A DNA stretch of 64,000 bases, from contig NZ_NBYX01000004.1 of the NCBI RefSeq assembly GCF_002099195.1, forward strand, positions 186,064-250,063, in the 5' to 3' direction. The position numbers were made by a program, and so were the translations under genes. The stretch comes from Burkholderia puraquae (GTDB lineage Bacteria; Pseudomonadota; Gammaproteobacteria; Burkholderiales; Burkholderiaceae). The notes beneath the pieces are model-generated. The model saw nothing but the letters and a program-made list of their open reading frames with translations, did no database searches and was not told where the DNA came from. Shown here piece by piece: positions 1 through 64,000 of the stretch (position 1 is its first letter; every line of letters begins with the position of its first letter).

Positions 1-2
1 GC

Positions 3-539
3 GTGCCGGTCACGCAACTCGACTGGATGCGGCAGATCTTCCGGACGATCGGTGCGGTGACGGGGCGCGACGCGCGTGCGCAGGCGGTCGATGCGCAACT
101 CGATGCGGGAATCGCGCGCAATGCGGCGCGGCTCGCGGCCGCGGGCCGCAAGGGCGAGCGCATCGCGCTGCTGCAGGATCTCGGCTTGCCCGACCGCTAC
201 TGGGCCTATACGGGCAACAGCACGTCGGCGGGCCTCGCGCGGGCGCTCGGGCTCGACCCGTGGCCGAAGAAGCCGACGCGGGAAGGCACGCTGTACGTGA
301 CGTCGGCCGATTTGCTCAAGCAGCGCGAACTGGCCGTGCTGTTCGTGACCGCATCCGGAATGGAGGTGCCGCTGTCCGCGAAACTCGATTCGCCGGTGTG
401 GCGCTTCGTGCCTGCGATGCGGGAACACCGGATCGCGCTCGTCGAACGCAATATCTGGGGATTCGGCGGGCCGATGTCGGCGCTGAAACTGGCCGACGTG
501 ATGACCGATACGATGCTGAAGCTGCCGGCCGTGCGTTGA
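3..539 (+). CDS. orbB: Ferric-ornibactin periplasmic binding protein, C-terminal part
   Basis: This is the 3' end of a gene that begins before the window; the reading frame is open from the first bases. The 178 visible residues look like the C-terminal lobe of a FhuD/BtuF-type (helical-backbone) periplasmic siderophore-binding protein, with the usual late segments such as [12 protein letters not shown] and the closing helix. Such proteins carry a ferric siderophore from the outer-membrane receptor to an inner-membrane ABC importer. The assignment to orbB rests mainly on position: in Burkholderia the importer genes orbC-orbD-orbB precede orbE and orbI, as here. It converges with orbE across a shared terminator. 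The signal peptide and N-lobe are outside the window, so the start is not known. Confidence 0.8.
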
Positions 540-662
540 GTGTGCGGCGGTCGAGCGGCGGACGATGCCGCTACGACGGCGGCAGGGCGTTGCGGTCGGC
601 CTGACTCGCGGTGAACCTTTCCACGATCGCGCCACGCGCCCGAGGCGGTGCCTTCCGAAACG

Positions 663-704
663 AAAATCGCCGACGCACTGTCATTGCAGCGCGTCGGCGA
701 TTTT
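663..704. terminator. Bidirectional rho-independent terminator between orbB and orbE
   Basis: A perfect 14-bp inverted repeat (663-676 with 691-704) encloses a 14-base loop. The left arm begins with AAAA and the right arm ends in a T run, so the hairpin can stop transcription from both sides. It lies exactly between the convergent 3' ends of orbB and orbE. Confidence 0.85.
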
Positions 705-721
705 TTCCATCGACTGCCGTG

Positions 722-2467
722 TTACGCGCTCAGCGCATCGACGCCATCCAGCGCGCGAGACCGCGCCGGCGTCGTGTCGCTGACGATGCGCCCGTTGTCG
801 AGCTTCAACAAACGGTCGGCGAGATCGAAATAGCGGTCGTCGTGCGTGATCACGATCACGGCCTTGCCGCGCGCACGCAGCTCGGGCAGCAGTTGCTCGT
901 AGAACACGGCCTTGAACGACGGATCCTGGTCGGCCGCCCATTCGTCGAACAGGTAGAACGGCCGGTCCTCCAGGTACGCGACGACGAGCGCGAGCCGCTT
1001 GCGCTGCCCGGTCGACAGCGCGCGGGTCGAGAACGCGCCGTCGACCACCTTCACCTTGTGATCGAGCGCGAGCTTCGCGACGAGCGCGTTCGCGCGCGCG
1101 TCGGCCTGTGCGCGGGACGGATCGTCAGGGTCGACGATGCCGAGCAGTGCATCGAACAGGTGGAAATCGTTGAACACCGCGCTGAAGCGCTGCCGGTACG
1201 CGGCGCGCTCGCGCCAGCCGATCGTGCGGCCGTCGACCTCGATCGTGCCTTCCTCAGGCTCGTAGAGCCCCGTCAGCACCTTCGCGAGCGTCGTCTTGCC
1301 GCTGCCGTTGCCGCCGACGATGAACACGAGCTCGCCCGGCTTGATCGTCAGGTCGATCGGCCCGATGCTGAACATCCGTTCGTCGCGTTCGTGGAAGTAC
1401 GCGTGCGTGACGCCGCGCAGCGTGACGGCGCCGGCCGGCGGCACGTCGGGTGCATCGGCCGCAGGCGGCACCGTGCGCAGCGCGCCGAATTCGGCCATCA
1501 CGCCTTCGATCCGCGTGAGCGACACGCGTGCCGCGTTGACCGTCGGCAGGTTGTTCAGCAGCCCGTCGAGCGGCACGAGCATGAACAGGAACACGACGAC
1601 GTAGCCGGCGGCCGTGGCCGGATCGGCATGCACGCCGAGCTGCGGCCAGAACGATGCGATACCGAGGAACACATAGAACAGGAAGATGATCCAGCCGACG
1701 CCGACCGCGTACGCGCTGAACGCGCGGCGGCGGTGGTCGCGCACTTCGCCGATCGCGGCGCCGAGCTGGCCGTCGACGAACTGACGCGCGCGTTCATCGT
1801 GCAGCTTCAGTTCCTTCGCGCCGGAAAACAGCGAGCCGAGATAGCCGAACAGGCGGTCCTGCGCCTGGCCGGCCGCTTCGAGCGATGCGATCGCGCGGCG
1901 GTCGCCGGTGTGATAGCCGAGCGAGCCGGCGAGGATCGCGGCCAGCGCCAGCAGGCACACGGGCCACGACAGCCAAGCGAGATAGCCGAGGCAGCCGAAC
2001 ACGATCGAGCCGTGCATGACGAGGTTCGGCAGCGCGAAGAACAGCATCGACACGTTGGTTGCGTCGTCGGTCAGCACCGACTGCACGGGCGCCGCGCCGA
2101 TCCGCTCGATGTCGCGCAGCTCGGCCGCGCCGACGCGCCGCGCGAGATGCACGCGCAGCCGCGCCATCGTGTCCTGCGACAGGCGGGCAAACAGCGTGCC
2201 CGACACGATTCGCGTGACGAGCGCGACCACCGCGCACAGCGCGAAGCGCCAGGCGAGCGACGCGTCGGCCGCGCCCGGCTGCGAGAGCGCGCGGTTCAGC
2301 GTCGCGACGAGCAGCACGCTCGCGACGCCGTTCAGCACGCACGCGGTGAGCGCCAGCGCGAGCGACGCGCGGCTTTCGCGCAACAGCGCGAGGATCAGGC
2401 GCGCCGCGGGGCGGGCGGGGGAAGCGTCGAGGGACGGCGGGGAAGAAGGCTCGTGGGCGGCTGTCAT
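722..2467 (-). CDS. orbE: Ornibactin ABC exporter (PvdE/SyrD-type cyclic peptide export family)
   Basis: A 581-residue half-transporter with an N-terminal six-helix membrane domain (about residues 25-310) followed by an ATPase domain. The ATPase shows Walker A GGNGSGKTT near residue 385, signature STGQRKRL near 482 and Walker B YLFDEWAAD near 505. The WAADQDP continuation is typical of PvdE, the exporter that moves a pyoverdine precursor into the periplasm. By analogy it moves ornibactin or its precursor out of the cytoplasm. ATG at 2467 is chosen over an in-frame TTG two codons upstream; neither has a strong ribosome site. It is transcribed away from orbI, from its own OrbS-type promoter. 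Confidence 0.9.
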   Translation of the reverse strand: MTAAHEPSSPPSLDASPARPAARLILALLRESRASLALALTACVLNGVASVLLVATLNRALSQPGAADASLAWRFALCAVVALVTRIVSGTLFARLSQDTMARLRVHLARRVGAAELRDIERIGAAPVQSVLTDDATNVSMLFFALPNLVMHGSIVFGCLGYLAWLSWPVCLLALAAILAGSLGYHTGDRRAIASLEAAGQAQDRLFGYLGSLFSGAKELKLHDERARQFVDGQLGAAIGEVRDHRRRAFSAYAVGVGWIIFLFYVFLGIASFWPQLGVHADPATAAGYVVVFLFMLVPLDGLLNNLPTVNAARVSLTRIEGVMAEFGALRTVPPAADAPDVPPAGAVTLRGVTHAYFHERDERMFSIGPIDLTIKPGELVFIVGGNGSGKTTLAKVLTGLYEPEEGTIEVDGRTIGWRERAAYRQRFSAVFNDFHLFDALLGIVDPDDPSRAQADARANALVAKLALDHKVKVVDGAFSTRALSTGQRKRLALVVAYLEDRPFYLFDEWAADQDPSFKAVFYEQLLPELRARGKAVIVITHDDRYFDLADRLLKLDNGRIVSDTTPARSRALDGVDALSA

Positions 2468-2571
2468 CGGCAACGTCGGTAAAGGGAAGGCAAGCGAAAA
2501 CGCGGAAACGGCAAAACTGGTGCGAAAGCGGCTGGCGAGGCGGGGCCTCGTTCCGGCTTTCCTTCCTGATA

Positions 2572-2596
2572 GACGAACGGGCCGCGCAAATATTTA
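2572..2596 (-). promoter_or_regulatory. Predicted OrbS-dependent promoter of orbE
   Basis: Read on the minus strand, a TAAATAT -35 element (2596-2590) is followed after 14 bases by CGTC at 2575-2572. This matches the TAAA.../CGTC pattern of iron-starvation ECF sigma factor promoters (PvdS, OrbS). Element type and spacing equal those of the orbI promoter on the other strand. It lies about 105 bases before the orbE ATG. Confidence 0.75.
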
Positions 2597-2644
2597 GCGG
2601 CCCGTTCAAAAAAAGCGGCCGCACGCGTTTTGAGCACAAAACGG

Positions 2645-2669
2645 TAAAAAATCGGCCGCGCCGTTCGTC
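2645..2669 (+). promoter_or_regulatory. Predicted OrbS-dependent promoter of the orbI operon
   Basis: TAAAAAA at 2645-2651, a 14-base spacer, and CGTC at 2666-2669. The bases around CGTC (CCGTTCGTC) are the same as in the divergent orbE promoter. It is placed about 70 bases before the preferred orbI ATG and likely drives the whole plus-strand operon under iron limitation. orbS itself is outside the window. Confidence 0.8.
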
Positions 2670-2739
2670 ACACCAGTGAAGCCGCCCCAAGCGGCCCCGA
2701 GACTTGGCCGAAGCGGCCGGACCGAAGGACTTCACGCAC

Positions 2740-5700
2740 ATGACGAGTTTCCCGACTGCGCTGCATCACCGAATCCGCGAACTGGCGCGCATCGCGCCTG
2801 ACGCACCCGCCATCGCGGCCCCTTTCCAGAATGGCTTGCGCCTGTCGCGCGGCGCGCTCGATGCGCGGGCGTCGCGGCTGGCCCGGCAACTGCGCGCGGC
2901 CGGCGTCGGTGCGGAAGTGCGGGTCGGCGTGTGCGTCGAGCGCTCGTGCGAACTGTTCGTCGCGCTGCTGGCCGTGCTGAAGGCGGGCGGTGTGTTCGTG
3001 CCGCTCGATCCGCGTCATCCGGCCGCACGCCTCGACTGGATCGTCCAGGATGCACGGTTGCGGCACGGGATCGTCGACGCGGCCGGCCGCGCGGCGCTCG
3101 GCAAGCCGTTCGAACACGCGTTCGACGCGGCAGCCGAAGCGGCGCACGGGCAGGAGATCGCCGCGGACGACGAAGCGGTGCCCGTTCATCCGCGTTCGGC
3201 CGCCTACATGATCTATACGTCGGGTTCGACCGGCACGCCGAAGGCCGTCGTCGTCGAACACGGGCCGCTCGCCGCGCACTGCGATGCGCTCGCGGCCGCG
3301 CTGCCGATCGAGGCCGGCGACCGCCTGCTGCATTTCGCATCGGTCAATTTCGATGCCGCGCACGAATGCTGGCTGGCACCGCTCGCGATTGGCGCGAGCA
3401 TCGTCGTGGCGCCGCCGCAGCCGTTCGCGCCGGATGCCGCGCATGCGCTGATGGCGAGTGAATCGGTCAACGTGGCCGCGTTCCCGCCCGCGTACCTGCG
3501 CGAATTCGCGGCGGTGGCCGCGCGCGATGGCGTGCCGCCGGCACTGCGCGTGCTCGCGTTCGGCGGCGAAGCGCTGCCGCAGCAGGCGTTCGAATTCGTG
3601 CGCCGCACGTTCCCGTCGGTACGCCTGATCAACGGTTACGGGCCGACCGAGGCCGTCATTTCGCCGATGCTGTGGCCGGTCGAGCCGGGTGAGACGCCCG
3701 TGCTGGCCGACGACGACGCGTATGCGTCGTTGCCGATCGGCCGTGTGATCGGCCCGCGCGTTGCGCGTGTCGACGGCGCCTCGGACGACGGCTCGGGCGA
3801 GTTGCTGCTCGGCGGCGTCTGCGTTGCACGCGGTTATCACGGCCGTCCGGCCTTGACGGCCGAACGCTTCATTCCCGATGCCGACGGCGAACCCGGCGCG
3901 CGCGTGTACCGCACCGGCGACCTCGCACGGCTGCGCGACGACGGCGCATTCGACTATCTCGGCCGCCTCGACGATCAGGTCCAGGTGCGCGGCGTGCGCG
4001 TGGAGCCCGCGGAAATCGCCGCGTGCCTGCGTTCGCATCCGGCCGTGGCCGACGCGGCCGTGGTTGCCGAAACCGGCAACGGGCCGACGCGGCTGATCGC
4101 GTGCGTCGCGCTGCGCGCGGCGGCCGACGATGTCGCGCTCAAAGCGCACGTGGCTGCGCAACTGCCGGCCGCATGGCAGCCGCACCGGTTCGTGCGTTGC
4201 GATGCACTGCCGTATACGCTGAACGGCAAGATCGACCGTGCCGCGCTGCGCGAGAAGATTGCCGCCACGCGTGACACCGCGCAAGGTAGCGGCGACGCAC
4301 CGCGCACGCCGACCGAACGGCAGCTCGCCGGCCTCTGGCAGGCACTGCTCGGCCTCGACGTCGCGCCGTCGCGCGATGACCGATTCTTTGCGCTGGGCGC
4401 GGATTCTCTCGCTGCGATGCAACTGCAGGCCGCGATCCGCGCCACAGTACGCGTGAACCTGCGGCTCGATACGCTGTTCGCCGATCCGTCGCTCTTCGAA
4501 CTGGCCGAGGCGGTCGATCATGCGGAACGCGAAACCGGCGAACCGCTGGCCGCGATTACCGTGCGCCGTGCGACTGCCGATGTGGCCGAGGCGGCCGCGC
4601 CGCACGTCGATCGTGCCGCATCGCTCGCGCAACAACGTTTCTGGGTGCTCGCACAAACGCGTGATGCGAGCGCTGCATATCACATCGCCGCGCACTGGAC
4701 GATCGACGGCACGCTCGATCGCGCTGCGCTGCAGCGCGCGCTCGATCACGTGATCGGCCGGCACGAGGCGTGGCGTACGACGCTCGTCGACAACGACGAC
4801 GGCGTGGTCATGCAGCGGATTCATGCGCATCTGCCGGTGTCGATCGTCGACGTCGACCTGCGCGACCAGCCGCCGGCTGCGCGCGACGCGCAAGCCGCGC
4901 GTCTCGCCGAGCGCGACGCGGCCGAACCGTTCGACCTCGCACGCGGCCCGCTGCTGCGCGCGACGCTGGTCGCACTCGCCGACGACCGTCACCGCCTGCT
5001 GTTGACCGCGCATCACGCGATCACCGACGGCTGGAGCTCGCGCTGTGCGTTCGACGAATTGTCGGCCGCCTATCGCGCATACGCCGAAGGCCGCGAACCG
5101 TCGCTGCCCGAACTGCCGATCCAGTACGCCGACTATGCAGACTGGCAGCGCGACATGCTGGCCGGCGGCGAAGGTGAACGTCAGCTCGACTACTGGCGCG
5201 GCGCGTTGCGTGACGTGCCGGGCCCGCTCGCGCTGCCGGTCGATCGTCAGCCGGGGGCGGTACGCACGCTGCAGGGCGCGCGCGTGTCGGTACGGCTGCC
5301 CGACGCGGTCGCGGCCGACGTGCGGCAACTCGCGCGCGACGCGCAGGCGACCGTCTTCACGATGCTGCTGGCCGCGCTCGATGCGTGGCTGGCGCGCCTG
5401 ACCGGCGCAACGGATGTCGTCGTCGCGGTGCCGGTCGCGCATCGCCAGCGCCCCGAAACGCGCGCGCTGCTGGGCCTTTTCCTGAATACGGTCGCGCTGC
5501 GCGTGCAAGTGGCGCCGACGCTGCCGTTCCGCGCGCTCGTCGATGCGGCGCGCACGGCTGCGCTCGACGCGGTCGCGCACCAGGACGTGCCGTTCGAGCG
5601 CGTCGTCGATGCGGTGAAGCCGCCGGTCAAGCGCGGCGACGAATGGCTGCGCGTGAAATTCGCGCAGCAGTTCGATGCTCGGCACGACAGCGTGCTGCCG

Positions 5701-8700
5701 GGCGCCACGGCGGTCGCGACGCCGGGGCCCGACCTCGCAGCGCGCTTCGACTTCGCCGTGGATTTCACCGACGATGCAAACGGCATCGAACTGGTCGCGG
5801 CCTATGCGACCGACTGCATCGACGCGGACACCGCGCGCGCGTGGCTCGACAGCTATGCGGCGCTCGTCGGCTCGGCTGCGCATGATCCGCACCAAACGAC
5901 GGCCATCCTGCCGTGTGACGCGTCGGCCGCGTCGCGCCAGCCGCGCGACGGCCGTGCGCTGCGCGTCGAACACGCCGACATCGTCGCCGCGTTCGCGCGG
6001 CAGGCGGCCGCGTATCCACATCGCGTCGCGCTCGCCGATGCGTCGGCATCGCTGACGTTCGCCGAACTCGACGACGCATCGAACCGCATCGCACGCGCGC
6101 TGACCCAGCGCGGCGTGGCCGCCGAAGCGTCCGTCATCGTCTGCGTCGAACGCTCGGCGCGCTTCGTCGTCGGCCTGCTCGGCGCGCTGAAGGCCGGCGC
6201 GCTCGCCGTGCTGCTCGATCCCGCCCAACCGGCCGCGCGACTGGCCGCGGCAGCGGCCGACTGCGGCGCGCGCTGGGCGCTCGTCGCGGAGTCGGCTGCA
6301 TGGCCGGCCGGTATCGACGCACAGCCGCTCGACGTCGACACGCTTGCGCAGGACGCGACGCTCGCGCACGCGGCCGGCGTGCGTATCGCACCGCACCCGG
6401 AACAGGGCGCGTACCTGATCTATACGTCGGGCTCGACCGGCACGCCGAAGGGCGTCGTCGTGTCGCACGGCGCACTGGCCGACTACGTGCAGGGGATGCT
6501 CGACGAACTCGCGTTCGCACCGGACGCGTCGTTTGCGATGGTATCGACCGTCGCGGCCGACCTCGGCCACACGACGCTGTTCGGCGCACTGTGCGCGGGC
6601 CGCACGCTGCACCTGCTGCCGGCCGCGTGCGCGTTCGATCCGGACCTGTTCGCCGACGAAATGCGCCGCCGCGACGTTGGGGTGCTGAAGATCGTGCCGA
6701 GCCACCTGCAGGCGCTGCTCGACGCGCGCGTACCGGCCGACGTGTTGCCGCGCCACGCGCTCGTGACGGGCGGCGAAACGCTCACGTGGGCGCTCGTCGC
6801 GCGCCTGGCCGCGCTTGCGCCCGCCTGCCGCGTGATCAACCACTACGGGCCGACCGAAGCGACGGTCGGCGCGATCGCCTGCGACACGGCGTCGATCGCC
6901 GCCGATGCGCGCGATCCCGCGAGCGGTGTGCCGCTCGGCCTGCCGCTGCCCAATGCGCGCGCACTCGTGCTCGACGCGTTCGGCGCGTGCGTGCCGGCCG
7001 GCGCGACGGGTGAGCTGTATCTGGGCGGGCCGGGTGTCGCGCGCGGCTACCTGGGCCGCCCGGCGCAGACCGCCGAGCGCTTCGTGCCCGATCCGTTCAC
7101 GCCCGGTGCACGGCTGTATCGCACGGGCGACCGCGTGCGGTTGCGCGCGGACGGCCGCCTCGCGTTCCTCGGCCGTATCGACGACCAGGTGAAAATTCGC
7201 GGCTACCGCGTTGAACCGGGCGAGGTGAGTGCGGCGGTGCGCGCTGCCGGCCCGGTTGCGCAGGCCGAAACGCTCGCGATCGAACACGACGGCCGCCTGC
7301 GGCTTGCGACGTTCGTCGTGATGCGCGACGGTGCGGCATTCGACGAGGCCGCCGTGCGCGCGGCGCTTGCCGCGAAACTGCCAGACTACATGGTGCCCGC
7401 GCAGTTCGTCGCGCTCGCGCGCCTGCCGGTGACCGCGAACGGCAAGATCGATCGCGCCGCGCTGCGCGAGCTGGCGGCCGCGCCGGTCGCGAGCGCGTCC
7501 GGGAACGCACCGCAGGGTGCGGTCGAAACGGTGCTCGCCGAAGTCTGGCAGGCCGTGCTGAAGGCGCCGCAGGTCGGCCGCGACGACAATTTCTTCGAAC
7601 TCGGCGGCGATTCGATCCTCGTGCTGCAGGTGATCGCCCGGGCGCGCAAGCGCGGCGTGCGCTTCACGCCGAAGCAACTGTTCGACGGCCCAACGATCGC
7701 CGAACTCGCACGCATCGCGAAGATGGAGGACGTGGCGGCTGGCGCTGCAACTGCCGCGCAGCCGGCGGTCGCGGCCGCTGCCGGCGCGCCGGCGACGGCA
7801 CGGGTCCTGACGCCCGCGCAGCAGCGCTTCTTCGCGCTCGATATCCCGCATCCGGGCCACTGGAACCAGTCGGTTGCGTTCGACGTGCGCGGGCCGTTCG
7901 ACGCCGATGCGTTCGCGCGCGCCTTCGACGCATTGCTGACGCACCACGATGCATTCCGCCAGCGCTTCGCTCGCGGTGCGGACGGCACGTGGCACGCCAG
8001 CGACGCCGCGAAGCCGTACGATGCGCTGCCGTTCGTCGAAGTCGCCGCCCGCGACGAAGCCGACGCGCTCGCGCGCTTCGACGCGTTGCAGTGCCGTCTC
8101 GACCTCGGGCGCGGGCCGCTTGCCTGCGCATGCGCGGCACGCTTGCCGGACGGTTCGACGCAGCTCTATCTCGCCATTCACCATGCGATCGTCGACGGCG
8201 TGTCGTGGCGCATCCTGCTCGACGACCTGGATACGGCCTACCGTGCCGCATGCGAACGCACGCCGGTCCGGCTGCCGCAGCCGGGCCTGCGCGCGGATGC
8301 ATGGGCGTCGCGACTCGCACGCGCGGCGACGGAACCGGCATCGCCGTTCGTGGCCGAAGCTGCGTACTGGGCCGGCATGGCGCAGGGCGGCGACGTCGTG
8401 CCCGATCATCCCGACGCAGCGGCGACGAACGCCGATGCGGCCGTCGTCGTGCAGACGATCGACGCGGCATTGACCCGCGCGGCGCTGACCGATGCGCATG
8501 CGGCCTATCGCACGCAGACGATCGAACTGCTGGGCGCGGCGCTCGCACTGGCACTGGCCGGCGCGAGCGGTGCCGCATCGTGCCGTGTCGAGCTGGAAGG
8601 GCATGGCCGCGAGGCGCTGTTCGACGATGCCGATGCCAGCCGCACGATCGGTTGGCTGACGAGCCATTACCCGGTGGTGCTGCCGGTCGCGGCCACTGCG

Positions 8701-11700
8701 CGCGACACGCTGTGCGCGGTCAAGGACACGCTGCGTGCGGTGCCGCACAAGGGGCTCGGCTTCGGCGTGCTCGCGCACCACGGCAATGCGGCCACGCGTG
8801 CGGCGCTGGCCGCCATGCCGCGCCCGCGCGTCACGTTCAACTATCTCGGTCAGTTCGACGCGCCGCGTGATGCGATGCTCGTGCCGCGTTTCGGCGGCAC
8901 CGGCGTCGAGCGCGACCGCCAAGGGCCGCTCGGCAATACGCTTGCGATCCACGCTTACCTCGACACGGATCGCGACGGCGCACGCACGCTGAAAGTGCAC
9001 TGGGTTTACGGCGCACCGCAATTCGAGCGCGCGACGATCGACGCATTCGCCGAACGCTTCGCGGCGGCGCTGCGCGAACTCGTCGAGGCGTGCGCGTCGC
9101 GCGTCGCGCATCGCGGCGGTGGCGCGACGCCGGGCGATTTCCCGCTCGCGCAGGCCGCCGGTCTTACGCAGGCCGCGATCGAACGCGCACCGCTCGACTG
9201 GCGGGCGATCGACGACGTGTATCCGCTGTCGCCGATGCAGCAGGGCATCCTGTTCCACGCGCTGTTCGCGCCCGGTCATGCCAGCTACGTAAACCAGCTC
9301 GTCGCGACCGCGACGGCGCTTGACGCCGACCGGCTCGCGGCCGCGTTCGAAGCGTCGATCGCGCGCCACGACATCCTGCGCACGAGCGTGATGCCGGACG
9401 AAGCCGCGCCGCTGCAGTGCGTGCATCGCCATGCGCGGATGCCGGTCGAGCAGCTCGACTGGCGCACGCGCGGCGCCACGCTCGATGCCGATTTCGACGC
9501 ATGGCTCGCAGCCGACCGCGCACGCGGTTTCGACTGGCGCGAGCCGCCGCTGATGCGCGTCGCGCTGATCCGCGTGACCGACGACGCATGGCGCGTCGTA
9601 TGGACGCGTCACCATGTGCTGCTCGATGGCTGGAGCACCGCGCGCCTGCTCGCGGACGTGCTGCGCGACTATCGCGATCCGGACGCGGTGTCGCCGTTCG
9701 CGAGCCGCCCGGCGCTGCGTTATCGCGACTTCATCGCATGGCTCGGCACGCGCGACCGCGACGCCGACGAACGCTTCTGGACCGAACGCCTCGCACGACT
9801 CGACGCACCGACGCTGATCGCGGAACGCCCGGCCGACCGTGCGGATGCCGAGATGGTCACGTGGCGCGCGACGCTCGATGCAGACATGACGACGCGTGTC
9901 GCGCAGACGGCGCGCGCACTGAAGCTGACCGTCAACACGCTGGTGCAGGGCGCATGGGCGCTCGCGCTGCAGCGGATGACGCACCAGCCGGCCGTCGCGT
10001 TCGGTGCGACGGTCGCCGGCCGTCCCGATGCACTGGCGGACGTCGACTCGGTGCTCGGCCTCTTCATCAACACGCTGCCGGTGATCACGGCGCCCGCGCC
10101 GCAGCAACGCGCGGCCGACTGGCTGCAAACGCTGCAACGCGACAACGCGGCCGCCGCCGAGCACGCGCACACGCCGCTCGCCGACATCCAGCGCTGGGCG
10201 CGCGGCGCGGGCGGCGCACTGTTCGACACGCTGGTGGTGTTCGAGAACTACCCGGTCGACGACACGGCGCGCGACGCCGATCCGCGCGCGCTGGCGTTGA
10301 GCGGCGTGCGCAGCATCGAAGCCACCGATTTCGCGCTGACGCTCGTGATCGAGAGCGGCGCCGAGCTGACGATCGACTACGGCTACGACACCGCGCGCGT
10401 CGATGCGCGGCAGGTCGAAACCTGGCACCGCGCGTTCGCATGTGCGCTCGATGCGCTGGCCTGCACGCCGGATGCGCTGCTCGGCGCGCTGTCGATCGCC
10501 GACGACGCCACCCGCGACGCACGGGTACGTGCGCAGGACACCGCACACACCTGGCCGAACGAACAACGACAGCCGCTGCACCTGCAATTCGCCGATGCCG
10601 CCCAGGCGACGCCCGACGCGATTGCGCTCGAATACGCGGACGTTCACGGCGGCGTGCATCGTGCGACCTATCGCGAACTCGACGTCGGCACGTCGCGGAT
10701 CGCTGCTGCGCTGCGCCGGCGCGGCGTGCAGCCCGACACGCCGGTCGCGTTGTGCGTCGAGCGCTCGTTCGACATGGTGATGGCGCTGGTCGGCGTGCTG
10801 AAGGCGGGTGCGGCCTACCTGCCGGTCGATCCCGACTATCCGGCCGAGCGCATCGCGTATCTGCTGCGCGACGCGCGGCCGGCCGTCGCGATTACGCAGG
10901 CCCATCTGCGCGAGCAGGTCGAGGCCGCGCTCGGCGAAGGTGCCGCAACGCAGCTGCTGACGGTTGCTGACCTGCTCGCCGATGAAACCGGAAACGACGC
11001 CGCCGGCGCGGCCGCCACGATCGACGATGCGCAGCTGGCCTACCTGATTTACACGTCCGGCTCGACCGGCAAGCCGAAGGGCGCCGGCAATACGCACGGC
11101 GCGCTTGCGAACCGGATCGCGTGGATGCAGCACGCATACCGGCTGACGCGCGACGACGTCGTGCTGCACAAGACACCGTTCGGTTTCGACGTGTCGGTGT
11201 GGGAATTCGTGTGGCCGCTGGCGATCGGCGCGAAGCTCGCGATCGCCGCGCCCGGCGACCATCGCGATCCGGCGCGTCTCGCGGCCGCGATCCATGGGCA
11301 CGGCGTGACGGTGCTGCACTTCGTGCCGTCGATGCTCGCCGCGTTCGCCGCGTATCTCGACGATTTCTCGGCCGCCGCACAGTGCGACAGCGTGCGCCTG
11401 ATCGTCGCGAGCGGCGAGGCGCTCGCACCCGAACTCGTTGCAAAGATGGCGCGGCTGCTGCCGAACGCGACGCTCGTGAACCTGTACGGGCCGACCGAGG
11501 CCGCGATCGACGTGTCGCACTGGACCTGCGGCCCAGACGACGCGAACGCGGTTGCGGTGCCGATCGGCCACCCGATCGCGAACCTGCAGATGCATGTGCT
11601 CGATGCCGCATGGCAGCCGGTGCCGGCCGGCGCGACCGGCGAACTGTATCTCGCGGGCGCGGGCCTCGCGCGCGGCTATCTCGGCCGGCCGGCGCTGACC

Positions 11701-12411
11701 GCCGAGCGCTTCGTGCCCGATCCGTTCGTGCCGGGCGCGCGCATGTACCGCACGGGCGATCTCGCTCGCCGGCGCGCCGACGGTGCGCTCGACTACCTCG
11801 GCCGCGTCGACACGCAGGTCAAGCTGCGCGGCCAGCGGATCGAGCCGGGCGAGATCGAGGCGCTGCTGCGCGCGGCGCCCGGCGTGAACGATGCGGTCGT
11901 GATCGTGCGCGACGCGCAACTGATCGGCTATGTCGCCCGCGGCGACGCGGGCCCGCTCGACCGTGCGGCGCTGCTCGATGCACTGCGCGCGCAACTGCCG
12001 GCATACATGGTGCCGTCGCAGCTGATCGAACTCGATGCGTTGCCCGTGACGCCGAACGGCAAGTGCGACCGTCATGCGCTGCCCGCGCCGGTGCGCGAAG
12101 CGGCAGCCGACGTCGAACTCGCGACCGACACGGAACGCGCGCTCGCCGGGATCTGGCAACGCGTGCTGCATGCCGATGCGATCGGCCGCGACGGCGATTT
12201 CTTCCTGCTCGGCGGCCATTCGCTGCTCGCGACGCAGGCGCACGCGCAGGCGAACCTGCACTGGGGGCTCGCGTTGCCGCTGCGCACGCTGTTCGACACG
12301 CGCACGCTGGCGCGCTGTGCGGAAGCGATCGACGCGGCCTGCGCGGCACGCGGCGCGACCGATGCGGCGAGCGCGATCGATGCGCTGCTCGGCGAACTGG
12401 AAACCCAATAA
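2740..12411 (+). CDS. orbI: Ornibactin NRPS I: A-T-C-A-T-E-C-A-T, three modules
   Basis: A 3223-residue nonribosomal peptide synthetase. Landmarks: A1 core Y159-TSGSTG; T1 with phosphopantetheine Ser about 556; C domain HHAITDG at 758; A2 core near 1228; T2 GGDS Ser about 1625; epimerase HHAIVDG at 1814 with NYLGQF further on; C domain HHVLLDG at 2291; A3 core near 2771; T3 GGHS Ser about 3161. There is no condensation domain before A1, as expected for an initiating module. The epimerase after module 2 fits the D-hydroxyaspartate of ornibactin. A3 has FDVSVWE, the D-V-W start of a serine code, so the order fits Orn1-Asp2-Ser3. ATG 2740 follows GAAGGA by ten bases and is preferred over TTG 2704. 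Confidence 0.93.
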   Translation: MTSFPTALHHRIRELARIAPDAPAIAAPFQNGLRLSRGALDARASRLARQLRAAGVGAEVRVGVCVERSCELFVALLAVLKAGGVFVPLDPRHPAARLDWIVQDARLRHGIVDAAGRAALGKPFEHAFDAAAEAAHGQEIAADDEAVPVHPRSAAYMIYTSGSTGTPKAVVVEHGPLAAHCDALAAALPIEAGDRLLHFASVNFDAAHECWLAPLAIGASIVVAPPQPFAPDAAHALMASESVNVAAFPPAYLREFAAVAARDGVPPALRVLAFGGEALPQQAFEFVRRTFPSVRLINGYGPTEAVISPMLWPVEPGETPVLADDDAYASLPIGRVIGPRVARVDGASDDGSGELLLGGVCVARGYHGRPALTAERFIPDADGEPGARVYRTGDLARLRDDGAFDYLGRLDDQVQVRGVRVEPAEIAACLRSHPAVADAAVVAETGNGPTRLIACVALRAAADDVALKAHVAAQLPAAWQPHRFVRCDALPYTLNGKIDRAALREKIAATRDTAQGSGDAPRTPTERQLAGLWQALLGLDVAPSRDDRFFALGADSLAAMQLQAAIRATVRVNLRLDTLFADPSLFELAEAVDHAERETGEPLAAITVRRATADVAEAAAPHVDRAASLAQQRFWVLAQTRDASAAYHIAAHWTIDGTLDRAALQRALDHVIGRHEAWRTTLVDNDDGVVMQRIHAHLPVSIVDVDLRDQPPAARDAQAARLAERDAAEPFDLARGPLLRATLVALADDRHRLLLTAHHAITDGWSSRCAFDELSAAYRAYAEGREPSLPELPIQYADYADWQRDMLAGGEGERQLDYWRGALRDVPGPLALPVDRQPGAVRTLQGARVSVRLPDAVAADVRQLARDAQATVFTMLLAALDAWLARLTGATDVVVAVPVAHRQRPETRALLGLFLNTVALRVQVAPTLPFRALVDAARTAALDAVAHQDVPFERVVDAVKPPVKRGDEWLRVKFAQQFDARHDSVLPGATAVATPGPDLAARFDFAVDFTDDANGIELVAAYATDCIDADTARAWLDSYAALVGSAAHDPHQTTAILPCDASAASRQPRDGRALRVEHADIVAAFARQAAAYPHRVALADASASLTFAELDDASNRIARALTQRGVAAEASVIVCVERSARFVVGLLGALKAGALAVLLDPAQPAARLAAAAADCGARWALVAESAAWPAGIDAQPLDVDTLAQDATLAHAAGVRIAPHPEQGAYLIYTSGSTGTPKGVVVSHGALADYVQGMLDELAFAPDASFAMVSTVAADLGHTTLFGALCAGRTLHLLPAACAFDPDLFADEMRRRDVGVLKIVPSHLQALLDARVPADVLPRHALVTGGETLTWALVARLAALAPACRVINHYGPTEATVGAIACDTASIAADARDPASGVPLGLPLPNARALVLDAFGACVPAGATGELYLGGPGVARGYLGRPAQTAERFVPDPFTPGARLYRTGDRVRLRADGRLAFLGRIDDQVKIRGYRVEPGEVSAAVRAAGPVAQAETLAIEHDGRLRLATFVVMRDGAAFDEAAVRAALAAKLPDYMVPAQFVALARLPVTANGKIDRAALRELAAAPVASASGNAPQGAVETVLAEVWQAVLKAPQVGRDDNFFELGGDSILVLQVIARARKRGVRFTPKQLFDGPTIAELARIAKMEDVAAGAATAAQPAVAAAAGAPATARVLTPAQQRFFALDIPHPGHWNQSVAFDVRGPFDADAFARAFDALLTHHDAFRQRFARGADGTWHASDAAKPYDALPFVEVAARDEADALARFDALQCRLDLGRGPLACACAARLPDGSTQLYLAIHHAIVDGVSWRILLDDLDTAYRAACERTPVRLPQPGLRADAWASRLARAATEPASPFVAEAAYWAGMAQGGDVVPDHPDAAATNADAAVVVQTIDAALTRAALTDAHAAYRTQTIELLGAALALALAGASGAASCRVELEGHGREALFDDADASRTIGWLTSHYPVVLPVAATARDTLCAVKDTLRAVPHKGLGFGVLAHHGNAATRAALAAMPRPRVTFNYLGQFDAPRDAMLVPRFGGTGVERDRQGPLGNTLAIHAYLDTDRDGARTLKVHWVYGAPQFERATIDAFAERFAAALRELVEACASRVAHRGGGATPGDFPLAQAAGLTQAAIERAPLDWRAIDDVYPLSPMQQGILFHALFAPGHASYVNQLVATATALDADRLAAAFEASIARHDILRTSVMPDEAAPLQCVHRHARMPVEQLDWRTRGATLDADFDAWLAADRARGFDWREPPLMRVALIRVTDDAWRVVWTRHHVLLDGWSTARLLADVLRDYRDPDAVSPFASRPALRYRDFIAWLGTRDRDADERFWTERLARLDAPTLIAERPADRADAEMVTWRATLDADMTTRVAQTARALKLTVNTLVQGAWALALQRMTHQPAVAFGATVAGRPDALADVDSVLGLFINTLPVITAPAPQQRAADWLQTLQRDNAAAAEHAHTPLADIQRWARGAGGALFDTLVVFENYPVDDTARDADPRALALSGVRSIEATDFALTLVIESGAELTIDYGYDTARVDARQVETWHRAFACALDALACTPDALLGALSIADDATRDARVRAQDTAHTWPNEQRQPLHLQFADAAQATPDAIALEYADVHGGVHRATYRELDVGTSRIAAALRRRGVQPDTPVALCVERSFDMVMALVGVLKAGAAYLPVDPDYPAERIAYLLRDARPAVAITQAHLREQVEAALGEGAATQLLTVADLLADETGNDAAGAAATIDDAQLAYLIYTSGSTGKPKGAGNTHGALANRIAWMQHAYRLTRDDVVLHKTPFGFDVSVWEFVWPLAIGAKLAIAAPGDHRDPARLAAAIHGHGVTVLHFVPSMLAAFAAYLDDFSAAAQCDSVRLIVASGEALAPELVAKMARLLPNATLVNLYGPTEAAIDVSHWTCGPDDANAVAVPIGHPIANLQMHVLDAAWQPVPAGATGELYLAGAGLARGYLGRPALTAERFVPDPFVPGARMYRTGDLARRRADGALDYLGRVDTQVKLRGQRIEPGEIEALLRAAPGVNDAVVIVRDAQLIGYVARGDAGPLDRAALLDALRAQLPAYMVPSQLIELDALPVTPNGKCDRHALPAPVREAAADVELATDTERALAGIWQRVLHADAIGRDGDFFLLGGHSLLATQAHAQANLHWGLALPLRTLFDTRTLARCAEAIDAACAARGATDAASAIDALLGELETQ

Positions 12412-12420
12412 GGACGACGG

Positions 12421-15400
12421 ATGACGAAGGTTCAACCCGACTGGCTCGCGCTCGCGACGCGTTTCGCGCAACTGCCCGACGCGCAGCGCGCGGTCTTCAT
12501 CGACAAGCTCGGCGCGGCGGGCATCGACTTCCGCGTGCTGCCGATCCCGCCGCGCACGCCGCGCAGCGACCGCGTGCCGGCGTCGTTCGCGCAGACGCGG
12601 CTGTGGCTGCATGCGCGCCTGATCGATGCGCCCGACGCGTATCACATCACCGAGCGCCTGGCGCTGACGGGCCCGCTCGACGCGCATGCGCTGCGCCTTG
12701 CATGCGATGCGCTGATCGCGCGCCACGAGGCGCTGCGCACGACCTTCGACGAAGCGCAGGACGGCGTCGCGCAAACGATCCACGCGCCGTTGCGCTGCCC
12801 GTGGCGCGAAACGGATCTCGAAGCGCTGCCGGACGCGCAGCGCCCGGCGCGCGCGGAAGCCGTCGCGACGGCCGACGAAGCCGAGCCGTTCGATCTCGGC
12901 GCGGCGCCGCTCGTGCGTGCGCACCTGGTGCGCTTCGACGCGACGCATCACTGGCTCGCGCTGACCGTGCATCACATCGTGTCGGACGGCTGGTCGTCGG
13001 GCGTGATGCTCGATGAGCTCGCGGCGTTCTATCGCGCGTATGCGTCCGACCGGCCGGTGCCGCTCGCGGCGCTGCCGATCCAGTACGCCGACTACGCGCT
13101 GTGGCAGCGCCGCTGGCTCGACGCCGGCGAACGCGATCGCCAGCTCGCGTTCTGGCGCGAACGGCTCGATCCGCAACGCGGCGTGCTGGCGCTGCCGGGT
13201 GCGGCTGCACGACCCGCACGCCGCAGTGCGCGCGGCGCACGCCATGTGTTTTCGCTCGACGCGCGCATCGGTGCGCAACTGCGCGCATTCGCGGCCGCAT
13301 CGGGTGCCACGCCGTTCGCGGTGCTGCTCGCCGCGCTCGATGTGCTGCTGGCGCGCGCGACCGGCGATGCGCGGATCTGCGTCGGCGTGCCGGCCGCGAA
13401 CCGCGAGCGCGCGGAAGTCGCGGGCCTGATCGGGTTCTTCGTCAACACGCTGGCGATCGACGTCGACGTCCCCGCGCACGGCGACTTCTCGTCGCTGGTC
13501 GCGCGCACGCAGCACGCGCTGGTCGACGCGCAGATGCACCAGGACGTGCCGTTCGAGCAGGTGGTCGACGCGCTCGGCGTGCCGCGCAGCGCGAGCCACC
13601 ATCCGCTGTTCCAGGTGATGGCCGCATACGGCGAGCGCCGCGCGCTGCCGGCGCTCGGTGCGGCGTCGGCAGCGTTGCTGCCGTCGGGCACGCCGTCCGC
13701 GAAATTCGACCTGACGCTTTCGGTCGAAGCGACACCGGACGGCACCTTCGACGCCGCCTTCATCTACGCGCTCGACCTGTTCGAAGCGGACGCGATCGCA
13801 CGGCTGGCCGCGCGTTTTGTCACGCTGCTCGCGGATGCGCTTGCACGCCCCGACATGCCGGTGGGCGATCTCGACTGGCTGCCCGCCGGCGAGCGCGCAC
13901 AGCTCGTTGCATGGAACGCACCGGCGGGCGCGACCGAAGCCGAGCCGTTCGTGCCGGTGCATGCGCGCATCGCCGCGCACGCGCAAGCACGGCCCGGCGC
14001 ACGCGGCGTTGCCGATATCGAGCGCGCGCTGACGCGCGGCGAAGTCGACGCGCGCGCGGCGCGGCTGGCCCGCCAGCTGGTCGCCGCCGGCGTCCGGCCC
14101 GAAATGCGTGTCGGCGTCGCGCTGCAGCGCTCCGTCGACCTGCTCGTCGCGCTGATCGCGGTGCTGAAGTCGGGCGCCGCGTTCGTGCCGCTCGATCCGG
14201 CGCATCCGCGCGAACGGCTCGCGCAGATCGTCGGCGACGCGAACATCGCGCACGTGCTGACCGACGGCGCGAGTGCCGCGTCGCTGCCCGAGCTGCCGGC
14301 GCTGCGCGTGTGGCGCGCCGATGAAGTCGATGCGCTCGACGAAGCCGCGCACGTCGTGCTGCCGGACGTGCTGCCGGGCCATGCGGCCTATGCGATCTAC
14401 ACGTCGGGTTCGACCGGCAAGCCGAAGGGCGTGATCGTCGACCATGCGTCGTTCGCGCTGCATTGCGCGGCGATCGCCGAGCGCTACGGCGCGGGCGAGC
14501 AGGACGTGTTCCTGCTGTTCCAGTCGGTCAACTTCGACGGCGCGCACGAAGGCTGGTTTTCGCAATATATGTCGGGCGCCGCCGTATCGGTGACGGCCGA
14601 CGTGCTGTGGCCGCCCGCGCAGACCTGCGCGATGATGATCCGCGACGGCGTGACGATGACCTACGTGCCGCCCGGCTGCGCCGCGCAGCTCGCCGAATGG
14701 GCGCTCGCGCACGGCGCGCCGCCGACGCTGCGATCGTTGACTGTCGGCGGCGAGGCGACGTCGCGCGAGGCGTTCGCGATGCTGCGCCGCGCGCTGCCGA
14801 ACGTGCGCGTGGTCAACGGCTACGGCCCGACCGAGACGGTCATCACGCCGACGCTGTGGATGTTCCGGCCCGGCGACGATCTCGCGAAGCTCGGCGACGC
14901 CGCGTACCTGCCGATCGGCACGCTGGTCGGCGCACGCACCGCGCATGTGCTCGACGAACGGCTGCATCCGCTGCCGGTCGGCGTGACCGGCGAACTGTAC
15001 CTGGGCGGCGAGGGGATCGGCGTTGCGCGCGGCTATCTCGACCGCCCGGCGCTGACGGCCGAGCGCTTCGTGCCCGATCCGTATGGCGCGCCGGGCGCGC
15101 GGCTGTACCGCACGGGCGACCTCGTGCGGCGCCGTGCGGACGGCGTGTTCGACTTCATCGGCCGCGTCGACCACCAGGTGAAGCTGCGCGGGCTGCGCAT
15201 CGAACTCGGCGAGATCGAGGCTCAGCTTGCCGCGCACGACGCGGTGCGCGAAGCATGCGCGGTCGTGCACGGGCAGGGCGCACTCGCGCAGCTCGTCGCG
15301 TACGTCGAGCTGACCGCCGACGCACGGGTGGCCGCGCAGCCGGTCGAAGCCGCGACGCTCGATGCGCACCTGCGCCGCACGCTGCCCGACTACATGGTGC

Positions 15401-17412
15401 CCGCGCAACTGATCGTGCTCGACGCGCTGCCGCGCAACGCGAACAGCAAGGTCGACCGTGCACGGCTGCCGGCGCCCGTGCGTGTCGAACGCGCGTACGA
15501 AGCGCCGCACGACGGTGACGAAGCAACGCTCGCGGCAATCTGGTGCGACGTGCTGAATCTCGAGCGCGTGGGCCGTGGCGATCACTTCTTCGATCTCGGC
15601 GGCCATTCGCTCGCCGCCGTGCGCGTGGCCACGCGCGTGGCCGAGCGACTCGGCCGCGACGTGCCGGTGCGCGCGCTGTTCGAAGCGCCGGTGCTCGCGC
15701 AGTACGCGCGCCAGGTGGCCGAAGCACCGCCTGCCGCGCATGCCGGTGCTGCGGCGCCGGGCGTCGCGGTGGCCAAACCGGACGCACACGGCGTGTGGCC
15801 GCTGTCGCCGGCACAGCTCGGACTGTGGTTCCTGTGGCGCGCGCAGCCGGACAGCGCGGCGTACAACATTCCGGTCGCGCTGCGCGTGCGCGGCCCGCTC
15901 GACGTCGAGGCGCTGCGTGCGGCCTTCTCGGATGTCGCGGCCGTGCATCCGGCGCTGCGCGCGCGGCTCGTTGCGCGTGACGGCGCATTGCCGGGCCAGC
16001 GGATCGGCGCAGACGTTTCCGTCGAACTGCCGGTGATCGACCTGTCGGCGCAAGCCGATGCGCTTGCCCGCGCGGCAGCGCTGACCGATGAGGATGCACT
16101 CGAGCCGTTCGACCTCGCGACCGACGCGCCGCTGTGGCGTGCGCGGGTACTGCGGCTCGGCGTGGACGATCACGTGCTGTCGGTGACGATTCATCACATC
16201 GTGTCGGATGGCGAATCGATCGAGCTGTGGCTCGATGCGGTGCGTGCGCGCTATGTCGCCCGCGTGCAGGGCGGCGCCGTGCCGGCCGAGGAGGCCGTCC
16301 AACTGGCCGCTCCGCTCGTGCTGCCCGCGCCGTGCCATCCTGCTCGCGTCGCTTACTGGCGCGACGCGCTGGCCGATCTGCCGGCGCGCGTGCTGCCGCA
16401 GCGTGAGGATGCGCCGCCCGTGCCGCAATGGCGCGCGGCCCGCATCGCGTTCGAATTCGACGGCCCGCTGGTCCGTGCCGCACGCGACTCGGCGTCGGCC
16501 GCGCATGCGACGCTGCCGATGCTGCTGCACGCGGCGCTCAACACCGCGCTGTTCCGTGCGACGGGTGCGGCCGACCAGCCGGTCGGCGTGCTCGCGTCGA
16601 CACGCGAGCTGACGGGCGACGCGGCCCGCGACGCGCTCGGCCTCTTCATCAATTCGGTCGTGGTGCGCACGCGGATCGACCCGGCCGCGCGTCGTGCGGA
16701 CGTGCTCGCACAAGTGCGCGACACGGCGCTGGCGGCCTATGCGCATGCCGACGTGCCGTTCGCGGACGTCGTCGCGGCGCTGCGTGCGCCGCGTGCCGCG
16801 CAGGCCAATCCGCTGTTCCAGGTGATGTTCAACTACCTGCGCCCGACCGGTGCCGCGGCGCGCGACTGGGCCGGCCTGTCGCTGGCCGGATTCGACGACG
16901 TGCGCCATCGCGTCGTGTTTACGCTGGAGCTGGACGTCGTCGAGCACCCGGACGGCCGCGTGAGCGCCGCGTTCTCGTATGCGGACGAACTGCTCGATGG
17001 CGGCTTCGTCGATGCGCTCGTCGAGGTCTATCACGACGAAGTCGCGCGTTTCGCCGGCGCGTCGGAAGCCGCACTCGGCGCGCCGGACGAGCGTGCCGTT
17101 GCGCAGGCGTTGCATCGCGCGCAGACGGAAGGCAGCGCACGCGCTGCAGCGTCGTCACGTGCGCCGCATGCGGCTGCCGCGCTCGCGGCGCTGTGGTCAG
17201 ACACGTTCGCGACGGCCGCGCCCGAGGCCGATACGGACCTGTTCGAGGCCGGCGCGACCTCGTTCGACGTCGTGCGCTTCGTCGACGCGGCCAGCCGTGC
17301 CGGCCACGCGCTGACGGTTGCCGACGTGTTCGCGTCGCCGACGCTCGCGGCGCTCGGTGCGCGGCTCGATGCACGAACTGAAACCGGACAGGAGGCGCGC
17401 CATGCTGGCTGA
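12421..17412 (+). CDS. orbJ: Ornibactin NRPS II: C-A-T-C-T, ornithine-4 module and terminal condensation
   Basis: A 1663-residue synthetase. Landmarks: condensation HHIVSDG at 184, adenylation core at about 660, carrier GGHS Ser about 1063, a second condensation domain with HHIVSDG at 1258, and a terminal carrier domain with GATS Ser about 1614. There is no thioesterase. The adenylation pocket region NFDGAHEGW resembles that of OrbI A1 (NFDAAHECW), which supports both activating modified ornithine. The final C domain may use putrescine as the amine that releases the chain, which would explain the missing thioesterase; this is inference from the known ornibactin structure. The start follows the orbI stop by nine bases, with AAGGA overlapping that stop codon. 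Confidence 0.92.
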   Translation: MTKVQPDWLALATRFAQLPDAQRAVFIDKLGAAGIDFRVLPIPPRTPRSDRVPASFAQTRLWLHARLIDAPDAYHITERLALTGPLDAHALRLACDALIARHEALRTTFDEAQDGVAQTIHAPLRCPWRETDLEALPDAQRPARAEAVATADEAEPFDLGAAPLVRAHLVRFDATHHWLALTVHHIVSDGWSSGVMLDELAAFYRAYASDRPVPLAALPIQYADYALWQRRWLDAGERDRQLAFWRERLDPQRGVLALPGAAARPARRSARGARHVFSLDARIGAQLRAFAAASGATPFAVLLAALDVLLARATGDARICVGVPAANRERAEVAGLIGFFVNTLAIDVDVPAHGDFSSLVARTQHALVDAQMHQDVPFEQVVDALGVPRSASHHPLFQVMAAYGERRALPALGAASAALLPSGTPSAKFDLTLSVEATPDGTFDAAFIYALDLFEADAIARLAARFVTLLADALARPDMPVGDLDWLPAGERAQLVAWNAPAGATEAEPFVPVHARIAAHAQARPGARGVADIERALTRGEVDARAARLARQLVAAGVRPEMRVGVALQRSVDLLVALIAVLKSGAAFVPLDPAHPRERLAQIVGDANIAHVLTDGASAASLPELPALRVWRADEVDALDEAAHVVLPDVLPGHAAYAIYTSGSTGKPKGVIVDHASFALHCAAIAERYGAGEQDVFLLFQSVNFDGAHEGWFSQYMSGAAVSVTADVLWPPAQTCAMMIRDGVTMTYVPPGCAAQLAEWALAHGAPPTLRSLTVGGEATSREAFAMLRRALPNVRVVNGYGPTETVITPTLWMFRPGDDLAKLGDAAYLPIGTLVGARTAHVLDERLHPLPVGVTGELYLGGEGIGVARGYLDRPALTAERFVPDPYGAPGARLYRTGDLVRRRADGVFDFIGRVDHQVKLRGLRIELGEIEAQLAAHDAVREACAVVHGQGALAQLVAYVELTADARVAAQPVEAATLDAHLRRTLPDYMVPAQLIVLDALPRNANSKVDRARLPAPVRVERAYEAPHDGDEATLAAIWCDVLNLERVGRGDHFFDLGGHSLAAVRVATRVAERLGRDVPVRALFEAPVLAQYARQVAEAPPAAHAGAAAPGVAVAKPDAHGVWPLSPAQLGLWFLWRAQPDSAAYNIPVALRVRGPLDVEALRAAFSDVAAVHPALRARLVARDGALPGQRIGADVSVELPVIDLSAQADALARAAALTDEDALEPFDLATDAPLWRARVLRLGVDDHVLSVTIHHIVSDGESIELWLDAVRARYVARVQGGAVPAEEAVQLAAPLVLPAPCHPARVAYWRDALADLPARVLPQREDAPPVPQWRAARIAFEFDGPLVRAARDSASAAHATLPMLLHAALNTALFRATGAADQPVGVLASTRELTGDAARDALGLFINSVVVRTRIDPAARRADVLAQVRDTALAAYAHADVPFADVVAALRAPRAAQANPLFQVMFNYLRPTGAAARDWAGLSLAGFDDVRHRVVFTLELDVVEHPDGRVSAAFSYADELLDGGFVDALVEVYHDEVARFAGASEAALGAPDERAVAQALHRAQTEGSARAAASSRAPHAAAALAALWSDTFATAAPEADTDLFEAGATSFDVVRFVDAASRAGHALTVADVFASPTLAALGARLDARTETGQEARHAG

Positions 17413-18436
17413 AGTGCGTCCGGACGGATTCACGATGCTCGATACGTACCGCCTCGCGTTCGCGGACGGCCTGTTCGCCGTGCGCGACGGCGCGGAGATC
17501 CGCATCGCGCACGGCGACGGCATCGGTGCGCAGTTGCTGCGTGCGCAACTGGGCGACGACGGCACACTGCGCCTCGTCGCCTACAACCATCGCGCGGCGC
17601 CGGCCGACCAGCGGCGTGCGCTGCTGGCGGCGCTGGCCGCGGCATTCTCGGACAGTGCACGCCACGCGGCGATCCGGCTCGATCCGGCCGCGTGGCCGGC
17701 AGTCGCGCTCGATGCGCTGCGCGCGAGCGGCGTGCTCGCCGACGGCGGCCGCTGCATGCGCGAGGGCTGGGCGCAGCAGGCCGATCTGTGGCTCGTCGGC
17801 CCGCATCTGCCGTGCGCGACGTTGCCGATGCTTACCGACGGCCGCCGTCACCCGCGCCGGCCGCCGGCGCCGCGCGGCGAAGTCTACGCGCGCGACCTGC
17901 CGGCGCTCGGCGTGCGCTTCACGCTGCGCGGCTGGCAGCCGGCCGAGGATGCCCAGCGCGTTGCACGCTGGTTCGACGCGCCGCGCGTGCGCGACGGCTG
18001 GCCGGGCGCGCAGCCCGGCGCGGACGGCACGCAAGGGGCCGCGCCCGATGCCGATCCGCACGTTACGCCGCTCGTCGGCTGCTTCGACGGCGAACCGTTC
18101 GCGTATTTCGAAGCTTACTGGCTGAAGGAAGACGCGCTCGCGCCGCATGTCGCGGCGCGCGACTACGACCGCGGGCTGCGCATGCTGGTCGGCGAGTCGC
18201 GCTGGCGCGGCCCGCATTGCGTGGCGGGCTGGCTGCCGTCCGTCGTCCATTACCTGTTTCTCGACGACCCGCGTACCGAAGCGGTCGGCTGTGCCGTTCC
18301 GGCCGGCCACGCGCGGGTTGCCGACCATCTCGCGCGGCATGGCTTCGCGCGGCAGCGCCGTCTCGCGCTGGCCGACGCGCAGCCGCTGTGGATGCGCACG
18401 CTGCGCGAGACGTTCTTCTCCGGCCGTCACGTCTGA
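17402..18436 (+). CDS. orbK: Siderophore N-acyltransferase, IucB/PvdY type
   Basis: A 344-residue protein. Its C-terminal half has the GNAT-like acyltransferase fold of the IucB/AlcB/RhbD family: HPRRPPAPRGEVYAR, then FAYFEAYWLKED, DYDRGLRMLVGES and a late FLDDPRT segment. This half is clearly paralogous to OrbL. The family transfers an acyl group from CoA to a hydroxylamine nitrogen, and in this locus the substrate should be N5-hydroxyornithine. The N-terminal half is weaker in similarity. The ATG at 17402 is preceded by AGGAGG and overlaps the end of orbJ by 11 bases, so the two are translationally coupled. Which of OrbK and OrbL makes the hydroxyacyl group of Orn1 cannot be told from sequence alone. 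Confidence 0.85.
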   Translation: MLAEVRPDGFTMLDTYRLAFADGLFAVRDGAEIRIAHGDGIGAQLLRAQLGDDGTLRLVAYNHRAAPADQRRALLAALAAAFSDSARHAAIRLDPAAWPAVALDALRASGVLADGGRCMREGWAQQADLWLVGPHLPCATLPMLTDGRRHPRRPPAPRGEVYARDLPALGVRFTLRGWQPAEDAQRVARWFDAPRVRDGWPGAQPGADGTQGAAPDADPHVTPLVGCFDGEPFAYFEAYWLKEDALAPHVAARDYDRGLRMLVGESRWRGPHCVAGWLPSVVHYLFLDDPRTEAVGCAVPAGHARVADHLARHGFARQRRLALADAQPLWMRTLRETFFSGRHV

Positions 18437-18468
18437 CGCGCCGGATTCACCGACAAGGGAGCTGAGAC

Positions 18469-19845
18469 ATGCAGAGAGAAACCGTATTCGACCTGATCGG
18501 CGTCGGCTTCGGGCCGTCGAATCTGGCGCTGGCCATCCGCCTCGAGGAGCGGCGCGCGGCGCGCCCGTTCGCCCATTGCTTCGTCGAGCGTCAGCCTGAA
18601 TTCGGCTGGCACCGCGGGATGCTGCTCGACGACTGCCGGATGCAGATCTCGTTTCTGAAGGATCTCGTCACGATGCGCGATCCGAAAAGCCGCTACACGT
18701 TCATCAACTACCTGTTCGAACGCGGCCGGCTGAATGAATTCGTCAACCTGAAGAACTTCTATCCGACCCGCGTCGAATTCCACGACTACCTGAGCTGGGT
18801 GGCCGAGGCGTTCGACGATCGTGTCCATTACAGCGAGACCGTCCTGGCGATCGAGCCCGTGCGCGGCGATGGCGCGCGGATCGACGCGCTGCGCGTGCTG
18901 TCGCGCGACGCCGCCGGCCACGAGCGCCAGCGCGTGACGCGCGCGCTGTCGGTCGGCGTCGGCGGCACGCCGGCGGTGCCGGATGCGTTCGCCGCGCTCG
19001 GCCGCGACCGCGTGATCCACTCGTCGTCGTATCTGACCGACATCGACCGGCTCGTCGCGTCGCCGGACGGCGAGCGCCGCCGCGTCGCGGTGATCGGCGC
19101 GGGGCAGAGCGCGGCCGAGGTGTTCATCGACCTCGCGCGCCGCTTCCCGCATGTCGACGCGAGCCTCGTGATGCGCGCCGGTGCGTTGAAGCCGGCGGAC
19201 GACAGCCCGTTCGTCAACGAGATCTTCAGCCCCGAATTCACCGATGTCGTCTATGCGCAGCCGCACGATGCGCGCCGCGCGCTGCTCGAGCGGTATCGCG
19301 ACACGAACTACGCGGTGGTCGACCGGCCGCTGATCGAACAGATCTACGAAATGCTGTACCTGCAGCGCATCGACGGCACGCCGCGTCATGCGCTGCTCGC
19401 GAACAGCGCGATCGAGGCCGCGGTGCGCACCGCCGACGGCCGCATCGAGCTGACGCTGCGCGACCGGATGAGCGGCGACACGCGTGTCGAGCGTTTCGAC
19501 GCGCTCGTGCTGGCAACCGGCTACCGCCGCGACACGCATTCGGCGCTGCTCGAAGGGCTCGCGCCGCACCTGGGCGATGCGCTTGCGCGTGGCGACGTCG
19601 CGCGCGATTACCTGCTCGCGACGCCCGAGCACTTCGCGCCGCGCATCTACCTGCAAGGCTGCTGCGAAGACAGCCACGGCCTGTCCGACACGCTGCTGTC
19701 GGTACTGGCGCGCCGCGCGGACGAAATCTGCGCGTCGCTCGAAGACGGGATCGCACCGGCCCATGACGAAGGCGCGGCCCGGGCACCGCACGAAAAACGA
19801 CAGGAACACGGGGTGAGCATGAGCCGGATGGCTTTCGCTCTTTGA
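18469..19845 (+). CDS. pvdA: L-ornithine N5-monooxygenase
   Basis: A 458-residue flavoprotein of the SidA/PvdA/IucD family. It uses FAD, NADPH and O2 to make N5-hydroxyornithine, the precursor of both hydroxamates of ornibactin. It shows the N-terminal FAD motif GVGFGPSNLA (about residues 8-17), the substrate-region LKDLVTMRDP, the NADPH motif GAGQSAAE near residue 209, and the C-terminal ATGYRRDTH motif. The ATG follows AAGGGAG after orbK by a 32-base gap, consistent with the operon. Cytoplasmic. Confidence 0.96.
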   Translation: MQRETVFDLIGVGFGPSNLALAIRLEERRAARPFAHCFVERQPEFGWHRGMLLDDCRMQISFLKDLVTMRDPKSRYTFINYLFERGRLNEFVNLKNFYPTRVEFHDYLSWVAEAFDDRVHYSETVLAIEPVRGDGARIDALRVLSRDAAGHERQRVTRALSVGVGGTPAVPDAFAALGRDRVIHSSSYLTDIDRLVASPDGERRRVAVIGAGQSAAEVFIDLARRFPHVDASLVMRAGALKPADDSPFVNEIFSPEFTDVVYAQPHDARRALLERYRDTNYAVVDRPLIEQIYEMLYLQRIDGTPRHALLANSAIEAAVRTADGRIELTLRDRMSGDTRVERFDALVLATGYRRDTHSALLEGLAPHLGDALARGDVARDYLLATPEHFAPRIYLQGCCEDSHGLSDTLLSVLARRADEICASLEDGIAPAHDEGAARAPHEKRQEHGVSMSRMAFAL

Positions 19846-19867
19846 CAAAGGCGCGGTCGGAGACCGC

Positions 19868-22129
19868 ATGAAAAAAGTGGAGCAGAGAAAGATGGAGTGG
19901 GCAACAGGCACGCGTTTGCGTGCGATCGCAGCCGCGGCGAGCGTGGCGTTCGGTGCGGCGGCAGGGCAGGCGCATGCCCAGGCGGCGCCGGCCGTGAACG
20001 CGGGCGCAGCGGCGTCGGCCAGCAGTGCGCAGAACGGTGCGGCGGCGAGTGCGGCGGCCAGTGCGTCGACCGGCACGCTGCCGACGATCAACGTCAACGC
20101 GGCCTCGGAAGGGGACGGTACGGTCGGGCTCGTCGCGAAGCGCAGCCGGACCGGCACGAAGACCAATACGTCGATCAACGAGATCCCGCAGACGATCAAC
20201 GTCGTCACCGCGCAGCAGATCGAGATGACCGGCGCGACCGACGTGAACGCGGCGCTGCGCTACGTGCCGGGTTTCTCGTCGTACGGCTCGGACAACCGTT
20301 CCGACTGGTATGCGGCGCTGCGCGGCTTCACGCCGACCGCGTACGTAAACGGGCTGCAGGTGCCGAACACGATCAACCTCGCGAGCTGGCGCGTCGATCC
20401 GTACATGATCGACAGCATCAGCGTGCTGCGCGGGCCGACCTCGGTGCTCTACGGCGCGGGCGACCCGGGCGCGATCGTCGACGTGCAGACCAAGCTCGCC
20501 GACGGCGAGCGCGTGCGCGAAGCCGGGGTGCAGATCGGCAACTACGCGCGCAAGCAGTTCATGATCGACGTCGGCGACAAGCTCGACCCGGACGGCAAGT
20601 ACGCGTACCGGTTCGTCGGCGTCGCGCGCGACGGCAACGCACTGACCGGCCCGAACAACGACCAGCGCGTCGCGCTCGCGCCGTCGTTCCGCTGGCGCCC
20701 GAACGCGGATACGTCGCTGACGCTGTCGGCCACCTATCTGCAGGACTGGGGTGACATCTCGTCGAACTTCCTGCCCGCGTCGGGTACCGTGTTGCCGAAC
20801 CCGAACGGGCAGATCAACAAGGACGTGTACGAGGGCGATCCGAACTTCAACTACTACCGCAAGAAGCAGTGGTCGGTCGGCTACCAGTTCGAGCGAAACC
20901 TGACGCCGGCGTGGACGTTCCGCCAGAACACGCGACTGATGCACTTGTCGCTCGACAACGGTTCGGTATTCGGCAACGGCTTCGTCGACGGCAGCACGAC
21001 CGACGTGTCGCGCTGGGCCGGTGTGTTCCAGATGAACTACAGCCGCTTCGACATCGACAACAACGTCGAGGGCCGCTTCGCCACGGGGCCGCTCCAGCAC
21101 ACGTTGCTGCTCGGTTTCCAGTACAACCGCCAGACCGCGACCGACAGCGAATGGCTCGCTGCCGCGCCGCCGCTGAACATCTACAACCCGGTCTACCTGC
21201 CTGTCACCAAGGCGGTGTTCACGCCTGACTCGACGTTCCGCACCAACACGTACACGACGATGAACACGTTCGGCCTGTACGCGCAGGACCAGATCAAGTG
21301 GAACCGCTGGACGCTGACGCTCGGCGGCCGCGAGGACTGGGTCAACATGCGGATGGACGACCGCGCGGGCGGCACGTCGACGAAGGCGGAAGTCACCGCG
21401 TTCACCGGCCGCGTCGGCCTCACGTACCAGGGCGATTACGGGCTGTCGCCGTACATCAGCTACGCGACGTCGTTCAACCCGCTGATCGGCGTCAACCTGC
21501 TCGGCGGCGGGCTGCCGCAGCCGACGCGCGGCAAGCAGATCGAAGCCGGCCTGCGCTGGCAGCCGCCCGGCAAGAACCTGATGCTGAACGCGGCGATCTA
21601 CCAGATCAACCAGACCAACGGGATCACGCCGGCGCTGCCGAGCCAGGACGCGACCGGCACGAAGTCGGTGCAGACCGGCGAAGTGCGTTCGCGCGGGATC
21701 GAGCTGAGCGCGACCGGCAAGGTCACGCCGAACCTGTCGCTGATCGCATCGTACGTGTACCAGGACGTGAAGAACGTGAAGGCCAACGACGCGTCGCTGA
21801 ACAACTGGCCGGTCGACATTCCGCGTCCGCGCCAGATGGCGTCGCTGTGGACCGACTGGACCTGGCACACGGGGCCGCTCGCGGGCTTCGGCCTCGGCGG
21901 CGGCGTTCGCTACCAGAGCGCGTCGGCCGGTGCGGCCGACAACTCGCTGACGGTATCGAGCGTCACGCTGTTCGACGCGGGCGTGCATTACGACACGCGT
22001 AACTGGCGCTTCGCGGTGAACGGGACGAACCTGTTCAACCGCCACTACATCAGCGGTTGCCAGTCGGCGAACGTCTGCGTGTTCGGCACCGACCGCACCG
22101 TGATCGCGACCGCGAAATACAACTGGTGA
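19868..22129 (+). CDS. orbA: TonB-dependent ferric-ornibactin receptor
   Basis: A 753-residue outer-membrane protein with an N-terminal signal peptide (hydrophobic stretch then AQAHAQAAP). Next come an Ala/Ser-rich linker, a plug domain (INEIPQTINVVTAQQIE, LRGPTSVLYGAGDPGAIVD) and a long 22-strand barrel region ending in aromatic W (AKYNW). There is no N-terminal signalling (STN/FecA-like) domain, so it should act in uptake but not in transmembrane sigma-factor signalling. Two starts are possible, ATG 19868 (GGAG five bases before) and ATG 19892 (GGAG eight bases before); the second gives a more normal signal peptide length. Confidence 0.93.
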   Translation: MKKVEQRKMEWATGTRLRAIAAAASVAFGAAAGQAHAQAAPAVNAGAAASASSAQNGAAASAAASASTGTLPTINVNAASEGDGTVGLVAKRSRTGTKTNTSINEIPQTINVVTAQQIEMTGATDVNAALRYVPGFSSYGSDNRSDWYAALRGFTPTAYVNGLQVPNTINLASWRVDPYMIDSISVLRGPTSVLYGAGDPGAIVDVQTKLADGERVREAGVQIGNYARKQFMIDVGDKLDPDGKYAYRFVGVARDGNALTGPNNDQRVALAPSFRWRPNADTSLTLSATYLQDWGDISSNFLPASGTVLPNPNGQINKDVYEGDPNFNYYRKKQWSVGYQFERNLTPAWTFRQNTRLMHLSLDNGSVFGNGFVDGSTTDVSRWAGVFQMNYSRFDIDNNVEGRFATGPLQHTLLLGFQYNRQTATDSEWLAAAPPLNIYNPVYLPVTKAVFTPDSTFRTNTYTTMNTFGLYAQDQIKWNRWTLTLGGREDWVNMRMDDRAGGTSTKAEVTAFTGRVGLTYQGDYGLSPYISYATSFNPLIGVNLLGGGLPQPTRGKQIEAGLRWQPPGKNLMLNAAIYQINQTNGITPALPSQDATGTKSVQTGEVRSRGIELSATGKVTPNLSLIASYVYQDVKNVKANDASLNNWPVDIPRPRQMASLWTDWTWHTGPLAGFGLGGGVRYQSASAGAADNSLTVSSVTLFDAGVHYDTRNWRFAVNGTNLFNRHYISGCQSANVCVFGTDRTVIATAKYNW

Positions 22130-22135
22130 CGTTGC

Positions 22136-22187
22136 GCGCCGCGGCCCGCCGGCCGGCCTTCGTGGCCGGCGCGGGCCGGCGCGGCGC
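22136..22187 (+). other. Strong GC hairpin between orbA and pvdF
   Basis: A 7-bp perfect inner stem (22152-22158 with 22164-22170) closes a TTCGT loop. GC-rich flanking arms extend it with small bulges over roughly 50 bases. There is no T run directly after it, so it is more likely an mRNA-stability or attenuation element than a full terminator. It would favour the receptor-encoding part of the message over pvdF-orbL. Confidence 0.5.
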
Positions 22188-22214
22188 CTTCGTCCGCTTT
22201 TCCACGACGCATCC

Positions 22215-23054
22215 ATGCCGAAGAAAAATCTCGTCTACATCCAGTCGCTGCGCAACGGCGCGGCCGATCGTGCCGGGCAGCCGGTCGCTTATCAGGGCGG
22301 CACGCGCTACATGAAGGCGCCGCTCGAATTCCTCGTCGAGCGCCTGAACGACTCGCCGCTCGGCGAGCGCTACACGCTCAAGGGCGTGATCGTCGACGAC
22401 GACGACGGTTCGCCGGCCGACCGCGCGAAAGTCGCCGACTACGGCTTCGCCCGCACGCCGGGCCGCCCATGGATCCTGCCGGAAGGGTTGACGGTGCAGG
22501 GCCGGCCGGTCGACGAACTGTTCTGCACGATTGCGTCGACGTACCGGCGGCTGCCGCGTGACGCGCGCGAGCGCGTTGCGGCCAAGCAGGCATTCGAGCG
22601 CCGCCTGCTCGAGCGCCTGCTCGAACTCGAAGCCGACGTCGTCGTGCTCGACGGGCTGCTCGTGATCCTCGACGAACTCGTGCGGCCCGGCGCGCGCTTT
22701 CACCGGCGCATCGCCAACATCCACCCGGGCATCACCGCCGACGGTTCGCCGTACCAGCGGCGCGGCGCGTGGGCGACGCTCGACGCGCTGCACGGCGCGC
22801 GCGGCGAACGGGTCGACTGGGCGAGCGGCGCAGTGACTTCCGTCGAGCCCGTGACGATGACGGGCGCGTCGTTCCACTACGTCGACAACGGCATCGATTC
22901 CGGCGAGGTGATCTGCGACGTGCTCGACACGTCGATCGCGCCGGACGACACGATTCTCGAACTGCGCTGGAACAATTTCCAGCGCAGCCTGTTTCCGGCG
23001 CTCGAGCGGGGGCTGCACGTCCTCGCCGACCGCCACGACGCGGGAGCGCTGTGA
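22215..23054 (+). CDS. pvdF: N5-hydroxyornithine formyltransferase
   Basis: A 279-residue protein of the formyltransferase fold that uses N10-formyltetrahydrofolate to formylate N5-hydroxyornithine, giving the Orn4 hydroxamate of ornibactin. The core is visible as ANIHPGIT (with the family His) followed by GASFHYVDNGIDSGEVI, which contains the conserved Asp. Similar to PvdF of Pseudomonas. No clear ribosome site precedes the ATG, and a strong hairpin lies just upstream, so expression may be lower than that of orbA. The stop overlaps the orbL start by one base (TGATG). Confidence 0.9.
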   Translation: MPKKNLVYIQSLRNGAADRAGQPVAYQGGTRYMKAPLEFLVERLNDSPLGERYTLKGVIVDDDDGSPADRAKVADYGFARTPGRPWILPEGLTVQGRPVDELFCTIASTYRRLPRDARERVAAKQAFERRLLERLLELEADVVVLDGLLVILDELVRPGARFHRRIANIHPGITADGSPYQRRGAWATLDALHGARGERVDWASGAVTSVEPVTMTGASFHYVDNGIDSGEVICDVLDTSIAPDDTILELRWNNFQRSLFPALERGLHVLADRHDAGAL

Positions 23055-24070
23055 TGGAAGACACGCTGACGAAACCGGCCGGCGCCGCGGACGCCGTCGA
23101 AGGTGAAGTGGCCGCCGCGCTCGACGGCGCCGCACAAGGACAGGCGATGGCAGTCGCCGAGCGCACGCTCGACGCGTGGCGGCCCGACGATTCGCCGGAT
23201 GGACTGCTCGCGGCGTTCGTCGCGCTCTTCAACGCCGACACGCGATACGACGCGGCGACGATCGCGGTGCCGCTCGGCGGCGCCGATGCGGCGGCGGTCG
23301 CATCGTACGTCGCGCGCGCGGTGCGCGAGGGCGTGATCGACGGCGCGCAGGTCGCCGGCGACATGCTGCGCGTCACCGTGTCGCGCGCGACGTTCTGGCA
23401 GAACCCGCGGCCGTGGCTGAAGGCGCCTGCTTCGGGCGGGATGCCGCTGCGCCATGCGATCACGAACGGCCACCGGCACCCGGTGCGGCCGCCGTCGCCG
23501 GCCGGCGAGATCTATGCACGCTACATGCCGCAGGTCGGGATGACGTTCAGCCTGCGCACCGTCGATATCGATGCGCACGCGGACCTGTTCAGCGGCTGGA
23601 TGAACCTCGATCGCGTCGCGCATTTCTGGGACCAGCGCGGCACGCGCGACGAGCACGCGGCGTATCTCGCCGAGCGGCTCGCCGATCCGCACATGCACCC
23701 GATGATCGGCTATTTCGACGACACGCCGTTCGGCTATTTCGAGTTCTACTGGGCGAAGGAGGATCGCCTCGCGCCGTTCTACGAGGCGCACGACTACGAC
23801 CGCGGGCTGCACCTGCTGATCGGCGACTCGCGCTTCCAGAGCGCCGGCAAGCTGCATGCATGGTGGAGCGGGGTGCTGCACTACATGTTCGTCGACGAAC
23901 CGCGCACGCAGCGACTCGTCGGCGAGCCGCGCGTCGATCACGTGCGGCACATCGCGTACATGCACCGGCTCGGGTTCTACACGCTGAAGGAATTCGACTT
24001 TCCGCACAAGCGCGCGGCACTCACCGTGATCGAGCGCGATACATTCTTCGACACTTTCCGGTTGCCGTGA
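23054..24070 (+). CDS. orbL: Hydroxyornithine N-acyltransferase, IucB-like
   Basis: A 338-residue protein, last gene of the ornibactin operon. The region from about residue 140 on is a full IucB/AlcB-type acyltransferase domain: HPVRPPSPAGEIYAR, PMIGYFDDTPFGYFEFYWAK split over adjacent segments, DYDRGLHLLIGDSRF, and FVDEPRTQR. It is the paralogue of OrbK in the same operon. It likely adds the 3-hydroxy fatty acyl or another acyl group to N5-hydroxyornithine; the exact donor is not visible. The start overlaps the pvdF stop by one base, which indicates coupled translation. Confidence 0.88.
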   Translation: MEDTLTKPAGAADAVEGEVAAALDGAAQGQAMAVAERTLDAWRPDDSPDGLLAAFVALFNADTRYDAATIAVPLGGADAAAVASYVARAVREGVIDGAQVAGDMLRVTVSRATFWQNPRPWLKAPASGGMPLRHAITNGHRHPVRPPSPAGEIYARYMPQVGMTFSLRTVDIDAHADLFSGWMNLDRVAHFWDQRGTRDEHAAYLAERLADPHMHPMIGYFDDTPFGYFEFYWAKEDRLAPFYEAHDYDRGLHLLIGDSRFQSAGKLHAWWSGVLHYMFVDEPRTQRLVGEPRVDHVRHIAYMHRLGFYTLKEFDFPHKRAALTVIERDTFFDTFRLP

Positions 24071-24084
24071 CGGCGCGGGTGCGC

Positions 24085-24162
24085 GGGGCGGTGCTCGTCA
24101 CGCGCAACCGCCGCGAGTTCGGCCGTGTCGGCGGGTTGTCGCTCGAAGACTGGGCGGCGTGA
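24085..24162 (+). pseudogene. Remnant of a VapC-type PIN-domain toxin, C-terminal end
   Basis: Just after the orbL stop, a reading frame gives RGAVLVTRNRREFGRV followed by GGLSLEDW and a stop. The pattern (V)(T)N/R..EF.RV.GL.LE.W is the hallmark C-terminus of VapC ribonucleases. About 30 residues remain; the catalytic N-terminal part and the VapB antitoxin are missing. It is most likely a decayed toxin-antitoxin locus next to an intact one. Confidence 0.6.
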
Positions 24163-24210
24163 GTGCGGCTTGGTATCCACGCGGTCGCGCTGCCGTTCCG
24201 CAGCGGCGCG

Positions 24211-25116
24211 TCACGTGCGGGGAGCGGGTTGGTCGGCGAGAAAGACGTGGCGGAATGCATCGAGATATCGGTCGACGTCGTCGCTGAATTCACCGGGTAG
24301 CAGTGCGAACGCGCGTGCCAGCAGATCCTGGCCGAGCGCGGCATAAGTCGAATCGTCCGACAACAGTGCGCGGATCGCGTCGCGCGTTTGCGGCGAAGCA
24401 ATCCGTTGCGCATCGCGCGCGAGCAGCGCGGCAGCGGCGAGGCCCGGCTGGAACGCGTACAGTTCGAGCAGATCCGGCGCGGCTTCCCAGATACGTTCGC
24501 GATTGCCGGCGTCGTGAAAATTCCGCAGCAGGAACAGCAGGTCGTACGCGTCGCTGTTCTGGCGCGCACGCCGGTCCTTCCAGGCGAGCAGCTTCAGCAG
24601 CGCCAGCGCCGGCAGGCTGGCCACCGGCACTACGGTGTGCGCGTCGATCGACACCGGCTGCGCGGTGTCCACCGCTTCCTGAAACCCGAGCACGTTCAGC
24701 ACGAATTCACCGCCAGGCGGCCACGCAATCTCGCCCGGCGGCGTTTCGAGAGGCCCGAACGGCACGAGATCCAGCTCCGTGCGAAAACCGTGCGCGCCAC
24801 TGTCGAACAGCAGTTTCTGCTGTTGTTTCGGCGCGCGAGTGAATCGCCCGGTTGCGACGAGTGCCTCGATGAGCTGCTCATGAAATGGCCAGCTCACCGC
24901 GCACACTGCCACGTCGACGTCGCGCGTCGCGCGCCCCGGCCGGATGCCGTGCACGTGCCACATCAGGATGTCGCGCGCGCTTGCACCGGCGACGACGAAC
25001 GCCGCGTCGAGGTGTGCACAGGCCGAGCTGACGGCCTGCAGCAGCGCGACCGCCGCGGGCTCCAGCGGCCGGCCTGCGTCGACTTCAAGCGGGCGGGTGG
25101 GCGAGGTATCGTTCAT
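24211..25116 (-). CDS. Nucleotidyltransferase, AbiEii/AbiGii-type toxin
   Basis: A 301-residue protein with the minimal nucleotidyltransferase core of AbiEii-like proteins. VVAGASARDIL (motif I) is followed by RATRDVDVAV, whose two Asp residues should bind metal. A later ALLKLLAWKDR...DAYDLLFLL segment carries the Lys and Asp of the family's third and fourth motifs. Members of the group act as toxins that transfer nucleotides, for example to tRNA ends, and form type IV toxin-antitoxin systems. The start overlaps the upstream AbiEi-like gene by 32 bases, so the two are co-transcribed. Function as an abortive-infection toxin is inferred from family and partner. Confidence 0.75.
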   Translation of the reverse strand: MNDTSPTRPLEVDAGRPLEPAAVALLQAVSSACAHLDAAFVVAGASARDILMWHVHGIRPGRATRDVDVAVCAVSWPFHEQLIEALVATGRFTRAPKQQQKLLFDSGAHGFRTELDLVPFGPLETPPGEIAWPPGGEFVLNVLGFQEAVDTAQPVSIDAHTVVPVASLPALALLKLLAWKDRRARQNSDAYDLLFLLRNFHDAGNRERIWEAAPDLLELYAFQPGLAAAALLARDAQRIASPQTRDAIRALLSDDSTYAALGQDLLARAFALLPGEFSDDVDRYLDAFRHVFLADQPAPRT

Positions 25117-26173
25117 GGATGCGATCGGCGATGGCGAGATTGCGGCTGTCGCCGGACGAGACGAGATCCGCGTAGATCAGCAGCGGCGGCACGATCGGCA
25201 CTTCCTGCTCGCGCCAGCCGAGCGCCGCAGACGGCGGCCAGAACGCTTCGACGAGTTCGACATCGCCGTGCTCGTCCGGACGCAGGCGCGCCTGGAGCAG
25301 CAGCCGGTTCGACACGGCGCCGTGCGTATAGACGGTAATCGCGGCTGGTTTCAGGTCGTGCGTCAGCAGGTCGGCCGCCGGCTCGCCGCCGAGGCGCGCA
25401 TCGAATGCGGCGAAATCGAAGCCGCGCCACCAGTCGGGCGCGAGGCCGGCAAACCGGCGGCTCGGCAGTTTCGCGCGCAAGCGGCTCGGGTAGAGCGCGA
25501 CCCATTCCTGCACGAAGCGCGGCCAGTCGGGCATCAGGCGCTCGCCGTTGCGGCGCTGCCCGACGAGGCCGCGCGCAATCAGGTCTTCCATCGCGAGATT
25601 GACCGTGCCGAGCGCGACGTCCGACGCGGCGGCGATCGCCCGGTACGGTTGCGCGACGAGGCCCGGCTGCGTCGCGAGCGCGAACATTACGGCCAGCCCC
25701 TTCGGCGTCGTCGCGCGCGATGCCTGTCGGCGCGGTGCGCGTGCGGGCTTTGGCCGGCCCGCGATCATCACGGTCGCCTCCGGCTGAATCAGGCATGCGT
25801 TGCCGGCGGTATCGAGAAACGGGATGCCCTGGTCGGTCAGGCCGGCGGCCAGTTCGGCCGAAAGATGCGGCACGACCAGCATCAGTGGCCGTTCGCCGGG
25901 CATCGCGGTACCGCCGCCGCCGCGGCGCAATGCCGCGAGTGCGCCCGCGAGCGATTCGACGCGCAGGCTCACGGCGACCGGCATCTCGAATGCCTGCCCG
26001 GCGACGTCGAAGCGGATCATGGCGTCGGCGCGCGCGTTGTAGGCGGCCGGCACGCGCACGGGCCGCGCGCGAAAGCGCCGCGTCGCGCTTTCGAATGCGG
26101 CGCAGGCTTCGTCGAGCACGTGCTGTTCCGGCACGGAGAGGGCAGTGTTCGCGGGCATCGAAGGTAATCGCAT
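25085..26173 (-). CDS. AbiEi-type antitoxin / winged-helix transcriptional regulator
   Basis: A 362-residue protein. Residues about 175-255 (TPKGLAVMFALATQPG..., YRAIAAASDVALGTVN, LAMEDLIARGLV) form a winged-helix DNA-binding domain. The flanking regions resemble AbiEi family antitoxins, which repress their own operon and counter the AbiEii toxin. The ATG at 26173 is chosen because it sits directly behind a palindromic operator; an open frame upstream to 26386 lacks any coding character. The gene order (regulator first, toxin second, overlapping) is typical of AbiE loci. Confidence 0.7.
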   Translation of the reverse strand: MRLPSMPANTALSVPEQHVLDEACAAFESATRRFRARPVRVPAAYNARADAMIRFDVAGQAFEMPVAVSLRVESLAGALAALRRGGGGTAMPGERPLMLVVPHLSAELAAGLTDQGIPFLDTAGNACLIQPEATVMIAGRPKPARAPRRQASRATTPKGLAVMFALATQPGLVAQPYRAIAAASDVALGTVNLAMEDLIARGLVGQRRNGERLMPDWPRFVQEWVALYPSRLRAKLPSRRFAGLAPDWWRGFDFAAFDARLGGEPAADLLTHDLKPAAITVYTHGAVSNRLLLQARLRPDEHGDVELVEAFWPPSAALGWREQEVPIVPPLLIYADLVSSGDSRNLAIADRIHERYLAHPPA

Positions 26174-26226
26174 GTTCACTTTTCTGTCAGCGTACACAAA
26201 AAATGTACAGACGTCAAAAAGTGAAC
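26174..26226 (-). promoter_or_regulatory. Nested palindromic operator of the AbiE-type operon
   Basis: A perfect 10-bp inverted repeat, GTTCACTTTT (26174-26183) and AAAAGTGAAC (26217-26226), encloses a second one, GTACA (26192-26196) and TGTAC (26204-26208). It abuts the antitoxin start codon, so it is well placed for autorepression. The surrounding sequence is much richer in A and T than the genes. Confidence 0.65.
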
Positions 26227-26499
26227 AAAAATTCGCAAGCCTTTGATGTACAGGCACTATTCCAGAATGCCGGGCGATAGTCATCGGGGCGCTCATGCGC
26301 AAGAAATCGATGAACGGCACACAGTTTCGCGCATCCGGCTCCGGCGCGGCAGTCGTCCGGATGGACGGATTGCGCTTGTCGCGCATCGTTTCCGATATGG
26401 CAACTGACGGTTGCTACCGTGACGACTTTCCGTCTGCCCGGTTGCCGTTCAACCGACTATCCTTGCCGGCATATTCCCCACAGGACAGGAGACGACACC
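26227..26499. other. Intergenic region between AbiE operon and amidohydrolase
   Basis: About 270 bases without a supported gene. The left part is AT-rich and continues the antitoxin promoter. The right part should hold the amidohydrolase promoter, but no clear -35/-10 pair stands out. Confidence 0.5.
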
Positions 26500-27663
26500 G
26501 TGACGCACAGCGTGATTCCCGCAGGCCTCGCCGACGAAATGATCGAGATCCGGCACCGCATTCATGCCCACCCCGAACTCGGCTTCGAGGAATTCGCGAC
26601 GAGCGACCTCGTCGCGGAGCAACTGCAGTCGTGGGGCTACACGGTGCATCGCGGGCTCGGTGGCACGGGCGTCGTCGCGCAGTTGAAAGTCGGCAACGGC
26701 ACGCAGCGCCTCGGCCTGCGCGCCGACATGGACGCGCTGCCGATCCACGAGACGACGGGCCTGCCGTACGAGAGCAAGATCGCCGGCAAGATGCACGCGT
26801 GCGGCCACGACGGCCACACGGCGATGCTGCTCGCGGCCGCGAAGCATCTTGCGCGCGAGCGTCGTTTCTCGGGCACGCTGAACCTGATTTTCCAGCCGGC
26901 CGAGGAAGGGCTCGGCGGCGCGAAGAAGATGCTCGACGAAGGGCTGTTCGAGCTGTTCCCGTGCGACGCGATCTTCGCGATGCACAACATGCCGGGCTTT
27001 CCCACCGGCAAGTTCGGCTTCCTGCCGGGGCCGTTCATGGCGTCGTCGGATACGGTGATCGTCGACGTGCAGGGCCGCGGCGGCCACGGCGCGGTGCCGC
27101 ACAAGGCGGTCGATTCGGTGGTCGTCTGCGCGCAGATCGTCATTGCGCTGCAGACGATCGTGTCGCGCAACGTGTCGCCGCTCGACATGGCGATCGTCAC
27201 GGTCGGCGCGATCCACGCGGGCGAGGCGCCGAACGTGATTCCCGATCGCGCGCAGATGCGCCTGTCGGTGCGCGCGCTGAAGCCGGAAGTGCGCGACCTG
27301 CTCGAGACGCGCATCAAGGAAGTCGTGCACGCACAGGCGGCCGTGTTCGGCGCGACCGCGACGATCGACTACCAGCGCCGCTACCCGGTGCTCGTCAACG
27401 ATGCGGAAATGACCGCGGTCGCGCGCAACGTCGCACGCGAGTGGGTGGGCGACGCGAACCTGATCGACGGGATGGTGCCGCTCACGGGCAGCGAGGACTT
27501 CGCGTTCCTGCTCGAGAAGCGGCCGGGCTGCTACCTGATCATCGGCAACGGCGACGGGGAGGGCGGCTGCATGGTGCACAACCCCGGCTACGACTTCAAC
27601 GACGCGGCGCTGCCGACCGGGGCGTCTTACTGGGTCAAGCTTGCGGAGACGTTCCTGGTGTGA
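26500..27663 (+). CDS. M20D-family amidohydrolase (hippurate hydrolase / aminoacylase type)
   Basis: A 387-residue metallo-amidohydrolase that cleaves N-acyl amino acids or similar amides. The zinc-site motifs are present: HPELGFEEF near the start, HACGHDGHTAML near residue 100, QPAEEGLGG near 135, and a C-terminal TGSEDFAF with a late MVHNPGYDFND. The dimerisation (lid) domain lies in the middle. The start is GTG at 26500 with AGGAG eight bases before; an in-frame ATG 27 codons upstream has no ribosome site. The substrate is not predictable. The 3' end overlaps the 3' end of cobB on the other strand by 29 bases. Confidence 0.88.
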   Translation: MTHSVIPAGLADEMIEIRHRIHAHPELGFEEFATSDLVAEQLQSWGYTVHRGLGGTGVVAQLKVGNGTQRLGLRADMDALPIHETTGLPYESKIAGKMHACGHDGHTAMLLAAAKHLARERRFSGTLNLIFQPAEEGLGGAKKMLDEGLFELFPCDAIFAMHNMPGFPTGKFGFLPGPFMASSDTVIVDVQGRGGHGAVPHKAVDSVVVCAQIVIALQTIVSRNVSPLDMAIVTVGAIHAGEAPNVIPDRAQMRLSVRALKPEVRDLLETRIKEVVHAQAAVFGATATIDYQRRYPVLVNDAEMTAVARNVAREWVGDANLIDGMVPLTGSEDFAFLLEKRPGCYLIIGNGDGEGGCMVHNPGYDFNDAALPTGASYWVKLAETFLV

Positions 27664-28999
27664 CGGAACCGGATCGCGTTGCGTGCGCGATCGCCTGGAA
27701 CGCCTCCCCGCCGAACAACGCCACGACCGCATCCGGATCCGACGGCCAGTACATGTGCATGTACGTCGCGACGATCGCGTCGCGGCAATAGACGGCTTCG
27801 CCGCTGCCCCGTGCGCCGTCGGGGCGCGCGGCGCTCGCGACCGGTTCCAGCGGCGTCGCGAGCCGAGAATAGTGAAACGTGTGACCGCGCATCGTGCCGC
27901 TGCGCGTTTCGAGCTGCTGCATGCCGAGCGCCGCGAACCGGCGCTGCATCGTCGCATGACCCGGCAACACGCCCAGCATCGGCGTCGTCGCGCCATCCAC
28001 GTCGGTCAGCGATTCGCACAGATACACCATCCCCCCGCATTCGGCGACGATCGGCCGGCCGGCCGCGGCGTGCGCGCGAATCGTCCGGGCGGTGGCCGCA
28101 TTCGCCGCGAGCGTTGCCGCATGCAGTTCCGGATAGCCGCCCGGCAGGAACAGCGCATCGCAATCGTTCGGCACAGGTTCGTCGGCGAGCGGAGAAAAGA
28201 ACCGCAATTCCGCCCCGAGCGCGTCGAGCAAGGCGAGATTCGCCGGATAGATGAACGAAAAGGCCGCGTCGCGCGCCACTGCGATCCGCCTGCCGGCGAG
28301 CGCACGCGGCAGCGGCGCCGCGGCGTCCGGTTCAGCGAATACGACAGCCGGCGGCAACTCGGCAAGTGCGGTTTGCGCGAGCACGTCGGCGGCGCGATCG
28401 AGCCGCGCATCGAGATCGTCGATGTCGTTCGGCTGGTGCAGGCCGAGATGCCGTTCCGGCAGCGCGATGCCCGCATCGGCCGGCACGTGCCCGAGCCAGC
28501 GCAGGTCGTCGGGCAGTGCCTGTTGCAGCAGTTCCGCGTGCCGGGCCGAGCCGACGCGGTTCGCCAGCACGCCGTGAAACGGCAGCCCCGGCCGGAACCG
28601 CGCGAGCCCGAATGCGATCGCTGCGAACGTCTGCGCCATCGCCTTCGCGGAAATCACCGCGACGACCGGCACGCCGAACGCAGCCGCGAGGTCGGCACTG
28701 CTCGGCGTGCCGTCGAACAGCCCCATCACGCCTTCGATCAGGATCAGGTCCGCATTGCGCGCGGCGTCGGCAAGCAGCGCGCGGCAGCCGGCTTCGCCGA
28801 CCATCCCGAGATCGAGCGCATGTACAGGCGCGCCGCTCGCGCGTTCGAGCAGCATCGGGTCGAGAAAATCGGGCCCGGTCTTGAACACGCGCACGCGGCG
28901 GCCGAGCCGGCGGTGCAGCCGCGCGAGGCCGGCCGTCACCGACGTCTTGCCCTGGCCCGACGCGGGCGCACTGACGAACAGCGCGGGGCAGGCCGGCAT
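27635..28999 (-). CDS. cobB: Cobyrinic acid a,c-diamide synthase
   Basis: A 454-residue enzyme that amidates the a and c side chains of (hydrogeno)byrinic acid, using ATP and glutamine. The N-terminal P-loop ATPase domain begins SAPASGQGKTSVTAG. VEGVMGLFDG is approximated by IEGVMGLFDGTPS. The C-terminal class I glutaminase domain has the nucleophile Cys in VAECGGMVYL and a late HTFHYSR segment. It lies two bases after cobO in the cobA-cobE-cobO-cobB operon, and its end runs 29 bases into the convergent amidohydrolase gene. CobB (hydrogenobyrinate) and CbiA (cobyrinate) cannot be separated by sequence here; the CobN chelatase context favours CobB. Confidence 0.92.
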   Translation of the reverse strand: MPACPALFVSAPASGQGKTSVTAGLARLHRRLGRRVRVFKTGPDFLDPMLLERASGAPVHALDLGMVGEAGCRALLADAARNADLILIEGVMGLFDGTPSSADLAAAFGVPVVAVISAKAMAQTFAAIAFGLARFRPGLPFHGVLANRVGSARHAELLQQALPDDLRWLGHVPADAGIALPERHLGLHQPNDIDDLDARLDRAADVLAQTALAELPPAVVFAEPDAAAPLPRALAGRRIAVARDAAFSFIYPANLALLDALGAELRFFSPLADEPVPNDCDALFLPGGYPELHAATLAANAATARTIRAHAAAGRPIVAECGGMVYLCESLTDVDGATTPMLGVLPGHATMQRRFAALGMQQLETRSGTMRGHTFHYSRLATPLEPVASAARPDGARGSGEAVYCRDAIVATYMHMYWPSDPDAVVALFGGEAFQAIAHATRSGSVTPGTSPQA

Positions 29000-29001
29000 G
29001 C

Positions 29002-29604
29002 TCAGAACTCCACGCCGCGCTGCGCCTTCACGCCTTGCTCCTTGTACGGATGCTTGACGAGCCGCATTTCGGTGACGAGGTCGGCCGCCTCGATCAGCGC
29101 ATCGGGCGCATGCCGCCCGGTCACGACGACGTGCACCGAATCGGGACGCGCGGCCAGCGTCGCGAGCACTTCGTCGAGCGGCAGGTATTCGTACTTCAGC
29201 ACCGTGTTCAGCTCGTCGAGGATCACCATCCGGTAGTCGCCGCTCTCGATCATCCGGCGTGCCTCGTCCCAACCCTTGCGCGCGGTCGCGATGTCGGCGT
29301 CGCGGTTCTGCGTGTTCCACGTATAGCCGTCGCCCATCGTCACGAAATCGCATTCGGCCACCGCGCCGAGGAAGTCGCGCTCGGACGTGTGCAGCGCGCC
29401 CTTGATGAACTGTACGACGCCGAGCCGCATGCCGTGGCCGAGCACGCGCACGGCCATGCCGAACGCGGCCGTGCTCTTGCCCTTGCCGTTGCCGGTATTG
29501 ACGATCAGCAGGCCCTTTTCCTGGGTGGCGGCGGCCTGCTTCTTCTCGTGGCCGGCGCGGCGGCGTTCGGTCATCCGTTGATGGGATTCGGCATCGGTTT
29601 TCAT
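29002..29604 (-). CDS. cobO: Corrinoid adenosyltransferase
   Basis: A 200-residue BtuR/CobO-family enzyme that transfers the adenosyl group of ATP to cob(I)yrinic acid a,c-diamide. It shows the variant P-loop NTGNGKGKSTAAFG near residue 37, VQFIKG, then MVILDELN near 128 and VVTGRHAP near 162. The C-terminal KHPYKEQGVKAQRGVEF is typical of CobO. It lies between cobE and cobB in the operon. Confidence 0.95.
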   Translation of the reverse strand: MKTDAESHQRMTERRRAGHEKKQAAATQEKGLLIVNTGNGKGKSTAAFGMAVRVLGHGMRLGVVQFIKGALHTSERDFLGAVAECDFVTMGDGYTWNTQNRDADIATARKGWDEARRMIESGDYRMVILDELNTVLKYEYLPLDEVLATLAARPDSVHVVVTGRHAPDALIEAADLVTEMRLVKHPYKEQGVKAQRGVEF

Positions 29605-29640
29605 CGGATTCGTCCTGTCGAAAAAAGCGAAACAAAGGGT

Positions 29641-30018
29641 TCAGAGCGGGCCGGCGAGTGCAACCGTCACGCCGTCCCGGATGGATTTGGGGCCCAGCAG
29701 CCGGCCGTGCGGCGCGGCGAGCTGCGCGCACGGCTCGGCGACCCCCGCGACGCCGAAGCGGGCGAGTGCGGCGCGCGACGGGCCGCTCGCGGCCAGTTCC
29801 GGGCGGCTCGCGAGTTGTGCTGCGTCGAACGCGACGAGCGGCCAGCCGCGTCGTGCGCACAGCGTGCGCAGCGCGCGGGCACGCGCCTTGTCGGCGAGCG
29901 TCGCGACGAGCGCCGGTTCGGCGGCCGGGTAAAGCGCCAGCGCCGCGCGGATCGCGGCATCGAGTTGCGCGGCCGTCACGCCCGCGCGGAAACCGATGCC
30001 GAGCGCGACGCGCATCAT
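29641..30018 (-). CDS. cobE: CobE / CbiG C-terminal domain protein
   Basis: A 125-residue protein matching the CbiG C-terminal domain, found as free-standing CobE in aerobic B12 producers. The start GIGFRAGVTAAQLDAA and the middle PLVAFDAAQLASRP fit the family, as does the GPSRAALARFGVAGVAEPCA segment. Its biochemical role is not firmly settled; an involvement in corrin-ring contraction or acetaldehyde loss has been proposed for CbiG-type proteins. Its ATG overlaps the cobA stop by four bases. The CbiG N-terminal/central part occurs separately, fused to CobJ, in the second cob block. Confidence 0.85.
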   Translation of the reverse strand: MMRVALGIGFRAGVTAAQLDAAIRAALALYPAAEPALVATLADKARARALRTLCARRGWPLVAFDAAQLASRPELAASGPSRAALARFGVAGVAEPCAQLAAPHGRLLGPKSIRDGVTVALAGPL

Positions 30019-30764
30019 GCGCCGCTGCCGAGCGCCGCACGTACCGCGGGATCGTCGGCGAACGCCGCGACGCGGCCGATCACGACGATCGCCGGCGAAC
30101 CGATGCCGGTCGTGCCGACGCGTTCGACGAGCGTGTCGAGCGTCGCGAGCACGTGCCGCTGTTCGGGGCGCGTCGCATTCTCGATCGCCGCGCACGGCGT
30201 ATCGCCGGGCAGGCCGCCATCGCGCAGCGCGGCGGCAATCGCGTCGAGCCGGCGGATGCCCATGTAGATGACGATCGTCATGCGCGTGGCCGCGAGCGCG
30301 TGCCAGTCGGGTTCATCGGCACCCGCGCCGTGGCCCGTGACGAAGATCACGCCTTGCGCGTCGCCGCGCTGCGTGACCGGAATGCCGATTGCGGCCGGCG
30401 CGGCGATGCCCGCAGTGACGCCGTTCACGACCTCGACCGGGAAACCCGCCGCACCGAGTGCGGCCAGCTCCTCGCCGCCACGGCCGAACACGAACGGATC
30501 GCCGCCCTTGAGCCGCGCGACGCTACGGCCCGCGCGCAGATGCGCAAGCATCGCGGCGACGATTGCCTCCTGCGGCGTCGACGCATGCCCGCCGCGCTTG
30601 CCGACGTGCTCGATGAGCGCATCGGCACGCGCATGGCGCAGCACGTCGGGATTCACGAGATCGTCGACGAGCAGCACGTCCGCCGCGCCGATCGCGCGAA
30701 CGGCCTTGAGCGTCAGCAGGTCGGCGTCGCCGGGGCCGGCGCCGATGAGCCATGCGCGGCTCAT
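30015..30764 (-). CDS. cobA: Uroporphyrinogen-III C-methyltransferase (SUMT)
   Basis: A 249-residue SAM-dependent tetrapyrrole methylase that makes precorrin-2, the branch point toward cobalamin. It has the N-terminal GAGPGDADLLTLKA motif, LVNPDVL, RLKGGDPFVFGRGGEE near residue 83, and VVNGVTAGIAAPA near 110. The ATG at 30764 directly starts the conserved motif. It is the first gene behind a cobalamin riboswitch, with about 185 bases of leader between. Stand-alone SUMT without a CysG oxidase/ferrochelatase domain, as usual in cob operons. Confidence 0.95.
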   Translation of the reverse strand: MSRAWLIGAGPGDADLLTLKAVRAIGAADVLLVDDLVNPDVLRHARADALIEHVGKRGGHASTPQEAIVAAMLAHLRAGRSVARLKGGDPFVFGRGGEELAALGAAGFPVEVVNGVTAGIAAPAAIGIPVTQRGDAQGVIFVTGHGAGADEPDWHALAATRMTIVIYMGIRRLDAIAAALRDGGLPGDTPCAAIENATRPEQRHVLATLDTLVERVGTTGIGSPAIVVIGRVAAFADDPAVRAALGSGA

Positions 30765-30949
30765 CGGGCGCGGCACGGCACGCACCGTGTCGAAACAGTG
30801 GAACAGGGCAGGCGGGCGGCATGGCGGCGGCCAGCAGACAGGTAACGCATGACGGATCGGGCGAAGCCCGCGCGGACGCGGGCGGAATGCGCACCCCATC
30901 CGTCCCCCGCGGATCGGGCGTTCGGCGAGCGTCGGGCTCGCCCCTTGCG

Positions 30950-31128
30950 TCGGCCGGTATCCGGGCTGGCCGCTTGCCGGGCCGCAGCCTTCCCGCCCGG
31001 CTGAAGGGCAGTGGCATCGTGGGCGGCCTGGGCGCGTGCGCGGGGAAGCGCGGCGCGCGGGCGGCGTACCGTTGCGGGGACAGCACAGGCCGGGCGGTGG
31101 TCCGCCTCCTGTTTCCCGTTTAACTGCA
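30950..31128 (-). ncRNA. Cobalamin riboswitch controlling cobA-cobE-cobO-cobB
   Basis: Read on the minus strand, the element starts with GTTAAACGGGAAACAGGAGG (31124-31105), then has CTGTCCCCGCAACGG and GCCACTGCCC. It ends in the B12 box AGCCCGGATACCGGCC (30967-30952). These are the conserved blocks of the AdoCbl riboswitch in the right order. High cobalamin should shut the operon down. Confidence 0.93.
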
Positions 31129-31377
31129 CGCGCGGAATGCGCATGCGAGCACCGAACGCGGCGCATACGATAGCACAGCGTGCATCGGGCGCGGGGCCGG
31201 CGAACCGCGCCCGCATTCGTTCGGAACCCGATCCGGGGGCGATGCATTGCGCAGTCGTAAATTGGCGTGCAATCATCTGGCCGGAGTCACAAGCAAGGCT
31301 CAGTTTCGTGCTGCCGGTCGCACGAGCCTGACGAAATCCATACCAAAATCGGCTCGCTCTGCCGGACCTGCAGGGCG
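31129..31377. other. Intergenic region upstream of the EAL gene
   Basis: Holds the promoter of the riboswitch on the minus strand and presumably that of the EAL phosphodiesterase on the plus strand. No clear consensus elements could be fixed by eye. A weak open frame continues upstream of 31378 from GTG 31267 but lacks membrane-protein or coding character. Confidence 0.4.
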
Positions 31378-32967
31378 ATGGCCACTACACCGCGAAGTGC
31401 CGCGCCTATGGCGAACGTACGCAGATGGACAACCTCCGGCGGGGCCGGCCATGCACTCGCGATCGGCATGCTGGTCGTGACGGCCGGATTGGCGCTGGGA
31501 GCGTGGCCCCATGTCACGAAGGCCGTGCTGGCGCAATCGGTTGCGGGGCTGGGGACGCAAGTCGTGCGGCAGATCGACGTTGTGTTCGATTCGGCGGCCA
31601 CGACACTTGCCGACGTGGACGCATCGCCGTACGCGGGCTGCTCGCCGCAGGATCTGCGCCTGTTGCGATCGGCTTCCGTTCGGTCGAAGTACGTCAAGGA
31701 CGTCGGGCGCCTGTCGGGCGCCGATCTGCTCTGCACGACGATGCTCGGCGTGCTGCCCAGGCCGTTTTCCCCGAAGCAGCAGCCATTCCGGCTGACCGAC
31801 GCGATGTCGGCCTTCTGGACCGTCCCGTTGTTGTCGAGCCCTGGGGCGCTGGGGCTCGTGGTCACGGGAAGGAGGACGAACCTGCTGATGGATCTGGACG
31901 CCTTCAGGGTACTGCCGCCGCCGTCAGGTCTGCACTACGTGATCGGGCTCAGGGGCCGCCCGACCGCGCTCGTCATCGGGCTCGCCAAGGGCGGCGTCCC
32001 GGAGTACGTCGATGCCGGCCTGGTGCCGGGGTTTCGGGACGGCAAATCGTTCTGCTCGGCCCGGGTGCCGCTGTGCACCATCGTCGTCGCGACGCCGCGA
32101 GCGCTGGCGAGCGCCAGTCGGCGCGCTGCCTGGCTGCTGGGGATCGCCGGCGGCGCGGCGGGCTGCTGCCTGGGGCTCGGGGCGCTGATGCTGCACCGAC
32201 GCTGGGCCGCGCTTCCGGCGCAGATACGGCGGGCGCTGGCAAACGGGCAATTTGTCCTGCGCTATCAGCCGATCGTCGCGCCCGGCGCGTCATCGCGGAT
32301 CGTCTCCGCCGAAGCGCTGATCCGCTGGATCGACGGGCCAGCCGCCCCGGACGTGTTCATTGCCGAGGCGGAACGCGCCGGAATGATCGCCGACGTCACG
32401 GCCTTCGTCGTGCGCACGGTCCTGCGGGAGATGCGCGTGCTGTTCGACGGCGAGCCGGACTTTCGCGTAACCATCAACGTCAGCGCTCCCGAGTTGCTGG
32501 ACGGCAGCCTGATGGCGACGCTGGACAGCTGCTGGCCGGCCGGATTGTCGCACCGGCATGTCGGTTTCGAACTGACTGAGCGGTCGACCGTGGAACTGCC
32601 GGAGATTCTGCCGGCGCTTCGGCAATTGCGCGACCTCGGGCATCCCGTCTACATCGACGATTTTGGGACGGGCTACTCCAGCCTGAGCCTGCTGCAGCAT
32701 CTTCCGATCGACTACATCAAGGTCGACCGTTCGCTGCTGCCGGCCGCGCCGCAGCATGACGGCACGTCGATCATTCCGGAGATCCTGGCGATTGCCCGTC
32801 GGCTCGGGGTCGGCCTGGTCTTTGAGGGTGTCGAGACCCGTGAGCAGGCGCACATGCTCGACATCCCGGGGCAGTCGATCGGGGCACAGGGCTGGTATTT
32901 CGGGCGGCCCGATACAGTGGAAGCGCTGCAGAAGGCGATCGCGGAGCAGTCGCTGCGAACAGGCTGA
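31378..32967 (+). CDS. Membrane c-di-GMP phosphodiesterase, CSS-motif sensor plus EAL domain
   Basis: A 529-residue protein: a short N-tail, one membrane helix (about 25-50), a periplasmic CSS-type sensor domain, a second helix (near 250-275) and a cytoplasmic EAL domain. The sensor has two Cys (residue 88 in CSP and 119 in CTT); the usual CSS triplet is CTT here. The EAL domain is complete: EALIRW at 312, INVS, ELTE, DDFGTG at 427, IKVDRS, EGVE and QGWYFGRP. It should therefore hydrolyse c-di-GMP, likely under redox/disulfide control of the sensor. It lies between two B12 riboswitches but is not obviously tied to cobalamin. Start choice is between ATG 31378 and ATG 31408. Confidence 0.88.
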   Translation: MATTPRSAAPMANVRRWTTSGGAGHALAIGMLVVTAGLALGAWPHVTKAVLAQSVAGLGTQVVRQIDVVFDSAATTLADVDASPYAGCSPQDLRLLRSASVRSKYVKDVGRLSGADLLCTTMLGVLPRPFSPKQQPFRLTDAMSAFWTVPLLSSPGALGLVVTGRRTNLLMDLDAFRVLPPPSGLHYVIGLRGRPTALVIGLAKGGVPEYVDAGLVPGFRDGKSFCSARVPLCTIVVATPRALASASRRAAWLLGIAGGAAGCCLGLGALMLHRRWAALPAQIRRALANGQFVLRYQPIVAPGASSRIVSAEALIRWIDGPAAPDVFIAEAERAGMIADVTAFVVRTVLREMRVLFDGEPDFRVTINVSAPELLDGSLMATLDSCWPAGLSHRHVGFELTERSTVELPEILPALRQLRDLGHPVYIDDFGTGYSSLSLLQHLPIDYIKVDRSLLPAAPQHDGTSIIPEILAIARRLGVGLVFEGVETREQAHMLDIPGQSIGAQGWYFGRPDTVEALQKAIAEQSLRTG

Positions 32968-33074
32968 GCATCTGGACCGAAAAGCCGGCCGCGACGCGCG
33001 CTCTGCCTTGACGCTCCCCGCACCGCCGCCTACACTCGCACGCGTTTTGGTGCTCGCGCGCGCCGCTCCGGCGT

Positions 33075-33288
33075 GCGCAGTTAAACGGGAAACAGGAAGC
33101 CTGCCTGCGCCGCAGTCGAGCCAACCTGTGCTGCCCCCGCAACGGTAAGCGAACGTGTCGCGCGCAGCGCGATGCAGCGCCGCTTCGCCGCCTGCCTCGT
33201 GCAGGCGGACGACCGCCACTGGATGCCGCGCGCATCCGGGAAGGCGAAGCGGCGTGTTCGTCAGCCCGGATACCGGCCTAAACGTTGG
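33075..33288 (+). ncRNA. Cobalamin riboswitch controlling the cobW-cobN-chlI/D operon
   Basis: GTTAAACGGGAAACAGGAAG near the 5' end (from 33080), then CTGCCCCCGCAACGGTAAG, GCCACTGG at 33215, and the B12 box AGCCCGGATACCGGCC at 33263-33278. The first and last blocks are the same as in the riboswitch of the cobA operon, while the middle differs. About 195 bases separate it from the first small ORF. Confidence 0.93.
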
Positions 33289-33483
33289 GGTTCAGCGCCG
33301 CGGGGAGGCGGCGCATCGTCCACGGCCGCAGCAGGCCCGACGCCCGCGTGTCGTCCGTTTCCGCCGCCGATCTGCCCCTGCGCGAACCCGCGCGGGCCGG
33401 CAGGGCGAACGGCAGGCGGCGCGAGCCGGGCCGGCGGCAGCCGTGTTGGCATTCACGATGTCGACCGTTCGCAAGGAAGCACC
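33289..33483 (+). other. Leader between riboswitch and small ORF
   Basis: About 195 bases of extremely GC-rich leader with many possible stems. It is the natural place for the expression platform of the riboswitch. No gene is supported in it. Confidence 0.4.
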
Positions 33484-33600
33484 ATGTCCGATTCGTCGTT
33501 CCGCCCGTCCCGCGACTGTCCGTCCGGATCGCGCGGCGGCATGCCCGCGATCCGCCAGATGAACTGCCACGCCGCCATCGACGCGACGATCCCGGGCTGA
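33484..33600 (+). CDS. Small ORF upstream of cobW, possible leader or metal-binding peptide
   Basis: A 38-codon ORF with a good ribosome site (AAGGAAG at 33473-33479) in front of its ATG. It ends 25 bases before cobW. The peptide has two Cys in CPSG and MNCHAA contexts and one His. I do not recognise it. It may be a leader peptide through which the riboswitch acts, or a small partner of the metal chaperone CobW. The ribosome site, phase and placement are visible; a function is not. Confidence 0.45.
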   Translation: MSDSSFRPSRDCPSGSRGGMPAIRQMNCHAAIDATIPG

Positions 33601-33625
33601 TTCCAATTTCGACACAGGACCTACC

Positions 33626-34714
33626 ATGACCCTACGCAAGCTTCCCGTCACGATCGTCACGGGCTTTCTCGGCAGCGGCAAGACGACGCTGATGCGCCAC
33701 ATCCTGCAGCACGCCGAAGGCCGCCGCATCGCGGTGATCGTCAACGAATTCGGCGAACTCGGCATCGACGGCGAAATCCTCAAGGGCTGCGGCATCGGCT
33801 GCGAGGATGCCGACGGCGCGCAGGGCGAAGCGTCGGGCCAGCTGTACGAACTCGCGAACGGCTGCCTGTGCTGCACCGTGCAGGAAGAGTTCTACCCGGT
33901 GATGGAAGCGCTCGTCGAGCGCCGCGCGGACATCGACCACGTGCTGATCGAGACGTCGGGCCTCGCGCTGCCTAAGCCGCTCGTGCAGGCGTTCAACTGG
34001 CCGACGATCCGCAACAGCTTCACGGTCGACGCGGTCGTGACCGTCGTCGACGGGCCGGCCGCCGCGAGCGGCCAGTTCGCGGAAAACCCGCAGGCCGTCG
34101 ACGCGCAGCGCCGCGCCGATCCGAACCTCGACCACGAATCGCCGCTGCACGAGCTGTTCGCCGATCAACTGTCGTCCGCCGATCTCGTGATCGTGAACAA
34201 GGCCGATCTCGTCGGCGCGGCCGAATTCGCGCAGATCGAAACCGCGATCCGCGACGAGATCCCGCCGCAGGTGAAGATCGTGCGCGCGACGCGCGGCGAG
34301 CTCGACCTCGCGATGCTGCTCGGCCTCGAATCGGCATCGGAAGAAACGATCCACCTGCGTCACGACCATCATGGCTCGGCCGACGACGGCGACCACGATC
34401 ACCATCACGACGATTTCGACTCGGTGGTCGTGTCGGGCGACGCCGGTACGCGCGAAGCGACGATCGCCGCGCTGCAGCGCGTCGTCGAAGCGCATACGAT
34501 CTATCGCGCGAAGGGCTTCGCCGCGCTGCCCGGCGCGCCGATGCGGCTCGTGATCCAGGGCGTCGGCCGCCGCTTCGACAGCTATTTCGATCGTCGCTGG
34601 CAGGACGGCGAAGCGCGCACGAGCCGCTTCGTGCTGATCGGCGAGGATCTCGACGCAGCCGCGCTGCAACGCGCGTTCGACGCCGCGTGCGCGGCCGAAC
34701 CGCAACAGGCGTAA
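33626..34714 (+). CDS. cobW: CobW-type G3E GTPase, cobalt/zinc chaperone
   Basis: A 362-residue P-loop GTPase. It shows Walker A GFLGSGKTTLM near residue 11, the metal-binding CLCC motif (NGCLCCTVQ) near residue 78, ETSGLALP, and the base-recognition NKADL near residue 191. A His/Asp-rich stretch (RHDHHGSADDGDHDHHHDD) near residues 246-264 precedes the C-terminal CobW_C domain. It likely delivers cobalt for insertion into hydrogenobyrinate diamide by the CobN complex encoded next door. It lies six bases before cobN and behind a B12 riboswitch, which favours a true cobalamin role over a zinc-homeostasis one. Confidence 0.93.
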   Translation: MTLRKLPVTIVTGFLGSGKTTLMRHILQHAEGRRIAVIVNEFGELGIDGEILKGCGIGCEDADGAQGEASGQLYELANGCLCCTVQEEFYPVMEALVERRADIDHVLIETSGLALPKPLVQAFNWPTIRNSFTVDAVVTVVDGPAAASGQFAENPQAVDAQRRADPNLDHESPLHELFADQLSSADLVIVNKADLVGAAEFAQIETAIRDEIPPQVKIVRATRGELDLAMLLGLESASEETIHLRHDHHGSADDGDHDHHHDDFDSVVVSGDAGTREATIAALQRVVEAHTIYRAKGFAALPGAPMRLVIQGVGRRFDSYFDRRWQDGEARTSRFVLIGEDLDAAALQRAFDAACAAEPQQA

Positions 34715-34720
34715 CGCACG

Positions 34721-37700
34721 ATGCATTTGCTGCGCACCACGCCAGGCGGCTTCGTCGACGATACGCAGGGCGTCGTCCGGATCGACCAGCAGCCGGCCGA
34801 CATCGTGATCCTGAGCTCGGCCGACACGACACTGTCGCTGCTCGCGAGCGTCGTACCGCACCTGCCGGCCGGCTTCCCGAGCGTGCGGCTCGCGAACGTC
34901 ACGTTCCTGCGGCAGCCGGCGTCGGTCGATTTCTACGTCGACGACGTGCTGCGGCACGCGAAGTCGGTCGTGATCGATCATCTCGGCGGCGAGGCGTACT
35001 GGCCGTACGGGATCGAGCAGGCCGTGTCGCTCGCGTCGAAGCGCAGGCAGCAGCTCGCGATGTTCTCGGGCGACCTGCAGGAAGACCCGAACCTCGTCGC
35101 GAAGAGCACCGTCGCGCCCGAGCTGTGCCGGCTGTGGTGGCGCTATCTGCGTGAAGGCGGCGTGCACAACGCCGAGGCGCTGCTGCGCAGCATTGCATTC
35201 CACACACTCGGGTTCGGCGACGAACCCGAACTGCCGCGCCCGCTGCCCGCCGCCGCGCTGTATCACCCGGCGCGCGACCGCGCGAGCGTCGACGACTGGC
35301 GGCCGCGCTGGACGCCCGGCGCGCCCGTCGTCGCGATCCTGTTCTATCGCGCGCACTGGCAGGCCGCGAACACGGCCGTGTTCGACGCGCTGGCCGATGC
35401 GCTCATCGAGGAAGGGCTGAATCCGCTGCCGATCGCGGTCACGTCGCTGAAGGACGCGGTGAGCCGCGAAGTCATCACGCAGCTCTGCGACACGCACGAG
35501 GTCGCGCTCGTGCTGAACACGACCGCGTTCGCGGCCGGCGCGATCGACCGCCCCGAACACGACGTGCTCGCCGGTGACGCACCGGTATTGCAGGTGATCC
35601 TGTCCGGCGGCAATCGCGACGCGTGGGTGGCCGACAACCAGGGCCTGCATGCGCGCGATATCGCAATGCATATCGCGCTGCCCGAGGTCGACGGCCGCAT
35701 CGTCACGCGCGCGGTGAGCTTCAAGGGGCTCGCGTACCGCTGCCCGCACACCGAGGTCGACGTCGTGCGCTACCAGCCGGACGCCGAGCGGATCGCGTTC
35801 GTCGCGGCGCTCGCGCGCGGCTGGTGCCGGCTGCGCACGCTCGACAATGCCGACAAGCGCGTCGCGCTGATTCTCGCGAACTATCCGCAAAGCGAAGGGC
35901 GGATCGGCAACGGCGTCGGGCTCGACACGCCGGCGTCCGCGCTGCGCGTGCTCGCGGCGCTGCGCGACGCGGGCTATGCGGTGGCCGACCTGCCGCCCGA
36001 CGGCGACGCGCTGATCGCGCGGCTCACCGAAGGCGTGACCAACGACGCAGCCGTGCATGCGCTGCGTCCCGCATTCCAGAGCTTCCCGCTGGCCGACTAT
36101 GTCGCGCGTTTCGCGCGGCTGCCGGCCGCCGTGCGCGACGCGCTGAACGAACGCTGGGGCCCGCCCGAGGCCGACCCGACACTGCGGCAAGGACGTTTCA
36201 CGATCGCCGGCTGGCGCGCGGGCAACGTGTTCGTCGGCATCCAGCCGTCGCGCTCACGCGGCGAGAACGACTACGCGAGCTACCACGACGCGGATCTCGT
36301 GCCGCCGCATGCGTATCTCGCGTTCTATTTCTGGCTGCGCGACGCGTATCGCATCGACGCGGTCATCCATCTCGGCAAGCACGGCAACCTCGAATGGCTG
36401 CCGGGCAAGAGCGTCGCGCTGTCCGATGCGTGCTGGCCCGACCTGACGCTCGGGCCGCTGCCGCACCTCTATCCGTTCATCGTCAACGATCCGGGCGAGG
36501 GCAGCCAGGCGAAGCGCCGCGCGCAGGCCGTGATCATCGATCACCTGATGCCGCCGCTCACGCGTGCGGAAAACTACGGCCCGCTGCAGGATCTCGAGCG
36601 GCAGGTCGACGAATACTACGAAGCGCTGATGGTCGATGCGCGGCGCGCGAAGCTGCTGCGCAAGACGATCCTCGCAACGATCGCCGAGCACCGGCTGCAT
36701 GACGAGCTGAGCGTATCGCCGCCGCGCGACGCGGGCGACGAGGATGCGCTGCTCACGCGCGTCGACGCATGGCTGTGCGAACTGAAGGAAGCGCAGATTC
36801 GCGACGGGCTGCATGTGTTCGGGGTATCGCCTGCCGAGCGTCAGCGCCGCGACACGCTGCTCGCGCTCGCGCGCTTTCCGGCCGGCGACGGCAAGGGCGC
36901 ACGGGCAGGATTGATCGGCGCGCTCGCGCGCGATCTCGGGCTCGGCGATGATTTCGATCCGCTCGCGGCCGACTGGGCCGCGCCGTGGGCCGGGCCGCGC
37001 CCGGCGATCCTGCAGGCGAGCGACGCATCGCCGTGGCGCCATGCGGGCGATACGCGCGAACGGCTCGAGCGGCTCGCTCAGCAATGGCTGGACGGGCTGT
37101 GTGCAGCCGACGGCGGCAACGCGGGCACCGATGCGACGCCCCCCGGCGACTGGCCGCACACGCTCGCCGTGATCGAGCGCGTCCGCGCAACGCTGCTGCC
37201 CGCACTCGACGCGTGCGGCGGCGAGGAAATGCGTCAGCTGCTGCGCGGGCTCGACGGCCGCTTCGTGCCGCCGGGGCCGAGCGGCTCGCCGTCGCGTGGC
37301 CGCCCCGACGTGCTGCCGACCGGCCGCAATTTCTACTCGGTCGACACGCGCGCGGTGCCGACCCAGGCCGCGTGGACGCTCGGCCTGAAATCCGCGCAGC
37401 AACTGATCGAGCGCCATCTGCAGGATCACGGCGACTATCCGCGTGCGATCGGCCTGTCCGTCTGGGGCACCGCGACGATGCGCACGGGCGGCGACGACAT
37501 CGCGCAGGCGTTCGCGCTGCTCGGCGTGCGGCCGAAATGGGCGCACGGCAGCCACCGCGTGACCGACTTCGAGATCCTGCCGATCGAGATCTTCGACCGG
37601 CCGCGCATCGACGTCACGCTGCGCGTGTCGGGCTTCTTCCGCGATGCGTTCCCGAACCTGATGCACCTGTTCGACGCGGCCGTGCAGGCAGTGGCCGCAC

Positions 37701-38530
37701 TCGACGAGCCCGAGACGCTGAACCCGATCCGCGCGCGCATCGAGCGCGAACACGCGAAATGGGTCACGCAGGGCGTGGCACCGGACGAAGCGCGGCGCCG
37801 CGCCGGCTGGCGCGTATTCGGCGCGCGGCCGGGCAGCTACGGCGCGGGCCTGCAGGACCTGATCGACCAGCGCCGCTGGCAGAGCGACGCCGATCTCGCC
37901 GATGCATACCGCCAGTGGGGCGGCCATGCGTATGCGCAGAACAGCGCGGGCGATGCCGCGGCCGACGTGTTCGGCGAGCGGCTCGCAACGATCGACGTCG
38001 TCGTGCAGAACCAGGACAGCCGCGAGCACGACATCCTCGATTCGAACGACTACTACCAGTTCCAGGGCGGGATGACGGCGGCCGTGCGGCACCTGTCCGG
38101 GCAGCAGCCGAGCATCTACCACGGCGATCACGCCAACCCGGTCGCGCCGAAGATGCGCACGCTGCGCGAGGAGATCGCACGCGTGATCCGCTCGCGCGTC
38201 GTCAACCCGAAATGGCTCGACGGCGTGAAGCGCCACGGCTACAAGGGCGCGGCCGAGATGGCGGCGACCGTCGACTACCTGTACGGCTATGACGCGACCG
38301 CGCGCGTGCTGTCGGACCACCAGTACGCGCTCGTGGCCGACGCGTACCTGTTCGACGATGCCACCCGCGCGTTCCTCGAACGGCACAACCCGAAGGCGCT
38401 GCACGGCATCTGCGAACGCTTCGTCGAGGCGATGCAGCGCGGGCTGTGGCAGCAGCCGGGCGACTATCGCGAGCGGATCGAAGCGGTCTGGCTCGCGAGC
38501 GAACAACTCCAGGAAGGGGGACGGCGATGA
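34721..38530 (+). CDS. cobN: Aerobic cobaltochelatase large subunit
   Basis: A 1269-residue protein of the CobN/BchH family, the subunit that binds the corrin and inserts Co2+ in an ATP-dependent complex with two AAA+-type partners. Recognisable segments include IQPSRSRGENDYASYHD, IHLGKHGNLEWLPGKSVAL near residue 550, GRNFYSVDTRAVPTQAAW near 867 and LDSNDYYQFQGGM near 1107. Length and order are normal for CobN. The stop overlaps the start of the ChlI-like gene (ATGA). The partners here are ChlI/ChlD-like rather than CobS/CobT. Confidence 0.95.
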   Translation: MHLLRTTPGGFVDDTQGVVRIDQQPADIVILSSADTTLSLLASVVPHLPAGFPSVRLANVTFLRQPASVDFYVDDVLRHAKSVVIDHLGGEAYWPYGIEQAVSLASKRRQQLAMFSGDLQEDPNLVAKSTVAPELCRLWWRYLREGGVHNAEALLRSIAFHTLGFGDEPELPRPLPAAALYHPARDRASVDDWRPRWTPGAPVVAILFYRAHWQAANTAVFDALADALIEEGLNPLPIAVTSLKDAVSREVITQLCDTHEVALVLNTTAFAAGAIDRPEHDVLAGDAPVLQVILSGGNRDAWVADNQGLHARDIAMHIALPEVDGRIVTRAVSFKGLAYRCPHTEVDVVRYQPDAERIAFVAALARGWCRLRTLDNADKRVALILANYPQSEGRIGNGVGLDTPASALRVLAALRDAGYAVADLPPDGDALIARLTEGVTNDAAVHALRPAFQSFPLADYVARFARLPAAVRDALNERWGPPEADPTLRQGRFTIAGWRAGNVFVGIQPSRSRGENDYASYHDADLVPPHAYLAFYFWLRDAYRIDAVIHLGKHGNLEWLPGKSVALSDACWPDLTLGPLPHLYPFIVNDPGEGSQAKRRAQAVIIDHLMPPLTRAENYGPLQDLERQVDEYYEALMVDARRAKLLRKTILATIAEHRLHDELSVSPPRDAGDEDALLTRVDAWLCELKEAQIRDGLHVFGVSPAERQRRDTLLALARFPAGDGKGARAGLIGALARDLGLGDDFDPLAADWAAPWAGPRPAILQASDASPWRHAGDTRERLERLAQQWLDGLCAADGGNAGTDATPPGDWPHTLAVIERVRATLLPALDACGGEEMRQLLRGLDGRFVPPGPSGSPSRGRPDVLPTGRNFYSVDTRAVPTQAAWTLGLKSAQQLIERHLQDHGDYPRAIGLSVWGTATMRTGGDDIAQAFALLGVRPKWAHGSHRVTDFEILPIEIFDRPRIDVTLRVSGFFRDAFPNLMHLFDAAVQAVAALDEPETLNPIRARIEREHAKWVTQGVAPDEARRRAGWRVFGARPGSYGAGLQDLIDQRRWQSDADLADAYRQWGGHAYAQNSAGDAAADVFGERLATIDVVVQNQDSREHDILDSNDYYQFQGGMTAAVRHLSGQQPSIYHGDHANPVAPKMRTLREEIARVIRSRVVNPKWLDGVKRHGYKGAAEMAATVDYLYGYDATARVLSDHQYALVADAYLFDDATRAFLERHNPKALHGICERFVEAMQRGLWQQPGDYRERIEAVWLASEQLQEGGRR

Positions 38531-39603
38531 CCGATCCGACGACGCACCGCGCGCGCGCGGTTTTTCCGTTTGCGGCGCTCGTCGCGCAGGACGCGTTGCA
38601 GCAGGCGCTGCTGCTCGCCGCGATCGACCCGTCGCTGGGCGGCGTGCTCGTGAGCGGGCCGCGCGGCACCGCGAAATCGACCGCGGCGCGCGGCCTCGCG
38701 GAGCTGTTGCCTGAAGGGCAGTTCGTCACGCTGCCGCTGTCGGCGAGCGACGAGCAGGTGACGGGTACGCTCGATCTCGCGCATGCACTCGCCGAAAGCG
38801 GCGTGCGTTTCCGGCCGGGGCTGCTCGCGAGGGCGCATCTCGGCGTGCTGTATGTCGACGAAGTGAACCTGCTCGCCGACGGGCTCGTCGATACGCTGCT
38901 CGACGTCGCCGCGAGCGGCGTGAATATCGTCGAGCGCGATGGCGTGTCGCACGCGCACGATGCGCGCTTCGTGCTGGTCGGCACGATGAATCCCGAGGAG
39001 GGCGAGCTGCGGCCGCAACTGCTCGATCGATTCGGGCTGATGGTCGAACTGGAGAACTGCTTCGACGCCATGCAGCGCGAGCGGATCGTGAAGGCGCGGC
39101 TTGCATTCGATCTCGATCCGGACGCGTTCCGCGCACGTCATGCCTCTGCACAACGCGAACTCGGCGACCGGATTCACGCGGCACGCGCCCGGCTCGCGGC
39201 ACTCGATTTCGACGACGCAGTCCATGCACGCGTCAGCGCGCTGTGCATCGACGCGGCCGTCGACGGGCTGCGTGCCGATCTCGTGATGCTGCGCGCCGCG
39301 CGCGCACTGGCCGCGCTGGAGCAGGCCGATGCGGTGACGGTGTCGCATGTGGCGCGTGTGGCCGAGGCGGTTCTTCGGCATCGGCGCCATGCGGGCTCGC
39401 CGCCATCGCCCAGTTCGTCGCAACAAAACAGCGAACGCGACGGTCGCGCTCCGCCCGATGCACGCGAGCACCCCGACGATCGATCGGGCGCGGCGAAGGA
39501 CGATGCCGCGGCAGCTCAGGGCGATTGGGGCTACCTGCCGCCCGAGCCGGCCGGGCTGCACGACGTGAAAGGCGTGGTGCCGCTACCGCTAAAAAAACGC
39601 TGA
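38527..39603 (+). CDS. ChlI-like AAA+ ATPase, small chelatase subunit (zero-frame product)
   Basis: A 358-residue AAA+ protein of the magnesium-chelatase ChlI/BchI type. Walker A GPRGTAKSTAARG is at residues 44-56, Walker B GVLYVDEVNLLADG near 113, GTMNPEEGELRPQLLDRFG near 155. An Asp/Ser/Pro-rich linker fills the last 60 residues before PLPLKKR and the stop. It should assemble with CobN as the ATP-driven motor of cobalt insertion. GGAAGGGGG precedes its ATG, which overlaps the cobN stop by four bases. The linker resembles the one joining AAA+ and VWA domains in ChlD. The gene ends at a strong -1 frameshift signal, so this is probably one of two products. Confidence 0.9.
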   Translation: MTDPTTHRARAVFPFAALVAQDALQQALLLAAIDPSLGGVLVSGPRGTAKSTAARGLAELLPEGQFVTLPLSASDEQVTGTLDLAHALAESGVRFRPGLLARAHLGVLYVDEVNLLADGLVDTLLDVAASGVNIVERDGVSHAHDARFVLVGTMNPEEGELRPQLLDRFGLMVELENCFDAMQRERIVKARLAFDLDPDAFRARHASAQRELGDRIHAARARLAALDFDDAVHARVSALCIDAAVDGLRADLVMLRAARALAALEQADAVTVSHVARVAEAVLRHRRHAGSPPSPSSSQQNSERDGRAPPDAREHPDDRSGAAKDDAAAAQGDWGYLPPEPAGLHDVKGVVPLPLKKR

Positions 39604-40280
39604 GCCATCGAGCCGGCGCTGCCGCGAACGCCGTTCGCGGTCCTCGATGGCAATCAGGCGCAGCCGCGCGCGTGCCGGGTACGGCACGCACCGGCACGGC
39701 CGTGGCGTGGCCGGCAACGCTCGCCGCGAAACGCGGCGGCCTGCTGCATCGCGGCCATCTGCGTTTCCGGAAACGTGCCGGCACGCCGCACGCACTGCAT
39801 TGCTTCGTGCTCGACTGCTCGGCGTCGATGCTGTCGCACGAGCGGCTCGCATTGGCGAAGGGGCTGATCGTTGCGTATTTCGACCAGGCCGCGCGCGACC
39901 GTGTCGAAACCGCGCTGATCTGCTTCGGCGGCAACGGCGCCGCGCGGCGCTTCGGCCCGGCCGTGCCGCGCTGGTGGAATGCTCGCTGGCTCGAACCGGT
40001 CGAGGGCGGCGGCGGCACGCCGCTCGCGGACGGCATCGCGGCCGCCGCACAGCTGCTCGCGCGCGCGGCGCGGCGCGAGCCCGGCAAGCAGCGCTGGCTG
40101 TGGGTGCTGTCCGACGGGCGCACGCGCGAGACGCCCGCGAAACCCGCGGCGGCCGATCACATCGTGTTCGTCGACTTCGACGATGCGGCCGTACGGATCG
40201 GGCAGGGCGCGCGGCTGGCCGCGGCGTGGGGCGCGCAGTGGGTAACGGCCGACGCGTTGTGCACGGGCCGCGCCGGCTGA
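38527..40280 (+). CDS. ChlD-like chelatase subunit made by -1 frameshift (AAA+ plus linker plus VWA)
   Basis: If ribosomes slip back one base at the A7 run 39591-39597, reading continues as KKTLSHRAG into the frame that ends at 40280, giving about 584 residues. The added part is the von Willebrand A domain of ChlD-type medium subunits: AWPATLAAKRG, then the MIDAS motif DCSASM near nt 39813, GGGGTPLADG and LSDGRTRE. The whole has the AAA+/acidic linker/VWA order and near-normal length of ChlD. Only CobN would then be needed to complete the chelatase, with the unshifted ChlI-like form as small subunit. No separate small-subunit gene is in the window. Confidence 0.7.
39591..39651 (+). promoter_or_regulatory. 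Programmed -1 ribosomal frameshift signal
   Basis: Slippery A AAA AAA lies at 39591-39597 in zero-frame phase CTA AAA AAA CGC TGA. A six-base spacer follows. A hairpin begins at 39604: an outer perfect 9-bp stem GCCATCGAG (39604-39612) with CTCGATGGC (39643-39651), and an inner perfect 8-bp stem CCGCGAAC (39622-39629) with GTTCGCGG (39633-39640). The zero-frame stop is directly behind the site. Confidence 0.75.
39597..40280 (+). CDS. VWA-domain coding segment of the ChlD-like subunit (-1 frame)
   Basis: About 227 residues, the 3' part of the frameshifted gene. It carries a complete MIDAS metal site: DxSxS as DCSASM, the Thr of GGTPL and the Asp of LSDGRT. Annotated alone it lacks a convincing start: the first ATG falls inside the MIDAS motif. 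The best alternative is GTG 39672 with only a weak AGGCG upstream. Independent translation from that GTG would give a 202-residue VWA protein and cannot be excluded. Confidence 0.7.
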   Translation, partial: TLSHRAGAAANAVRGPRWQSGAAARVPGTARTGTAVAWPATLAAKRGGLLHRGHLRFRKRAGTPHALHCFVLDCSASMLSHERLALAKGLIVAYFDQAARDRVETALICFGGNGAARRFGPAVPRWWNARWLEPVEGGGGTPLADGIAAAAQLLARAARREPGKQRWLWVLSDGRTRETPAKPAAADHIVFVDFDDAAVRIGQGARLAAAWGAQWVTADALCTGRAG

Positions 40281-40341
40281 TGGCCGGCCGGCGGTGCGCT
40301 ATGATCGCCGCTTCTGCTTCAACCCATTGGAAAAACCCGCC

Positions 40342-40794
40342 ATGCAAGTACTGGTCGATGCCGACGCGTGTCCCGCCGTCATCAAGGACATGCTGTTTCG
40401 CGCCGCGCGTCGTGCCGAAATCGGCGTGACGCTGGTCGCGAACCAGTTTCTGCGCACACCGCCGTCGCCGTTCATCAAGGCGGTGCAGGTGCCGGCCGGC
40501 TTCGACGTGGCCGATGCGCGCATCGTCGAGCTGGCGGAAGCGGGTGACCTCGTGATCACCGCCGACATCCCGCTGGCCGCCGCCGTGCTCGACAAGGGTG
40601 CGCATGCGCTCGACCCGCGCGGCAACTGGTTCAGCCGCGAGAACATCGAGGAACGCCTGTCGACGCGCGCGATGATGGATCAGTTGCGCAGCACCGGGAT
40701 CGACACCGGCGGGCCGGCGCCGTTCAGCGCGCGCGACGGCAAGGCGTTTGCCTCGCAGCTCGACCGTTTCCTGGCGCGGCACGGCAAGCCTTGA
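40342..40794 (+). CDS. YaiI/YqxD family protein (UPF0178)
   Basis: A 150-residue conserved protein of unknown role. The family signature is clear: DADACPAVIKDML at the start, VANQFLRTP, GDLVITADIPLA in the middle and LDPRGNWFSRENI. The fold is PIN-like, with conserved Asp residues. ATG 40342 is chosen because it starts the conserved part; the upstream frame is not coding. It stands alone between the cob operon and a DUF1993 gene. Confidence 0.88.
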   Translation: MQVLVDADACPAVIKDMLFRAARRAEIGVTLVANQFLRTPPSPFIKAVQVPAGFDVADARIVELAEAGDLVITADIPLAAAVLDKGAHALDPRGNWFSRENIEERLSTRAMMDQLRSTGIDTGGPAPFSARDGKAFASQLDRFLARHGKP

Positions 40795-40965
40795 GTTCGC
40801 GTTGCGACGGTTGCGCGTCGTGACCCTCCTGCGTGGGGCAGCACCCGCACGCGCCACGTGCCATATCGTCGGGGCCGAATCGAGTCGCGCCCATCGCCCA
40901 GGCCGGAGTGCAGATTTGTGCCGACGCTGCTATCGTGGCGCAAACCACAACACAGGAGCGCACGC

Positions 40966-41538
40966 GTGTCACCGACCCAACTTCTCGTCCCGACCTTCAC
41001 CCAGATGCTGCGTGCGCAGAGCGCATGGCTCGACAAGGCTGTCGCACACCGGCAAGCCGCGGGCGACGCGCCCGATGCGGCGATGACGCTGAAGCTGGCG
41101 CCCGACATGTATCCGCTTGCGGCGCAGGTGCGCTTCTCGTGCTTCCAGGCGATGGAGCCCGTCCATCGCCTGCGTCGCGAACCGGTGCCGGCTGCGCTGC
41201 TGGCATTGCGCGAGGCAGGATGGAACGCGGATGCGCAGCCCGGCACGCTCGCCGACGCGCAGGCGATCATCGCCGGCACGCTCGCCTTTCTCGATGAACT
41301 CGCGCCGGATGCGCTCGACGGCGGTGCCGCGCTGCCGATCGCGCTCGAGTTGCCGAACGGCGTCGCGTTCGACATGACGGGCGAACAGTACGCGCGCGAC
41401 TGGGCGCTGCCGCAGTTCTACTTCCACGCGATCGCCGCGTACGCGATCCTGCGCCACCACGGCGTCGAACTCGGCAAGGCCGACTACGTGCCGCACATGC
41501 TCGCGTACGTCCGGCCGGGCACGATTCCGCAAGGGTGA
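40966..41538 (+). CDS. DUF1993 family protein
   Basis: A 190-residue conserved protein with the pattern of DUF1993: FTQMLRAQSAWLDKA near the start, LAPDMYPLAAQVRFSC, and FYFHAIAAYAILRHHGVELGK near the end. It is helical and related to the DinB-like four-helix group; its function is unknown. The start is GTG at 40966 with AGGAG seven bases before; no ATG fits. It is followed after 31 bases by the phosphatase-like gene. Confidence 0.87.
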   Translation: MSPTQLLVPTFTQMLRAQSAWLDKAVAHRQAAGDAPDAAMTLKLAPDMYPLAAQVRFSCFQAMEPVHRLRREPVPAALLALREAGWNADAQPGTLADAQAIIAGTLAFLDELAPDALDGGAALPIALELPNGVAFDMTGEQYARDWALPQFYFHAIAAYAILRHHGVELGKADYVPHMLAYVRPGTIPQG

Positions 41539-41569
41539 GCAGTCGGGCGTCGGGCAACCGCGAAGCGAC

Positions 41570-41896
41570 ATGACGCGGGCACTCTTCATCTGCAGCCGCA
41601 ACCGGCTGCGCAGCCCGACGGCCGAAGCGGTATTCGCCGCGTGGCCGGACGTCGAAACCGACTCCGCGGGCCTCGCGCCCGACGCGGACACGCGCCTGTC
41701 CGCCGAGCAGCTCGACTGGGCCGACGTCGTGTTCGTGATGGAGCGTGCGCACAAGGCGAGGCTGGCGGCGCAATTCGGCGCGCATCTGCGGCACAAGAAG
41801 CTTGTGTGCCTCGACATTCCCGACCGCTACGCGTACATGCAGCCCGAACTCGTCACGCTGCTCGAACGCAAGGCCGGCCCGTTCCTGCGCGCGTGA
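41570..41896 (+). CDS. Low-molecular-weight protein tyrosine phosphatase-like protein
   Basis: A 108-residue protein. The N-terminal FICSRNRLRSPTAE holds the C-x5-R active-site loop of low-molecular-weight phosphatases, with Cys at residue 8 and Arg at 14. LDIPDRYAY near residue 84 replaces the usual DP-loop, keeping an Asp. It is shorter than classical members (about 150 residues), as is common in this family branch. Activity is likely but not certain. Confidence 0.75.
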   Translation: MTRALFICSRNRLRSPTAEAVFAAWPDVETDSAGLAPDADTRLSAEQLDWADVVFVMERAHKARLAAQFGAHLRHKKLVCLDIPDRYAYMQPELVTLLERKAGPFLRA

Positions 41897-41917
41897 CCGG
41901 CGCGGGCGATGCCGACG

Positions 41918-42340
41918 TCAGCGCAACCGGCCGTTCGCGATCGCCGAAAAACAGTCGAGACGCAGCAGTTCGATGATCTTGCGCGTCGGCACACTTGCAC
42001 GAAGCGTGTCGAGCCGGTCGACGGTGAACCACTTGCAGCGGGCGATCTCGTTGCTCGCGCGCGGCGTCAGGTGCGCCGGCACGTCGGCCACGAACACGTG
42101 ATGGAGCTTCGTCAGCCCGCCGAACTGCACCGCGTAGTCGAGCGCGAGCCCCTCCAGCCGCGTTTCCTCGGCGAGTTCCCGAAGTGCGGCATCGAGCGGC
42201 GTTTCGCCACGCCGGATCGTGCCGCCCGGCAGCGACCAGCGCGATGCGGCGCGGGCGACCAGCAGCACGCTGCTGCGCTGGCGGCACACGATCGTGGCGC
42301 GTTCCTTGATGACGGCGAGAGTGTCCGGCCCGGTACTCAT
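41918..42340 (-). CDS. Nudix hydrolase
   Basis: A 140-residue protein with a complete Nudix box, GGTIRRGETPLDAALRELAE followed by ETRLEG, matching G-x5-E-x7-REUxEExGU near residues 39-63. Nudix enzymes hydrolyse nucleoside diphosphates linked to another group; the substrate is not predictable here. A C-terminal helix carries ARCKWFTVDRL. It converges with the phosphatase-like gene. Confidence 0.85.
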   Translation of the reverse strand: MSTGPDTLAVIKERATIVCRQRSSVLLVARAASRWSLPGGTIRRGETPLDAALRELAEETRLEGLALDYAVQFGGLTKLHHVFVADVPAHLTPRASNEIARCKWFTVDRLDTLRASVPTRKIIELLRLDCFSAIANGRLR

Positions 42341-42476
42341 GTTCGGTAAAACGGGTGCTGGATCGTGGAGAAAATGCGCGTCGACGGCTCGCTACCCGGC
42401 AGCGGGCCGCGACGGCGTACAGGCAGCCGCAGCGATCTTACCGGCCGTTCATGACAGTTCCGTGCACGGCGCCGGA

Positions 42477-42716
42477 CTACGCGTGCGTATAGATCCCGCT
42501 GCGCGCCGGCTTCGCGTGGCGTGGCTGCCGGCGCTTGTGAACGGCGCGCCGATGGTGGCGCGGCGGCGGCGTCGCGTGCCGGTGCGCGGGCCGTGCGGTC
42601 GGCGCCGCGCCCGGCATCCCGGTCTGTCCTTCGCCGAAGTGGAACGTCTGGGTTTGCGCATGACCGACGCCCAGCGTCGACGCCAGCACGAAGGCTGCCA
42701 GCAGCATCCGTTTCAT
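42477..42716 (-). CDS. Small secreted His/Pro/Arg-rich protein
   Basis: A 79-residue protein with a clear signal peptide (KRMLLAAFVLASTLGVGHAQ, cut after HAQ). The mature part of about 58 residues is very basic and rich in His, Pro and Arg (RPAHRHATPPPRHHRRAV). I do not recognise a family. A periplasmic metal-binding or nucleic-acid-binding role is possible from composition alone. GGCGGA lies in front of the ATG. Confidence 0.6.
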   Translation of the reverse strand: MKRMLLAAFVLASTLGVGHAQTQTFHFGEGQTGMPGAAPTARPAHRHATPPPRHHRRAVHKRRQPRHAKPARSGIYTHA

Positions 42717-42869
42717 GAATGATCCGCCCGATTTTTTGAGATGAAGATTGCCCGCCAGCTTAGCGAAAGGCGGGGCGCTACCGCAACCGGCCCGCGTTCG
42801 GTGTCGCCCCCACTTGCGCCCGGCGGCGTCTTCCGCTCGGCTTCAGGGTGCCGCCGGGGTTGACAACAT
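42717..42869. other. Intergenic region before the CoA-transferase operator
   Basis: No gene seen. A TTGACA-like element at 42860-42865 may be the -35 of the operon, paired with TATAAA at 42886-42891. The 20-base spacer is longer than ideal. Confidence 0.4.
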
Positions 42870-42907
42870 AATTCCTGAGTGTGAATATAAATTCACGCAC
42901 AAGAATT
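42870..42907 (+). promoter_or_regulatory. Extended palindromic operator before the CoA-transferase operon
   Basis: The core GTGAAT-ATAA-ATTCAC (42881-42896) is a perfect 6-bp inverted repeat. It is flanked symmetrically, six bases away on each side, by AATTC (42870-42874) and GAATT (42903-42907). It overlaps the likely -10 element. The IclR regulator encoded at the end of the cluster is the natural candidate to bind it. Confidence 0.65.
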
Positions 42908-42991
42908 ATTCAGCGAATCCGGAAGGTCGCGCCGCAGGCGCCGGGCCGCCGGAACCGGCAGTCCGATCAACCGGAACCAGGAGCGGGACGC

Positions 42992-44164
42992 ATGGCGGAA
43001 CACGAGCAGCAGGGCGCGCTGGCGGGATTGCGCATCATCGATCTGTCGCGGGTGCTGGGCGGCCCGTATGCGACGCAGATCCTGGCCGATCACGGCGCGG
43101 AGGTGATCAAGGTCGAACCGCCGTCCGGCGACGAAACGCGCACGTGGGGCCCGCCGTTCGACGGCGATACGGCGTCGTACTTCCTCGGCGTGAACCGCAA
43201 CAAGCTCGGCATCGCGCTCGACCTGACGCAACCGGCCGACCGCGAGCGGCTGCTCGGCCTGCTCGAACATGCGGACGCCATCGTCGAGAACTTCAAGATC
43301 GGCACGATGGAGCGCTGGGGGCTCGGCTTCGACGCGCTGCATGCGCGGTTTCCGCGTCTCGTCCATTGCCGCGTGTCGGGCTTCGGCGCGGACGGTCCGC
43401 TCGGCGGGCTGCCCGGCTACGATGCGGCCGTGCAGGCGCTCGCGGGGCTGATGAGCGTCAATGGCGAAGCCGGCGGTGCGCCGCTGCGGGTCGGCGTGCC
43501 GATCGTCGATCTCGTCACCGGGCTGAACGCGGCGCTCGGCGTGCTGATGGCGCTGCGCGAGCGCGACGCGAGCGGCCGCGGCCAGTTCGTCGAATCGACG
43601 CTGTTCGACTGTGCGCTGTCGATCCTGCATCCGCATACGCCGAACTTCTTCCATTCGGGCAAAGCGCCCGTGCGCACCGGCAACGCGCATCCGAACATCA
43701 CGCCGTATGACAGCTTTCCGACGGCGGGCGTCGACATCTTTCTCGCAGTCGGCAACAACGGGCAATTCGCGGCGCTGTGCGACGTGCTCGGCACGCGCGA
43801 CTGGCTCGACGATCCGCGTTTCGCGGACAACCGCGCACGCAGCGCGAATCGCGCCGCACTGCGCACGCTGCTCGAAACGGCGCTGGCCGGACACGACGGC
43901 GCGGCGCTCGCCGAGCAGCTGATGCGCCGCGGCGTGCCGTGCGCGCCGGTGCTCGGGCTCGATGCGGCGCTCGATCATCCGCATGTCGCGCACCGGGAGA
44001 TGAAGGTCGAGCTGGGCCGGCATCGCGGCATCGCGTCGCCGATCAAGCTCGGCCGCACGCCGGCTACCTACCGGCGGCCGCCGCCCGCGCTGAACGAACA
44101 CGCGACGCAGGTGTTCGCCGACTCCGACGCCAACGATCACGATCACGACACACGCCGGGACTGA
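42992..44164 (+). CDS. CaiB/BaiF family III CoA-transferase
   Basis: A 390-residue enzyme that moves CoA from a thioester to a free carboxylic acid. It begins with LRIIDLSRVLGGPYATQILADHG, split across two conserved blocks, and has VIKVEPP, VENFKIG, and GLPGYDAAVQALAGLMS near residue 140, where the Asp of GYD is the likely catalytic nucleophile. The ATG has AGGAG eight bases before it. First gene of a cluster with a CitMHS carrier, an acyl-CoA dehydrogenase and an IclR regulator, which suggests activation of an imported di- or tricarboxylate. The acid is unknown. Confidence 0.9.
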   Translation: MAEHEQQGALAGLRIIDLSRVLGGPYATQILADHGAEVIKVEPPSGDETRTWGPPFDGDTASYFLGVNRNKLGIALDLTQPADRERLLGLLEHADAIVENFKIGTMERWGLGFDALHARFPRLVHCRVSGFGADGPLGGLPGYDAAVQALAGLMSVNGEAGGAPLRVGVPIVDLVTGLNAALGVLMALRERDASGRGQFVESTLFDCALSILHPHTPNFFHSGKAPVRTGNAHPNITPYDSFPTAGVDIFLAVGNNGQFAALCDVLGTRDWLDDPRFADNRARSANRAALRTLLETALAGHDGAALAEQLMRRGVPCAPVLGLDAALDHPHVAHREMKVELGRHRGIASPIKLGRTPATYRRPPPALNEHATQVFADSDANDHDHDTRRD

Positions 44165-44254
44165 CCGGCAGCGCGGCCGCCGGCCGTGCCGCACGACCAT
44201 TCGAACACCACGCCGGGCCCCGCACGGGCGCACCGGCTGAAGAGGAGACGCATC

Positions 44255-45556
44255 ATGCTTGCATGGATCGGCGCGATCGCCATCGTCGCGCTGTTCGGCC
44301 TGATCATCACGAAGCGGCTGTCGCCGCTCGTCGCACTGATCGTCGTGCCGGTGGCCGCGTCGCTCGCGGCCGGTTTCGGGCTGGCGACCGGCAAGTTCAT
44401 CGTGCACGGCGTACAGAACATCGGCCCGATCGCCGGGATGTTCGTTTTTGCGATTTTTTTTTTCGGAATCCTCACCGATGCGGGGATGCTCGACCCGATC
44501 ATCGCGGGCGTGCTGCGCGTGATCGGCTGCCATCCGCCACGCATCGTGATGGGCTCGGCGCTGCTCGCGCTGCTGATCCATCTCGACGGCTCGGGCGCCG
44601 TCACGTTTCTCGTCACGCTGCCCGCGATGATGCCGCTCTATACCCGGCTCGGGATGGATCGCCGCATCCTCGCGTGCGTCGCGTCGATGGCGGCCGGCGT
44701 CAATTTCCTGCCGTGGGTCGGGCCGATGCTGCGCGCGTCGGCGGCGCTGCACATTCCCGGTTCCGCGATCTTCATGCCGATGATTCCGGTGCAGATCGTC
44801 GGGCTCGTGTTCGTGTTCGGCACCGCGTACGTGCTCGGCGTGCGCGAGGCGAAACGGCTCGGGCTCGATCGTGCCGGTGCGGCATCGCTTGCGATTGCGC
44901 CGCGTGTGCTGACCGATGCCGAACGCGCGTTGCGCCGGCCGGAACGCTTCCGGATCAACCTCGTGCTGACGCTCGTCGTGCTCGTCACGCTCGTGTCGGG
45001 CATCGTCGACCCGATGGTGATGTTCATGCTCGGCACGGTCGCCGCGCTCGTGATCAACTACCCGGACGTGCAGGCCCAGCGCGAGCGGATCGACGCGCAT
45101 GCGAAGGCCGCGCTGATGATGGCGAGCGTGCTGCTCGCGGCTGGCACGTTCACCGGCATCATGTCCGGCACCGGGATGCTGAAGGCGATGGCGGAAGTGG
45201 TCGTCGCGCACGTGCCGGTCGAGCACGCGCGCCACATGCCGTTCGTGCTCGGGCTGCTGTCGATGCCGCTCAGCCTGCTGTTCGATCCCGATTCGTTCTA
45301 CTTCGGCGTGCTGCCGGTGCTCGCGGAAAGCGCGAAGCTGCTGGGCGTGCCGCCGATCCAGATGGCGCAAGCCGCGCTGCTCGGCCAGATGACGACAGGC
45401 TTCCCGGTGAGCCCGCTCACGCCCGCGACGTTCCTGATCGTCGGCCTGACCGGCGTCGAGCTCGCCGAGCACCAGAAATTCACGATTCCGTTCCTGTTCA
45501 CCGCCACGGTGCTGATGGTGTTCGCCGCCGTGATCGTGGGCGTGTTTCCGCTGTGA
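44255..45556 (+). CDS. CitMHS-family metal-carboxylate:H+ symporter
   Basis: A 433-residue inner-membrane protein with about 12 hydrophobic helices. It resembles the citrate-Mg2+ symporters of the CitMHS family: IGPIAGMFVFAIFFFGILTDAG near residue 60 (given in part), IHLDGSGAVTFLVTLPAM near 108, and a late DPDSFYFGVLPVL near 348. AGGAG lies seven bases before the ATG. It should import a polycarboxylate for the CoA-transferase upstream. A run of ten T inside the gene (codons for IFFF) is unusual for this genome and could cause slippage. Confidence 0.9.
   Translation: MLAWIGAIAIVALFGLIITKRLSPLVALIVVPVAASLAAGFGLATGKFIVHGVQNIGPIAGMFVFAIFFFGILTDAGMLDPIIAGVLRVIGCHPPRIVMGSALLALLIHLDGSGAVTFLVTLPAMMPLYTRLGMDRRILACVASMAAGVNFLPWVGPMLRASAALHIPGSAIFMPMIPVQIVGLVFVFGTAYVLGVREAKRLGLDRAGAASLAIAPRVLTDAERALRRPERFRINLVLTLVVLVTLVSGIVDPMVMFMLGTVAALVINYPDVQAQRERIDAHAKAALMMASVLLAAGTFTGIMSGTGMLKAMAEVVVAHVPVEHARHMPFVLGLLSMPLSLLFDPDSFYFGVLPVLAESAKLLGVPPIQMAQAALLGQMTTGFPVSPLTPATFLIVGLTGVELAEHQKFTIPFLFTATVLMVFAAVIVGVFPL
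44454..44463 (+). repeat. T10 homopolymer inside the CitMHS gene
   Basis: Codons ATT TTT TTT TTC make ten consecutive T near codon 67. Other Phe codons nearby are mostly TTC. Homopolymers of this length are prone to replication and transcription slippage, so this may be a phase-variation site. Confidence 0.6.
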
Positions 45557-45698
45557 GCACCCGAGATCGGCCGCTTCGTGCCAACGCTGCGCGCGGGCAA
45601 TCCCGCCACGGGACGTTCTTTGGAGCGGAAAACTCGGCGCCGCCTGGCGTTTTCTTGAGAGCGGCGCGACCGCTCACCTTTTTCCGGGAGAGCAATCC

Positions 45699-46865
45699 AT
45701 GCAGTTCGACCTGACCGATGACCAGCGCGCGATCGAAAGCGCGATCGAGAAAATCTGCGCACGCTTCGGCGACGACTACTGGCTCGAACGCGATCGCTCG
45801 GGCGGCTTTCCGGACGATTTTCACGCGGCGCTTGCCGAGGCCGGCTGGCTCGGTATCGCGATGGACCCGGCCCATGGCGGGGCGGGGCTCGGGATGACCG
45901 AGGCCGCGCTGATGATGCGCACGATCAGCGCATCGGGCGCCGGCCTGTCCGGCGCGTCGGCCGTCCACATGAACATCTTCGGGCTGAACCCGGTGCAGGT
46001 ATTCGGCAACGACGCGCAGAAGGCGCGCTTCCTGCCGCCGCTGATCGCCGGGCGCGACAAGGCATGTTTCGCGGTGACGGAACCCGACGCGGGCCTCGAC
46101 ACCACGCACCTGAGCACGCAGGCACGCCGCGACGGCGACCACTACGTGCTGAGCGGGCGCAAGATCTGGATCTCGACCGCACAGGTGGCGAACAAGATGC
46201 TGATCATCGCGCGCACGACGCCGCTCGACCAGGTCGCGAAGCCGACCGACGGGCTGAGCCTGTTCTATACGGATCTCGACCGCTCGCGCGTCGAGGTGCG
46301 CGAGATCGAGAAGATGGGCCGCAAGGCGGTCGATTCGAACATGCTGTTCATCGACAACCTGCGCGTGCCGGAAAGCGACCTGATCGGCAACGAAGGCGAC
46401 GGCTTCCGCTACCTGCTGCACGGGCTGAATCCCGAACGGATCCTGATCGCGGCAGAGGCGATCGGGCTCGGGCAGGCCGCGCTGCGCCGCGCGACGCAGT
46501 ACGCGTGCGAGCGCGTCGTGTTCGGCCGACCGATCGGGCAGAACCAGTCGATCCAGCATCCGCTCGCGCAGGCGTGGATGCAGCTCGAGGCCGCGTGGCT
46601 GATGGTGATGAAGGCCGCGACGCGCTACGACGCAGGGCAGTCGTGCGGCGCGGAGGCCAATGCCGCGAAATACCTCGGCGCGGAAGCCGCGTTCCAGGCG
46701 TGCCAGACGGCGGTCGCGACGCACGGCGGGATGGGCTATGCGAAGGAATACCATGTGGAGCGCTACCTGCGCGAGTGTATGATTCCGAGGCTCGCGCCCG
46801 TGAGCCCGCAACTGATCCTGTGCTACATCGCGGAGAAGGTGCTCGGGCTGCCGAAGTCGTATTGA
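45699..46865 (+). CDS. Acyl-CoA dehydrogenase family protein
   Basis: A 388-residue FAD-dependent dehydrogenase with the three-domain layout of the family: an N-terminal helical domain, FAVTEPDAGLDTTHLSTQARR in the middle (given in part) and C-terminal ATHGGMGYAKEYHVERYLRE. The usual catalytic Glu in a YEGT context near the C-terminus is replaced by RLAPVSPQL. A Glu in NPERILIAAE near residue 246 lines up with the alternative catalytic Glu of isovaleryl-CoA dehydrogenase, so activity is likely. GGGAGAG precedes the ATG. It probably oxidises the CoA ester made by the cluster's CoA-transferase. Confidence 0.88.
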   Translation: MQFDLTDDQRAIESAIEKICARFGDDYWLERDRSGGFPDDFHAALAEAGWLGIAMDPAHGGAGLGMTEAALMMRTISASGAGLSGASAVHMNIFGLNPVQVFGNDAQKARFLPPLIAGRDKACFAVTEPDAGLDTTHLSTQARRDGDHYVLSGRKIWISTAQVANKMLIIARTTPLDQVAKPTDGLSLFYTDLDRSRVEVREIEKMGRKAVDSNMLFIDNLRVPESDLIGNEGDGFRYLLHGLNPERILIAAEAIGLGQAALRRATQYACERVVFGRPIGQNQSIQHPLAQAWMQLEAAWLMVMKAATRYDAGQSCGAEANAAKYLGAEAAFQACQTAVATHGGMGYAKEYHVERYLRECMIPRLAPVSPQLILCYIAEKVLGLPKSY

Positions 46866-46925
46866 CCGTACCGCCCCGGCAGCCGGCCCGGTGCGCGGTT
46901 TCCCGTTCCGATTCAAGCGCTCGTC

Positions 46926-47669
46926 ATGGACGTCAAACTCGTTGCCCGCACGCTCGACCTGTTCGAGCTGTTCGCCGCCGAACGGCGGCCGCTGCCGCTC
47001 ACCGAACTCGCGCGCCTGCTCAATGTGCCGGCGTCGAGCTGCCTCGCGATGGCGCGCACGCTCGTGAGTCGCGGCTACCTGTACGAAGTGCGCAAGCGCG
47101 GCGGCTACTACCCGACGCGCCGCCTGCAGACGATCGCCGCCGCGATCGACGCGACCGATCCGGTCGTCGACATCGTCCGTCCGCATCTCGTCGCGCTGCG
47201 CGACGCAAGCCGCGAGACGGCCGTGCTCGGCAAGATCCAGGGCATGTCGGTCACGTATCTCGACGTCGTCGAATCGGAGCAGGCGATCCGCTATACGCGC
47301 CAGCCGGGCGAGCTGCGCCCGCTGCATGCGAACTCGATCGGCAAGGCGATTTTCGCGGAACTGGCCGGCGACGCGCAGCAGGCGCTCGGCGCGCAGTTGC
47401 CGTTCGAGCGCTTCACCGACGCCACGGTGGCGGACCTGCCCGCGCTCGTCGCGCAAACCGCCCGGTTTCGCGAACTCGGCTGGGCCGAGAACTTCGGCGA
47501 GAGCGCGCCCGAGCTGTCGGCGATCGCGGTCGCGCTGACGCTCGACGGCGACTGGTACGGGCTGTCGGTCGTCGGTCCGACCGAGCGGATCCGCCAGCAT
47601 CGCGACACGCATGCGGCGCTGCTCGTCGACGCGAAGGCCAGGCTGCTGGCCGAGCACGCGCGCGGCTGA
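46926..47669 (+). CDS. IclR-family transcriptional regulator
   Basis: A 247-residue regulator. The N-terminal winged helix-turn-helix (residues about 5-65) includes LTELARLLNVPASSCLAMAR. The C-terminal effector domain includes HANSIGKAIFAEL and SVVGPTERIR. It follows the dehydrogenase by 60 bases on the same strand and is likely the local regulator of the operon, through the palindrome at 42870-42907. Confidence 0.9.
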   Translation: MDVKLVARTLDLFELFAAERRPLPLTELARLLNVPASSCLAMARTLVSRGYLYEVRKRGGYYPTRRLQTIAAAIDATDPVVDIVRPHLVALRDASRETAVLGKIQGMSVTYLDVVESEQAIRYTRQPGELRPLHANSIGKAIFAELAGDAQQALGAQLPFERFTDATVADLPALVAQTARFRELGWAENFGESAPELSAIAVALTLDGDWYGLSVVGPTERIRQHRDTHAALLVDAKARLLAEHARG

Positions 47670-47690
47670 CGGCGGGCAGGGCGCGCAGGC

Positions 47691-47721
47691 CAGCGGTCCA
47701 GCGGTCCAGCGGTCCAGCGGG
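47691..47721. repeat. 8-bp tandem repeat CAGCGGTC, about four copies
   Basis: Three perfect copies of CAGCGGTC start at 47691, 47699 and 47707, and a fourth at 47715 has one change. They lie between the convergent iclR-type and chitinase genes, outside any gene. Confidence 0.8.
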
Positions 47722-47798
47722 CCGTCCGCCGGCGATCGGGCAGCGATCGCCGCGAACGGCCTCCGATGCGCGGGCCTAGCGACGGCCGGTACGCGGCA

Positions 47799-49154
47799 TC
47801 ACGACTTCACCCACACACCGCCCGCACTCGGGTTGTCGCCTTGCGTCCACCATTTCGCGCAGTATTTCGCGCCCTGGTACATCACGCAGGTGCCGCCCGA
47901 ATACGCGGTGGTTGCCGACCACGTGGCCGTTCCGCCGCCGACCGGCTTCCACACGGCGGCCTGGCCGGGCACGTCGCCCTGCGTCCACCATTGCGCCTGG
48001 TACGTCGTGCCCTGGTAAGTGACCGTCGCGCCGGCCGTATAGACCTGCCCGGCCGCCCAGGGCGCACCCGGCTGCGGCGTGCCGCCGTCCGAGCCGCCGC
48101 CGTAGTTCGGGTCCTGCGTGACGCCGGCGCCCCACTTGCCGTCGAGCTGCTTGAAGATCGTCGCGAACGCGTACGGCTGCTGCGCGACGCCCGAGCAGGT
48201 CGGCGACGCATACGTGCCGCCGGACGGGCACGCCTGATCGCGGCCCACCGACCAGTTGCCGAAGAAGCCGTAGCCGTTGCTGACCGCGGTGTTCAGCACG
48301 CTTTGCGCATTCGCGAGCGTGAAGGTTTCGCCCTGCACGTCGTTCACGCCGATCATCGGCGTCACGCCCACCATCTGCCAGAGTTGGGCATTGGTTTTCG
48401 GCTGGCCCGCCGACTTGAAGGCCGTATCGAGTTGCGAGTAGAGCGCCTGCGCGGCACTGATCGCGGCAGCGCCCATGTCGATGTTCGCGGGGCCGTAGTC
48501 CATCGCCATCACGTTCACCGCGTCGAACGCGGCCTTGTTCGCGATCGCCGCGTTGACGACGTTCAGGCCGTCCTGCGTGAGCCCGGTCGGCATCGTCGGC
48601 AGCGTCAGCGTGACGTGCAGCGGCTTGCCTTTCGCCGCATAGCTCGCCTGCAGCTGCGAGACCGCCTGGAAGTTGCGCGCGACCGCGGCCGTGTCCAGCT
48701 GCGACGCGCCCTCGATGTCGAAGTCGATGTGCGTGAGGCCGTACGTGTCGATCACGGTCTGGTACGCGCTCGCCAGCGCGGGGACGGTCGAGCACGCCTG
48801 CATCAGCGGGGTGCCGTTCGCGCCGCCGAACGACACGGCGACTTCGCCGCCTTTCGCGCGATAGCTCGCGATCGACGTCGACAGCGCGGTCAGCAGGCCG
48901 CCGCTCGCGCCGTTGCCGATCGCCTGCACGCCGCCCCACGACGGCGTACAGCCGCTGCCCGCGACCACGAACGCGAGCGTGAACTGCTGGATGCCTTGCC
49001 GGACGCCGATCTGGTCGACGAGCGGCGTCGGATAGAGCGTCACGTCGACATAGGGTGCATAGACGCCGGCGCCCTGGGACACGCTCGCCACGGCGAGCAG
49101 GCAACCCGCCGCAAAGGCGCGCGGGATGAAACGCGGCAACACATTGTTGTTCAT
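47799..49154 (-). CDS. Secreted GH18 chitinase-like protein with two CBM5/12 modules
   Basis: A 451-residue secreted protein. A signal peptide (AFAAGCLLAVASVSQGAG) is followed by a GH18 TIM-barrel with SFGGANG and the catalytic DxDxE in THIDFDIEG near residue 148, and MAMDYG near 215. A Gly/Ser/Asp linker (YGGGSDGGTPQPG) leads to two tandem carbohydrate-binding modules of the CBM5/12 type, each with WxxxxxYxxGxxVxYxG and AxWWTQGDxP. The repeats WTQGDVPGQ and WTQGDNPSA mark them. It should cleave chitin or related glycans outside the cell. GGAG lies about seven bases before the ATG. Confidence 0.92.
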   Translation of the reverse strand: MNNNVLPRFIPRAFAAGCLLAVASVSQGAGVYAPYVDVTLYPTPLVDQIGVRQGIQQFTLAFVVAGSGCTPSWGGVQAIGNGASGGLLTALSTSIASYRAKGGEVAVSFGGANGTPLMQACSTVPALASAYQTVIDTYGLTHIDFDIEGASQLDTAAVARNFQAVSQLQASYAAKGKPLHVTLTLPTMPTGLTQDGLNVVNAAIANKAAFDAVNVMAMDYGPANIDMGAAAISAAQALYSQLDTAFKSAGQPKTNAQLWQMVGVTPMIGVNDVQGETFTLANAQSVLNTAVSNGYGFFGNWSVGRDQACPSGGTYASPTCSGVAQQPYAFATIFKQLDGKWGAGVTQDPNYGGGSDGGTPQPGAPWAAGQVYTAGATVTYQGTTYQAQWWTQGDVPGQAAVWKPVGGGTATWSATTAYSGGTCVMYQGAKYCAKWWTQGDNPSAGGVWVKS

Positions 49155-49404
49155 CGTGTTCTCCAAGTGGAAGAGGGATACGCTGGCCCGCGTATCGCCG
49201 CCGGTCGTGCGACCGGGCATGCCCGACCGGCGGCGTGCCCATCTTGGAGGATTCGCATCGAATAGTGAATGGTCAGGAGTTCTTTTTGTTATTTGATTCC
49301 CGATACGTAACGATCTTGCCGATTCGACACGGTTTCGGAACGCGTGACGCGGGTGATTTTCCCGATCGATCGCACGAGGCCCGACGCGCGTCGCGCGCGA
49401 CGCA
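49155..49404. other. Intergenic region between chitinase and LysR genes
   Basis: About 250 bases. The part around 49261-49330 is AT-rich and should hold the chitinase promoter on the minus strand. No other gene is supported. Confidence 0.4.
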
Positions 49405-50307
49405 TCATGCCGATGCCGGCTGCGCCAGCGAGCGTGCCAGTGCGACGAAGCGCTCGACGCATGCGGACGCAAACGGCTCGTTCCACGACACGATCTGCTC
49501 GACCGCGCGTGTGCCGGCGAGCGGCACGTAGACGACGCCCGGACGCTGCAGCGTCGCCGTGAAGCCCGGCACGATCGCGATGCCGCGCTCGGCGGCCACC
49601 AGCGAGACGAGCGTCGTGATCTGCGCCGCGGTCGCGCCGATCCGCGGCACGAACCCGGCTTGCGCGCACAGGTCGTCCAGTGCCGCAGTCAATGCCGAGC
49701 CGTAACCGGGCGGAAAGGTGACGAAGGTCGCGTTCGCAAGCTCCGCGACGTCGATGATTGCACGGCCCGCGAGCGGATCGCCGGCCGGCACGGCCGCGAC
49801 GAGCGGTTCGCGCGACACGACGAGCGATGCAACCGGCACGCCCGGCGCACCGTCCCACGCCCAGCCGAAGCCGATGTCCATCGTGCCGTCCGCGATCTGC
49901 TGGCGCTGGCTGGCAGTTGCGGCCTCGCGGAACGCGAGCTCGACGTCGGGCATCGTCCGGCTCGCGACACGGATGACGTCCGGGAACGTGTCGGACATCG
50001 GAATCGAACTCGCATAGCCGATCACGATCCGCCCGGCGATGCCTTGCGCGATCTTGCGCGCGCTCGCCTCGGCCTCGGCAGCCGCGTTGACGACGTGGCG
50101 CGCGTGTTCGAGAAACGCGGCGCCGTCCGGCGTCAGCCGCACCGCACGCGTCGAACGCTCGAACAGCCGGACGCCGAGCTCGCTTTCCAGCGCGGCGATA
50201 TGGCGCGTCAGCGGCGGCTGCGCGACCCGCAGGCGCAACGCCGCGCGGCCGAAGTGCAGTTCGTCGGCGACGACCACGAAATAGCGGAGGCGGCGCAGGT
50301 CGAGCAT
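49405..50307 (-). CDS. LysR-family transcriptional regulator
   Basis: A 300-residue regulator. The N-terminal helix-turn-helix LRYFVVVADELHFGRAALR and QPPLTRHIAALESELG (given in parts) leads into the two-lobe effector domain, with GRIVIGYASSIPM at the junction. It is divergent from the MFS gene with a 94-base gap, the classic arrangement of a LysR regulator and its target. The long open frame upstream to 50721 is antisense to the MFS gene and not coding. Confidence 0.92.
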   Translation of the reverse strand: MLDLRRLRYFVVVADELHFGRAALRLRVAQPPLTRHIAALESELGVRLFERSTRAVRLTPDGAAFLEHARHVVNAAAEAEASARKIAQGIAGRIVIGYASSIPMSDTFPDVIRVASRTMPDVELAFREAATASQRQQIADGTMDIGFGWAWDGAPGVPVASLVVSREPLVAAVPAGDPLAGRAIIDVAELANATFVTFPPGYGSALTAALDDLCAQAGFVPRIGATAAQITTLVSLVAAERGIAIVPGFTATLQRPGVVYVPLAGTRAVEQIVSWNEPFASACVERFVALARSLAQPASA

Positions 50308-50401
50308 TGTTGTCGTTCCGGTATCAATCGCAATGAAAACGGTATTGGCGTGCACGCGGCGCGCTCGGCAGACTGTCGGCATCGACGACCAGGCAGCTCC
50401 G

Positions 50402-51610
50402 ATGAACGACAGGACCACGCGTATCGCGTTCTTTCTCTGCGGCTTCGCCGCGTTTCTCAATCTGTATTCGACGCAGGGCATCCTGCACGAACTCGCGTCC
50501 ACGTTCGGCGTCAGCGCGGAGCGCGCGGGGCAGGGTGTGAGCGCAACCACGACGGCCGTCGCCATTATCGCGCCGTTCGTCGGCGTGCTGGCCGCGCGCA
50601 TCGAGCGGCGCGTCGCGATCTCGCTCGCGGCGGCGGCCGTCGCGCTGCCGGTCGTGTGGTCCGCGCATGCCACCGGTTTCGCGTCGTTTCTCGGCGCGCG
50701 CTTTGCAGCCGGTCTCGTCATGCCGTTCGTCTTCGCGCTGTCGATCGCCTATATCGCCGAGCGCTTCGATCGCGGCACGTCGGCCGAGATCAGCGCGCTG
50801 TTCGTCGCCGGCACGACGCTCGGCGGTTTCGCCGGCCGCTTCGCGACCAACCTGATGACGTCGATGTGGGGCTGGCGGCATGCGCTCGACGTCGTCGCGG
50901 CACTGTGTCTCGTCACGGGTGTCGCGATTTACGCGAGCCTGCCTGCGTCCGGCGCGATCGCGCCGCGCGTCGAACAGGATGCGCAGACGGGTGCGGGGCC
51001 GCCCTGGCGCATCGTCACGCGCGGCCCGCTGCTCGCGTCGTTCGCGATCGGCGCGTGCGTGCTCGCGTCGCAGGTCGCCACGTTCACGTTCGTCGGCCTG
51101 CGCCTTGCCCGCGCACCGTTCGGCTTCGGCACGGTCGGGATCGGCGCGATCTATGCGGTGTTTCTGGTGGCCGTGGTCGTGACGCCGCTGGCAGGGCGCC
51201 TCGCGCGGCATCGCGGCCCGCGCGCACCGGGCCTTGCCGCAGCCGCGCTCGCGATCGCCGGGGCGCTGCTGACGCTGTCCGACAGCGTGCCGGTGATCCT
51301 GGCCGGCCTCGCGCTCAGCTCGACCGCCGTGTTCGTCGAACAGGCGTCGGCCAACACGTTCATCTCGCAGGCGGCGTCGAGCGCGCGCTCGACGGCGATC
51401 GGCATCTACCTGTCCTGCTATTACTTCGGCGGCAGCCTCGGCTCGATCCTGCCGGTGCCCGGCTGGCATCGGTGGGGTTGGGCCGGCTGCGTCGCGTTCG
51501 TGGTCGCGGCGCAGGCCATCGTCGGCGTGCTCGTGTACCGGTTCTGGCGAGCCGGCGGCGCGGCCGGCCCCGCGCATGCCGACCCGCGCAGCGTCACGCC
51601 GGCGCGATAA
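50402..51610 (+). CDS. MFS transporter
   Basis: A 402-residue inner-membrane carrier with about 12 hydrophobic helices and the pattern of drug/metabolite MFS exporters (RAGQGVSATTTAVAIIAP, then AARIERR between helices 2 and 3, GARFAAGLVMP). It is likely controlled by the divergent LysR regulator. The substrate is unknown. ATG 50402 starts the natural N-terminus; the frame is open to 50333 but less plausible. Its stop is six bases from the stop of the convergent cbiG-cobJ gene. Confidence 0.85.
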   Translation: MNDRTTRIAFFLCGFAAFLNLYSTQGILHELASTFGVSAERAGQGVSATTTAVAIIAPFVGVLAARIERRVAISLAAAAVALPVVWSAHATGFASFLGARFAAGLVMPFVFALSIAYIAERFDRGTSAEISALFVAGTTLGGFAGRFATNLMTSMWGWRHALDVVAALCLVTGVAIYASLPASGAIAPRVEQDAQTGAGPPWRIVTRGPLLASFAIGACVLASQVATFTFVGLRLARAPFGFGTVGIGAIYAVFLVAVVVTPLAGRLARHRGPRAPGLAAAALAIAGALLTLSDSVPVILAGLALSSTAVFVEQASANTFISQAASSARSTAIGIYLSCYYFGGSLGSILPVPGWHRWGWAGCVAFVVAAQAIVGVLVYRFWRAGGAAGPAHADPRSVTPAR

Positions 51611-51616
51611 CCGGGC

Positions 51617-53338
51617 TCAGCGATACCAGCGCGGCGTATAGACCCACTCGCGTCCGTTGCCGATCGCGAAGCGCCGCGTCGTCGACGAGCCGACGATCAC
51701 CATCGTGCGCATGTCGACCTGGTCGCTGCGCAGCGCGCCGAGCGTCGTCGTCGCGAGCGTCGCACCGGGCCGGCCGATGTCGCGGCCGAGCACGACCACC
51801 GTATCGGCCGTGCGGTGCGCGCGTACGACGTCGAGCGCACGATCGAGCTGCCACGGCCGCGCACGCGAGATCGGGTTGTAGAACGCCATCACGAGATCGG
51901 CCTGCGCCGCGTGCCGCAGGCGCGTCTCGATCACGTCCCACGGCTTCAGGTTGTCCGACAGCGAAATCGCGCAGAAGTCGTGACCGAGCGGCGCGCCGGC
52001 TTGAGCTGCCGTCGCGAGCGACGCCGAGATGCCGGGCTCCACGCGCAGGTCGACCGCGGCCCACTGCGGGTCGCGCGCTTCGTCGAGCGCCTCGAGCACG
52101 GCGGCAGCCATTGCGAACACGCCGGGGTCGCCCGACGACACGACCGCGACGCGCCGGCCCTCGGCCGCGAGCTCGAACGCGTGGCGCGCGCGCTGCATCT
52201 CCTCGCGATTGTCGGTGCCGTGCACGCGCTGGTCGTCGCGGAACGGGCCGGCCATGTTCACGTAGGTCGTATAGCCGAGGATGTCGGTCGCTTCCGCGAG
52301 CGCGGCGCGCGCGGCCGGCGTGAGCCACGCGGCGCCGCCCGGGCCGAGGCCGAGCACCGTCAGGCGGCCGCGTGCGCGGCCGAGCGTGGCGGGATCGACC
52401 GGATGCGACGCGACCGCGCACGCGATGCCGTTCGTCGTTGCGCGCAGCGTGTGCACGACGCGCAGCGCGCGGTCGAGCAGGGCGGTCGCATCGGTTGGTG
52501 CGTCGCCGTCGGCATCGACATCGACCTCGACGAAACGCAGCGGCACGTCGAGTGTTTGTGCCGCTTCCTCGAGCACGGCATCACCGATTGCCGATGCAGG
52601 CGCAACGATGGCCGCGAGCGCCAGCCGTGCGAGACCTTGCGCATCGAGCGCGGCGTCGATGCGCGCAGCGAGCGCTTCATCCGCGTGGACAGCGTGCGCA
52701 TCGACGCCTACCACCACGCTGCGCGGATGAATCACGAGTTCGTCGCGCGTGCCGCGCCATGCATCGGGTGTCACGCGGATCGCGTGGGCGGCCGCGTCGT
52801 CGCGCGGCAGCGCGACGTCGTCGAGCCACGGCGCCGCGCCGTCGACGCGCGTCGACGCGCCCGCGAGCAGGTCGGACACGAAGCGCTTGCCCTGGGCGAG
52901 ATCGGCAAGCGCATAGCCTTCCGGCGGATTGAGCACGCATGCGCCGAAGCGCAGTTCGCCGCTCGTCGTGATCGCCGGCGCGACGCCGACGCATGCGGCG
53001 ATTTCGCGCGCGATCACGTTGACGCCCGTCAGCCCGCCGAGCAGCGGCACGACCGCCGAACCGTCTTCCGCAACCGCGAGCACGGGCGGCTCGACGCCCT
53101 TGTCGGCAAGCGCGGGGGCGATGCAGCGGATCACGATGCCGGCCGCGCACAGCGCGACGATCGGCAGGCCGCGTGCATAGAGTTCGCGCAGGTGCGTGCC
53201 GAGATCGTCGAACGGCACGTCGGCCGCGACGCGCGATGCGAGGCCATGCACGAGCGCACCCGGATAGCGCGCCTGGATGCGCCGCGCGGTATCGAGCGCG
53301 CCCGCGCCGAGAATCACGATCGCGGGCGGAGTCGTCAT
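51617..53338 (-). CDS. cobJ: CbiG (N/central domains) fused to CobJ precorrin-3B C17-methyltransferase
   Basis: A 573-residue fusion. Residues about 5-310 are CbiG-like: [33 protein letters not shown] and [18 protein letters not shown]. Residues about 325-573 are the methylase Cob[53 protein letters not shown] and [12 protein letters not shown]. CobJ methylates C17 and contracts the ring in the aerobic route; CbiG is the anaerobic 5A-hydrolase. The ATG overlaps the cobI stop by four bases (ATGA). The CbiG C-terminal part is separate, as CobE, in the other cob block. Confidence 0.93.
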
Positions 53339-54069
53339 CCTTGCCATTTTTCCCCCGGCACGACGAGCAGCGAGAAATACGGCGACGCCATCGGGTCGAC
53401 TTCGTCGAGCGGCACGATGCGCTGGCTCGCCATCGTCGCGCGCTCGACATACAGCGCGCGCTTCGCGAGCCCCAGCTCGTCGAGCACGCGCCGCACCTTG
53501 TCGAAATTGCGGCCGAGCTTCATCACGACGGCTGCGTCGGCCTGCGCGAGCCGCGTGCGCAATTCGTGCTCGGGCAGCACGCCCGACAGCACCGACAGGC
53601 TCTGGTTGCGATAGACGAGCGGCTGGCCGAGCACGGCCGTGCCGCCGAGCATCGCGCATACGCCGGGGACGACCTCGGTGTCGTAGCGCGGCGCGAGGCG
53701 GTCGTGCAGGTACATGTACGAGCCGTAGAAGAACGGGTCGCCTTCGCAGATCACCGCGACGTCACGCCCCGCGTCGAGGTGATTGGCGACGACCTCGGCG
53801 GCCGTGTCGTAGAAGTCGGCGATCACCGTCTCGTAGCAGAGCGGCGGCGGCAGCGCCTCGGTCGTCACCGGATAGACGAGCGGCAGTTGCGTCTGCCCGT
53901 CCTGCAGGTGCGCTTCGACGATGCCGTATGCATTGCCTTTCTTGCCTTTCGCGACGAAATACGCGACCACGGGCGCGGCCTGCAGCACACGCAGCGCCTT
54001 GATCGTCATCAGTTCGGGATCGCCGGGGCCGACGCCGACCCCGAACAGGCGTCCGCGCGCGGTCGTCAT
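53335..54069 (-). CDS. cobI: Precorrin-2 C20-methyltransferase
   Basis: A 244-residue SAM-dependent methylase making precorrin-3A. It shows [18 protein letters not shown] at the start, [29 protein letters not shown] near residue 100 and [13 protein letters not shown] near 124. These are the CobI signatures that separate it from CobM and CobJ. It overlaps cobH and cbiG-cobJ by four bases on each side, so the genes form one message behind the third B12 riboswitch. Confidence 0.95.
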
Positions 54070-54692
54070 TCGACCTCCGTCGCGAGCGCATTGACCGCCG
54101 CAGCCGCCATCGCGCTGCCGCCGCGCCGGCCGAGCAGCGCAACGTACGGCACGCCGCGGCTGTCGGCATCGAGCAGCGCCTTCGATTCGGCCGCGCCGAT
54201 GAAGCCGACCGGGAAGCCGAGGATCAGCGCGGGGCGCGGCGCGCCGGCGTCGATCATGTCGAGCAGGTGGAATAGCGCGGTCGGCGCATTGCCGATCACG
54301 ACGACGCTGCCGGCGAGGTGCGGACGCCACAGTTCGAGTGCGGCGGCCGAACGCGTGTTGCCGAGATGCCGGGCGAGATCGGGCACCTCGGGCTCGCCGA
54401 GCGTGCAGATCACGCGATTGTCGGCCGGCAGCCGGGCGCGCGTGATGCCTTCCGCGACCATCCGCGCGTCGCACAGGATCGGCGCGCCGGCCGCGAGCGC
54501 CGTACGGCCCGCGGTGCCGGCACCGGCCGAGAAGCGCAGATCGTAGACGACATCGACCATCCCGCACGCATGGATCACGCGCACCGCGAGCTTCTCGAGA
54601 TCGGGCGGAACCTGCGACAGGTCGGCCTCGGTGCGGATCGTCGCGAACGACTGGCGGTAGATTTCCTGCCCGTCGCGAATGTAGTCAAGCAT
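54066..54692 (-). CDS. cobH: Precorrin-8X methylmutase
   Basis: A 208-residue enzyme that moves a methyl group from C11 to C12 to give hydrogenobyrinic acid. It shows [18 protein letters not shown] at the start, the catalytic His in [11 protein letters not shown] near residue 42, [12 protein letters not shown] near 134 and the C-terminal [14 protein letters not shown]. It overlaps cobI by four bases and cobG by eight. Confidence 0.95.
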
Positions 54693-56088
54693 CGGTGGTG
54701 TCCTGGCTGTGCCGCGCGCCCGTCAGTCGGGCCGCGGCCTGGTCAATCGTGAGATGGCGCGCGAGCGGGGCGCCGAGGCCCGCGGCGGCGTCGCGCCGGT
54801 AAAGGTCGTAATGCGCGGGCGCAACCGCGACGAGCGTGTGCGTCGCGGGATGCGGCAGCGCGCAGTGGCGCTCGCAGCCGGTCAGGTGCACGTCGACCGC
54901 GTGGCCGATGCGCGCGGCGAGCGCGAGTGCGTCGTGCTTGGTGTCGGCGCGCGCTTTCGCGCAGCCCGCGCTGCCGGTACACGCGACGAGCGCCGCCAGC
55001 GGGTCGGACGATGCGCAGACGAGCCCGAGCGACGCGAGCGCATCGAGCGTGGCCGGTGCGTGTTCGTGCGATACGTGATGCAGGAACACGCCTTGCCACG
55101 GCGTCATCGACAGCGTGCCGTCGCCATCGGTTTCGGCCAGCGCGGCGAGTCGATCCAGTTGCGTTGCATCGAGCCGGCCGAGCGCGAATTGCGCGCCGAC
55201 GTTGCAGCGCGCCGCATCGCGCGACGGGCGCACGCCGAAACGCAGCGCCGGGTCGGTGCGCGTGCGGCGCCAGCCGGCGAGCGCCGGATCGGTTGCAAGC
55301 GGGAAGGGCAGGTATTGCTGCGCGCGTTCGAGCAGTGCGCGTTCGCCGCAGGTTGCGAGCAGCGCGCGCATTCGCGTGACGTCGGCCGGCGCACGATCGA
55401 GGAACGCGAGCAGCAGCGCGCGAACCAGCGCGGCAGCTTGATCGGGCGCGACATCGACCGAAGCGGGCGGGTCGCCGTGCGCGACCGGCGGGCAGCCGGC
55501 CAGCCCGGCCGCGAGGCGCACCGCGCCGTCGCCGCGACGCCAGGCGGCCAGCCAGATGTCGTGCGGATGGTCGAGCGCCGCAACCGATTCGCCGCCGTCG
55601 AGCTGGATCGAGAATTTCGGCGACAGCTCGCCGCGGCGTGGCTCGCGCGCCAGCATGTCGAGGAGCGGCGCGGCGAGCGCGCGGCTGTCGACGAGCGCGG
55701 CAGGGTCGTGGCCGGCGAGCGGGCTGAGCATCAGATTGCGGACGTCGTCGCTCGCGGCGAGCGCGGCCGTATCGGCGCTGGCGTCCGCAGTTGCATCGAC
55801 GGGCGGGCCGAGACCCGCGTCGAGCAACGCGCGCGTCAGCGCGTCGGCCGCGCCGTCGCGAATGCCGCGTAACTGGAGATTCGCGCGATTGGTCGCGTCG
55901 ATCGCGCCGGAGCCGAACGCACGCGCGGCGGCGGCGATCGCACGCGCCTGGCGCGCATCGAGCCGGCCGCCCGGCAGCTTGATCCGGCACAGTCCGCCAT
56001 CGGCGGCCGCGACCACGCGCACGAGCCCCGGGCAGGCCGACGGGCGCACGATGGGCGACGCAGGAATCGAATCGGGAGCGGAACTCAA
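54685..56088 (-). CDS. cobG: Precorrin-3B synthase, oxygen-dependent
   Basis: About 467 residues, sulfite/nitrite-reductase-like fold. It uses O2 and an Fe-S centre to hydroxylate precorrin-3A. The cluster-binding Cys are in VACTGSAGCAKAR and LTGCERHCALPHP; NRANLQLRG near residue 75 is also typical. Its presence shows the aerobic route. No ATG fits: TTG 56088 (used here) and GTG 56049 are the candidates, and neither has a good ribosome site. First gene behind the third B12 riboswitch. Confidence 0.88.
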   Translation of the reverse strand: MSSAPDSIPASPIVRPSACPGLVRVVAAADGGLCRIKLPGGRLDARQARAIAAAARAFGSGAIDATNRANLQLRGIRDGAADALTRALLDAGLGPPVDATADASADTAALAASDDVRNLMLSPLAGHDPAALVDSRALAAPLLDMLAREPRRGELSPKFSIQLDGGESVAALDHPHDIWLAAWRRGDGAVRLAAGLAGCPPVAHGDPPASVDVAPDQAAALVRALLLAFLDRAPADVTRMRALLATCGERALLERAQQYLPFPLATDPALAGWRRTRTDPALRFGVRPSRDAARCNVGAQFALGRLDATQLDRLAALAETDGDGTLSMTPWQGVFLHHVSHEHAPATLDALASLGLVCASSDPLAALVACTGSAGCAKARADTKHDALALAARIGHAVDVHLTGCERHCALPHPATHTLVAVAPAHYDLYRRDAAAGLGAPLARHLTIDQAAARLTGARHSQDTTDA

Positions 56089-56169
56089 CGGGGTACCGGG
56101 ACAGTGTCGCGCCGCGGCCAACGCATCGGTACACCCCGCCCGACGCCGACTGGCACGCACGCACTTTCT

Positions 56170-56332
56170 GGCCGGCAGGTCTCCTGGCTGACAGGTCGGC
56201 GCCGGCTCCCGGCCTTCCCGGTGGAACCAGTGGCATGAGGGGGAGATCGGCTCGCTGTCTACAGTTGCGGGGGCAGCCACAGCGGCGCGTGGCGCGCCCT
56301 GTGTTCCCTCTTCGGCCCCGAAGGGCACCGGC
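56170..56332 (-). ncRNA. Cobalamin riboswitch controlling cobG-cobH-cobI-cbiG/cobJ
   Basis: On the minus strand: GGTGCCCTTCGGGG, AGGGAACACAGGGCG, CTGCCCCCGCAACTGTAG, GCCACTGG at about 56234, and the B12 box AGCCAGGAGACCTGCC at 56189-56174. This is closer to the general AdoCbl riboswitch consensus than the other two copies, whose B12 box reads AGCCCGGATACCGGCC. Confidence 0.95.
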
Positions 56333-56489
56333 GAACGAACGGCCGTAGGATACCCGATTTTCGCAACGATCCGGCATCGGCGATGCGTCGCACAACCGCG
56401 TCGCAGCACGGCCGCAGCCGCTTTTGAGCTATCTCGCAAATGGTACGATTGGCGGCTCGACACCCGATCGGCGACCGCCGGCATCCGCT

Positions 56490-56786
56490 ATGAAACTCGC
56501 CAGGACGGAGTTGTTCGGCATGGGCATCGCGCTGGGCCTGCTGGCCATCCCGGCCTGGATGCTGCTCGCGTGCATACTGATCCCGCTTGCACCGTCGGCC
56601 GAGTGGCCGAAGAATGTCGGGCTCGCCGGCCTTGGCGTGCCGATCGTGGCGGGCGGCACGTTCCTGTACAGGAAACGCGGGGGGCGGCCGCTCATGTGGC
56701 TGCTGCTCGGCTGGCTGCTGATCGCATCGATCGGCGGCATGTATCTGGCCTTGCTGACCTTTGTCGTCGGCGTGCCGCTCGGCTGA
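56490..56786 (+). CDS. Small membrane protein of unknown function
   Basis: A 98-residue protein with three hydrophobic segments (about 8-33, 42-60 and 68-95) and short charged loops (RKRGGRP). I do not recognise a family. It lies between the third B12 riboswitch and cobL, so a corrinoid- or cobalt-related role is conceivable but not shown. Confidence 0.6.
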   Translation: MKLARTELFGMGIALGLLAIPAWMLLACILIPLAPSAEWPKNVGLAGLGVPIVAGGTFLYRKRGGRPLMWLLLGWLLIASIGGMYLALLTFVVGVPLG

Positions 56787-56910
56787 TGTCGTGGCCGTAT
56801 CGCCCTGGCGGGCAGGCGACGCGTACGGCACATGAACGAATCAACGCGCAGCGGCCTGGCCGCCGCGCATCGCAACAAACGGGATGAAATCGAACGATGG
56901 GGAAGGGTGC

Positions 56911-58173
56911 ATGACGGCGTGGCTGACGGTAGTGGGCATCGGCGACGACGGTTACGCGGGGCTCGGGCGCCGCGCGCGCCGCGCGCTGCTCGACGCGACG
57001 CTCGTCGTCGGCGCGAAGCGGCATCTCGACATGCTGCCCGCGCGGCTGCCGGCCGCGCGCGAAACGTGGCCGTCGCCGTTCGATCTCGCGGGCGTGCTCG
57101 CGCGTCGCGCGTCGCCCGTCTGCGTGCTCGCCAGCGGCGACCCGATGCTGTTCGGCGTCGGCGCCACGCTCGCGCGCCAGCTTTCCTCCGACGAATGGCG
57201 CGTGTTGCCTGCGCCGTCGTCGCTGTCGCTCGCGGCCGCGCGCCTCGGCTGGGCGCTGCAGGATGTCGGCGCGGTCTCGCTCGTCGGCCGTCCGCTTGCG
57301 ACGCTCGTGCGTCACCTGCTGCCCGGCCGCCGCCTGTTCGTGCTGAGCGCCGACGGCCGGACGCCGGCTGCCGTCGCGGCCGAACTCGTCGCGCGCGGCT
57401 TCGGGCCGACGCGCATCAGCGTGTTCGAACATCTGGGCGGCCCGCTCGAGCGGCGTCTCGATGGGCTTGCGCAGGACTGGCGCGTCGACGAAACGGCCGC
57501 GCTCAATCTGGTTGCGCTCGATTGCCAGGCCGGCCCCGACGCGCCGCGCCGCGCGCTCACGCCCGGCTTGCCCGATGATGCGTACCGTCACGACGGCCAG
57601 CTCACCAAACGCGACCTGCGCGCGATGACCCTCGCGCGCCTTGCGCCCGTGCCCGGCGAGCTGCTGTGGGACGTCGGCGCCGGCAGCGGCTCGATCGGCA
57701 TCGAATGGATGCGCGCGCATCCGTCATGCCAGGCGATCGCGATCGAAGCGCATGCGGAGCGGCAGCGCTTCATCGAGCACAATCGCGACGCGCTCGGCGT
57801 GCCGGGCCTGCAGCTCGTCGCGGGCCGCGCCCCCGATGCGCTCGCGGGGCTCGCCGCGCCCGACGCGATCTTCATCGGCGGCGGAGCGACCGCGCCCGGC
57901 GTGCTCGACGCCTGCTGGACATCGCTGAAGCCCGGCGGCCGGCTGGTCGCGAACGCGGTCACGCTGCAGGGCGAGATGGCGCTCGCCGCGTGGCGCGATG
58001 CGCATGGCGGCACGCTGACGCGCGTGTCGCTCGCACACGCCGAGCCGCTCGGCCGCTTCGATGCGTGGCGACAGCCGTTGCCGGTCACGCTGTACGACGT
58101 GCGCAAGCCCGAAACGGCGGGCATGGCCGGCACGACCACATCGTCGGCCACGACGCACACAACGGACGCGTGA
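56911..58173 (+). CDS. cobL: Precorrin-6Y C5,15-methyltransferase (decarboxylating), CbiE-CbiT fusion
   Basis: A 420-residue two-domain methylase. The N-terminal CbiE-like domain ([43 protein letters not shown]) methylates C5 and C15. The C-terminal CbiT-like Rossmann domain (from about 215, [33 protein letters not shown]) methylates and decarboxylates C12. The fusion is the CobL form used in the aerobic route. ATG 56911 follows GGAAGGG closely; ATG 56884 is an alternative. Its stop overlaps the cbiD start by one base. Confidence 0.95.
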
Positions 58174-59261
58174 TGCGCGACGAGACCCCCGAACACCCCG
58201 CGCCGCTACGCTTCGGCTACACGACCGGCAGCTGCGCGACCGCGACGTCGCTCGCCGCCGCGCGGCTGCTGCTCGCGGGCCAGGCGGACGACGCGGTCGA
58301 GATCGTGCTGCCGAAGGGGCAGCGCGTGATGATGCGGCTCGAGTTCTGCCGGGCCACGGCCGACGGTGCGGAAGCCGGTACGATCAAGGATGCCGGCGAC
58401 GATCCGGACGTCACGCACGGCGCGCTGATCTTCGCGCGTGTCGCGCTCGCGGCGGCGCCCGGCGCGCGGTTTCATGCGGGGCCGGGCGTCGGCACGGTCA
58501 CGCGCGCGGGGCTGACGCTGCCGGTCGGCGAACCGGCGATCAACCCGGTGCCGCGCCAGATGATGACGACGCACCTGGAAGCGCTGGCGGCCGAACATGG
58601 CTATGCGGGCGGCTTCGACGTGACGATCGGCGTCGAAGGCGGTGAAGCGCTCGCGCTGAAGACGATGAACCCGCGCCTCGGCATCGTCGGCGGTTTGTCG
58701 ATCCTCGGCACGACCGGCATCGTGCGGCCGTTCTCGTGCTCGGCCTATATCGCGTCGATTCATCAGGGCATCGACGTCGCGCGCGCGAACGGCATCGCGC
58801 ATATCGCCGCATGCACGGGCAACGCAAGCGAGGACGCGATGCGCACGCACTACGGCCTGCCCGACATGGCGCTGATCGAGATGGGCGATTTCGCGGGCGC
58901 GGTGCTCAAGCACCTGCGGCGTGCGCCGGTCGCGCGGCTGTCGATGTGCGGCGGCTTCGGCAAGCTGAGCAAGCTCGCGGCCGGCCATCTCGACCTGCAC
59001 AGCCGCCATTCGAGCATCGACCTGCCGCTGCTCGCGCAATGGGCGGCCGAGGCCGGTGCGAGCGAGGCACTGCAGGCCGCGATGCGCGCCGCGAACACGA
59101 GCCAGGAAGCATTGAAGCTCGCGCACGCCGACGGCGTGCCGCTCGGCGATCTCGTCTGCGCGCACGCGCTGCGCGTCGCGCGCGACATCGTGCCGCCGTC
59201 GGTGGCCGTCGAGATGTTCGCGATCGACCGGCAGGGCCGCTTCGTCGGGGAGGCGCGATGA
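58173..59261 (+). CDS. cbiD: CbiD, precorrin-5B C1-methyltransferase
   Basis: A 362-residue protein with the CbiD pattern: [17 protein letters not shown] near residue 13, [13 protein letters not shown] near 70, INPVPRQMM near 122, [14 protein letters not shown] near 178. In the anaerobic route CbiD methylates C1; here it likely replaces the unrelated CobF, of which there is no sign in the window. The start overlaps the cobL stop by one base and the stop overlaps cobK by four. Confidence 0.94.
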
Positions 59262-59989
59262 GCGCGCGCATCCTGCTGCTTGGCGGCACCGGCGATGCGT
59301 TGAAAATCGCACGCGCGCTCGGGCCCCGTCACGTCTACAGCCTGGCCGGCCTCGGCAAGGTACCCGACGACCTGCGCTGCGACGTTCGCGTCGGCGGCTT
59401 CGGCGGCGCTGCCGGGCTGGCCGCGTATCTGCGCAGTGCCGGCATCGGCCTCGTGATCGACGCGACGCATCCGTATGCCGCGCAAATCAGCGCGAATGCA
59501 GCAACCGCGGCGCATGAAGCGGGCGTGCCGCTGTGGGCGCTGCGCCGCGCGCCGTGGTCGCCGCAACCCGGCGACGACTGGCGCATGGTCGACGACTGGG
59601 CCGGCATCGAAGCCGCGCTCGCGCCGTTCAAGCGGCCGCTGTTCACGCTCGGCCGCGAACCGCTCGCGCATCTCGATGCGATCCCGCCGCACCAGTTCTG
59701 GCTCGTGCGCTGCCTCGACGCGCATCCCGGCAACGCGCGTGCGCAGATCGTCGCCGCGCGCGGGCCGTTCACGCTCGATGGCGAGCGCGCGCTGTTCGCG
59801 CTGATGGGCGTCGACGTCGTCGTCAGCAAGAACAGCGGTGGCGCGGCGACCGAAGCCAAGCTCGACGTCGCGCGCGAACGCAGGCTGCCGGTCGTGATGC
59901 TGCGCCGGCCGCCGCTGCCCGACGCCGACCGCGCGTTCGATTCGGCCGCGGCGCTCATCGACGCGCTCGATCCGGCCGCGCGCGCATGA
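59258..59989 (+). CDS. cobK: Precorrin-6A reductase
   Basis: A 243-residue NADPH-dependent enzyme that reduces precorrin-6A. The start [17 protein letters not shown] is typical, followed by [16 protein letters not shown] near residue 67, LFTLGREPL near 128 and the late [19 protein letters not shown], where the family's GG-x-T/A motif sits. GGGGAGG precedes the ATG. Confidence 0.94.
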
Positions 59990-60032
59990 CGCCGCGCGGC
60001 CGGTCATCCCATGAATTGACGGAGATTTTTCG

Positions 60033-60761
60033 ATGACGGTGTATTTCATCGGCGCGGGCCCCGGCGACCCGGAGCTGATCACGGTGAAGGGCCAGCGCCT
60101 CGTGCGCACGTGCCCGGTGATCCTGTATGCGGGTTCGCTGGTGCCGGCCGCCGTGCTCGACGGCCATCGTGCCGAGCAGGTCGTCAATACGGCCGAGCTC
60201 GACCTCGACGCCATCGTCGCGCTGCTCGCCGGCGCGCACGCGAAGGGGCAGGACGTCGCGCGCGTGCATTCGGGCGACCCGTCGCTGTACGGCGCGATCG
60301 GCGAGCAGATTCGCCGATTGAAGGCGCTCGGGATTCCATACGAAATCGTGCCGGGCGTAACGGCCACGGCCGCGTGCGCGGCGACGCTCGGCGTCGAGCT
60401 GACGCTGCCTGGCGTCGCGCAGACGGTGATTCTCACGCGCTTCGCGGGCAAGACGACGATGCCGGAAGGCGAAGCGCTCGGCGCGCTCGCCGCGCACCGC
60501 GCGACGCTTGCGATCCATCTCGGCGTGCGTCATCTCGCCCGTATCGTCGATGAAGTGCTGCCGCATTACGGCGCCGATTGCCCGGCCGCGGTGATCTATC
60601 GCGCGAGCTGGCCGGATGAAGAACGCGTGACCGGCACGCTCGCCGACATCGTCGGCAAGGTGCAGGACACGCAGATCGAGCGCACCGCGCTGATCCTGAT
60701 CGGGCGCGTGCTCGACGCGGAAGGGTTTGCAGATTCGACGCTGTACGCGAGCGCGGGCTGA
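60033..60761 (+). CDS. cobM: Precorrin-4 C11-methyltransferase
   Basis: A 242-residue SAM-dependent methylase. It shows YFIGAGPGDPELITVKG at the start, VILYAGSLVP, VHSGDPSLYGAIGEQIR near residue 83 and VPGVTATAACAA near 105. These are CobM/CbiF signatures. Last gene of the cobL-cbiD-cobK-cobM run; it is separated from cobK by 43 bases. Confidence 0.95.
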   Translation: MTVYFIGAGPGDPELITVKGQRLVRTCPVILYAGSLVPAAVLDGHRAEQVVNTAELDLDAIVALLAGAHAKGQDVARVHSGDPSLYGAIGEQIRRLKALGIPYEIVPGVTATAACAATLGVELTLPGVAQTVILTRFAGKTTMPEGEALGALAAHRATLAIHLGVRHLARIVDEVLPHYGADCPAAVIYRASWPDEERVTGTLADIVGKVQDTQIERTALILIGRVLDAEGFADSTLYASAG

Positions 60762-60791
60762 GCACGCCGACGCCATGAGCCGCCGGGCCGG

Positions 60792-61970
60792 TCAGGCCCG
60801 CGCCGCTTGCCGCGCCAGCCGCGGCGCAAACCCCGCCGCCAGCGCGAACAGCGCGACACACAGGCAGGCCATCGCCACCCACGCCGGCGTCAGGTCCGCC
60901 AGATGCTGGCGCACGATGCCTGCCGCGAACGGGAACAGCCCGGCGATCAAGTAGCCGATGCCCTGCACGAACCCCGTCAGCGACGCGGCATCGGCCGGCG
61001 TCGCCGCATGGTCGACCGTGACGATCAGCGACAGCGGAAACAGCGCACCGATCCCCGCGCCCATCAGCAGCGCCGCCGGCAACGCGAGCGCTTCGGGCGC
61101 GGCCAGCATCACCAGCAAGCCGACGAACAGCGACGCGATCGCCGCCTGCAACGCGGGCCGGCGATCGGGCAGGCGGTCGATCGTTGCCGAGATCGTGAGC
61201 CCCGCGACGACTTCCGCGAGCGTCACGCCGCCGAGCAGGCTGCCGGCTGCCGTCGGCGACCAGCCGAGCCGCATGTAGTACGGCGGCAGCCACGCGAGCA
61301 CGAGCGTGTACGCGCCCGTCGCGATGCCGAAGAACAGCGCGAGCCGCCACGCGCGCGGCGAGCGCGACGGCTGCGCATTCGAGGCCGACGTCGGCCCGGC
61401 GGCGAGCACGTTGCCGCCGCGGCTCGCCAGCGGCCAGGCCAGCGCAGCCACCGCGGCCGGCAGCGCCCAGCCCGCGAGCGCGGCGAGCCAGCCCCAGCGG
61501 GCCGCGGCGAACGGCGCGACGACGCTCGCGAGCACGGCGCCGCCCATGATCGACGTCGAATAGACGCCCATCGCACCGCCGATCCGCGTCGCGAAATGCG
61601 CCTTCACGAAGCCGGGCAGCAGCGCCTGCACCATCGCGATCCCGACGCCCGCGCAGCAGGCGCTCGCGAGCAGCAGCCACGCGTGCTGCGCGCCGACGCG
61701 CGACACGCAGGCCAGCCCGATCAGCGCGACGCCGAGCCATACGCCGCCCGCGATGCCGGTCACACGCTGAAGGCGCCGCGCACTCAGCGCGCCGAGCCCC
61801 ATCAGCAGGATCGGAATCGTCGTCAGCAGGCTGGCCGCGCCGTCGCCGATGCCGGTCGCGCGCTGGATCATGTCGAGCAGCGGGCCGACCGCGGCGAGCG
61901 CCGGCCGCAGGTTCAGCCCGACGAGCACGATGGCGGCAAGCCGCCATCCGGGGGAAGTGAAGCGATTCAT
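60792..61970 (-). CDS. CynX/NimT-family MFS transporter
   Basis: A 392-residue carrier with about 12 hydrophobic helices and the CynX/NimT start LRPALAAVGPLLDMI, then TTIPILLMGLGA and LPGFVKAHF near residue 115. The group includes cyanate and 2-nitroimidazole carriers; the substrate here is unknown. It is divergent from a MarR regulator whose promoter carries two operator copies, so regulation by that protein is likely. Convergent with cobM. Confidence 0.88.
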   Translation of the reverse strand: MNRFTSPGWRLAAIVLVGLNLRPALAAVGPLLDMIQRATGIGDGAASLLTTIPILLMGLGALSARRLQRVTGIAGGVWLGVALIGLACVSRVGAQHAWLLLASACCAGVGIAMVQALLPGFVKAHFATRIGGAMGVYSTSIMGGAVLASVVAPFAAARWGWLAALAGWALPAAVAALAWPLASRGGNVLAAGPTSASNAQPSRSPRAWRLALFFGIATGAYTLVLAWLPPYYMRLGWSPTAAGSLLGGVTLAEVVAGLTISATIDRLPDRRPALQAAIASLFVGLLVMLAAPEALALPAALLMGAGIGALFPLSLIVTVDHAATPADAASLTGFVQGIGYLIAGLFPFAAGIVRQHLADLTPAWVAMACLCVALFALAAGFAPRLARQAARA

Positions 61971-62032
61971 TGCATGGCCCTCGATATCGATGCGCGGCGT
62001 CCAATGAGGCGCCGCGCGTTTTTCAGGTAAAG

Positions 62033-62078
62033 TATCTCGACATCAAGATAAGTGCTGATTTATCTCGACGTCAAGATA
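62033..62078. promoter_or_regulatory. Two tandem MarR-type operators between CynX-like and MarR genes
   Basis: TATCTCGACATCAAGATA (62033-62050) and TATCTCGACGTCAAGATA (62061-62078) are near-perfect palindromes that differ in one base. They are 28 bases apart center to center, about 2.7 helical turns. The sequence resembles operators of MarR regulators built on TATCTTGA-type half sites. They sit in the shared promoter region and end 22 bases before the MarR ATG. Confidence 0.85.
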
Positions 62079-62100
62079 ACTGGTGAGCCGAGGAGGGTTA

Positions 62101-62616
62101 ATGGATCGAGCCGCGCATGCGCTCGCGCAATGGCGCGCCGAGCGTCCGGATCTCGACGCGTCGTCGATGGTGGTGATGGGACGGCTGCAGGAAGCCGCGC
62201 TCGTGATCGCGCGCGACCGTCTCAATCCGCTGTTTGCGCGCTATGGGATGCAGCCGGGCGAATTCGACGTGCTCGCGACGCTGCGGCGCGGCGGGGCGCC
62301 GTTCGCGCTGACGCCGACGGCGCTGTACGACGCGCTGATGATGTCGTCGGGCGGGATGACCGCGCGCATCGACCGGCTGCAGAAAGCCGGCTGGGTCGAG
62401 CGCCGGCCGAACCCGGCCGACGGGCGTGGCACGCTCGTCGCGCTGACGGATGCCGGCCGCGCGCTGATCGACGAAGCGGTCGTCGCGCACATCGACAATC
62501 AGCGCGCGCTGCTGGCCGTGCTGTCGGATGCGGAGCAAGCGCAGTTGTCGGATCTGCTGGGAAAGCTGCTGGCGGGGCTGGAAGGCGGGGCGGCGGAAGG
62601 GGCGGACGGCAAGTAG
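62101..62616 (+). CDS. MarR-family transcriptional regulator
   Basis: A 171-residue winged-helix regulator. The recognition region is GMQPGEFDVLATLRRGG, then TPTALYDALMMSSGGMTARIDR (given in part) and wing RRPNPADGRGTLVALT near residue 102. AGGAGG lies five bases before ATG 62101, which is preferred over an in-frame GTG at 62083. It likely represses itself and the CynX-like carrier through the two palindromes just upstream. Confidence 0.93.
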   Translation: MDRAAHALAQWRAERPDLDASSMVVMGRLQEAALVIARDRLNPLFARYGMQPGEFDVLATLRRGGAPFALTPTALYDALMMSSGGMTARIDRLQKAGWVERRPNPADGRGTLVALTDAGRALIDEAVVAHIDNQRALLAVLSDAEQAQLSDLLGKLLAGLEGGAAEGADGK

Positions 62617-62678
62617 CGCCGCCGGAGGCGTGATGCAAACGCACGCGGCGGGCAAAAGAATTTTTCGTGAATTTCCGT

Positions 62679-62733
62679 GGACGTCGCTTGCCGACTCGGA
62701 GCGGCCGGTCGCGTTGCTCCGAAACGGACGTCC
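62679..62733. repeat. Nested inverted repeat after marR
   Basis: Outer arms GGACGTC (62679-62685) and GACGTCC (62727-62733) enclose inner arms CGGAGC (62697-62702) and GCTCCG (62716-62721). No T run follows. It may be a structured RNA or a decayed element. Confidence 0.4.
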
Positions 62734-62752
62734 AAAGTTTGAACGAGTCCTG

Positions 62753-62998
62753 TCATTTCCTGGGAAGGTAGAGAGCCAATGCAATTGCGCCTCCCCCCTG
62801 ACACGAAAAGGCCACAGTAGGACAAGGCAGGAAAGCATCGACTTCGCGTCCGTCGATCCGATACGTGAGTTGCCACTTGCGTTTTTCGAGGGTGGTTCCG
62901 GCAGAAAGGTCGCGTCGTAATGAATGGTCGGCAGCCGGCCCTGGTTGAATCCATGGCTCACAAATCAGCCGGATTCGCACGCGCGAGAATCGCAGCAT
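62753..62998 (-). CDS. Uncertain 81-residue ORF, possible gene fragment
   Basis: A short ORF with segments such as KRKWQLTYRIDGREVDAFLP and a terminal CQGGGAIALALYLPRK. A Gly-Gly-Gly then LPRK ending vaguely recalls small DUF3304-type proteins, but this is only an impression. No ribosome site is evident. It could be a fragment of an older accessory gene or chance. Confidence 0.2.
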   Translation of the reverse strand: MLRFSRVRIRLICEPWIQPGPAADHSLRRDLSAGTTLEKRKWQLTYRIDGREVDAFLPCPTVAFSCQGGGAIALALYLPRK

Positions 62999-63294
62999 GG
63001 ACGTTCAGTCATGGATTTTGAAATCCTGCTATCGAGCGCGCGTAAAAAAACGTTTCAATGGCGAAACGTGTCGACGGGGCGCCCATGGTCAGCGTGTAAT
63101 GTCTGAGTGCCGCCTGGAGTCGAATTGGATTCGATCGACAATCGCGTACCTGGATACCGGACTTCGAAAGTAGGTGATTTCGCCAACATACAGGGTTGGG
63201 AAAATGGAACATAACTTATAAGAATGACCGCGGGAAATACTCAGACACTGCGATTGCGATTGATCTGAAGTATTCACTGGTACAGGCACCTAAA

Positions 63295-64000
63295 ATGATT
63301 CGAAGAATCTTGCTCTGTAGCTGGATATGTTTCGCATTTCACGCTGTCGGGTGCATGGCGGAGACGACTGACCCCGATGCGGCGCAGAGGCTCGCCCAGC
63401 TTAAGGAAGGCCGATTTGCCGAGCTGGATCATGCGCTGAATGCCGTTCAGCAGGCATTCGAGCACGGCTCGATCAGCGACGAGCGGGTGGTCGAGGCATT
63501 TCGTGCGCTTTACTTCGCCGACCCCGACCTGGAACCAAGGTTCGACCAGTGGGTTGCGCGGTTTCCGCAGTCATATGCGGCGTTGTTAGCGCGCGGAATG
63601 TACTACGAGGCAATGGGATGGGTCAGGCGCGGCACCGCATATGCTCGGAGTACCAGCGAGCAACAGTTCGCGGGAATGAGGGCCTATCACAGCATGGCTC
63701 TCCGCGATCTATCGAAGTCTACTGGATTGACTGCAAAGCCCACCGTGTCATATATGGAGGAGATCGAGATCTGGAAGGCGCTTGCTGGTACGAACAAGGA
63801 AAGCCGCGAACTGCTCGACCAGTCCATCAAAAAGGATCCCGGCAACATAGTGGTCAGGCGCACCTATCTCATTTCGATACAGACACGATGGGGCGGGAGC
63901 CCTAGACGGATGGCGGACTTTGTCGACGAGTGTCGGCGGTTCCCCCTGCCGGCAACGGCGCTACGAGAGTTCGACGCGATGGTCATTGCAGATAAAGGCT
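63295..64000 (+). CDS. DUF4034-type lipoprotein-like protein, 3' end outside window
   Basis: The frame is open from ATG 63295 to the window end, giving 235 residues without a stop. The N-terminus RRILLCSWICFAFHAVGCMA reads as a signal peptide with a possible lipobox (AVGC). The body has RFAELDHALNAVQQAFEHG, WVARFPQSYAALLARG and YEAMGWVRRGTAYA, the pattern of DUF4034 proteins, which are helical and TPR-like. No ribosome site is seen before the ATG. Codon use is less GC-biased than in the rest of the window, which suggests accessory origin. The frame is also open upstream to 63178. Confidence 0.65.
   Translation, partial: MIRRILLCSWICFAFHAVGCMAETTDPDAAQRLAQLKEGRFAELDHALNAVQQAFEHGSISDERVVEAFRALYFADPDLEPRFDQWVARFPQSYAALLARGMYYEAMGWVRRGTAYARSTSEQQFAGMRAYHSMALRDLSKSTGLTAKPTVSYMEEIEIWKALAGTNKESRELLDQSIKKDPGNIVVRRTYLISIQTRWGGSPRRMADFVDECRRFPLPATALREFDAMVIADKG

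Follow-up and report, generated by a model that had tools for sequence, protein, structure and literature searches.

The E. coli gene dnaX, which is unrelated to chlD, yields two subunits of one complex by a -1 frameshift on A_AAA_AAG with a downstream hairpin, the frameshift product being the shorter one. Frameshifting chlD genes (fs-chlD) of cobalamin producers were reportedly treated by Antonov in 2020. Frameshifting of -1 in chlD is already known: a 2013 publication reported it for a gene cluster that includes Burkholderia, and the case described here is not new in kind.

In the 2013 article, 23 frameshifted magnesium chelatase genes form a cluster that shifts by -1 and spans six genera, Burkholderia among them (Antonov et al., 2013, PMC3711429). 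When three of its cassettes, carrying 11, 9, and 7 A, were assayed in E. coli, frameshifting amounted to 63, 40, and 10%, respectively; the last one has the slip site A_AAA_AAA, and the species of origin are not given with these values (PMC3711429). For cobalamin producers with fs-chlD and cobN, the frameshift was proposed to yield the small and the medium subunit, and fs-chlD without cobN is described in the same paper (Kuznetsov et al., 2022, PMC9227772). In a review, the entry "Magnesium chelatase: also regulatory?" lists A_AAA_AAR as being under purifying selection, with strong downstream structure potential, and the sequence of the structure as not strongly conserved (Atkins et al., 2016, PMC5009743).

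The locus studied here is a chlD gene of Burkholderia puraquae, contained in a stretch of DNA of 64,000 nucleotides (the window). It carries the traits of the fs-chlD family: a ChlI-like ORF followed by a VWA domain in the -1 frame, A_AAA_AAR in shift phase near the zero-frame stop, a covarying downstream RNA stem as putative stimulator, and an adjacent cobN. An earlier note made from the sequence alone had read the junction as a programmed -1 frameshift giving both the small and the medium subunit for CobN, and had stated that chlD frameshifting is reported in other cobalamin producers. Based on sequence, conservation, constraint at the RNA level, gene order, and co-occurrence, we assign a probability of about 0.93 to the reading that this is the fs-chlD of an aerobic cobaltochelatase, whose frameshift would give an ATPase and an ATPase-VWA subunit acting with CobN.

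For the B. puraquae copy we infer co-transcription, slippage at some rate, its stimulation by the hairpin, and subunit function along the following lines. Ribosomes reaching the TGA at 39601 would release a 358-aa ChlI-like ATPase as the small subunit. On A_AAA_AAA, with AAA codons in the P and A sites, a fraction would slip by -1, presumably aided by the hairpin that starts 6 nt further on, and would continue through the VWA domain; the resulting ATPase-VWA protein would be the medium subunit. The two subunits would assemble with CobN, which is encoded just 5' behind a cobalamin riboswitch.

Gene order and encoded protein parts

The features are compiled in Table 1. The positions that the earlier note had given for the A7 run and its phase, the TGA, the hairpin with its stems, and the -1 frame are correct to the base.

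Table 1. Features at and around the chlD junction (positions in the window), with a CobS/CobT-like gene pair elsewhere in the genome (positions in its own locus)
Feature	Position	Strand	Basis
Cobalamin riboswitch, 5' of the cobW-cobN-chlD run	33031..33295	+	Rfam RF00174, 54.9 bits vs gathering score 31.5
cobW	33626..34714	+	TIGR02475, 484.5 bits, above cut-off
cobN, large cobaltochelatase subunit	34721..38530	+	TIGR02257, 1585 bits, above cut-off
Zero-frame ORF, ChlI-like AAA ATPase, predicted small subunit, 358 aa	38527..39603	+	Translation; Mg_chelatase and AAA_lid_2 above cut-off
Slippery heptamer A_AAA_AAA	39591..39597	+	Sequence; A_AAA_AAR in 144/144 distinct junctions
-1 frame after the slip, linker and VWA, predicted C-terminal part of medium subunit	39597..40280	+	Translation; VWA_2 above cut-off
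Zero-frame stop TGA, one codon past the slip site	39601..39603	+	Spacing kept in 144/144: 143 TGA, 1 TAG
Outer stem, 5' arm	39604..39612	+	Pairing, cross-locus comparison, covariation
Inner stem, 5' arm	39622..39629	+	Pairing, covariation
Inner stem, 3' arm	39633..39640	+	Pairing, covariation
Outer stem, 3' arm	39643..39651	+	Pairing, cross-locus comparison, covariation
CobS-like and CobT-like genes, L116 (G000:C25:60000-72000)	4968-6365 and 6371-8083		531.8 and 280.7 bits, both below NCBI cut-offs

The TGA of cobN overlaps the ATG at 38527 of the chlD zero-frame ORF by 4 nt. On its other side, chlD is flanked by a DUF188 gene; the opposite strand carries cobB and a uroporphyrinogen-III methyltransferase gene in the vicinity. 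The genome holds one copy of cobN, the one adjoining fs-chlD. Three cobalamin riboswitches were found in the 64-kb window, at 30935-31172 (minus strand, 42.5 bits), 33031-33295 (plus strand, 54.9 bits), and 56157-56347 (minus strand, 102 bits).

The zero-frame ORF ends in CTA AAA AAA CGC TGA. It contains the stretches GPRGTAKST and LYVDEVNLL, which we take to be Walker A and Walker B, and its top relatives of solved structure are ChlI and the 38-kDa Mg-chelatase subunit. From 39597, the -1 frame reads TLSHR and continues for 227 aa up to the TGA at 40278-40280. In line with the earlier note, a VWA domain is found there, with the motifs DCSAS, GGGTP, and SDGR, which we take to be of the MIDAS type; the part also resembles the 60-kDa Mg-chelatase subunit 2x31 (E 1.7e-07). 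Its nearest named relatives among the 80 kept of 179 relatives from a similarity scan are those of Burkholderia lata and B. aenigmatica, with 96% identity. Matches below cut-off were obtained for both chlD parts with TIGR02442 and TIGR02031, and for the ATPase part also with TIGR02030. The CobS and CobT models TIGR01650 and TIGR01651 gave no match to either part at E 0.001.

Slip site and stop in related loci

AAAAAAR has 10 matches (6 runs) in the window compared to 0.89 expected from shuffles, so the heptamer by itself proves little. The comparison drew on 182 loci that resemble the VWA part: 80 named loci from the scan, 62 from genomes of the genus (the window's own included), and 40 from the family. 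The genus search covered 65 genomes, 63 with a match and two without; 62 were examined and one (G050), with its match near a contig edge, was left out. Dropping identical 600-nt stretches gave 144 distinct junctions, among which near-identical strains stay and the source sets overlap; as the sequences are related by descent, the junction and hairpin counts are not independent events.

The junction, that is the slip run in shift phase with a stop one codon later, was present in 176 of the 182 loci and missing in six, as judged by a junction finder that presupposes A_AAA_AAR. The slip phase is kept in all 144 distinct junctions, a count which is meaningful only because similarity in the VWA part had guided the choice of loci and the six failures were inspected. 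With the same signals in 176 of 182 loci, the "unusually clean signals" that the earlier note saw in this copy turned out to be usual for the family. The run is AAAAAAA in 142 distinct junctions and AAAAAAG in two. The codon preceding the Lys pair encodes one of seven amino acids (Leu, Ala, Val, Pro, Ser, Thr, or Ile) and ends in A in all 144 junctions, where about 7 would be expected from upstream codon use in the same genes. By pattern search, Walker A and B are present in 144 of 144, the MIDAS motif DxSxS in 140, the T/S motif in 142, and the D motif in 136.

The six loci without the junction are distant relatives in which one uninterrupted frame of 558 to 702 aa encloses the VWA match. In five of them, the Walker and MIDAS motifs lie within this frame; in the sixth (L211, 558-aa open frame) the pattern gave no Walker match and a joined ATPase-VWA protein is not established. 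Another 22 loci from the family, order, and class (L220-L241), which lie outside the 182, comprise five with a slip site between the frames (L220, L223, L225, L226, and L227), eight with the two domains in one frame, and nine left unclassed by the motif search. The single-frame relatives support the view that the joined ATPase-VWA product is a real protein. Among the distant class relatives, L225 has a longer slip run of 10 A, and L226 and L227 have an A7-G run and a second A run about 45 nt downstream.

Relatives with both domains in one frame would equally be expected if a former single chlD had been split by an indel, through decay or a sequencing error. The same junction, however, recurs in 176 of 182 loci with largely intact Walker and MIDAS-type motifs, a conservation that speaks decisively against decay and leaves this explanation with a practically negligible probability. 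Slippage of RNA polymerase along the A run, which would join the frames at the RNA level through mRNAs of altered length, usually requires longer runs, whereas the run here counts 7 A in 142 of 144 junctions and 6 in two. Being homopolymeric, it does reach 10 A in L225, and cassettes with 9 and 11 A have been published (PMC3711429). The covarying downstream hairpin and the fixed spacing of the stop suit ribosomes better than polymerase, and transcriptional slippage appears very improbable. In our judgment the chlD junction at 39591-39651 very probably serves as a site of programmed -1 frameshifting, and the joining of a ChlI-like ATPase to a VWA domain by such a shift, as first put forward in the earlier note, finds support in the comparative tests.

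The downstream hairpin

The hairpin (39604-39651) starts 6 nt past the A7 run, separated by the spacer CGCTGA (39598-39603), and in the window copy forms 9 of 9 bp in the outer and 8 of 8 bp in the inner stem. The earlier note had suggested comparing the run and both stems across orthologues. Leaving out one locus with a run of N (L149), all nine outer pairs were found in 123 of 143 distinct loci, eight in 14, and seven in six, so one or two pairs are lost in 20; shuffled segments reached nine outer pairs in 1.3%, with a slightly freer search. In 43 diverse sequences, 95.1% of the outer-stem cells are paired compared to 21.7 to 50.7% with the partner slid by 1-3 columns. The covariation score of this stem in the same set is 0.348 versus 0.168 after shuffling, with none of 500 shuffles as high, and double changes occur at six of its nine pairs. 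The inner stem covaries as well, but is less general (73.2% of cells). Loss of the slip phase or of the stems with both ORFs remaining, which would have spoken against a programmed shift, was not seen; both are kept.

A His codon in the 5' arm and an Arg codon in the 3' arm are both present in 134 of 144 rows, where the combinations are CAT/CGA (125), CAC/CGG (7), CAT/CGG (2), and CAC/CGA (0). CGA is the 3'-arm codon in 127 of 137 cases, whereas its share among the Arg codons in the rest of these genes is 4.1%. Because the two codons change together synonymously and CGA is in excess, protein coding does not fully account for the outer stem. Synonymous covariation offers a direct handle on the role of the hairpin; no report of it for the chlD stem was found in the literature searched, which consisted mostly of papers outside subscription.

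Folding energy was rejected as evidence. The window hairpin has a z of -1.79, with 11 of 200 dinucleotide shuffles equal or better, and 275 of 500 random synonymous recodings match or beat its stability; it is modestly low in energy compared to shuffles and ordinary for its protein and codon use. Across 14 loci with 500 recodings each, less than 4% were as stable in five loci and more than half in three, in a test of a fixed 57-nt stretch that truncates longer hairpins such as that of L203. The signal is revealed by conservation rather than by folding energy or the heptamer. At L205 (G098:C1:59228-61540), the VWA match falls in two pieces, yet a slip junction and a long hairpin are present.

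Two further candidate elements were not retained. For a pseudoknot between the 5' loop side and the 3' flank, the helix score averaged 15.1 versus 14.6 (sd 0.14) when partners were exchanged between loci, where none of 100 shuffles attained the observed mean, and 13.6 with shuffled flanks; the excess is small, the helices span only 3 bp in several clades, and no pseudoknot is claimed. An SD-like 4-mer (GGGG included) lies within 25 nt upstream of the slip site in 98 of 144 junctions. In the window, some 18 nt before the slip site, it coincides with a pair of codons for K and G that recurs in relatives, and an SD-like stimulator is not claimed either. Since the stem is conserved at the RNA level and the gene stands in a cobalamin operon, we see a small chance that the hairpin is a regulated stimulator, whose stability a metal ion or a pathway signal might alter and with it the small/medium ratio.

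The two ORFs overlap, which is compatible with translational coupling, and the VWA protein might be started on its own, either at a codon such as GTG 39672 or coupled to the stop at 39601. Some start codon does occur in the searched -1-frame stretch in 136 of 144 loci, and when the SD pattern was relaxed and the stretch extended, 32 had a start accompanied by an SD-like 4-mer. However, in eight loci the region that begins 300 nt upstream and ends shortly before the MIDAS contains neither ATG nor GTG nor TTG, 96 loci lack an ATG in the searched stretch, and 129 have no start properly spaced from GGAG, AGGA, or GAGG. The GTG at 39672 exists, as the earlier note had pointed out in finding no good start for the VWA part, and recurs at this offset in just 37 of 144 loci. 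A separate start would also leave the A run and the covarying stem unexplained, and we consider it highly unlikely compared to frameshifting.

Partners of CobN and comparison with described systems

The subunit role of fs-chlD had to be argued because the genome also holds the CobS/CobT-like pair of Table 1, located on a different contig from cobN and close to an iron-sulfur protein gene. A second, remoter CobS/CobT-like pair occurs in the same genome (L117, G000:C57:213000-220000; 2691-4217 and 4225-5925; 121.5 and 107.6 bits). Besides fs-chlD, the ChlI model found no second match across the genome; a CobS-like gene on another contig scores below cut-off.

Frameshifting might be real and CobN might nevertheless use the CobS/CobT-like pair, with the chlD products serving elsewhere. 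In an even family sample of 249 genomes, cobN is above cut-off in 121, and 44 of these have a long CobS-like match; such matches are, however, equally common without cobN (47 genomes; odds ratio 0.98, p 1.0), and 77 cobN genomes lack them. Strong VWA matches, by a cut of our own choice (E 3.4e-42 or better) that ranks G098 as weak despite its junction (L205), lie within cobN genomes in 112 of 112 cases, and the remaining nine cobN genomes have weaker matches; 63 of the 112 were taken into the junction analysis. In the window, fs-chlD is moreover directly 3' of cobN. Use of the CobS/CobT-like pair by CobN is therefore unlikely.

Across the family, cobN co-occurs with fs-chlD and not with the CobS-like gene, which makes fs-chlD the likelier source of subunits than the CobS/CobT-like pair, although co-occurrence does not demonstrate function. 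Most likely, fs-chlD is the source of both the small and the medium cobaltochelatase subunit. This role, claimed in the earlier note, agrees with the proposal given by Kuznetsov et al. (PMC9227772) and fits the gene order, the riboswitch, and the co-occurrence with cobN.

The locus offers a strong natural example of how programmed frameshifting can occur in an ordinary metabolic gene, and purifying selection can be seen in the nucleotide sequence itself. Compared to E. coli dnaX, the likeness lies in the slip site, the downstream hairpin, and two subunits from one gene; the predicted frameshift product is the longer one here. The cluster of Antonov et al. (PMC3711429) shares with this locus the same genes, the shift direction, the A_AAA_AAA slip site, and the genus Burkholderia. 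Kuznetsov et al. (PMC9227772) likewise have a chlD frameshift with cobN and the two-subunit proposal; here, a CobS/CobT-like pair coexists, whose distribution across the family shows no dependence on cobN. In contrast to the structure sequence as characterized in the entry of Atkins et al. (PMC5009743), the outer stem is well conserved and covarying in the loci compared here. Overall, this is a well-supported case of a known system, unsurprising to a recoding specialist, for which the evidence from conservation is strong.
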